Below are positions 1 through 34,683 of a stretch of DNA of 34,683 bases, piece by piece. Location of the stretch: assembly GCA_027449865.1 (NCBI GenBank), contig DAIDKV010000079.1, forward strand, positions 1 to 34,683, in the 5' to 3' direction. Source of the DNA: Planctomycetales bacterium. GTDB taxonomy: Bacteria; Planctomycetota; Planctomycetia; Isosphaerales; Isosphaeraceae. Numbering within the stretch: position 1 is the first letter of the stretch; every line of letters begins with the position of its first letter. Under the pieces are notes generated by a model. The model had not been told where the DNA came from. It saw only the letters and a list, made by a program, of their open reading frames with translations, and made no database searches. The position numbers and the translations under genes were made by a program.

Positions 1-276
1 CCGGGGGTTAGGGGGTGGTTCGCGCTCGGACCAGAGGAGCGATGGCACCCGACGACTCACTTATGAAGATCCCCCGATCTTGGACGCAGGGACTGCCCTA
101 AAGTCCAATTGCTTGCGTGGGTGCGAATAATCCGGGCTAGCCGGGTTGCGAGTGTGGCAAGATCTTCCCAAGAGGTCATGGCCGCCATGATCCTGTCCCT
201 CCGTCCAGACGACTGTGTTTTCATGATAACGCGCCGTACGGGGGACGTCGACCGGACCATTCGGACGACCGGGCCG

Positions 277-828
277 CTACGAACGCCGGACGACCGCCTC
301 CATCCGCGCCCGGTAATCCGACGGGCCGGGGACGTCGAGACCCGGAACCTTCGCGGTGTCGTCCCATCGACGGAGGCGGACGGCGTCCTTGAAGAATGGC
401 AGCGACTCGAAGGCGCTTCGCTCGTCGGCCGACATCGGCCCGCCCTGCAATTCCAGGCTCTTCCGCGAGGCCGGCGAGAGGCCGGACAGATATTCAGAAT
501 CTACGGCGCAAAGATATCGCTTCGCCTCAACGTGCAGCCGAACCGGCTCGGTGACCTCGGGCCCGAAGTGGCTGGCGAGCCAGTCGTGACCGGCCACCTC
601 GTGCCGGCCGTCGATCCCACGGTCGGCCAGGTCCTCGTCCTGGCCGTCGAGCAGGTGCCCGACGTCGTGCAGGAGCGCCGCGACGACCAGGGCGTCGGCC
701 GCGCCCTCGGCCACGGCGAGCGCCGCCGATTGCTCGGCGTGCTCCCGCTGCGAGACCGCCTCGCCGTGGTAGGCGGCCGACCCTCGGCTCGCGAAGAGGC
801 CCAGAATCCGATCCACGATTGAGGTCAT
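277..828 (-). CDS. PhnZ-like HD-domain oxygenase (phosphonate catabolism)
   Basis: This 184-residue protein matches the phosphonate-associated HD family that includes PhnZ and TmpB, mixed-valence di-iron oxygenases that cleave the C-P bond of 1-hydroxy-2-aminoethylphosphonate-type substrates. The features seen are Y20 and E23 in the N-terminal YHGEAVSQ loop, H30, the HD pair H54-D55, H76 and H81, H99 with K103 in HVEAK, and D156/D157 in RRWDDT. This is the arrangement of metal ligands and substrate-lid residues known for PhnZ. The start at 828 was chosen because it follows the transporter stop by one base and the family begins here; the longer open frame upstream overlaps the transporter. It is translationally coupled to the upstream MFS gene. 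No PhnY-type alpha-ketoglutarate hydroxylase, the usual partner, is visible; it could lie beyond the left edge. The family is fairly sure; the exact substrate is inference. Confidence 0.82.
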   Translation of the reverse strand: MTSIVDRILGLFASRGSAAYHGEAVSQREHAEQSAALAVAEGAADALVVAALLHDVGHLLDGQDEDLADRGIDGRHEVAGHDWLASHFGPEVTEPVRLHVEAKRYLCAVDSEYLSGLSPASRKSLELQGGPMSADERSAFESLPFFKDAVRLRRWDDTAKVPGLDVPGPSDYRARMEAVVRRS

Positions 829-829
829 T

Positions 830-2209
830 TTAGCTCCCCCCCTGCTCCGCCGCGTGATTTCGCGGCGATATCCACTGGATCGCCAGGAACCAGGCCGCGG
901 CCGCCGCCGTGAGGATCGCGGCGCCAGCGAGCATCCGGAAGACTCCGTCCCAGCCGAGCGCCTCCGACCGGCTCGCGACCACCATCCCGGCCAGCACCCC
1001 GCCGAAGAGGTAGCCGACGCCGTCGATGATCCCGGAGGCCGTGGCGCCACCCCGCTTGCCGCCGAGGTCCAGCGAGATCGCTCCCGCCAGATAAGAGTAG
1101 GGCCCGATCAACAAAAACGCGACCGACCCCACCAGCGCCAGCGCCGGTGCCGGCCGACCGGCGAAGCTCGATCCCCCCAGCGCGCCGAGCGCCGCGGCCG
1201 ATGCTCCAACCCCGATCAAAATGATCGCCGCGCGGCCTCTCGGCCCGGTCCGGTCGCCCAGGTAGCCGGCCAGGATCACCGAGACGCCGCCAATGAGCGG
1301 GAAGAGTCCGCTCCACGAGGCCGCTCGACCCGCGTCCAGGCCGACGCCCTCGACCAGGTAGGCCGCCGTCCAGTTGTTGAACGTCTCGCGGAGGAACGTC
1401 AGCCCGAGCGAGAGCAGGCAGGCTGCCCAGAACGCCGGGCTCCCCACCATCGTCCGCCAGAGCGAGCCGGCCGAGTCCGGGTGCGGGTCCTCGCCCAGCT
1501 CGCCGAAGAGGTTCGCCGGATTCGTCGGCGGCTCGGGCCATCCCAGATCGGTCGGCGACTCGCGAATCCAGATCGCGTTGACCACCCAGAGCACCGCCAG
1601 CACCCCGCCCGAGGCCCAGAAGACCCCATGCCAGTCCAGCCCAAGATCCCGGATCAGCCAGCCGATGAACGCTCGCGCCGCCGCGTCTCCGAAGAGAAAG
1701 CTCAGGCTGATGATCCCCATCACCGTGTTATAAGACGCATAAGAGAACCACCGCGAGGTCATCTTGATCATCCCCGGCCACCCCAGCGACTGGAGCAACC
1801 GGTTGGCGAACCAGGCCGAGAGGAACACCGGCATCGGCCCGCCCACCGCGATCGCGAACGTGCAGCCCACCGCGCCCGCCATTCCGATCAAATAATTCCG
1901 ACGCCCGCCTAGCAAGTCGACCAGGCTCCCCGCGGCGAACTTCCCGATCGCGTAGCCGAGCGTCCCGATCGTCATCGCGACCCCAAGCCACCACTTCGCG
2001 AGGCCCGGCTCCATCCCCCCCGCCGAGAAATCCGCGACGATCAACGTCGACGTCGCCGAGAGATCCGACCGGCAGAGGTAAAATCCCGCGTACCCCACCA
2101 CCAGCAACAAAAGCGTCAGCGCCTGCCGACGCCGGAATCGATTCCAGACGCCCCTGTCACGCCCGGCCCCACCGCCGATCTCACTGTCGTCGTCCACCCC
2201 GATATCCAT
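830..2209 (-). CDS. OPA-type MFS transporter, probable organophosphonate/phosphate-ester uptake
   Basis: This 459-residue polytopic membrane protein has the 12-helix layout of the major facilitator superfamily. The first helix, with GYAGFYLCRSDLS, resembles the Y-x-x-F-Y-x-x-R signature of organophosphate:phosphate antiporters such as GlpT and UhpT. Helices 4-5 carry NRLLQSLGWPGMIKMTSRWF, also typical of that family. The start MDIGVDDD at 2209 leaves a short charged cytoplasmic N-terminus before the first helix (RRRQALTLLLLVVGY); an upstream open extension runs through a palindromic repeat and is not credible. The stop at 830 abuts the PhnZ-like gene, so the two form an operon, and the substrate is inferred to be a phosphonate. 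A divergent GntR/LacI-type regulator and a TGTATATACA palindrome at 2338 lie upstream. Family confidence is high; substrate confidence is moderate. Confidence 0.85.
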   Translation of the reverse strand: MDIGVDDDSEIGGGAGRDRGVWNRFRRRQALTLLLLVVGYAGFYLCRSDLSATSTLIVADFSAGGMEPGLAKWWLGVAMTIGTLGYAIGKFAAGSLVDLLGGRRNYLIGMAGAVGCTFAIAVGGPMPVFLSAWFANRLLQSLGWPGMIKMTSRWFSYASYNTVMGIISLSFLFGDAAARAFIGWLIRDLGLDWHGVFWASGGVLAVLWVVNAIWIRESPTDLGWPEPPTNPANLFGELGEDPHPDSAGSLWRTMVGSPAFWAACLLSLGLTFLRETFNNWTAAYLVEGVGLDAGRAASWSGLFPLIGGVSVILAGYLGDRTGPRGRAAIILIGVGASAAALGALGGSSFAGRPAPALALVGSVAFLLIGPYSYLAGAISLDLGGKRGGATASGIIDGVGYLFGGVLAGMVVASRSEALGWDGVFRMLAGAAILTAAAAAWFLAIQWISPRNHAAEQGGS

Positions 2210-2337
2210 GCCGTCCGGCCCTCGCCTCGCTCGCCTGCAACGCCCGGAGTCTACCACGGAGCCAGACCTCGGCGACCCGGAACCTCCACCCCAGAGGCCC
2301 CGCCCAGACCAATACCACGGAGGTCTCTCTCGGAAAT

Positions 2338-2347
2338 TGTATATACA
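2338..2347. promoter_or_regulatory. candidate operator, palindrome TGTATATACA
   Basis: A perfect 10-base palindrome stands in an AT-rich patch 129 bases upstream of the MFS transporter start. The 14-base string TGTATATACAGATG beginning here recurs, inverted, at 4769, in the lipoprotein/DUF1559 intergenic region. Palindromes centred on GTATATAC resemble operators of some GntR-family regulators, and such a regulator is encoded next door at 2698. Binding is inference. Confidence 0.4.
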
Positions 2348-2460
2348 GATGCCTTCTCGAAAAGCTGAGGTGAGTGTAGATCGTCGCGAAAGACCTTGCA
2401 AGAGAAGAGCCTGTGAAGAAGTCGAGGCGCTAGAGCGCGTTACCGTTGGATGGCCGATGT

Positions 2461-2532
2461 CTCCTACCAACCCGACGCGCCAGCGAGGGTCTTCGTGTCG
2501 GAACCCTCGCTGGCGCGTTGGGTTGATAGGAG
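2461..2532. repeat. REP-like palindromic element
   Basis: Two 30-base arms (2461-2490 and 2503-2532) are inverted copies with 28 of 30 positions matching, around a 12-base loop. The arm contains CGCGCCAGCGAGGGT. Weaker inverted similarity extends outward to about 2430 and 2582, so the whole element may be about 150 bp. In forward frames it translates as SYQPDAPARVF, a peptide string that I recall as frequent in spurious short planctomycete ORFs, which suggests a dispersed repeat family. It sits between the divergent transporter and regulator genes. The 488-base gap 2210-2697 otherwise holds only the candidate operator. Confidence 0.7.
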
Positions 2533-2697
2533 GAGTCTGCTCCCACCAGCATCGTCCACGCAACCGTTAAGCGGGCTAGAGCCAGCGAACGACAATCGAA
2601 AACTGTATCGCGCAGTTTGCGGACCATCGCCTTCCGGGATAGGATCGGAGGACAAGGCGGCCGAGATCGGGTCCTGGTCGGCTGGGGAGGGTCGGCG

Positions 2698-3807
2698 ATG
2701 GGATCGGACGGGATACCGAGATATCAGCAAGTGGCGCGGGCGGTGGAGCAGGAGGTGCTCGGGCGGGGTGGTTCGAAGGTCCCGAGTGCCCGGGAGGTCG
2801 CGGCGGCTCACGGCGTCTCGGTGGTGACGGCCTCGCGGGCGATCCAGGTGCTCCGAGACCGGGGACTGATCCGGACGGTGGAGCGATCGGGGAGCTTTGT
2901 CACGCCCGCGCCGGGCCCGGAGACCGAGGCGCACCTGGCACTGGTACAGCGGAGCACGCCTGGGCCCTGGCTTTCGGCGAGCCTGGCCTTCACCAGGGCG
3001 GGGTTCGCGGCGGTCTCGCGTCGGGAGGGGCTTCGGATCGACGACGGCCGGTTCCACTTCGACGACACGACCCGGACCGCCGAGCTGCGTCGGCAGGCCC
3101 GTGCCGCGGCCCACGAGGGGGTCTCCGGAATCATCTTCATGCCCTCGCGATACTCCGACGAGGCGGCCCGCCAGGACGAAACCTTCCTGCTCGCCTGCCG
3201 CGAGGCCGGAATGGCCTGCGTTCTCATCGAGCGCAACCTCCGAGGCTGGGCCCGCCGGTTGGATTACGACCTGGTCGCCGCCGACGACCTCGACGGCGGA
3301 GAACGCTGCACGGCCCACCTTCTGCAACAGGGTCGAAGACGCGTCGCGTTCATCACCGGATCCCCGACCAGTAGCCACGAGGGCCGCCTGGCCGGCTACC
3401 TCGCCTCGATCGCCCGCACCCCGGGCGCCGGTCCGCCCCTCGTCCTGGAACTGCCCGGCTCCGACCGCCCAGGCGACGCCTACGCCGAACTGGCCAGCCG
3501 GCTCGCCGATCACCGGGCCGACGCCGTCGTCTGCTACCAGGACTACACCGCGCTCGGGCTGATTCTGGAGCTGCTCAATCGGGGTGTCCGCGTTCCGGCC
3601 GACGTCGCCGTTACCGGCTTCGACGACCTGCCAATCGGCCAGGCGTACTCCATCGGTGTCACAACCTATGCCTTCTCGGCCGAGACGGTGGCCATTCATG
3701 CCATCCGTCTGCTCCGCGCCCGAGCCGCCGGCGACCTCGGCCCGCCGGTGAAAGTCCTGGTCCCAGGAACCCTGATCGTCCGAGGTAGCAGCGGCGGCGA
3801 AGGGTAA
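2698..3807 (+). CDS. GntR-type winged helix / LacI-type sensor transcriptional regulator
   Basis: This 369-residue protein has a GntR winged helix-turn-helix at residues 8-68 (PRYQQVARAVEQEV, then VPSAREVAAAHGVSVVTASR and the wing DRGLIRTVERSGSFV). It is joined to a periplasmic-binding-protein-like sensor domain of the LacI/GalR type (about residues 95-365), recognisable from the late segment DVAVTGFDDLPIGQAY. The combination is typical of AraR-like sugar or small-molecule responsive repressors. The start at 2698 is preceded by GGGGAGGG at about 8 bases; an upstream in-frame extension lacks domain similarity. It is divergent from the transporter/PhnZ-like operon and may control it, possibly through the TGTATATACA sites. 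The ligand is unknown. Confidence 0.85.
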   Translation: MGSDGIPRYQQVARAVEQEVLGRGGSKVPSAREVAAAHGVSVVTASRAIQVLRDRGLIRTVERSGSFVTPAPGPETEAHLALVQRSTPGPWLSASLAFTRAGFAAVSRREGLRIDDGRFHFDDTTRTAELRRQARAAAHEGVSGIIFMPSRYSDEAARQDETFLLACREAGMACVLIERNLRGWARRLDYDLVAADDLDGGERCTAHLLQQGRRRVAFITGSPTSSHEGRLAGYLASIARTPGAGPPLVLELPGSDRPGDAYAELASRLADHRADAVVCYQDYTALGLILELLNRGVRVPADVAVTGFDDLPIGQAYSIGVTTYAFSAETVAIHAIRLLRARAAGDLGPPVKVLVPGTLIVRGSSGGEG

Positions 3808-3825
3808 ATCTTTTCTATAAGATTT
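3806..3825 (+). terminator. weak hairpin at the end of the regulator gene
   Basis: AAATCTT and AAGATTT form a 7-bp stem with a 6-base loop, overlapping the stop codon of the regulator and followed by a T/A-rich stretch. The next 130 bases (to about 3960) are strikingly AT-rich for this genome and lie between two convergent genes. A terminator role is plausible but the stem is weak. Confidence 0.35.
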
Positions 3826-3978
3826 TGAATAATAAATATGATATGTTTGAAATGTGAATATTTTGTTTGTTTTGTGTACGCTTGTGTATTGAATCTTGAA
3901 TCTGTGCGATCTTCCGTGAGTCTATTCCATATTTGCCCACCCTGATTTTTGTGGCAAGAGCCCCCAATCCCGCTTGCC

Positions 3979-4488
3979 TCACTCGGGAATTTGTAGTGTT
4001 CCCAGATCAGTGGGCTCGGCCTTGACCTCGACGATCGTCAGCGGCGATTCGTCGCTGGCATAGCGCCCCTGGAACCGGTCACGTTCCATGGCGCCGGGCT
4101 TGTTGTTGCGGCGAGTCGGCGCGGCGGCGCCTTTCTTACGGCCGGACTTGCCGGCTTTCGGACGCGAAGCCTCTGGCGAGGGTGCCTCTCCTTCCTCGGT
4201 CGGCCAGGCGATCAGGACCTTGTATCGCCCGGCCGGCGCCCCGTCTCCCGCCCTCGAGACCACCTCGAACGTACCGTCGTCTCCCACCGTCGCCGACGCG
4301 GTGACCGCCTCGGCGCCCGGTTTCGAAGTCTCGGGGTGGAGCATCAAAAACGCGCCGGCCGCCGGTTCTCCCTTGTGCACGAGCTTCCCGTACGCCCGCG
4401 AATAACCAGGCGGCGGACCCCCGCAGCCGGCGACCGCCATCGAGGCCCCCAGCAGCACAACCGTCGCGACCCTGATTCGTCGTTGCAT
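3979..4488 (-). CDS. small lipoprotein with carboxypeptidase-regulatory-like domain
   Basis: This 169-residue protein starts with a lipoprotein signal peptide (RRIRVATVVLLGASMAVAGC), with a lipobox ending AVAGC at residue 21. A transthyretin/carboxypeptidase-regulatory-like beta domain follows: YGKLVHKGEPAAGAFLMLHP, then GDDGTFEV and GAPAGRYKVLIAW. A low-complexity Lys/Ala/Pro stretch (about residues 98-130) and a short C-terminal strand end the protein. Planctomycete genomes encode many such lipoproteins, very often next to DUF1559 proteins as here, where the DUF1559 gene is divergent. It is probably anchored in the membrane on the periplasmic side. The specific role is unknown. Confidence 0.82.
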   Translation of the reverse strand: MQRRIRVATVVLLGASMAVAGCGGPPPGYSRAYGKLVHKGEPAAGAFLMLHPETSKPGAEAVTASATVGDDGTFEVVSRAGDGAPAGRYKVLIAWPTEEGEAPSPEASRPKAGKSGRKKGAAAPTRRNNKPGAMERDRFQGRYASDESPLTIVEVKAEPTDLGTLQIPE

Positions 4489-4623
4489 CGTTCCCTCCCG
4501 GGCGATCGTTGGAAATCCTCAATTCTGGACCCCGATCCATCGGGCGGACCCACCCGCTCAACGTCCCGCCCATCCGGAATCGCGAACATCGTGGCGTCCC
4601 CAGCCCACAATGTCAACGCCCAA

Positions 4624-4640
4624 ATCTGTGTAGTACAGAT
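4624..4640. promoter_or_regulatory. candidate operator variant, ATCTGT-GTAGT-ACAGAT
   Basis: A perfect inverted repeat with 6-base arms and a 5-base spacer lies 136 bases upstream of the lipoprotein start. It shares TACAGATGC with the site at 2338, with one extra base in the centre. It is the first of two related palindromes in this divergent intergenic region; the function is inferred. Confidence 0.35.
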
Positions 4641-4766
4641 GCAGCCGAGGAACCGTCGATTTCCATGAAATTGGCTGCCTTTGCACAATAAACCCCCGAT
4701 CTTCCGCAAGAATTCACTTGAACCGGCTCCATGAGCGGCGACAATCCCATCCGGCGGCGAGGCCCA

Positions 4767-4780
4767 TCTGTATATACAGA
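4767..4780. promoter_or_regulatory. candidate operator, TCTGTATATACAGA
   Basis: A perfect 14-base palindrome about 126 bases upstream of the DUF1559 start. On the minus strand it reads on into TGTATATACAGATG, identical to the site at 2338. The 417-base gap 4489-4905 holds this site and the one at 4624, and no credible gene. Confidence 0.42.
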
Positions 4781-4905
4781 ATGGGTGAACGCCGATGGAA
4801 TTCGTGTGATATGAGCGGTGATGATTCTTGAGGATATGGCCTGTCATGTGGCGGGCCTGGTGAGTGGGGCCCGCGTGGCCCCGAGCAACCCGGGAGGGTT
4901 CGGCG

Positions 4906-6057
4906 ATGGGCGGGAAGACGAGGCGAGGGAACGGGCGTCGCGGTTTCACCCTGATCGAGCTCCTGGTGGTGATCGCGATCATCGCGGTGCTGATTGCCCT
5001 GCTGCTGCCGGCCGTGCAGTCGGCCCGAGAGGCCGCCAGGCGGGCGCAGTGTACAAACAACATGAAGCAAATCGGCCTCGGCATTCTGAACTTCGAGTCG
5101 GCCAACGGCTACATGCCGCCCGACGTCGAGCACAACATTGCTTCGCTGGTGGACAACGACCCGGCGGCCGTCCTGACCGGAACCCAGTACGAGCGGCAGG
5201 GGGTCATGGCGCTGATCCTGCCGTTCATGGAGCAATCCAGTATCTACAACATGATGAACCTGAACCTCTCGTGCTACGACCAGCGGAACGTGCCGCCCGC
5301 GGTCGGCGGACCGGGCTCGCTCTTCCCGGGGGTTGGGCAAAACTCGGTCTATTCGATCGCGATCGGCACGTACATCTGCCCGTCGGATCCTGTCTCGCCG
5401 ACGATTAATTACTACAACATGGCGTGGTCGTATTACGGGATGGGCCAGAATCCGCCGATACCCAGCCCGCCGACCCAGATCTGGGGCCGGACCGACTACT
5501 TCGCGATCCCCGGCTTCGACGGCGGACTCCCGCGCGCCCTGGGATACTCGGCGGCCGGTGTGAAGGCGCTCGCCGGCTCGGGTGACGTCGGGACGATTTG
5601 CGACATTGCTCAGCAGTTTCCCGACGGCTCGTACGGCAATGCCTGGGCTCACGTCCGGATCGCCTCGATCACCGACGGCACCTCGAACACGATGATGATC
5701 GGCGAGATGGCGGCCCGGCCGGTCGGATATAACCACGCCCGACAGATCTACGTGCAGAACGGCGGTCCGGTCGACGGTGTCATCAACCCGATCAACGGTG
5801 ACGGCGGTGCCTGGGCCGATCCCTATTCCTATGCCCACCAGGATGGGGCCTATCCCAGCGGAATCCGGGGCAATGGCGGCACCTGCGTGATCAACTGCAC
5901 GACCAACAACGAGCTGTACTCCTTCCACCCCGGCGGGGTGAACGTGCTGTTCGCGGATGGCTCGGTTCACTTCCTCAAGGAGACGATCAACCCGTTCATC
6001 GATGTCGCGCTCGTCACGCGAGCGATGGGTGAGATTATCAGCTCCGACCAGTATTGA
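4906..6057 (+). CDS. DUF1559 protein with prepilin-type N-terminus
   Basis: The protein has 383 residues. A type IV pilin-like N-terminus ([20 protein letters not shown]) gives a prepilin peptidase site after G13, followed by [26 protein letters not shown], the hallmark of planctomycete DUF1559 proteins. The body is secreted-looking and Gly/Asn/Tyr-rich. The C-terminus carries the conserved [17 protein letters not shown] motif, typical of this family and of pseudopilin-like H-X9-DG proteins. The start at 4906 has GGGAGG 9-15 bases upstream, and the longer frame adds only unrelated residues. These proteins are strongly expanded in planctomycetes; their role, probably in a pseudopilus or cell-surface assembly, is not established. 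Confidence 0.9.
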
Positions 6058-6070
6058 TCCCTTTCCACGA

Positions 6071-6102
6071 ACGTCCGCCGCGCGACGAGGCGCGGCGGAC
6101 GT
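6071..6102 (+). terminator. strong hairpin after the DUF1559 gene
   Basis: ACGTCCGCCGCG pairs perfectly with CGCGGCGGACGT around an 8-base loop, starting 14 bases after the DUF1559 stop. There is no T-run, but the placement and the 12-bp GC-rich stem fit a transcription terminator. Confidence 0.6.
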
Positions 6103-6201
6103 CGCCCGACCGGTGGGGGCGTGAGGATTCGGGGCCAGTGTGATACGCTCCAGCAGTCCGGCGATGTGGTCCCGGTTTTCCTTGATGATGAGGGGATCTT
6201 C

Positions 6202-8700
6202 ATGTTCTCGCATACGGCCAGGGCGATCGGCCTGCCGGTGGTGCTGGCGATGGCGCCGATCTTCGCGGGCCAGGTGGCCGCCCAATCGCCCAAAATGGGA
6301 CGCCAGCCTGACGGCGGTTTTCTGGTCTCGACCGGCCAGCGGGTCGAGGGCGGCTCGATTCCGATCGAGGGCCGGCCAATTGACATGGCCCTCCACCCGA
6401 CCGAACCGGTCCTGGCCGTCCTCGAGCAGAGTCGAGTTCTGCTGGTCGACGCCTCTGAAATTCGCAAGGGCGCGGGGGCCTCGCTGTCGAGTGGCAATTC
6501 GGCCGGGTTTCGCGGCCTGATCTGGACGCCCGACGGCCGCCGGCTCCTGGCGAGCACCAGCCGGGGCGAGATCCGATCGTTCCGGTACGACGGCCGGAAG
6601 CTCACTCCCGGCCGTCGCATCCAGATCCAGCCGAGGGGTGCGAAGGAGAATCCGGTTCCTGGCGGGATGGCGATCACTCGCGACGGTCGGCGCCTCCTTG
6701 TCGCCTCGGCCAACCGGGGAACGGTCGCCGAGATCGATCTCGACGAGCGCAAACTTCTCCGCGAGATCCCGGTTCAGGTCCTCCCGTTCGAGGTCCGGTT
6801 TTCGGAAGATGAGCGGATTTTGATCGTCAGCAACTGGGGTGGTCGGCCGCCACGCCCCGGCGACCGGACGGCCCGGAGTCAGAATCTCGACGTCGTCGTC
6901 GACGAGCGTGGAGTCCCGGCCTCGGGGACGGTTAGCCTGATCGAGCTTGCCACCGGCGCGACGCGGCACGTCGAGGTCGGCATCCATCCGACGGCGATCG
7001 CCGTTCGTGGGGATCGGGCGTACGTCGCCAACGCGATCAGCGATTCGATCAGCGAGATCGACCTGAGGGCCGCACGGGTCACGCGCACGATCCCGATGCG
7101 TTGGGGCGATCTCCGCGTCCTTGGCGGGATGCCCAACGCACTCGCGATCCGGGGCGATCGCCTTTACGTCGGCGATGGCGGCGACAACGCCCTCGCGGAA
7201 ATCGACCTCGTCGCCGGTCGGGTCCTGGGCTTCCGCCCCGCGGGATTTTTCCCGGTCGCCGTGCAGCTTGGTCACGATGGCCGATCGGCGTATGTCCTGA
7301 ACACGAAGGGGAACGGCTCGGTCCGCCGGACTCTTCTCGGCCAGCCCGGCAATGCCCACGATTTTCAGGGGACGATCACCCGGGTGGATCTCTCGGCCGA
7401 CCTCGGGGCCGCAACCGCCCGGGTGGCCCGCGACAACCGGTGGGACACCCATCCCGGCCGGCCAGCGGCGAAGGTCTATAATGGAGCGATCAAACATGTC
7501 CTCTACATCATCAAGGAAAATCGGACCTACGACGAGGTCTTCGGCGACATGCCCGCGGGCAACGGCGATCCGAAGCTTTGCAGCATCGGCGAGACGATCA
7601 TGCCCAATCACCGCAAGATCGCTCGCGAGTTCACCCTTTTCGATAACGGATACGTGAGCGGGACCAACAGCGCCGACGGCCACGCCTGGTCGACCCAGTC
7701 GATCGCCAATGACTACCTCGAACACTTCTACGTCGGCTACTCACGCACCTACCCCGACGACGGCGACGACGCCATGGGCCTATCGGGCGCCGGCGCGATC
7801 TGGGACGCCGCCTTGAAAAAGAAGCGATCGGTGCGCGTCTGGGGTGAGTTCTGCGACGACAAGCTCGCCACCTACGAGCCGATGCCGAAGGATTGGTTCG
7901 AGGTCTGGGAGGATCGCCTCAAGGGGACTCATCGATTCAAGTTCACGGCTGATACGACGGTCGCCAGCTTGAAGCCGCTGATCAACCGCGAGGTTCATTA
8001 CTGGCCGCTTCTCCAGAGCGACCAGTTTCGCGCCGATGTCTTCATCCGCGAGTACGAGGAATTTAGCCGGAAGGACACGGTACCCAACCTGATGATTCTG
8101 TCGCTCCCGTGCGATCATACCGAGGGGATCAACGCGAAGTATCCAACGCCCCGCGCGATGATGGCGGATAACGACCTGGCGCTCGGCCGGGTGGTGGAGG
8201 CCGTCTCAAAAAGTCCGCAGTGGAAGGAGACCTGCATTTTCGTGATCGAGGACGACGCCCAGTCGGGTCCGGACCATGTCGACGGCCATCGGACGGTCTT
8301 TCTGGCGATCAGTCCGTACAGCCGCCGGCGCGCGGTCGATTCGACGTTCTACACGACGACGAACATGATCCGGTCGATGGAGATGATGCTGGGCCTTGAC
8401 CCGATGAATCGATTCGACGCGACGGCCGCCCCGATGGTCGCCTGCTTCGCGGACGAGCCCAACCTGACGCCGTACCGATCGATACCGAACCACGTCCCGC
8501 TGGACGAGAGGAATCCAACGGGCCATGCGATGACCGACGCCGATCGCTTCTGGGCCGAGAAAACCGCCTCGCTCGACTGGAGCCATCTCGACGCGCCCGA
8601 TCCCTACTGGTTGAACCGGATCACCTGGTATAGCCTCTACCGAGGTACGCGGGCCTATCCCGCCCGCCCCGGCGAGCAACCGGGGATGGATGACGATTGA
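6202..8700 (+). CDS. secreted YncE-like beta-propeller / phosphoesterase fusion
   Basis: This 832-residue protein has a signal peptide (residues 1-29, ending GQVAAQ). A YVTN/YncE-type beta-propeller covers about residues 50-400, with repeated units such as HPTEPVLAVL, DGRRLLVASANRGTVAEIDL and VRGDRAYVANAISDSISEIDL. The C-terminal domain belongs to the acid phosphatase/phospholipase C-like phosphoesterase family: the entry motif KENRTYDEVFGDMP is near residue 437 and a metal-binding IFVIEDDAQSGPDHVDGHRT segment near 679. This fused architecture is known from planctomycetes and acidobacteria and is annotated as a bifunctional YncE/alkaline phosphatase family protein. The start at 6202 was chosen because it begins the signal peptide and has GAGGGG upstream. 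The substrate is unknown; it probably acts in the periplasm. It converges with the signalling operon downstream. Confidence 0.85.
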   Translation: MFSHTARAIGLPVVLAMAPIFAGQVAAQSPKMGRQPDGGFLVSTGQRVEGGSIPIEGRPIDMALHPTEPVLAVLEQSRVLLVDASEIRKGAGASLSSGNSAGFRGLIWTPDGRRLLASTSRGEIRSFRYDGRKLTPGRRIQIQPRGAKENPVPGGMAITRDGRRLLVASANRGTVAEIDLDERKLLREIPVQVLPFEVRFSEDERILIVSNWGGRPPRPGDRTARSQNLDVVVDERGVPASGTVSLIELATGATRHVEVGIHPTAIAVRGDRAYVANAISDSISEIDLRAARVTRTIPMRWGDLRVLGGMPNALAIRGDRLYVGDGGDNALAEIDLVAGRVLGFRPAGFFPVAVQLGHDGRSAYVLNTKGNGSVRRTLLGQPGNAHDFQGTITRVDLSADLGAATARVARDNRWDTHPGRPAAKVYNGAIKHVLYIIKENRTYDEVFGDMPAGNGDPKLCSIGETIMPNHRKIAREFTLFDNGYVSGTNSADGHAWSTQSIANDYLEHFYVGYSRTYPDDGDDAMGLSGAGAIWDAALKKKRSVRVWGEFCDDKLATYEPMPKDWFEVWEDRLKGTHRFKFTADTTVASLKPLINREVHYWPLLQSDQFRADVFIREYEEFSRKDTVPNLMILSLPCDHTEGINAKYPTPRAMMADNDLALGRVVEAVSKSPQWKETCIFVIEDDAQSGPDHVDGHRTVFLAISPYSRRRAVDSTFYTTTNMIRSMEMMLGLDPMNRFDATAAPMVACFADEPNLTPYRSIPNHVPLDERNPTGHAMTDADRFWAEKTASLDWSHLDAPDPYWLNRITWYSLYRGTRAYPARPGEQPGMDDD

Positions 8701-8819
8701 GTGATCCGATTTCGGTTTGCCTGCTCGATAAACGGAAGTCCGCCCGGCCTGCTGGAGGAGCCGGCCCCAGCCGGGTCGGGAGCGGGAAATCCCACGGAAA
8801 AAACGATCGACCTCGTGCC

Positions 8820-9749
8820 TCAGGAGTTCAGAGGCTCGAGGGTCAACGACCGATCGTGGCGGAAGAAGTGGACGGCCTGGTCGCGGCCGGCTCTCTTGGC
8901 AATGTAGAGGGCGCGGTCGGCCTGCTCGACCAGGGTCTGGGTGTTGGATATGCCGATGCCTGAAGTCGCCACGCCGAAGCTTGCGGTCACCGCGCGGTGC
9001 GGCCAGTCGCGGCCCGAGATCGCCCGACGGAGTCGGTCGGCCACCTCCATCGCCCCGGATTCATTGGTCATCGGCAGCAAAACGGTAAACTCCTCACCGC
9101 CATATCGCGCCACGACGTCCTGCCCGCGGATATTCGATCGAAGGATTGCCCCCACCTCGCTCAGGACGAGGTCGCCTGCCGGATGACCAAAACTGTCGTT
9201 GTACATTTTGAAATGGTCGATATCCAGCAAAATCAGCGAGAGGGGGAATCCCTGGCGGTCGGCCTGAGTATAAAGCAATTCGAGATCCTCGGCGAACCGC
9301 CGACGGTTCTTCACTCCGGTCAGAGCGTCGGTGCTGGCCAGTTCAGCGAGCAGGGCGTTTTGTCGGGCAAGCTGGTCGTGGACGGCCAAAATCCGCTCGG
9401 CAATCTCGAGACGGACGGCCAGCTCGGCCGGATCCGGCGGCTTGGTCAGAAAGTCGTCAGCGCCGGCGCGCAGCCCTTTCACCCGGTCTTCCTGGCGATC
9501 CAGTGATGTGAGCAGGATGATATAGGTGTACCGGTCGAGTCGGGCCTCGCGGATCCGGCGGCAGAGATCCGGCCCGTCGAGGTTCGGCATCATCCAGTCG
9601 GAGATCAGCAGCGGAAAATCACCGTCCTGAATCCGCAGCCAGGCGGCCTCGCCGTCGGGAGCGACGGTGACATCGTGACCCATGATTTCCAGGTTTCTTC
9701 GCAGGTGAATGGCGGCGACAACCTGATCCTCAGCGACGAGAATCTTCAT
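8820..9749 (-). CDS. response regulator-GGDEF diguanylate cyclase
   Basis: This 309-residue PleD-like protein has a receiver domain (residues 1-120) with the acidic pair near E7-D8, the phospho-acceptor D in ISDWMMPN and the conserved K in LTKPP. A GGDEF domain covers about 145-300. The active-site motif is GGEEF near residue 215, and RGQD five residues before it is a classical inhibitory I-site, so the enzyme should make c-di-GMP with product inhibition. The start codon overlaps the stop of the upstream hybrid kinase by four bases (ATGA), which implies translational coupling. Phosphorylation by that kinase is a strong inference. Confidence 0.93.
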   Translation of the reverse strand: MKILVAEDQVVAAIHLRRNLEIMGHDVTVAPDGEAAWLRIQDGDFPLLISDWMMPNLDGPDLCRRIREARLDRYTYIILLTSLDRQEDRVKGLRAGADDFLTKPPDPAELAVRLEIAERILAVHDQLARQNALLAELASTDALTGVKNRRRFAEDLELLYTQADRQGFPLSLILLDIDHFKMYNDSFGHPAGDLVLSEVGAILRSNIRGQDVVARYGGEEFTVLLPMTNESGAMEVADRLRRAISGRDWPHRAVTASFGVATSGIGISNTQTLVEQADRALYIAKRAGRDQAVHFFRHDRSLTLEPLNS

Positions 9750-12700
9750 GCGGGGACCTCGGAAGTGAGTAGGGCTTCCAGGGCGGATCGGACGGTCCCC
9801 CAGGCGTCCTCGATCCGGGCGACCATCGGCCCGGTGTCTTCAAGCTGTCCGTCCCTGGCGGCGCTTTCGAGGTTCTGGCAGGCGTCGGCCAGTTCGGTGG
9901 CGCCGATTGTCCGGCAGATTCCCTTCAAACCGTGGGCCTCGGAGGCCAGGCGGTGGGCGTCCGGGTGGTTGGCCGCCGTCTGAATTCCTTGGAGGCAGGC
10001 CGGCGCTGAGTCGAGAAACGAGGCGGCCAGCTCGCGGGCAAACTCGGCGTCGCCATCGCAGGCGGCCTCCAGTGCTCCGATGATCCGCGAGCGATGAGCG
10101 GCTGGATTCGATTCGGCCTGGACGCCGTTGGCGATTGCCTTCGTGTCGGGCCCCCTGTCGGTCGCGGACTCATCGAGCGACGCCAGGGTTGCCTCCAGCT
10201 CAGCACGACGCACCGGCTTGGCGAGATAACTATCGAAACCCGCCTCCAGGCACCGGAGCCGGTCGCTCGGCATCGCGTGTGCGGTCAGGGCGATGACCGG
10301 GATGTGCTGACCCGTCCCCGCCTCGCCGGCCCGGATGGCGCGGACCGCCTCCAGGCCGTCCATCACCGGCATCTGAACGTCCATCAGGACCAGGTCGAAA
10401 CGATCAGCACGAAGAGCGCGCAGGGCCTCGGCTCCGTCTCCGGCGACCACCATCGAGTGGCCAAGCCCTTCGAGCATCCGTACGGCCACCTTCTGGTTCA
10501 CCGGGTGGTCCTCGGCCAGCAAAATCCGGAGCGAACGCCCCTTCGACGGCCGGGGCGAATCGGCCACGGGAATGGACGGATCGGCCGGCGCGGGGGACCC
10601 GAGAGCCTTCATGATCGCGTCGAAGAGGTCCGACTGCCGGGCTGGCTTGGTCAGGCAGGCCAGGATCCCGAGCGAGCTGATCAGTTCGGGATCCTCGGGG
10701 GCGCCGGCCGACGTCAGCATCACGACGGGAAGCCCCGCGATCGATGGCTCGGCCCGCATCCGGCCGATGAGCCCGGTCCCGTCGATCTCTGGCATCATCC
10801 CATCCACCAAAACCGCCGCGAATGGTTGACCGGCCGCGGCGGCGGCCAGCATCGCGTCGATCGCCTCGGCGGCACCCTGGACCGATGAAGGTCGGGCGCC
10901 CCAGCTTCTGAGGATCTCTTCCAGGATCAGGAGGTTGGTCGCATTGTCGTCAACCACCAGGATCGGCCGGTCGACCAGTCTGGGCAGGTCGTCGGTCGAC
11001 GGCCGCTCGCCCTCGGGTCCAGGCTCCAGCACCACGGTGAACCGAAAGGTGCTGCCGATGCCAGGGCGACTCTCGACCTCGATCCGGCCCCCCATCATGG
11101 CCACCAGCTTCGACGAGATCGCCAGGCCCAGTCCGGTCCCCCCGAAGCGCCGGGTGGTCGACCGGTCGGCCTGCTCGAACGGCTCGAAGATCGCCCGGAG
11201 TTTTTCCGGGGCGATCCCAATCCCGGTGTCGGCCACCTCAAATCGAAGGCCCAGCCGGCCGTCAGACGACACTCCCTCGTCGCGAACGATCGTGACGATC
11301 ACCTCGCCCCGATCGGTGAACTTGATCGCGTTGCCGACCAGGTTGACCACCACCTGCCGGAGCCGGCCGATGTCGCCCATCCAGACGTCGGGGACGTCGG
11401 GCGCGATCCGGCAGGCCAGTTCCAGCCCCTTGCCGTGGGCGCGAAGGGCCAGTGTCTGAAGCGTCTCGCCGATCGCGTCGCGAAGCCCGAACACCGATGA
11501 GTCGAGTCGAAACTTTCCCGCCTCGATCTTGGAAAAGTCGAGGATGTCGTTGATCACCGAGAGCAGCGATTCGGCCGAGCCCCGAACCAGCTTCAGGTAC
11601 TCGCGCTGACGCGAGGTAAGCTCGGTGTCCAGCGCCAGCTCGGTCATCCCGATGATCCCGTTCATCGGCGTTCGGATCTCATGGCTCATGTTGGCGAGGA
11701 ATTCCGACTTGGCCCGGTTGGCGGCCTCGGCGGCGTCTCTGGCTTCGAGCAGAGCGGCCTCGACCCGCTTCCGCTCGGTGATGTCGCGAAGGTGGCCGAC
11801 GAAGAGCGGCGGACCGTCGCCAGAAACCCGAACCACCGCCAGCTCGACCGGGAACTCCCGCCCATCGAGGCGGCAGGCCTCGACCTCGATCCGTCGACCG
11901 ATGAAGACCGCCTCTTCACCGGAGAGGCATCGGGCGAAGCCGGATTTGTGCTGCTCCCGGCGATCGGGCGGGATGAAGAGCTCGACCATCTTCCGCCCCA
12001 GAACATCTCCCTTGCGGGCGGCAAAGATCGACTCGGCGGCCGGGTTGAACTCAACGATTCGGCCGCAGTGATCGACCGCGAGAATCGCATCAGGCGCCGT
12101 TTCCAGAACCGAGGCGGTCAGCGCCTGGCTCTCGCGGAGCGCCTGTTCGACCCGCTCTCGCTCGGCGATCTGGTCGAGCAGGGCCGCGTTGGACTGCTCC
12201 AGCTCGACGGTCCGACGGCGTACCCGATCTTCCAGCTCGTCGTGGGCGCGACGAAGCGCTTCCTCGGCGCGTTTTTGAGCCTCGATGTCGGTGCAGGTCC
12301 CGATCCATCGGACGATCTCGCCCGAGTCGCTAAACTGCGGGAGAGCCCGGGCGAGGAACCATCGGTAGGCGCCGTCGCCGCCCCGGAATCGGTACTCGAA
12401 GTGGTAGGGCTCGCCGGTCTGGGTGGCGAACCGCCAGGCTTCCAGCGTCGGTGCAAGATCGTCGGAGTGCAGCCGATCGCGCCAGAGCTCCAGATTCGCG
12501 TCGGTCGGATCGACCCCGAAATATTCGTACCATCGGCCGTTGACGTACTCGGTGCTTCCCCCGGCATCGGTGACCCAGAGAATCTGCGAGATCGCCTCGG
12601 AGAGCGTTCGGAACTGGGCCTCGCTCTGGCGCAGGGCGCGCTCGGCGGCCCGGCGTTCGGCGACCTCGTCGCGAAGTGCTCCGTTGGCCCGGCGCAGTTC

Positions 12701-13381
12701 GTCGGTGCGTTCCTCGACCGAGGCTCGCGCCGCCTCGGCCTCGGCCTGCCGGGCCGCGAGCCCGCGCAGCTCGGCCAGCGATTGCCGGCAGCCCACGATC
12801 AGGAGCACATCCTCGAACCCAACCCAGGCCGTGTGCTCGATCCAACGAAACGGGCTTGCCGTCGCGATCCCATAAATCGAACGCGGCCAGACAACCCCGC
12901 GCACGAAGTGGTCGGCCGCGATCACCGCCGAGGCCGTCAACAGCAGCCGGGGATCGCGATACAACGCCAGAAACGCGAGCGACCCGAAGAGATGAAAGTG
13001 GGTCTCAAGCCGGCCACCCGAAACGTGGATCAGCAGGCTGCCGATCATCACCTGCGCGACCGCGACGCACTGTCGGGTCTCCAGGGCGCCCGGACGGAGG
13101 TGGATCAACACCATCGGCACCGAAACAATCAGGCCGCCGAGCCCCACCGCCGCCCAGACGTGCGCATGAACCGAGGCCGTCGTCCCCGCCCATGTGTACG
13201 GCGAGATCCAGACCGCGAACGCGACGGCCAGCAGCCATTGCAGCGGCATCAGCACGCCAAAAATTCGGTCGACCCGGAGATACCCGGCGTGAAGGCGCTC
13301 GGCGTAGAGGGCTTCCGAACGCTCCTTGACTGTCGGCAAGGCGTTTCGCTCCAGGACGGCGGTGGTGATGGCGATGCTCAT
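9746..13381 (-). CDS. hybrid sensor histidine kinase (membrane sensor, 2 PAS, HisKA, HATPase, 2 REC, HPt)
   Basis: This large protein has 1,211 residues. An N-terminal membrane module (about residues 30-205) contains a His-rich helix, [20 protein letters not shown] coiled coil and two PAS/PAC domains follow (about 250-375 and 430-550). HisKA has the phospho-His in [12 protein letters not shown], near residue 565. A HATPase domain carries NAIKFTD and GTGLGLAIS. Two receiver domains follow, [11 protein letters not shown] with DGMMPEIDG and [12 protein letters not shown] with [10 protein letters not shown]. The HPt domain has HGLKG near residue 1148. The order resembles BarA/TorS-type phosphorelays. 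The start overlaps the stop of the upstream thioredoxin-like gene by four bases, and its stop overlaps the GGDEF regulator start in the same way. The output is probably c-di-GMP; the signal may be redox or metal related, given the neighbour and the clustered histidines. Confidence 0.93.
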
Positions 13382-14031
13382 GCTCCTGGTTCCGTGCCGG
13401 GGGTCGTCAACGGGCAGCCGAACACCGGCGCATCGACGGGCACCGTTGGGCCCGTTGCTTCCGGAATCGAGGGGCGGGCCGATGAGCGGTGGTCAAGGAT
13501 GCGGGTGATCAGAGCCGATCGACCGAGACTCTCGCCACGATGGCCGCGACCGTCGGTGATCCCTCCGCTGAACCACAGATCACCCTCCGGCCCGAATAGG
13601 AGAACGTGCCCCGAGGTCTCAATCCCAAACAGGGCCGCCTCGGCGCCCTCGTGGTCCTCGGCGATGGAGAGGCCGGGTATGGCGGCCATCGCCTCGCGAA
13701 GTTCGCCCGGAAACCAGTCGTCGTCGTTGGTCCTCGGTCGGTAGACCAGGGCCCACGCCGAGACCCGACCACTCGTCCGATCGATCGCCGCCGCCAGTTC
13801 GTCCAGACTTGCGTCCGAGCAGGGGCACTGCGGGTGCAAGAAGATCAGAAGCGTCGGACATCGTCGGTCGAGCGGAATTTCCGACCCGCCCGGCCACCGG
13901 ACCGGCGGCGAACCCGCGCTTCCGGGGGTCATCGAATAGACGTTCATCAACATGGCGCCGGCCGCGACCGCCACGCCCCACGCGACGATCCAGCCAGGGG
14001 CGACTCCACATCGCGCGGTGATTCCAGGCAT
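13378..14031 (-). CDS. membrane-anchored thioredoxin-like protein (RedB-like)
   Basis: This 217-residue protein has one N-terminal membrane segment (about residues 12-31, WIVAWGVAVAAGAMLMNVY). A thioredoxin-fold domain follows, with the strand TLLIFLHPQCPCSDASLDEL and later GHVLLFGPEGDLWFSGGIT. The active-site region has C69-P-C71 instead of the usual CxxC. The C-terminal tail of about 45 residues is Pro/Thr-rich. The domain should face the periplasm. Proteins of this type are annotated RedB-like in several genomes, from memory. The start at 14031 has GGAGGGG about 8 bases upstream. Overlap with the kinase gene suggests it modulates or senses for that kinase; this is inference. Confidence 0.78.
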   Translation of the reverse strand: MPGITARCGVAPGWIVAWGVAVAAGAMLMNVYSMTPGSAGSPPVRWPGGSEIPLDRRCPTLLIFLHPQCPCSDASLDELAAAIDRTSGRVSAWALVYRPRTNDDDWFPGELREAMAAIPGLSIAEDHEGAEAALFGIETSGHVLLFGPEGDLWFSGGITDGRGHRGESLGRSALITRILDHRSSARPSIPEATGPTVPVDAPVFGCPLTTPGTEPGA

Positions 14032-14216
14032 CGACGACCCCTCCGCTCGGCTCTCTCGTCACGGAGGACAATACACCCTCATGGTAATGATAGAACACTC
14101 TGGCCCCTGAGGCGAATCCTTCGGGCCGGTTCCGACGTTCCGGCATCGGCCCGGCCCCCTTTCGAAAGCCCCCCTGTTCCGCGAGGCGCAACGGAGGGCC
14201 TACCACGGAGGAGAGG

Positions 14217-16250
14217 TCACTCGCCTAGCTCCAAAATGTTCGAAGGCCGAGGGGGCGGCTCCAATCCCTCGGACCTCATCACGCTCGATCGGGGCGGCTC
14301 GCGGGCGGTCGCGTAGGCGTCGAGGATGCCGATCCGGCCGGGGTGGATGGACTCCAGGCCAAGGCGAAGCCGGTCGGTCCCGACGAGGTGCTGCCTCGTT
14401 CCGGAAAGGATCACCAGCCGATGACCCTCCGGCAGCCGGAAGAGTCCGGTGATGTCCGAAAGATCGCGCTGGGGGAGTTCGGGCAGGGCGGTCCGAAGAA
14501 TAAATCGAAGCCGACCGCCTGGCGAGGCGCCCTCGGTGAACTCTCCCGCGGTCGCCCTCGGACCAGCGCTGGGACGGTCGATCTCCTCGCCGCTGCTCGA
14601 CGGGCTGACGACGGCAACCACATCAAACGGCCGATCTCGGTTGCGTCTCAGGATCATGGTCCGAAGGGCGAGCAGATCGCGGTCGATCCCGTGTCGGAAG
14701 ACGACCTCGAGCATCCCGTCAACGGCCGAGATCACCAGGACGGCTACCAGGAACGTCGCGATCACCCCGCGCTGGCGGTCATCCCGCCGCCGGGCCCAGT
14801 GCGCCACCGCCCGGATCAGGATCACCGAGACCACGATCAGGTCGACCGCCAGATGCAGCCCGAGCGCGGTCGCGGCGTCGGCCCGGCCGTTGGCGACGTC
14901 GTCGACCGCGCCTCGCAGGTCAGCGCTGGTCCACCAGGCGACGGAAAGCGCCGTCGCCGGAGCCAGCCAGACAAGGTCGCGGACCGGCATCCGACGGTTC
15001 ACCAGATCGGCAACCGTCTGCGCGGCGAGCAGGCTCAACGGGACGACCAGCACCAGATCAAAGGCGGCCTGGGGGCCACGCGGCCACGAACCAGGGACCA
15101 GCGCGGCGATCACCAGCCAGATCACCCAGAAGGCCCCGCCCACCGACTCACGCGACTCTTCTTCATCCACCAGGGCACCGCGGATCGCGCGGACGGCTCC
15201 GACCAGGCCCATGGGGAGTGTGACGGGTGCCAGTTCGACGAGCCGGCCGGGGAGGGTCCGGGCGAAATCGGCGACCAGCCGCTCGGGCGGGGCGGCCATC
15301 GCGGCGAGCACCTGCCAGCCGTGAGCGCGCGCCATCATCAGATACCAGGGCATCGCCACGACGATCGCCGCGGCGACGGCGATCAGGCCGTCGATCCCGC
15401 ACGGATGATCGTGCCAGGCCAGCCAGGGCCGGGCCAGCCATCGCCATCGACGCGCCCGCGAGCCCGGCTCGGGCGGTCGGCCAGCGCGTAGATAGAACCG
15501 ATGCAGCAGAATGATGGGGACGACGATCAGCGGGAAACCACCCACGGAGAGCATCGCCAGGCCCATCGCCAGCCCGCCGACGATCGAGGCCGCGATCGGC
15601 CCAGCCCAGGCTGGCGGTCGCAACTCCTCGCCGAGGATTCGCTCGTGCCAACCATAGGCCAGCAGCACCGCGAGGACGGCGCAAAGCGCGAGCGTCGCGG
15701 GGGTCGCCTCCTGCATTCGCAAGAGCAAATTCTGATTGAGCGCGACGAGGATGGCCGCGATCAGGCCCAGCCCGGCCCCTCGCCAGAGACGTCCGTGGAG
15801 GTAGACCAAAATCACCGCGAGGCCACCGGCGATGTAGCTCGGCAAGACGCTCGCCATCGGGTCGCGATCGCTCTCCAGCCAGAAGAGCACCGCTTCGAGC
15901 CAGGCATACAGCGGCGGCTGAAAGGCGACCATCCGATAGGCGGCGGCCTCCTGCGATGGCCCGATGGCGGCGGCGGCCGGAACCTGGTCGAGCACGCGTC
16001 CGTCGAGAACATCCAGCCCGCGCAGGCCCCAGAGCGGCCCCGGCGGAGTGAGGTCATACGCCTGGAGCGCGATCAGCCCCGGCAGGACGGCGACCAGGAC
16101 GACCAGCGGAAAGACCATCGCCGACCGGGGCGCCGGTCGGAAGAGCGGCCGGGCCGTCGTCGCCTCCACTCGATCCCAGCCAGATCCTCGGGCGGGCGTC
16201 GATGCCGACAGCCGTTCGCCCCGCCATCGCGGCGTGCGCTCGCGCTCCAT
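14217..16250 (-). CDS. GT39-like membrane glycosyltransferase
   Basis: This 677-residue polytopic protein resembles ArnT/PMT glycosyltransferases, which move a sugar from a polyprenyl-phosphate carrier. The segment FQPPLYAWLEAVLFWL corresponds to the conserved H/Q-PPLY motif after the first periplasmic loop, and about ten hydrophobic helices follow (such as YIAGGLAVILVYLHG and LALCAVLAVLLAYGW). The last 150 residues form a soluble domain with no recognised motif. The start at 16250 (MERERTPRW) was chosen because residues before it in the longer frame are Arg/Gly-rich and look non-coding. The next gene downstream on this strand, the thioredoxin-like gene, is 185 bases away and may have its own promoter. 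Donor and acceptor are unknown. Confidence 0.7.
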   Translation of the reverse strand: MERERTPRWRGERLSASTPARGSGWDRVEATTARPLFRPAPRSAMVFPLVVLVAVLPGLIALQAYDLTPPGPLWGLRGLDVLDGRVLDQVPAAAAIGPSQEAAAYRMVAFQPPLYAWLEAVLFWLESDRDPMASVLPSYIAGGLAVILVYLHGRLWRGAGLGLIAAILVALNQNLLLRMQEATPATLALCAVLAVLLAYGWHERILGEELRPPAWAGPIAASIVGGLAMGLAMLSVGGFPLIVVPIILLHRFYLRAGRPPEPGSRARRWRWLARPWLAWHDHPCGIDGLIAVAAAIVVAMPWYLMMARAHGWQVLAAMAAPPERLVADFARTLPGRLVELAPVTLPMGLVGAVRAIRGALVDEEESRESVGGAFWVIWLVIAALVPGSWPRGPQAAFDLVLVVPLSLLAAQTVADLVNRRMPVRDLVWLAPATALSVAWWTSADLRGAVDDVANGRADAATALGLHLAVDLIVVSVILIRAVAHWARRRDDRQRGVIATFLVAVLVISAVDGMLEVVFRHGIDRDLLALRTMILRRNRDRPFDVVAVVSPSSSGEEIDRPSAGPRATAGEFTEGASPGGRLRFILRTALPELPQRDLSDITGLFRLPEGHRLVILSGTRQHLVGTDRLRLGLESIHPGRIGILDAYATAREPPRSSVMRSEGLEPPPRPSNILELGE

Positions 16251-16432
16251 CCTGGTTGGCCCCCTCGCACGTCCGGGCCGATGGGACCGCACCCCGCGCA
16301 TCGGCCTGGCCCCACGCCACCCGGACCCCTCGGACCTTACCAAAACCCAGCCGATCGCGGGAGATCGATCCCGGGCCGGTCGTTGGCAAGGGCCGCCGCC
16401 GACTCGCCGAACCCGGCCACGCCGCGGGCGAT

Positions 16433-16666
16433 TCACGCCGCCCCGGAACGTCCCTCGATGGACCAGGCACCAACCTCAAAGACCTCGACCGTCGTCAATC
16501 GGCTCGGCTCGACCCCGACCCCATTTGGGACTCCGTGGCACCTCATGGCACAAATCGCCGCTCTATGCGTTATCTTGTAAGCAATTGTCGACGAATACAA
16601 TAGCCAGAACATCGCCAGAATCCCCATCGAAACAGCCAGGCAACGCAGACGCCGGTGGGTCGGCAT
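16433..16666 (-). CDS. possible small membrane protein
   Basis: A 77-residue reading frame has one convincing hydrophobic segment near its start (CLAVSMGILAMFWLLYSSTI) and an unremarkable C-terminus. It lies in the 538-base gap between the glycosyltransferase and the AhpD-like gene, on the glycosyltransferase strand. The ribosome-binding site is poor (GGTGA too close to the start) and no family is recognised. It may be a chance frame. Confidence 0.22.
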   Translation of the reverse strand: MPTHRRLRCLAVSMGILAMFWLLYSSTIAYKITHRAAICAMRCHGVPNGVGVEPSRLTTVEVFEVGAWSIEGRSGAA

Positions 16667-16670
16667 GCTC

Positions 16671-16734
16671 ACCACAGAGACACCGAGCCGGACCAGAGCC
16701 GAGCTTCTTCCGTTCTCTGTGTCTCCTCTGTGGT
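16671..16734. repeat. imperfect palindromic repeat (ACCACAGAG...CTCTGTGGT)
   Basis: ACCACAGAGACAC at the left end and GTGTCTCCTCTGTGGT at the right end form an inverted repeat with a 3-base bulge, enclosing about 35 bases. The motif looks like a dispersed extragenic palindrome. It lies just upstream of the AhpD-like gene. Confidence 0.5.
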
Positions 16735-16788
16735 GGATTCTATCCCGTCGGACGGTGCGGTATGCTGACGGGACCAGGAGGAACCATC

Positions 16789-17220
16789 ATGCCCGACGAT
16801 CGTATCGCCACTGTCCGTCCTGTCGAGGAATCCGAGGCCACAGGGCGGGTCGCCGCCGTCTTCGAGGATATCAAAACAACCAAGAAAATCGATTTCGTCC
16901 CGGTGTTCTGGCGGGTGATCGCCACGAACCCAACCCAGCTCGAAGGGGTCTGGACGACTCTCAAGGCCCTTATGCATCCTGAGGCCGTCGGGCAGACCTC
17001 ACGGCTCGATCCGGTCACGCGCGAGGCCGTCGCGCTGGCGGTCTCGGCCACCAACGGTTGTCCGTACTGCATCAACTCGCACTCCGCCGCGCTGCGGAAG
17101 CTCGGGCTTGATCCCGAGGCCCTGGGCGAGATCCTGGCGATCGCCGGCCTCTTCAACATGACGAACGCTCTGGCGAATGGTTATCAGGTCGTGCCCGACG
17201 TCCGGCCGCCAATCGATTGA
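16789..17220 (+). CDS. AhpD-like / carboxymuconolactone decarboxylase family protein
   Basis: This 143-residue protein has the family signature NGCPYCINSHSAALRKLGLD: C91 and C94 are the redox pair and H98 the partner His, as in AhpD-like peroxidase-system proteins. Length and all-helical composition fit a single CMD domain. The start at 16789 has a strong AGGAGG 7 bases upstream, and the long upstream frame belongs to no domain. A TATGCT hexamer 23 bases before the start could be a -10 box. It probably acts in the cytoplasm in peroxide or thiol stress. The adjacent membrane protein starts 34 bases after its stop. Confidence 0.88.
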   Translation: MPDDRIATVRPVEESEATGRVAAVFEDIKTTKKIDFVPVFWRVIATNPTQLEGVWTTLKALMHPEAVGQTSRLDPVTREAVALAVSATNGCPYCINSHSAALRKLGLDPEALGEILAIAGLFNMTNALANGYQVVPDVRPPID

Positions 17221-17254
17221 GACCCGCGGGCACGGGCCCCTCGGGAGAACACCC

Positions 17255-17812
17255 ATGAGCCCCAGAATTCACGACCCAGACCTCGACAGTTCCAGCGGTC
17301 GCCCCATCGTCAGCATACCCCGGGGATGGGGAACGCTCCTCTTCATCACCTTGTGCGCCCTGGGATTTTTCATCGGGGCGGCCTGGAATCTGTACCGATT
17401 TGTCCATTCCGCCCCTGAAGACGCAACCTTTACGTTCCTCATGGGGCTTGCGCAACTCGCCACGTTTTTCCTGATCCTCTGGTGTGGGTGGGGGATTCCC
17501 GCCTTCGCCGTTTTCAAGGACGGGATCAAGTTCGACAGGCGTCGGCTCGCTCGGAAACGATCGCCAGCCAACATCTGGAGCTACGGCTTCTGCTCGTGGG
17601 ACGAGATCAGTCGCTGTCACTGGTCGCCGTTTCAGCCAGGCCAGCTCTCCGTTTATCTGAATCCCGACGGGTATCAGCCGTCCGGCTTGCTCGCCGATCG
17701 CGAGAAACGTCCCGCGCTGGCCCTGGGGATGATGATCTCCCAGTTCATCCCCGCGCCTTATCGCGAGGCCGTCGAAAAAGCCATCCGCGCCGCCGGCAAG
17801 TGGGACGGTTGA
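17255..17812 (+). CDS. hypothetical two-helix membrane protein
   Basis: This 185-residue protein has two hydrophobic segments (GTLLFITLCALGFFIGAAW and ATFFLILWCGWGIPAFAVF). The C-terminal soluble part of about 100 residues contains a run of aromatic residues (IWSYGFCSWDEISRCHWSPF) reminiscent of PH-like DUF5673-type domains in which a conserved W follows the helices. No family was recognised with certainty. The start at 17255 has GGGAG 8 bases upstream, and it lies 34 bases downstream of the AhpD-like gene, so the two may be cotranscribed. Confidence 0.7.
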   Translation: MSPRIHDPDLDSSSGRPIVSIPRGWGTLLFITLCALGFFIGAAWNLYRFVHSAPEDATFTFLMGLAQLATFFLILWCGWGIPAFAVFKDGIKFDRRRLARKRSPANIWSYGFCSWDEISRCHWSPFQPGQLSVYLNPDGYQPSGLLADREKRPALALGMMISQFIPAPYREAVEKAIRAAGKWDG

Positions 17813-17887
17813 AGACCCGCCATCGCCAGGTTCCGCCGGCCATCGCCGCGGCACGCCTGGCCGCGGTCGGCTCGACCGACTCGTGGA

Positions 17888-18655
17888 TCAGACGAAATAC
17901 ACCCGCCCCTCGCGAAGCGGTTCGATCCCGCACGTCGAGGCGTCGAAATCGTCGGGAAGGTGGGTCAGCCGGATCTTCGATCGGAGCGACTCCGGGAGCG
18001 CTTGGAGCTTCGAACAGGGCGTGTGCACGCGCGAGTGAGCCAGGTCGGTCGCCTCGTGGACGATCAGGTCCGCCGGTGAGAGCCAGTCGATCAGGCTGGG
18101 ATCGTGCGCGGAGTCGGCACTGAAGCCAAAAATCCGGCCGCCGGTCCGGATTCGGAGGGCATAACAGGGGACTGGGTGGATCGTCCGCCGGCACTCGATC
18201 GCGAACGGTCCGCACTCGACCGGGCGGGTCGCGTCGAGGTCGATCAGGTCGAAGTAATCGGCGAGCGATTTCTGGATCGGCGGCTGGTCGGGATCGAACT
18301 GAACCCGTTCCATTCCGGCGGCCAGCATTCCGTTCCAGAGCCGATCCGAGGCCATTGGATGCATCAGGATTCTCGCCCTTTGCCCCAGGCCGAAGTGGGT
18401 GAAATAGGCGAAATCCTCCAGGCCCGAGGCGTGGTCGGCGTGGAGGTGCGTGACCGCGACCGCCTCGAAATCCCCGATGTCCAGCGGCCTGGCGAGCCCG
18501 GCCGATATAGACCCCTCGCGAAGCATCTTCCGGATCGGATGCGGGCAGTCGATGAGCAGCCATCGGTCGTCGCAGCCCAGTGCCAGGCAGGTCGTGTAAT
18601 TCCGGGCCGAGAACGCCTCGCCCACACCCATCGGGATCAGCCGGACAACGCTCAT
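17888..18655 (-). CDS. MBL-fold metallo-hydrolase
   Basis: This 255-residue protein carries the zinc-binding motif THLHADHASGLEDF (H70, H72, D74, H75), the downstream FSADSAHD segment and the late HEATD and LTHLPDDF motifs. This matches the RNase Z-like/phosphodiesterase branch of the metallo-beta-lactamase superfamily. The length is typical of a single-domain member. It is transcribed divergently from the DUF4832 gene, with a 75-base shared promoter region. The substrate is unknown. Confidence 0.88.
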   Translation of the reverse strand: MSVVRLIPMGVGEAFSARNYTTCLALGCDDRWLLIDCPHPIRKMLREGSISAGLARPLDIGDFEAVAVTHLHADHASGLEDFAYFTHFGLGQRARILMHPMASDRLWNGMLAAGMERVQFDPDQPPIQKSLADYFDLIDLDATRPVECGPFAIECRRTIHPVPCYALRIRTGGRIFGFSADSAHDPSLIDWLSPADLIVHEATDLAHSRVHTPCSKLQALPESLRSKIRLTHLPDDFDASTCGIEPLREGRVYFV

Positions 18656-18730
18656 CGTCGGATCGGCCCTTCGGTTACAATGGTCTCATCGCTTCCTCGG
18701 AATTTTAACCCTTGCGAGGGTCCGTCGACC

Positions 18731-19999
18731 ATGCCCGCGCGATTGCAGCTTACCCGGTCTCTTCTCGCGGCGATGATTCTCAGCCTCGCCAGCGCCCGGG
18801 TCGACGCGGGCGACGAGACCATGCACCCCGTCGCGCTTCGGGCCCGCGTCGATCGCGTTCAGCCGATGACCGGCCTGGTCCTCTGGACAACCTCCGAGCA
18901 CACTCGGACCGACGCCGTTCAGTTGGAATTCAGCTACATGAAGTATTCCGACATCGTGAAGCGCAGGGGTGTTTATGAATGGCGCGTGATGGACCGACTG
19001 CTCGATCGCGTCGCGAAGCGCGGGCATCAGGCAATCGTCCGATTTTATTATGTCTATCCTGGGAATCCGACGACGGTTCCCGAGTACATTCGGGCGATGC
19101 GCGACTATCATGAGACGCGAGGGATCAGCGAGGGGAAGCCGACGATGTTCCCCGACTGGTCGCATCGGGCGCTTCAGGAGTTTACCCTGGAATTTTACGA
19201 GAAGATGGCCGAGCGGTACGACAACGACCCGAGGCTTGCGTTCGTGGAGACGGGCTTTGGGCTCTGGGCCGAGTACCATATTTACGAGGGGCCGAGGGTG
19301 CTCGGCAAAACCTTCCCGGACAAGGCGTTTCAAGCGACGTTCGCGCGTCGGCTGGCCGCCGTTTTTTCACGGACGCCGTGGATGCTCTCGGTCGACGCGG
19401 CCGACGACGAATATGCCCCGTTCCCCGATCGTGAAGATCTACGAAAGCTGGCCTTTGGCGTGTTCGACGATTCCTTTCTCCGCGAGCAACATTCCCGGAT
19501 CAATGAGCCTCGCTGGGAGATTCTCGATCGCGACCGATGGAAGATCGCTCCGGCGGGTGGGGAATTCAGCTACGATACGAAGCACGATCAGAGGGAGGCG
19601 CTGGCCGATGCCGGCCCGCACGGCATCGCGTTTGAGAAGGCCGCGGCGGCGTTTCACCTGACGTTCCTGATCGCCAACGATCAGCCGAAATACCGGACGT
19701 TCGACCGGATTCGGTCGGCCGGGATGGCGTGCGGGTATCGGTTCGCGATCACGGCGTTCGAGGCGAGCGAATCGCGGTCGCGTCTCACCGTGACGAATCG
19801 AGGCGTGGCGCCGATCTATCACGACGCCTTCCTCGCGGTGAATGGCGTCCGGTCATCTCGGTCGCTGAAGGGGCTCTTGCCGGGCGAGTCGCGGACCGAC
19901 GAGATCGCCGCCGGCGGCCGGTCGCCCCGGGTCACCATCGCCTCGGATCGCCTCGTCCCGGGCCAGGTGATCGGATTTGATGCCGATTTGAATCGTTGA
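18731..19999 (+). CDS. secreted DUF4832-like glycosidase-fold protein
   Basis: This 422-residue protein has a signal peptide (residues 1-28, ending ARVDAGDE). A TIM-barrel-like domain follows with FSYMKYSDIV, YEWRVMDRLLDRVAKRGHQAIVRFYY, and an acidic ETGFGLWAEYHIYEG segment where a catalytic Glu would be expected. A C-terminal beta domain has ESRSRLTVTNRGVAPIYHDAF. This is the layout of DUF4832 proteins, which resemble glycoside hydrolases of the beta-galactosidase type. The start at 18731 begins the signal peptide and has GAGG 12-15 bases upstream. Enzymatic activity is unproven. Confidence 0.78.
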   Translation: MPARLQLTRSLLAAMILSLASARVDAGDETMHPVALRARVDRVQPMTGLVLWTTSEHTRTDAVQLEFSYMKYSDIVKRRGVYEWRVMDRLLDRVAKRGHQAIVRFYYVYPGNPTTVPEYIRAMRDYHETRGISEGKPTMFPDWSHRALQEFTLEFYEKMAERYDNDPRLAFVETGFGLWAEYHIYEGPRVLGKTFPDKAFQATFARRLAAVFSRTPWMLSVDAADDEYAPFPDREDLRKLAFGVFDDSFLREQHSRINEPRWEILDRDRWKIAPAGGEFSYDTKHDQREALADAGPHGIAFEKAAAAFHLTFLIANDQPKYRTFDRIRSAGMACGYRFAITAFEASESRSRLTVTNRGVAPIYHDAFLAVNGVRSSRSLKGLLPGESRTDEIAAGGRSPRVTIASDRLVPGQVIGFDADLNR

Positions 20000-20038
20000 A
20001 CCCACGTTTTCCCAATCATTCCCGATGCGAGGAACCGG

Positions 20039-21265
20039 ATGCCCCGACGTTCACCGTCTCGATCTCGATCTCGATCGTCCCGGAGGGTTGAGGCGCCCGG
20101 GACGTCGAATCGAGCGCCGCGGCGATCGCGATGGAAATGGCAAGGGAGCGGGCGCTGGCGCTGGCCGATCCTGGCTGGATTGGCGGTCGTTCTGGCGATG
20201 GCGGCGCTGGGGTGGCTGGCGGCTCGAATGCCGGCCGATCTCCGGGCCGAGGCCGAGCGAGCCCAGCGTTCCGGCGATCGGGCGGCCGCGCTCCGGGCCT
20301 GGTCCGCGCTCAACGCGACCGGTTCGGCGACGGCCGCGACCTGGCTTTCTCAGGCGAGGGCCGCGCTGGCGGTCGGTCGGGCGGCGGAGGCTGAGACGGC
20401 GTTGCGGCTCTCGATCGAGAAGGATCCCGCCAGCGCGGAGAGCTGGCGGATCTTGCTGGAGATTTTTCGCGCGGAGGATCGGCGGATCGACGCCGAACGG
20501 TTGGCCTGGGGGATGTTTGACCGCGTGTCGCCCGGGGCGCGTGGAGCGGTTTTGCGCGAGCTGACGCTGGCGCTGCTGGCGGATGTTCCCGACGGCGACG
20601 CCCGGCGCACGCTGGCGCGGTGGGTTCACACCGATCCGAACGATGTCGATGCGAGGGTGGCGCTGATCCGTCGGATCGCCGAGCAGCCGGCCGACGGCGA
20701 TCCCGACCGCGACGCCCGGCTGGCCGAGCTGGAATCGATCGTCGAGGCGCATCCGGATCATCTCGGAGCGAGAGCCGCGCTGGCCGCCGCGCTGGCCGAG
20801 GCGGGCGAGCCGGATCGGGGCCGATCGGCGCTCGACGCCTGGCCGGTGGACCGGCGCGACGACCCGCGTTATCTCCAGCTTCGCGGGCGATGGGCGCTGG
20901 AATACGACCAGCGAGCCGAGGAGGCGGCCGTCGTGCTGACGGAGGCCGTTGGCGCGGTTCCGTCGGACTGGCGATCGTGGTATCGGCTGGCGCGAGCGCT
21001 CCGTCGGCTCGGTCGAGACGGCGAGGCCCGTCGAGCGGCGGAATCCGTCGCCCGAATCCGGGAAGCCATCGAGCCGGTCCTGCTTGGCCGACGACTCGCC
21101 GATGAGCTGAAAAATCCGGATGACCCGAGGACCGCGGCCGACCTCGCCGACCTGGCCCATCGGGCCGGGTTCGGCCGCCTCGCCCTCGCCTGGCGGGCCG
21201 AGGTTCCGCTCCGAACCGAACGGATGCGGGCGGCTCGTTCCGAAATGAAGGAAGATCGGCCTTGA
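20039..21265 (+). CDS. TPR-repeat membrane protein
   Basis: This 408-residue protein has a very basic Arg/Ser-rich N-terminus (residues 1-42), one membrane helix (WPILAGLAVVLAMAALGWLA, about 43-62) and a long alpha-helical solenoid of tetratricopeptide-like repeats (such as GRAAEAETALRLSIEKDPAS and RLARALRRLGRDGEARRAAESV). The C-terminal domain should be periplasmic and bind other proteins. GAGG precedes the start by about 6 bases. It begins 39 bases after the DUF4832 gene on the same strand, so they may be one transcript. The function is unknown. The 336-base gap that follows (21266-21601) holds only the possible attC-like remnant at its right end. Confidence 0.78.
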   Translation: MPRRSPSRSRSRSSRRVEAPGTSNRAPRRSRWKWQGSGRWRWPILAGLAVVLAMAALGWLAARMPADLRAEAERAQRSGDRAAALRAWSALNATGSATAATWLSQARAALAVGRAAEAETALRLSIEKDPASAESWRILLEIFRAEDRRIDAERLAWGMFDRVSPGARGAVLRELTLALLADVPDGDARRTLARWVHTDPNDVDARVALIRRIAEQPADGDPDRDARLAELESIVEAHPDHLGARAALAAALAEAGEPDRGRSALDAWPVDRRDDPRYLQLRGRWALEYDQRAEEAAVVLTEAVGAVPSDWRSWYRLARALRRLGRDGEARRAAESVARIREAIEPVLLGRRLADELKNPDDPRTAADLADLAHRAGFGRLALAWRAEVPLRTERMRAARSEMKEDRP

Positions 21266-21545
21266 AGACCCGGGGATGGCATCGATCGAGGATCTGGAAT
21301 CCAGAGTCCAGACCTGGCTAAAGGGGTCGGATACCTTTCTTCGGACCCAGTCCACATGGGCCTCTTCAGCGAGAATGCCGCGATGCCATTGCCGAGTCGC
21401 ATCCCGGACCTGATCGAGTCGCCTGGGCATTTCCCCCTTCCTCCGTCCGAGATTCCGTCCAAAACCATCTGATCCCTTGCGACGAACTGGGAAATTGCGG
21501 ATAATCCTCGGAAGTCCACGCGATTATACGGAAAATCAGACGTAC

Positions 21546-21583
21546 ATCAACACGGCCGTTCACCGGCCGAATTCTTGTTAGGC
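21546..21583. repeat. possible degenerate attC-like site or first recombination end
   Basis: CGGCCG-TTCAC-CGGCCG forms a small stem, flanked by CAAC on the left and GTTAGGC (21577-21583, exact GTTRRRY consensus) on the right. It is shorter than the other sites and lacks the CAGCGG arms, so it may be a degenerate attC, an attI-like end, or chance. It marks the left boundary of the cassette series. Confidence 0.35.
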
Positions 21584-21601
21584 TGCGGAGGTGAAACCCG
21601 G

Positions 21602-22144
21602 ATGGCTGGGTTCCGGCTTGATCCGAACAACCGCCACGCTGTCCATCCCGCCGACGTGCTGCGGGTCGATCGGCAGTTGCTGTTGAACGGGCCGATCGCG
21701 CTTTACGACGATCGCGACCGGCTGCGACAGCATATCGAGGCGCTGGAGTCTTACGGCTACTGCTGCCCTGCATTCGAATGTTCCGCGTGGGATACAGTGG
21801 CGGCGATGCATGGGGCTTTGGCCGATGGGCTGAGCTTCCCCGATTACTACGGCCACAACCTGGACGCCCTGAACGATTGCATGGGCGACCTCGACATCCC
21901 CGAGGTGGGAGGTACGGCGCTCGTGCTTTGGCGGTTCGACGGGTTCGCTCGACGATTTCCCGAGGTGGCCTGGCAGGTCCTGGATGTGATCGCCGGGACC
22001 TCGTGGTTCCACCTTCAGTACGGCCGTCGCCTGCTCGGTCTCGTACAGTCCGACGACCGCGAGTTGCGGTTTGCTCCGGTCGGCGCGCGGCCCGTGATTC
22101 GGATCGCGTGGGAGTGTCACAAGCGGCGTGATAACTCGGCCTAA
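21602..22144 (+). CDS. cassette-borne barstar-family inhibitor
   Basis: This 180-residue protein contains the barstar signature at residues 79-100: SFPDYYGHNLDALNDCMGDL, matching the helix and loop with which barstar blocks barnase-type ribonucleases. An N-terminal extension of about 30 residues precedes it. A perfect Shine-Dalgarno GGAGGTGA (21587-21594) stands 7 bases before the start and 3 bases after GTTAGGC, as expected in a compact cassette. The stop codon TAA (22142-22144) is part of the left end of attC site 1. No ribonuclease toxin is encoded nearby, so it would act as an orphan immunity protein or antitoxin. Confidence 0.8.
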   Translation: MAGFRLDPNNRHAVHPADVLRVDRQLLLNGPIALYDDRDRLRQHIEALESYGYCCPAFECSAWDTVAAMHGALADGLSFPDYYGHNLDALNDCMGDLDIPEVGGTALVLWRFDGFARRFPEVAWQVLDVIAGTSWFHLQYGRRLLGLVQSDDRELRFAPVGARPVIRIAWECHKRRDNSA

Positions 22145-22196
22145 CATTCGGTTGCAGCGGACCCGCTGCGCGGGCCGCTGAACCTCGGCGTTAGCC
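22139..22196 (+). repeat. attC-like site 1
   Basis: The left end GCCTAAC matches RYYYAAC, and the right end is GTTAGCC. The core stem pairs CAGCGG with CCGCTG and CCCG with CGGG, leaving one unpaired A (the expected extrahelical base) and loop CTGCG. It is 58 bp long. Its core is identical to site 3. Confidence 0.75.
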
Positions 22197-22411
22197 TGGG
22201 CAATCCGGTGTCGATCCGGTGCAAGGGTCATCCGGCGCGAGGGCGATCGCCTCGGGTGTCGCGTCTGGTGGCGTTCGCTTTGAGACGCGCGGCCTCGGCT
22301 CTTGCGATCCGCTGTCCCGCGCGGCATGGTTGGCAGGTGGCAGGTAGCGCGCCCGGTGGCGTTCGCTGAGAACAGGCGGTTGCGTGGCGGATCGTCTTCC
22401 TCTATTTTCAA
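22197..22411. other. non-coding cassette insert, copy A
   Basis: This 215-base insert between sites 1 and 2 has no plus-strand gene with a credible start and ribosome-binding site. It is about 85-90% identical, gap-free by eye, to copy B at 23080. A minus-strand frame stays open in both copies (shared peptide SERHQTRHPRRSP), but it runs through the attC site and lacks a good start. It may supply a promoter, an RNA, or nothing. Confidence 0.6.
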
Positions 22412-22471
22412 GGCTAACGAAGCATTCCAGCGGACCGGCCTACAACCGGCCGCTGAATTTAGGCGTTAGCC
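22412..22471 (+). repeat. attC-like site 2
   Basis: The left end is GGCTAAC, with one mismatch to RYYYAAC, and the right end is GTTAGCC. The stem pairs CAGCGG-A-CCGG with CCGG-CCGCTG, with one bulged A and loop CCTACAA. It is 60 bp and nearly identical to site 4. Confidence 0.75.
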
Positions 22472-22497
22472 TGCGAATGGCATAGGCAAATCGATGC

Positions 22498-23016
22498 ATG
22501 AGGCGACGTCAATTCTTTACTCGTGTGTTCTACGGCCTCATCGCCCTTGTGTTTGCATGGCTGGGCATCCGTCGGCGTAAGGAGAGTTCTGTGACGCCAG
22601 AGAGCCCGTTCGATCGCGTCGTCATCGTATGTTACAATGATCACGCCGATTATAGCCCCGGCATTTATCTCCACGGGGCCGACGGCGGCGGCCCGGCGTG
22701 CCTAAGTTTCGCCCGGGAAGCGGCGCACTGCATGCGGGTCGGCGAGCCAGCGGACTCCGCCGCGGGCCTCTGCGGCTACCTATTCACTCAGCTCGGGCCG
22801 GAGGTCACGAGCGGCGGGGGCCTTTCGCTCTGGGATGCGCCCCGACCTCGCGCCGATGGGTCAGTTGACTGGCAAGCCTATTGTTCCTGGAATGTGGACC
22901 TTGTACTCGTCAACGTCGATCGGCTGACCGCGGAGTGCTTCGTCAGCCCGGCAGACGCGAAGGCCCCGAATAAGACGTTTGCTGGGCGGCTCACGGGGCT
23001 GAAGTTCGGCGGTTAG
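22498..23016 (+). CDS. cassette gene of unknown function, membrane-anchored
   Basis: This 172-residue protein begins with a basic segment and one hydrophobic helix (FFTRVFYGLIALVFAWLGI, residues 6-24) followed by RRRK, so the body may be anchored and its topology is unclear. The soluble part has VVIVCYNDHADYSPGIYLHG and REAAHCMRVGEPADSAAGLCGYL, which recall a family of uncharacterised proteins with a YNDHADYSP-x-YLHW-like motif; the match is from memory. The start at 22498 is 26 bases after site 2. The ribosome-binding site is weak. The stop is 5 bases before site 3. No function is assigned. Confidence 0.65.
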   Translation: MRRRQFFTRVFYGLIALVFAWLGIRRRKESSVTPESPFDRVVIVCYNDHADYSPGIYLHGADGGGPACLSFAREAAHCMRVGEPADSAAGLCGYLFTQLGPEVTSGGGLSLWDAPRPRADGSVDWQAYCSWNVDLVLVNVDRLTAECFVSPADAKAPNKTFAGRLTGLKFGG

Positions 23017-23021
23017 GCCAA

Positions 23022-23079
23022 GTCTAACGAGGCGATGCAGCGGACCCGCTGCGCGGGCCGCTGATCTCGATCGTTAGCC
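23022..23079 (+). repeat. attC-like site 3
   Basis: The left end GTCTAAC is an exact RYYYAAC match, and the right end is GTTAGCC. The stem core is identical to site 1, including the bulged A and loop CTGCG. It is 58 bp. A second GTTAGGC stands just left of it at 23012-23018. Confidence 0.75.
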
Positions 23080-23294
23080 TGGGTTGTCCGGTGTCGATCC
23101 GGTGCAAGGGTCATCCGGCGCGGTGGCGATCGCCTCGGGTGTCGCGTTTGGTGGCGTTCGCTTTGGGTCGCGCGGCCTTCGCTGTTGCGATCCGCTCTCC
23201 CACGCGGCATGGTCGATCAGCGGTGGGTGGCGCGTCTGGTGTCGTTCGCTGGGGACGGGCGGTTGCGTGGCGGATCGCCTTCCTCTATTTTAGA
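23080..23294. other. non-coding cassette insert, copy B
   Basis: This insert is 215 bases, the same length as copy A and highly similar to it. With its two flanking sites it makes a 333-base unit, as does copy A. Small GTG-started plus-strand frames exist (69 codons), but the equivalent frames are not well kept in copy A. Confidence 0.6.
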
Positions 23295-23354
23295 GGCTAA
23301 CGAAGCATTCCAGCGGACCGGCTTACAGCCAGCCGCTGAATTTAGGCGTTAGCC
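23295..23354 (+). repeat. attC-like site 4
   Basis: The left end is GGCTAAC and the right end GTTAGCC. The stem pairs CAGCGG with CCGCTG. The inner stem differs from site 2 at two positions in the loop-proximal part (CTTACAGCCA in place of CCTACAACCG-like sequence). It is 60 bp. Confidence 0.75.
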
Positions 23355-23377
23355 AGCGGTCTTCGTCGGAGGCTACC

Positions 23378-23812
23378 GTGATCTCCTGCCGTCGGAGTTG
23401 GTGGAGGTGGATGACATCCCGGCCTCGTTACGATGGCTCGCTCTTGGCCACGATCGTTTGGTGGGAACTCCGGCGCCTCAGCTACAACCTCTTCCTCGTC
23501 GCAATCGGCATCCCCGGCCTGCTCCTGTTCTTCCGCGCGATCAGCGCTTCGGATTCGCTCGCACCGGGTGAGGATGCCGTTGAGCCAATCGCGTTGGCCG
23601 CCGCCCCAATCGCGGCCAACATAGCCTATACGGCCGGGTGGCTCGTCGAAGGAGTACTGCTCGGCCAAAGGCCGGGGCCACCGATCGGGCCGTGGCTGAT
23701 GAAAGCCGGTCTGCTGTTCTCGATCACGGTCGTCTTTTTTCCGGCTGTCTTGTGGTGCATGATCGATCTCGCTGGCGTCGTGAGGCACCTCGTTGGTTCC
23801 GGGACCGGCTAA
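23378..23812 (+). CDS. cassette-borne small membrane protein
   Basis: This 144-residue protein has three or so hydrophobic segments: NLFLVAIGIPGLLLFFRAI, PIAANIAYTAGWLVEGVLLG and AGLLFSITVVFFPAVLWCMI. The GTG start at 23378 has GGAGG at 5 bases. An ATG at 23411 also follows GGAGG, at only 3 bases, and would begin at MTSRPRYDGSLLATIVWWEL, which looks more like the usual N-terminus of such proteins; either may be used. The stop TAA (23810-23812) lies inside attC-like site 5. No function is recognised. Confidence 0.65.
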   Translation: MISCRRSWWRWMTSRPRYDGSLLATIVWWELRRLSYNLFLVAIGIPGLLLFFRAISASDSLAPGEDAVEPIALAAAPIAANIAYTAGWLVEGVLLGQRPGPPIGPWLMKAGLLFSITVVFFPAVLWCMIDLAGVVRHLVGSGTG

Positions 23813-23866
23813 CGAGGCGATCCAGCGGATCGGCCTACGGCCGCCCGCTGATCTTCGGCGTTAGAC
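23807..23866 (+). repeat. attC-like site 5
   Basis: The left end is GGCTAAC, and the right end GTTAGAC is an exact GTTRRRY match. The stem pairs CAGCGG with CCGCTG after an offset (GGATCGGCC / GGCCGCCCGCTG), again with unpaired bases on one side. It is 60 bp. Confidence 0.75.
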
Positions 23867-23918
23867 GGCGGGGGCGCGAGTGGCACACAATCATCAAGCG
23901 TGGTGCCGACTCCGACAG

Positions 23919-24227
23919 ATGGGACGTCTGCGTTTCATCCTCTGCTACGGGGTCTTGGGATGGGGCCTACCCTTTGGCCTCCTCTTCCCGGCAGTCTTCG
24001 CCGGGCTCATTCGCCTCGTCGACGGCGAGGGCCCATCATACTCCGAGATCATGCCCTGGATGCTCCCCGTGGGCCTGTTCTCCGGTGTCGGATTCGGTGC
24101 ATGGACCTGGGTCTTGGGCGAGCAGGGGCATCGGCGTTGGCTGGAGCAGGCCGAGGCCCAAGAGGGGGCCGTCTTCTATGAAGCCGCTGAAGTCAAGCCC
24201 CCGCTGACCGAAAAGCCCTCCGAGTGA
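23919..24227 (+). CDS. cassette-borne two-helix membrane protein
   Basis: This 102-residue protein starts MGRLRFILCYGVLGWGLPFG and has two hydrophobic segments (ILCYGVLGWGLPFGLLFPAV and MLPVGLFSGVGFGAWTWVLG) with a charged C-terminal tail (WLEQAEAQEG...). A GTG at 23880 could extend it by 13 residues without adding recognisable sequence. It is the last cassette before the IS110 element. No attC-like site follows its stop. The function is unknown. Confidence 0.6.
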   Translation: MGRLRFILCYGVLGWGLPFGLLFPAVFAGLIRLVDGEGPSYSEIMPWMLPVGLFSGVGFGAWTWVLGEQGHRRWLEQAEAQEGAVFYEAAEVKPPLTEKPSE

Positions 24228-24256
24228 CCTCGGGACGAACAGAGTACGCTTCGAGT

Positions 24257-24306
24257 TCGGTCCTGTCCCGGTTCGCCTCGTCAGAGGCGAACCGGGACAG
24301 GACCGA
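24257..24306. repeat. perfect 23-bp-arm inverted repeat with GTCA loop
   Basis: Arms 24257-24279 and 24284-24306 are perfectly complementary (inner part GGTTCGCCTC / GAGGCGAACC) around loop GTCA. It lies 30 bases after the last cassette gene, so it could terminate that gene or mark an end of the IS110 element. Confidence 0.75.
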
Positions 24307-24658
24307 TCCCGTTCCACTGGCACACCGACTCTCGAGTCGTTCGGTTCACTCCTCCTCGGCCTCCAGGCGATCTCCACGGCGACGCGGCGGGCGGCTGGCT
24401 CCGATGGCGGGCGACGACTTCGGCTCATCGCCTCGACCTTCTCTCCGTGTCCCGGGTCGGCTCGACCCTGGTGCACCTGTTACTGCGTTCGTCTCGCGAC
24501 GACTCCCAGCCGACGAGGAGGGCGATCCCATCTAACGAACGGTCATGTCTCCATGACCCGGCGGCTACCCCGGTCGCCCTCCCCGCGCGGTTCGCTCGTG
24601 ACCCTTCGCCTCCCGGCCCCTGTTCGATGACTCCAGGCAACAACAACGACTCCCTCTC

Positions 24659-24704
24659 GGTCCGGCCGTCAGGCCGGTCTGGGTCCGGCCGTCAGGCCGG
24701 TCTG
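24659..24704. repeat. tandem 23-bp repeat, each unit a GTCA-loop hairpin
   Basis: Two identical 23-base units (24659-24681 and 24682-24704) each contain CCGGCC-GTCA-GGCCGG. The second unit includes the transposase stop codon. The loop sequence equals that of the large hairpin at 24257. It could be part of a structured RNA or a terminator. Confidence 0.75.
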
Positions 24705-25879
24705 TAGGCCGCCGGTAGGCGGCCGTTGAGCTTCTTCTCCCACGGCACCTTCGTCGCACCCTCCGGCACCTCGCCGTGCTCCACGTACTTCCACAACGCC
24801 ACCAACAGCTTCCGCGCCAGCGCCACGATCCCCACCTTCCTTGCCCGGGCATTCCCCTCACCGAACCGCCGCTGATACCACAGACTCAAGGCACTGTTCG
24901 GCTGATGCCTCAACCACATCCAGGCCAGCTCCACCATCGTCCAACGCACCCGCCGGTTCCCCGCCTTGCTGATCCCACGCTCACGGTGCGAGTCCCCGCT
25001 CTGGTACGGCGTCGGGTCCAGCCCCACCAGGCTCGCCAGCTCGCGGCGATTCTTGATCGCCCGCCAGCCGAAGACCTCGCGCACCAGCGTCCACGCCGTC
25101 ACCGGACCGACCCCCTTGAGGTCCAGCAGCAGTCGTACCAGCTCGACGTGTGCCACACCGTCGTCGCGCACCTCGCGACGCTGGCGGTTGCACAGGTCGC
25201 CGAGTTGGCCGTCGACCAACCGCCACCGCTGGTACTCCCGCGCGATCCGTTCCCGCAATTCGGTCGGGACCGGCGACCCATCCCACTGCCGCAGGCCATC
25301 GACCCGCTCGAGGAGCCGGGCATCGACGATCACGTCCAGGCCGATCGCGGCGAGCAGTCCCTTGATGCGGTTGGAGTGCTCGGTCCGCTCGCGGACGAGT
25401 TGGTCCCGGTCGCGGTGGAGTTGGCGGAGGTCCTCCTCCGCGGGCGCCGGCGCGTTGACGACCGACCAGACGTCGCGCTCGCCATTGTGGTAACGCATGA
25501 GCAAGCTCAAGAGCTTGGCGACGTCGATGGCATCGCTCTTGGCGCGGCGGGCGCGGCGGTTGACCTCGATGGAGGCGGAGTCGACGACCGCGTTGTCGAT
25601 CCCGCGGGAGACGAGGAAGCGATGGAGCCAGAAGCCGTCGCGGCCGGCCTCGTAGCAGGACCGGACCGGCGCGTCGTCGGGGAGGCCGAAGCGGCGGCGG
25701 GCGCGGTCGACCTCGCGGCCCAGCGAGCCGAGGTCACGGGCGGGGATGGTGACGCGGCGCGGGGGCATCGCCGGGGCGGTGCTGAAGGCGAGCCCCCAGG
25801 AGGTCCATCCCAGCTCGAAGGCCAGGTAGAGCGGCGCCGGGTAGGACGTGGTACGATCGTGGTCGTGGGTCGCTGACAT
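24692..25879 (-). CDS. IS110-family transposase
   Basis: This 395-residue protein has the N-terminal DEDD RuvC-like domain: LAFELGW (E22 where most members have Asp), SCYEAGRDG (E77) and KSDAIDVAKL (D116, D119). The C-terminal Transposase_20 domain has LLDLKGVGPVTAWTLVREV, ASLVGLDPTPYQSGDSHRERG (catalytic-serine region, S294) and ISKAGNRRVRW. It appears full length. IS110 enzymes act with a bridge RNA to recombine target and donor DNA without target duplication in many cases. The gene runs against the cassette array, which ends beside it. Confidence 0.92.
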   Translation of the reverse strand: MSATHDHDRTTSYPAPLYLAFELGWTSWGLAFSTAPAMPPRRVTIPARDLGSLGREVDRARRRFGLPDDAPVRSCYEAGRDGFWLHRFLVSRGIDNAVVDSASIEVNRRARRAKSDAIDVAKLLSLLMRYHNGERDVWSVVNAPAPAEEDLRQLHRDRDQLVRERTEHSNRIKGLLAAIGLDVIVDARLLERVDGLRQWDGSPVPTELRERIAREYQRWRLVDGQLGDLCNRQRREVRDDGVAHVELVRLLLDLKGVGPVTAWTLVREVFGWRAIKNRRELASLVGLDPTPYQSGDSHRERGISKAGNRRVRWTMVELAWMWLRHQPNSALSLWYQRRFGEGNARARKVGIVALARKLLVALWKYVEHGEVPEGATKVPWEKKLNGRLPAAYRPA

Positions 25880-25952
25880 GGTGGAACTCCGCTAAAGGAA
25901 CGTGTGGCTACGATCCCTATGAGGAGCTTACCGTCAGCGGCTCACCTCTTCA

Positions 25953-25970
25953 GCCCGGCTCGCTCCGGGC
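25953..25970 (-). terminator. small hairpin after the GmrSD-type gene
   Basis: GCCCGG and CCGGGC pair around a 6-base loop, 8 bases beyond the stop of the GmrSD-type gene. There is no T-run; a terminator or IS-end role are both possible. Confidence 0.3.
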
Positions 25971-25977
25971 ATAGTAT

Positions 25978-27681
25978 CTATCCGGTCGCCGCGACCGGTC
26001 GCTTTGACGGGGCCAGCAGATAGCCGAAGTGCTGTAGAAGCAGGGCCTTGCGCGCCGCGATGAAGTCGTCGTAGCGGCCGAGCTTCCAGAGCTCCTGGTC
26101 CTGCGGAATCAAATGCATCTCGAGATAGGCCCGGTCTTTGTCGGCGAACCAGACCTCCGGCAAGGTGTCGCTCTTGCCCCCGGAGCCGTTCTCCCGTTGA
26201 GTCAAAAGCATGCAGTTGGCCAGCTGGTTGCGCTCGGCATCTTTGTATTTCATGAGGTCGCGCCGGCCCGTGCGCGGATTCTCGACCCGGATTCTCTTGA
26301 GACTGCTTTGGGGGAAGATATGGTCAACCTGAGGCATGTTATTTTCGTATGCAGGCACATAATTAAAATCCCGATACCAGAGATTAAACAGCAGGTGGAT
26401 CGTATCCGAGCCATAGCCCATCTGCCAGAAACGGTCCTCGGTCAGCTCCAGGCTGCGCCCCTTTGACCGGATGACGTCGAGGAGTTCGCTCCCGTCGAAC
26501 CGCTGGAGCTCCTTGAGCTTGTTCACGCAATCGTCGATGATCTGGTCGGGGGTACCGCTGAAGGCGCCGGTCAGGAGCGACCGCAGCAGGAATCCGTCGA
26601 CGTCCCGTGCCTGCTGCCATGCTGACGGAAAGTGGTATCGAAGGTAGACCAGCGGGATCAACACCAGGTACGACGGCATCGCCTTATCGCACCGGATGAA
26701 CGTCTTACCCCGGACGAAATCGACCACGTCCCGCAACGCCTTCGAAATCGGCTCCCACTTCTCCTCGATCTCTTCACGGACCCCCGGCTTGCGGAACTTA
26801 TCGATGTCGTACCTGGCTCCCTGATCGAGGAGCGTCAGGCACGTCTTCAGGACGAAGTCCCGGGGAAATGAGAACCCATGCCGATTGAGTTGGTCGAGGA
26901 GCTCCTCCATCTCCTCGTCGGCATAGTCCCAGCTTGACGTGAGCAGCGAAAACAACAGATCGGACTTGCCAAGGCGGGTCCCGCCCGAATTCGCCCGGAT
27001 GAAGATCTCGACGACGTCGTCCTCCGTATACAGATCCTGGTTTTCGATGCTGTCCAGCTCCTGGTAGGAGATGCCGTCGTCGGTATGAAAGGTCTTGAAG
27101 GCCAGGGCGACATGCTCCGAAATCTTGTCCTGCTCGGCATCGCTCAGCTCGCGTCCGGCCGCTCGAATGATCTGCTGCGCCAGGCCCAGCGACGTCTTGG
27201 CGCTGAAGATCACGTCCTTGAACTTGACCCACGGAAAGCTGGCCGTGGCGGTGTCGAGGAAAGCGAATTTATACTTGATGTCGTCGGGCGCGGCGACCTC
27301 GCCGCTGAGGATGTCGAGATGGAGTTCCCTGCCCTCATAGCTTCCGCAAAGCCCGATGTAGAGGCTTTGCAGGCGCTGCTGCCCGTCCAGGACCATGCAT
27401 TTCTTCTTGTCGTCCTCCGGAACATAGAAATCGCTCAGCCGCGTGAGCTGTCGGGGATGGAAGTTGTCGATGAACTTCCTTCGCCGAATCCGGCTGCGCG
27501 TCTTCCAGATGAGCAGCGTACTGATGGGGTATTCCCGCATGATGGAATCAAAGAGCCTGCATATCTGGTCCTCGTTCCAGACGAACGGGCGTTGGATGTT
27601 GGGCAGCCAGAAGCCGCCGTCTTCGTCCGGGTTATTCAGGAACGTGACGATCTTGCGGAGCGAGTGCTTCGGCGTCTTCAT
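25978..27681 (-). CDS. GmrSD-type single-chain restriction protein (DUF262-DUF1524)
   Basis: This 567-residue protein has an N-terminal DUF262 domain: IQRPFVWNEDQI (residues 29-40) and VLDGQQRLQSLYIGL, whose DGQQR (99-103) is the family's ParB/Srx-like nucleotide-binding motif. EIFIRANSGGTRLGKSDLL follows. The C-terminal DUF1524 domain is an HNH-type nuclease: QVDHIFPQSSLKR (H near 454) and ERNQLANCMLLTQREN. Fused GmrS-GmrD proteins are type IV restriction enzymes against modified phage DNA. The start at 27681 (MKTPKHSLRK) was preferred over a TTG 45 bases upstream. It lies 143 bases after the methylase-helicase gene on the same strand. The immunity role is inferred from the family. Confidence 0.88.
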   Translation of the reverse strand: MKTPKHSLRKIVTFLNNPDEDGGFWLPNIQRPFVWNEDQICRLFDSIMREYPISTLLIWKTRSRIRRRKFIDNFHPRQLTRLSDFYVPEDDKKKCMVLDGQQRLQSLYIGLCGSYEGRELHLDILSGEVAAPDDIKYKFAFLDTATASFPWVKFKDVIFSAKTSLGLAQQIIRAAGRELSDAEQDKISEHVALAFKTFHTDDGISYQELDSIENQDLYTEDDVVEIFIRANSGGTRLGKSDLLFSLLTSSWDYADEEMEELLDQLNRHGFSFPRDFVLKTCLTLLDQGARYDIDKFRKPGVREEIEEKWEPISKALRDVVDFVRGKTFIRCDKAMPSYLVLIPLVYLRYHFPSAWQQARDVDGFLLRSLLTGAFSGTPDQIIDDCVNKLKELQRFDGSELLDVIRSKGRSLELTEDRFWQMGYGSDTIHLLFNLWYRDFNYVPAYENNMPQVDHIFPQSSLKRIRVENPRTGRRDLMKYKDAERNQLANCMLLTQRENGSGGKSDTLPEVWFADKDRAYLEMHLIPQDQELWKLGRYDDFIAARKALLLQHFGYLLAPSKRPVAATG

Positions 27682-27824
27682 GGCGGACCCAGACTCTCGG
27701 CGTTTCAACGGGTCATGCCCGGGCAAGCCCCGGGAATGCTTATGTAAGTTAGCTCATCTGCGGCCCGCCGTCAAAGCATGAGTGATTCCGGCCGACACGT
27801 CTCCCAAGCAGGCGGATTGGACGG

Positions 27825-30800
27825 CTAGAACAGGCTCATCTGCCGCTGGCTGCGCACGACGCGCTCCCGGTGGCCGGGCCTGGGCCTCGCGGGATGGTGC
27901 TGGCCCGCCTGGGCGTCCGGGAAGGACAGTACAAGCGACTCCGCATCCTCGGGCTCGTCCACCGTGGTGGGTGCCGGCACCGGCCGACCTGACGAGGACG
28001 CGGGCGGGGCTTCCACTGCCTCGCCTGCGCCGGCTTCCACTTGGGGCCCGGCGGCGGGCCCCTCCCCGATCTGGCGGCGGATGCGGGCCGTCACCGGCTC
28101 CTCGGCCGTGGCAGTATTTCGCGTCTGCCTCCGTTCCGGGGCCGGCTCAATGGTGTGGGCGGATTTGAGGGCTTTGATGCGGTCCGCGATCTCCGCGGCC
28201 GGCGGGATCTCCGGCGCGCCGGATTCGGGTGGAACGCCGGAGAGGGCGGCCTTGAGCTGATCGCGCGAGTGTGTCAGCTCTTCCTGGTATGCCTGATGGG
28301 CAAAAGGCCGGCCGAGGCGGGCCTGATAGTCGCGGAGTTGCCCTTCGGCGATCGCCAACTCTTTCCGGCTGGCGGCGATCTGGCCCTCGTAGCCGTCCGC
28401 CAGGCGGCCCAGGGCGTTAAGGACAGCGCGCGGGCCTGCGTCCCGGGCAATCATCGCGTGGCGCGTCGTCGCCCCTTCCAGATACGCATCCGGTGCGCCG
28501 AGGGCGTTCACCACGATACCGAAAGTCAAGCCGCGGTAGGTGCCCATGGGATAGCGGCAGGTCTCGTGGATGTGGTCCGGGATCGCGTTCAATCGCTTGG
28601 CCAGGGCCTTCTGCGCATCTTCGTCGGCGTAAGCATGCTCGCCGATGGTGAGCGGGTCTCGAGCATGCGCGGCCAGGGTCGCCCGGTCGGCAGTCAGATC
28701 ACCGACTCGCTTGGTCAGCCGGGCGATCGTCTCCGGCAGCTCGCGGATGGAGCGCCGGGCCAGGTACTGCTCGTCGGCGTGGTTCTTCCTGAGCACGGCC
28801 AGCCGCTGCAATTCGGCATCGGCTTCGGCGAGCGTGAGCACCGCCGGGTTGCCCGAGGCGATCGCCTTGACCTCCGCGTAGGAAAGCTCCTGGCCACCGA
28901 TGTCCTCGGCCCGGCGGACGGCGGACTGCCCGGTCATCACCTGCGCGATGAAGCGGGCCTTTGTCTCCAGAGCCTGCCACATATAGGCGTCGAACGAACC
29001 CTCGGTCACGTAACGATAGATCGCGACCTCCTTGTTCTCATTACCCTGCCGGAGGATGCGGCCCTCGCGCTGCTCGACCTCGGCCGGCTTCCAGGGGGCG
29101 TCGAGGTGGTGCAGGGCCGCCAGCCGCTTCTGGACGTTGGTGCCGGTGCCCATCTTCTGCGTGCTGCCGATCAGGACGCGGACGGACCCCTGCCGCACTT
29201 TCTCGAACAGCGCCTGTTTCTTCGCGTCGGAATCGGCGTCCCCAATGGCGGCGATCTGGCCGCGGGGGATGCCGAAGGCTACCAGCTTCTCGGCGATCTC
29301 CTCGTAAGGCGAGTAGCCCCAGGGGGTGGGATTGACGCCCATGTCGCAGAAAACCATCTGGGTGCCGCGCGTCGCCGCCGTCCGCTCCCAGATGCGGCCG
29401 ACGTTCTCGACCAGGGCGTTGATCTTGGAGCCAGCGTGATCCTCGGCAGCCCCGGAGAGCATCCGTGCGTCCAGGGCAAGTTTGCGGCCGTCGGTGGTGA
29501 TGGCCAGGGCGTTGTCGTCGCGGGGATCGACCTTCTGCGTCCGCAGCCGCTCGTAGCGGGCGACCAGTTCCTGCTGGAGGGCGGCCTGCTCCTCCGACAT
29601 CGGGCAGGCCACCACGATCGGCTTGCCGGTCTCCAGCTTCGGCCGGGGCAGGTCGAGCATCTCGGCAGTCTGGATGTCGGCGAACGCCCGGAACATCTGT
29701 TGGAGTTCCGGCAGGTTGGTGAAGCGGGCGAACCGGCTGCGGGGCCTCAGCGTCTTGCCGTCGGGGGAAATCTCCATCGTGTCCACCACCTCGCCGAAGG
29801 TGGCTGCCCACCCGTCGAAATGCTCGATGCCGCGGCTCCGCAGCCCCTCCGGGTCGAGGAATCGCTGCATCGTGTAGAGCTCGACCATGGTATTCGAGAT
29901 CGGCGTGCCCGTGGCGAACGTCACGCCGTGGCCGGGGTGCTTCTCCCCCAGGTATCGGGCCTTCATGTAGAGGTCGAACGCCCGCTCGGACCCGCCGGTC
30001 TGGATGCCGGCGACGCGCTCCATCTTGGTCGGCGTCTCCAGGTTCTTGAAGTAATGCGCCTCGTCGATGAAGACGTGGTCCACACCAAGCTCGTCGAAGA
30101 CCAGGCCGTCGTCCTTCTTGTCCTCGGCCAGCAAGTCCTTCAGCCGCTCCTCGCGGCGGGCTTTCTGCTTCTCGATCGTCTTGATAATATTGCGGCTGCC
30201 GCGGCCGGTGTCCGCCCGGTGGCTGTCGCAGAGCAGCTGCTCGTATTCCTTGATCTGCTCGCGCAGGAACGCCGCCTGGTAGTCGCGGGACAGCCCGATC
30301 CGCTCGAAGCTGCTGTGGGTGACGATGATGCCGTCCCACTCCTGGCTCGCGATCTTGGCGGTGAGGAACTTCCGGCGCTCGCGCGTGAGGTCCTCCTTGG
30401 TCGCCACCAGCAGTTTCGCATTGGGATAGAGCTGCTGGAACTCCCGGGCGAACTGCTCGAGCATGTGGTTGGGCACCACGTAAAGGGGCTTGCGCAGCAG
30501 GCCGGCCTGCTTCATCTTCATGCCGGTCGCGCACATCGTGAATGTCTTGCCGCCGCCCACGACATGCCCAAGTAGCGTGTTGCCGGAGCTCATGCCCCGC
30601 CAGACGGCGTTTTTCTGGTGGGGGTCCAGGATGATCGTCCGGCTCATGCCCGGGAAGTCGAGGTGCGAGCCGTCGAAGAGGCGCGGTCGCAGATTGTTGT
30701 AGGTGTCGTTATAGAGGCGCACCAGCCGCTCCGTGCGGTCGGGATCGGCGAATACCCATGCCCGGAAGCGCTCCTTGATGAGCTTCTGCTTCTCGCGGGC

Positions 30801-32990
30801 GGCCAGGGTCGCCTCCTGGTTCACGACCCGTTCCTCGCGATCACCGGCCTGGACGGTGTCGTAGATGACCGGCGTTTTCAGGTTCATGGCCTGCTCCAGG
30901 AGCCAGACACCGTTGGCGCGGGGAGTTCCGACCTCGGCGGTGGCCGCGACGGACCGCTCGGCGGTGGCGTCGGCGTCCACGCTCCAGAGGGCGTCCTTCT
31001 TCAGGTGCCCGATGCGTATCGCGGAATCGGAGACGCCGAAGAGCCGGCCGGCGAACGCCTGGATATCGGCCTGGGGTATCCAGGGCGCACCGAGATTGGC
31101 GTCGATGTCGCCTGGCAGGACGTCCTCGGGCTGGACGGCGCGGAGCGCCTCGGCGTTGCGGACGAGGGCTGGCCCCGCCGCTTCCGCCGCCGACAGCTTC
31201 GTTCGCACATTGCCCGAGAGGTACTGGTCGGCGGTCTGCCAGGTCCGCGACTGTGGGTCCAAATAGATGAGGTCGCCGAGCTCAGCGGCGACCTGGGCAT
31301 CGGGCTTGCCGTAGAGCGTGGCGATATATGGCAGGTCCACCGCCCCGCGATGATTGAGCGAGACGAGCAACCCCTCCTCGGCGGAACGCACGGCGGTGAC
31401 GGGCGGGGTGCGGCCGACCACATCCTTGACCATGATGGCCGCCTTTGCGGCCTTACCGGTCACCTCATCGTAGTCCTCCAGCGCCATGACCAGCATGGCG
31501 TCCGGGTCCTCGCGGAATTTCACAAGGTTGGGCATGCGGCGGGTAACGCCGCCGTCGGCGCCCTCGGAAAAGGTCGTTTTGTTGATCGGGCCGTACGATG
31601 CAGCGAACAGGTCATAGGCGCGGTTGAGCGCTTTCCTCGCCTCGTTCCTGTGCTCCTCGGGCCAGTCCTCGTTTTGGCTTTGCAGGACGCGGCGGGCATG
31701 GTCGCGCAGGCCGATGAGCGCCGCGAGCCTGCGGGCGGTCATCGTGCCGTCGGATTTCAGGAGCTGGCCGCCGTAGTTCACGGCGGCTGCCTCGCCCGCG
31801 ATTATCTGGCGGATGACCTTGTCGTCGCCGACGAAGAAGCTGCCTTCGGTGATATGACGCTCGGGCGGCGGGGGTGTGAAGGCGGCGGGCGCCGCAGGCG
31901 TGCTTACCGCAGAGGGCGGAGCCGCGATCCCCTCCGGCAGGCGCCGGACCGCCTCGCGGAGCTGGACGGCAAGGTCTCCGCTCGAACTCAGGCTGTAGCC
32001 GGCATCGTACAGGCGGTCCTTGCGGCTCAGCGTGCCGAGCATCATCTCCGGATGGTTCAGGAAATAGCGGTTGATCGGGATGGCCGCGCCGTCGATGGTC
32101 ACGGCTTCGGTCTCCAGCCAGGCCGGGTCGGCGTGCCAGGCGGGCGCGCCGGCCTCTCGCTTGCGTAGGAAGACGATGTCGGTGACCACGCTCGTCCCTT
32201 CCCGCTTGAAGGCGTCCGACGGAAGGCGGATCGCCCCGAGGAAATCGGCGCGGTCCGCCAGGTACTCCCGGATGGCCGCGTTCTGCTTGTCCAGCGTGAA
32301 ATGGCTGGTGACCAGGGCCAGCATGCCGCCGGGTTTCAGCGCATCCACGGACTTGGCGAAGAAGAAGTCGTGCAGCGCCAGCCTCTGGCCCTTGTATTCG
32401 AGCCGGATATCCGCGAAGGGCACATTCCCGATCACCGCGTCGATGCCGCCCTCGGGCAGTCTCGTGTCACGGAAATTCTCGATGCGAATGTCCGCCTGCG
32501 GGTGGAGCGCGCGGGCGATGCGGCCGGAGAGGCCGTCAAGCTCGACGCCGATGAAGCGCAGCCCCGACGGCCCGCCGCTCATGAAATTCCCGATCCCGCA
32601 CCCGGGCTCCAGCACGGTGGCGCCCGCCGGCACGCCCAGACGGGCGAGGGCCTCGTGCATCGCACCGATCACGACCGGCGAGGTATAGAAGGCGTTGAAG
32701 GTCGTCCGCCGGGCTGACTCGTATTCCTCGGTGGTGAGGAGGGATCTGAGTTCCTGGCCAAGGATTTGCCAGCCGTCCTTGAAGTGTCCTGAGACCGGGT
32801 CGGGAAAGATCGAGAGCGCCACCGGCCCGAAGCCGCCGAAGCGGGCCAAGGCCTGCCGGTCCTCGGGTGTGACACCTTTGCCCTCCTCCTCGATGCGCCT
32901 CAGGGTGCGGATGGCGGTGATGATGTCGCGGGCCTTGGCTTTTTCGCCTGCGGCCTGCGGGATGGGCGCGGCTGCGCCGTTGCTCTCCAT
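27825..32990 (-). CDS. N12-class adenine methylase fused to SNF2-like helicase
   Basis: This 1,721-residue protein is typical of large plasmid/ICE-encoded proteins. The methylase part has motif I VLEPGCGIGNF (near 127-136) and motif IV AVIGNVPFADIRL (near 186-197), where NVPF replaces the usual NPPF/Y. Superfamily 2 helicase motifs follow: Walker A HVVGGGKTF (near 810), VFIDEAHYFKN (near 975), ATGTPISNTMVELYTM (near 1025) and the late QREGRILRQGNENKEVAIYRY (near 1308). The last 300 residues are helical and end in a basic tail. The start at 32990 (MESNGAAAPI) fits the usual size. The same frame stays open upstream to 33749, but that stretch overlaps another gene. The role is unproven: DNA modification, anti-restriction or mobile-element maintenance are candidates. 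Confidence 0.85.
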   Translation of the reverse strand: MESNGAAAPIPQAAGEKAKARDIITAIRTLRRIEEEGKGVTPEDRQALARFGGFGPVALSIFPDPVSGHFKDGWQILGQELRSLLTTEEYESARRTTFNAFYTSPVVIGAMHEALARLGVPAGATVLEPGCGIGNFMSGGPSGLRFIGVELDGLSGRIARALHPQADIRIENFRDTRLPEGGIDAVIGNVPFADIRLEYKGQRLALHDFFFAKSVDALKPGGMLALVTSHFTLDKQNAAIREYLADRADFLGAIRLPSDAFKREGTSVVTDIVFLRKREAGAPAWHADPAWLETEAVTIDGAAIPINRYFLNHPEMMLGTLSRKDRLYDAGYSLSSSGDLAVQLREAVRRLPEGIAAPPSAVSTPAAPAAFTPPPPERHITEGSFFVGDDKVIRQIIAGEAAAVNYGGQLLKSDGTMTARRLAALIGLRDHARRVLQSQNEDWPEEHRNEARKALNRAYDLFAASYGPINKTTFSEGADGGVTRRMPNLVKFREDPDAMLVMALEDYDEVTGKAAKAAIMVKDVVGRTPPVTAVRSAEEGLLVSLNHRGAVDLPYIATLYGKPDAQVAAELGDLIYLDPQSRTWQTADQYLSGNVRTKLSAAEAAGPALVRNAEALRAVQPEDVLPGDIDANLGAPWIPQADIQAFAGRLFGVSDSAIRIGHLKKDALWSVDADATAERSVAATAEVGTPRANGVWLLEQAMNLKTPVIYDTVQAGDREERVVNQEATLAAREKQKLIKERFRAWVFADPDRTERLVRLYNDTYNNLRPRLFDGSHLDFPGMSRTIILDPHQKNAVWRGMSSGNTLLGHVVGGGKTFTMCATGMKMKQAGLLRKPLYVVPNHMLEQFAREFQQLYPNAKLLVATKEDLTRERRKFLTAKIASQEWDGIIVTHSSFERIGLSRDYQAAFLREQIKEYEQLLCDSHRADTGRGSRNIIKTIEKQKARREERLKDLLAEDKKDDGLVFDELGVDHVFIDEAHYFKNLETPTKMERVAGIQTGGSERAFDLYMKARYLGEKHPGHGVTFATGTPISNTMVELYTMQRFLDPEGLRSRGIEHFDGWAATFGEVVDTMEISPDGKTLRPRSRFARFTNLPELQQMFRAFADIQTAEMLDLPRPKLETGKPIVVACPMSEEQAALQQELVARYERLRTQKVDPRDDNALAITTDGRKLALDARMLSGAAEDHAGSKINALVENVGRIWERTAATRGTQMVFCDMGVNPTPWGYSPYEEIAEKLVAFGIPRGQIAAIGDADSDAKKQALFEKVRQGSVRVLIGSTQKMGTGTNVQKRLAALHHLDAPWKPAEVEQREGRILRQGNENKEVAIYRYVTEGSFDAYMWQALETKARFIAQVMTGQSAVRRAEDIGGQELSYAEVKAIASGNPAVLTLAEADAELQRLAVLRKNHADEQYLARRSIRELPETIARLTKRVGDLTADRATLAAHARDPLTIGEHAYADEDAQKALAKRLNAIPDHIHETCRYPMGTYRGLTFGIVVNALGAPDAYLEGATTRHAMIARDAGPRAVLNALGRLADGYEGQIAASRKELAIAEGQLRDYQARLGRPFAHQAYQEELTHSRDQLKAALSGVPPESGAPEIPPAAEIADRIKALKSAHTIEPAPERRQTRNTATAEEPVTARIRRQIGEGPAAGPQVEAGAGEAVEAPPASSSGRPVPAPTTVDEPEDAESLVLSFPDAQAGQHHPARPRPGHRERVVRSQRQMSLF

Positions 32991-33313
32991 AGCCTGATGT
33001 CCTCTTCCTTGAGTTACCGGCCCCGGCGGGGCCTGACGGCACTCCAAGGAAGCCGCGTCGTCCGGGAGCGCCAGCGCCCGGTCAAGCGGGTAATGGGCAG
33101 GGTCCCCGTTCCCGCTTGACCGGCCCGGCGGCGGCTTCACCGTGCCGTCGTGCAAGGCCCCTGGCCGGGGCGCAGAAAGCGGAAGGGCATCGGCGGGAGA
33201 TACGGAAGGCGCGGCCTGCCCGTCGGCCTGGGGCGCAGAGACGGCCCCTTCCCGCTGCCACGCCGGGACGATGAACGACAGAAGCGGCTGGCGTGCCCTG
33301 GCGCGGGCGGCGC
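32991..33313 (-). other. 323-base gap with open frame in phase with the methylase-helicase
   Basis: No separate gene with a start and ribosome-binding site is seen. The methylase frame is open throughout and encodes a protein-like string (QPLLSFIVPAWQREG) then Pro/Ala/Gly-rich sequence. No ATG in this frame occurs between 32990 and 33749. It could be untranslated, or an N-terminal extension reached by an alternative start or frameshift. Confidence 0.4.
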
Positions 33314-33646
33314 TTACGCGCTCGGCGTAGCTGGATGGCGCAGGAGGAAGGCCATCGCCTCCTCCAGGCCAGCCCCCTCCCCATCGTCCTCGCTCGGCGT
33401 CGACGCGGAGCGCAAAGCTTCCCGCAGTTGCTCGGTGGCTGGCTCCAACGCCATGCTCGAAAGCCGGGCCGGGTCGTAGCCCGGATTCGCCTGCCGGTAC
33501 TCCTGCTCCCACGCCCGGTGGGCCGTCCGCAACGCGATCGCGTAATCCTCCACCGCCGAAAGGAGGCTCCGGCTCGCGCGCAGCCGGTCGTGCAGCGCCG
33601 GATACTCGCTTTGGATCATCTCCAGGACCATCGTCTTGTAGTGCAT
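33314..33646 (-). CDS. small conserved protein linked to plasmid/ICE methylase-helicase genes
   Basis: This 110-residue helical protein begins MHYKTMVLEMIQSEYPALHD and ends GLEEAMAFLLRHPATPSA. Small proteins of this pattern, with a start like H-Y-x-T-M-x-L-E and a conserved E-A-M-A-F-x-x-R-H end, are known next to large methylase-helicases on proteobacterial plasmids; I recognise the pattern from memory. AAGGGGA stands about 9 bases before the start. The function is unknown. The much longer methylase-phase frame opposite it is taken to be chance. Confidence 0.72.
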   Translation of the reverse strand: MHYKTMVLEMIQSEYPALHDRLRASRSLLSAVEDYAIALRTAHRAWEQEYRQANPGYDPARLSSMALEPATEQLREALRSASTPSEDDGEGAGLEEAMAFLLRHPATPSA

Positions 33647-33770
33647 CGTGGCGTTCCCCTTGGTAACCGTTGCCTGAAGGCCCCGCCCCCGCGTCGGCAT
33701 CGAACGCCAGTCCCGGCAGAAGCGGCGGCGGTGGCCTCCTCGACGCCATAGCACAATGCGCGTGGGCGCG

Positions 33771-34217
33771 CTACAGGCTCAGGACGGGCGCCAGCCCCTT
33801 CTCCGCGCGGACCTCGTTGGCGATCTGCTTGAAGAGGCGCTCGGCATCGGCGGCGGACTTCCATTTCTCGCCTTCCGGCGGAATCTCCTTGGACCAGGTC
33901 ATCTCCTCGTTCGACGGCTCCCATCCCCCCTTTTCGAGGTCGCCGCGGTGCTTCGCCTCGGGGGCCTCGTCGAAGGTCATGCCCAGGTGATCGAAGTAGC
34001 GGTGCAGGTGCATCTTCGGGCTATCGTTCGACGGCCCGAGCGAGGCCGATATCAGCGGACGCGGAGGAGCGGTTCTCCGCGCGGGGCGCCCTTCCCCCTC
34101 GTGTCTACCCGCCGCGGCGTCGAGCACGGCCGTTCCACCGCCCGGAGCCTCGGCGGGCGGCGGCTCGGCGGCGTAGGACGGCTCGGATTTCGATGCGGTT
34201 GCTTTCCTGCGTGTCAT
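33771..34217 (-). CDS. hypothetical protein of the mobile island
   Basis: This 148-residue protein has a low-complexity Lys/Pro/Ala-rich N-terminal half (MTRRKATASKSEPSYAAEPP...). The more conserved-looking C-terminal half contains MHLHRYFDHLGMTFDEAPEA and RLFKQIANEVRAEKGLAPVL. The start at 34217 has TAGGAGAC upstream. It is the first gene of the minus-strand group that leads to the methylase-helicase, 124 bases from the next gene. No family was recognised with confidence. Confidence 0.6.
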   Translation of the reverse strand: MTRRKATASKSEPSYAAEPPPAEAPGGGTAVLDAAAGRHEGEGRPARRTAPPRPLISASLGPSNDSPKMHLHRYFDHLGMTFDEAPEAKHRGDLEKGGWEPSNEEMTWSKEIPPEGEKWKSAADAERLFKQIANEVRAEKGLAPVLSL

Positions 34218-34318
34218 GGTGGGTCTCCTATTTAGTTGGTAGTCCACCCTTATACGCCGATTTCCGCGGAGGGAAATCGACTGACATTCCTGGAGCCTCC
34301 GGGCGACAGTCCCGGCGG

Positions 34319-34683
34319 TCACCGATACTGATACGCGACCCGGTAACCACCTAGTGTCTCCGCTCGCAAAACTTGCAATGAATTCGTCGGACGTCCCGAG
34401 CAGGCCATCGAGGCTGCCAAGCGATCCGGACGTACGAATCGGCCGTTTTCCGGCTACGGACGCATCCAACACCATGATGATTGCTATCGTCTAAATGCGA
34501 ATGCCGAGCCGGAATTCCTTGCAAGTTTTGTGAGCGGAGACACTAGCCAGGGGATCGGCGGGCAGTCGCCGTCGAGGGCGGCCTCGTGCAGGATCGGGTT
34601 ATGGCTACGCCGGTCGAAGCGCACCCGTAACGTCCGGTCCGCCGCCACCTCGATCGACCCGCTCGTCTCCACGAACTTGCGAT
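34319..34683 (-). pseudogene. 3' end of a gene interrupted by a MITE-like element; partial at the window edge
   Basis: A minus-strand frame enters from the right edge (KFVETSGSIEVAADRTLRVR, then RRSHNPILHEAALDGDCPPI and PWL) and is broken at 34546 by the MITE, after which it continues with element-derived residues to a premature stop at 34484. If the element and one CTAG are removed, the frame runs from PWL into GGYRVAYQYR and a TGA at 34319-34321. This shows that the interruption is recent and clean. The encoded family was not recognised; a transposase or phage-type protein is possible. Confidence 0.6.
34351..34546. mobile_element. 196-bp MITE-like element with 36-bp terminal inverted repeats
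   Basis: The ends 34351-34386 and 34511-34546 are inverted copies with 33 of 36 matches, beginning CTAGTGTCTCCGCTC. Both ends carry CTAG, consistent with a 4-bp CTAG or 2-bp TA target duplication, as seen for IS5- and IS630-type elements respectively. The interior of about 124 bases has no gene, so a transposase would have to act in trans. Confidence 0.8.

Follow-up and report, generated by a model that had tools for sequence, protein, structure and literature searches.

An attC cassette array with an attI-like leader and no intact integrase gene in an Isosphaeraceae genome assembly

Where integrase-less cassette arrays come from, and whether they are still part of a working system, are open questions in integron biology. 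To our knowledge, surveys usually call such arrays by their attC sites alone, and attI is sought only for known types. An array of this kind lies in the window analysed here, a stretch of 34,683 nt that forms contig C79 of its genome assembly (G000; 8.48 Mb in 278 contigs, 99.4% complete). The host, taken in the initial annotation for a probable planctomycete, was indeed placed in the Isosphaeraceae (Planctomycetota), the family of Aquisphaera giovannonii (G027) and Paludisphaera borealis (G032), both of which were recognised from plasmids that matched at 100% identity across 8 kb. Four genus-mates (G001, G002, G003 and G004) were compared. The locus is in all likelihood a genuine CALIN-type cassette array that has kept its own attI/Pc leader and lost its intI, and that is one of several attI-led loci in the genome.

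attC sites and cassettes

Five attC sites of 58–60 bp running in the same direction had been proposed. All five were recovered on the top strand within 22141–23864 (22141–22194, 22414–22469, 23024–23077, 23297–23352 and 23809–23864) and measure 54–56 nt from CTAAC to GTTAG, or 58–60 nt including the outer bases. Each carries the CTAAC/GTTAG ends, which follow the R''/R' pattern YYAAC...GTTRR, and, as had been described, a CAGCGG/CCGCTG stem with a single bulged base, here an A of the top strand. With a covariance model derived from 15 sites, all outside the window, they scored strongly, at 61.5, 66.3, 72.5, 70.9 and 74.3 bits, respectively (E from 1e-14 to 4e-18); the opposite strand gave 25–33 bits at the same five places and the best other match in the window reached 19 bits. 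As single-stranded DNA the five sites folded better than shuffles (z −3.2 to −5.4). The L''/L' stem, extrahelical base, unpaired spacers and short terminal stem of attC were found by the covariance model, the DNA folds and covariation; among 46 attC sites of the genus, 19 stem cells had changed on both sides compared with 4.3 in shuffles, and the covariation score was 0.088 against 0.037. Rfam gave no match at its gathering thresholds. By sequence and structure the five sites are attC sites, and their recombination by IntI as a single bottom strand is predicted.

More than ten contigs of the genome carry similar sites, as would also be expected of a dispersed intergenic repeat family with cassette-like spacing by chance. 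This explanation has a negligible probability. The boxes, the bulge, the strand bias and the exact cassette boundaries speak against it; cassette-like inserts likewise lie between the sites found elsewhere in the genome, and in relatives intI lies beside the same sites. It is refuted by their distribution: at E 1e-3 the model found no match in five few-contig genomes of the family without intI, and 27–31 sites in two family relatives with intI.

The inserts had been described as single-gene cassettes, which holds for three of the five. Cassette 1 (21602–22144, + strand) encodes a barstar-like protein of 180 residues, as the initial annotation had it (PF01337 at 52 bits, where the cut-off is 23.4; barstar chains in the PDB matched at E 8e-4). 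Cassette 3 (22498–23016, +) encodes a 172-residue protein with a hydrophobic N-terminus and no Pfam or NCBIfam match, and cassette 5 (23378–23812, +), taken from the list of open reading frames, a small hydrophobic protein of 144 residues with no family above cut-off. The stop codons of cassettes 1 and 5 fall within the R'' box of the attC. Cassettes 2 (22195–22413, +) and 4 (23078–23296, +) are ORF-less copies of one cassette. Cassette 2 is 86% identical to 23078–23297 and 83% identical to a third, partial copy that follows another attC (C151:4153-4282). The differences between cassettes 2 and 4 are spread evenly over the codon positions (9/11/11), and no frame is stop-free in both copies. 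Their own trailing attC sites differ at 3 of 56 positions, compared with 12 of 54 for the sites in front; a trailing attC held in common and a front attC that is not are the signature of cassette units.

A last cassette-like gene of 115 residues (23880–24227, +) has no family match above cut-off, and the covariance model found no attC to its right in the window; it forms the truncated end of the array. The right border is an IS110-family transposase (24692–25879, − strand; PF02371 and PF01548). Just past the array, 24252–24311 holds a 28 bp nearly perfect inverted repeat with a 4 nt loop. Positions 24173–24248, within the last gene and the DNA downstream of it, match the end of contig C256 exactly over 76 nt. 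Two arrays may have a repeated right end in common, or the match may be an overlap in the assembly graph there. To the right of the IS110 element (25978–33749) lie genes for a GmrSD/HEC-05-like protein and a 1974-residue methyltransferase-helicase protein, which suggests a defence island. Other arrays of the genome encode a Tdi1-type immunity protein, an HNH protein, an addiction-module antitoxin and a PemK/MazF-like toxin. On the array fragment of C276, toxin–antitoxin-like gene pairs occupy cassette positions (L013 246-762 and 3798-4366).

The attI-like leader and the integrase relic

The initial annotation began the feature at 21577 with no integrase in view. The actual start lies about 230 bp further left and comprises an integrase relic and an attI-like leader; both, as well as the multiple copies of the leader, had been missed. 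The leader (21430–21581, +) was delimited by its copies and by the end of their homology. It ends in TTCTTGTTAG and would be the insertion point for the first cassette. Five copies are present in the genome (C79, C256, C157, C151 and C95), each followed by a different sequence, and one or two in each of the four genus-mates; a search of 292 further genomes in the class found none. In an alignment of nine loci the copies are alike as far as TTCTTGTTAG (TTCATGTTAG in one) and diverge beyond it, as expected of an attI at which different cassettes have been inserted at G^TTAG. The leader is conserved in front of the first cassette, has a GTTRRRY-type core and lies beside intI in intact relatives. 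From these features an attI function, with IntI binding and attI × attC recombination, is inferred. Consensus scans gave a putative Pc, TTGCGA-N17-GATAAT, reading into the cassettes (21477–21505, +) and kept in the leader alignment, and a putative Pint, TTGATG-N16-TATAAT, reading towards the integrase relic (21523–21550, −); as consensus matches, both are candidate promoters.

The relic (21345–21430, −) comprises approximately the first 28 codons of intI (85 bp), divergent from the array. In a tblastn search with a genus-mate IntI it was matched at 51% identity over 49 residues (E 1e-7), the region upstream of it included. A longer stub adjoins the leader on C256. Identity between the window and C256 is 96% for the leader and 79% for the relic (Fisher P = 5e-5). 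That the leader is better kept than intI fits continued selection on the leader; gene conversion could contribute to, or explain, the high identity among its copies. Different sequences follow leaders that are 96–97% identical (window, C256 and C157), which points to cassette exchange at the leaders; at the window leader this exchange probably took place without a local intI.

No match in the assembly exceeded the TIGR02249 cut-off, and no intact intI is present in it, so that the annotation was right about an intact gene and overlooked the 5' stub. The window thus has five attC sites and a 28-codon stub, with no functional intI adjacent to the attI-like leader; it is a CALIN and not a complete integron. 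Among the genus-mates, intI was found in three of four (G001, G003 and G004). G002, which is 99% complete and has many attC sites, gave no intI at the threshold used. In G004 (C294) an intact IntI scoring 469 bits, over the cut-off, is encoded divergently beside the same leader type on a contig that also carries an attC. It aligns with Vibrio cholerae IntI4 (2a3v) end to end, through the IntI-specific region (317 bits); an intact counterpart is not encoded in the genome of the window.

The IntI-like recombinases encoded on C245 and C276 were not accepted as integron integrases: they score below the cut-off, most of the IntI-specific region is skipped in their alignments and they adjoin transposases read by eye, from the sequence, as IS91-like. 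The end of an IS91-like element, beside a XerA-like recombinase, is a palindrome with CTAAC/GTTAG ends that mimics attC (L013 on C276, 1178 and 4394; G000:C262:9161-9216).

The left flank of the window is 88% identical to its G001 ortholog as far as 21334, a point some 10 bp short of the relic. The leader and array therefore appear to have arrived at the locus with an intI fragment only, a reading that is suggestive, as the G001 contig ends about 140 bp past the breakpoint and leaves an empty site unproven.

Leader copies in other genera

Four more genera of the Isosphaeraceae, and a genome from a different family (G056), have extra leader copies without an intact intI. They match the leader beside each genome's own intI and are lineage-specific in sequence. 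In A. giovannonii the intI array lies at 4.625 Mb. Another array, with about 20 attC sites, lies 0.92 Mb away at 5.549 Mb and is led by an 88% identical leader copy of 69 bp. G029 has two further leader-led arrays and a fourth, weak leader copy; G021 has four further copies, two of them with attC sites and one with an intI fragment. G016, a genome of one contig, has an intI with two stops at 0.177 Mb; at 2.974 Mb an intI fragment and about five attC sites accompany a second leader. G037 and G049 have a single copy each. Since the leaders differ between genera, integrase-less attI-led arrays probably arose repeatedly.

A second match to the leader in G047 proved to be a palindromic repeat and not an attI; an array of at least seven attC-like sites, with a palindromic repeat that also lies beside the G047 intI, was seen at G047:C1:5168000-5184000 (L188). 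The first cassette of the intI array of A. giovannonii ends in an attI-like core (CCTAATCACTGTTAGGCGG) and not in an attC, and a 209 bp part of this cassette recurs later in the array (L059 6700-7000 and 7713-7921).

Origin and standing of the array

The favoured account starts from an ancestor with a complete integron (intI, the same leader type and attC sites) of the kind kept by a genus-mate. Cassettes would be circles ending in a single-strand attC hairpin, IntI would recombine them into the attI core (G^TTAG, 21577–21581) and the leader Pc would transcribe the nearest cassettes. At least five attI-led loci of the genome, the window array among them, would have arisen from this ancestor by copying of the leader end and loss of intI, with past cassette exchange by IntI acting in trans. 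No integrase is left in the assembly, so the array is now probably frozen; its cassettes would be expressed and not mobilised unless an IntI enters. The extra integrase-less leaders in the same family suggest that several arrays may once have shared a single integrase. A wider proposal, that Isosphaeraceae have distributed integrons in which several chromosomal arrays, each led by a copy of the lineage's attI/Pc leader and lacking an integrase, are served from one integrase locus, is put forward tentatively and is less probable than not.

Ordinary decay is a rival with somewhat less than an even chance. On this explanation every leader locus began as a complete integron with an intI acting in cis, the gene was deleted independently at each and nothing acted in trans. 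Relics of different length in G000 (window and C256), G002 (C381), G016 and G021 (C92) agree with it, as do the broken intI beside the array of G016 and the frequency of integrase pseudogenes (PMC2426708). Against it stand C151, C157 and C95, and copies in A. giovannonii and G029, where no intI sequence was detectable; and with a flank conserved almost to the 28-codon relic, a full intI may never have stood at the window locus. The integrase could instead sit in an assembly gap, being unassembled rather than lost, and the arrays would then be a normal active set with one intI. Arrays do break contigs (C95, C151, C256 and C276 end in or near them) and three of the four genus-mates have intI; but a single-copy gene of 1 kb is usually assembled in a genome that is 99.4% complete, and G002 likewise lacks a detected intI despite its attC sites, so this explanation is considered unlikely.

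The CALIN-type array favoured here shares with the IntegronFinder category the presence of at least two attC sites, compact cassettes and the lack of intI nearby; it differs in keeping an attI/Pc leader, present five times in the genome, and the 5' stub of intI. CALINs in general are frequent, and two studies describe them as mobilisable in trans (PMC9668308, PMC12444791). The sedentary chromosomal integron of Xanthomonas, as presented in the accessible part of its description (PMC12444791), is alike in being an ancestral platform that has lost intI and in having extra CALINs away from the main locus; that part does not describe these with a copy of the attI leader, whereas the arrays of the present genome have one. 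The initial view that planctomycete cassettes are little described was partly right, although planctomycete integrons and a Planctomycetes attC model have been published (PMC2426708, PMC8352920, PMC9668308). For Isosphaeraceae, the titles and abstracts found held nothing about integrons. A literature search that covered few subscription papers gave no account of attI leaders multiplied in the absence of intI. As far as searched, repeated attI-led arrays without an integrase are undescribed, CALINs and planctomycete integrons being already known.

A. giovannonii, which is culturable, combines an intI array and a distant leader-led array in one species. Should leaders multiply without intI, many CALINs may be outposts of a single integrase, both expressed and loadable; and if distributed integrons exist in the Isosphaeraceae, cassettes would be loadable first in line at several loci at once.
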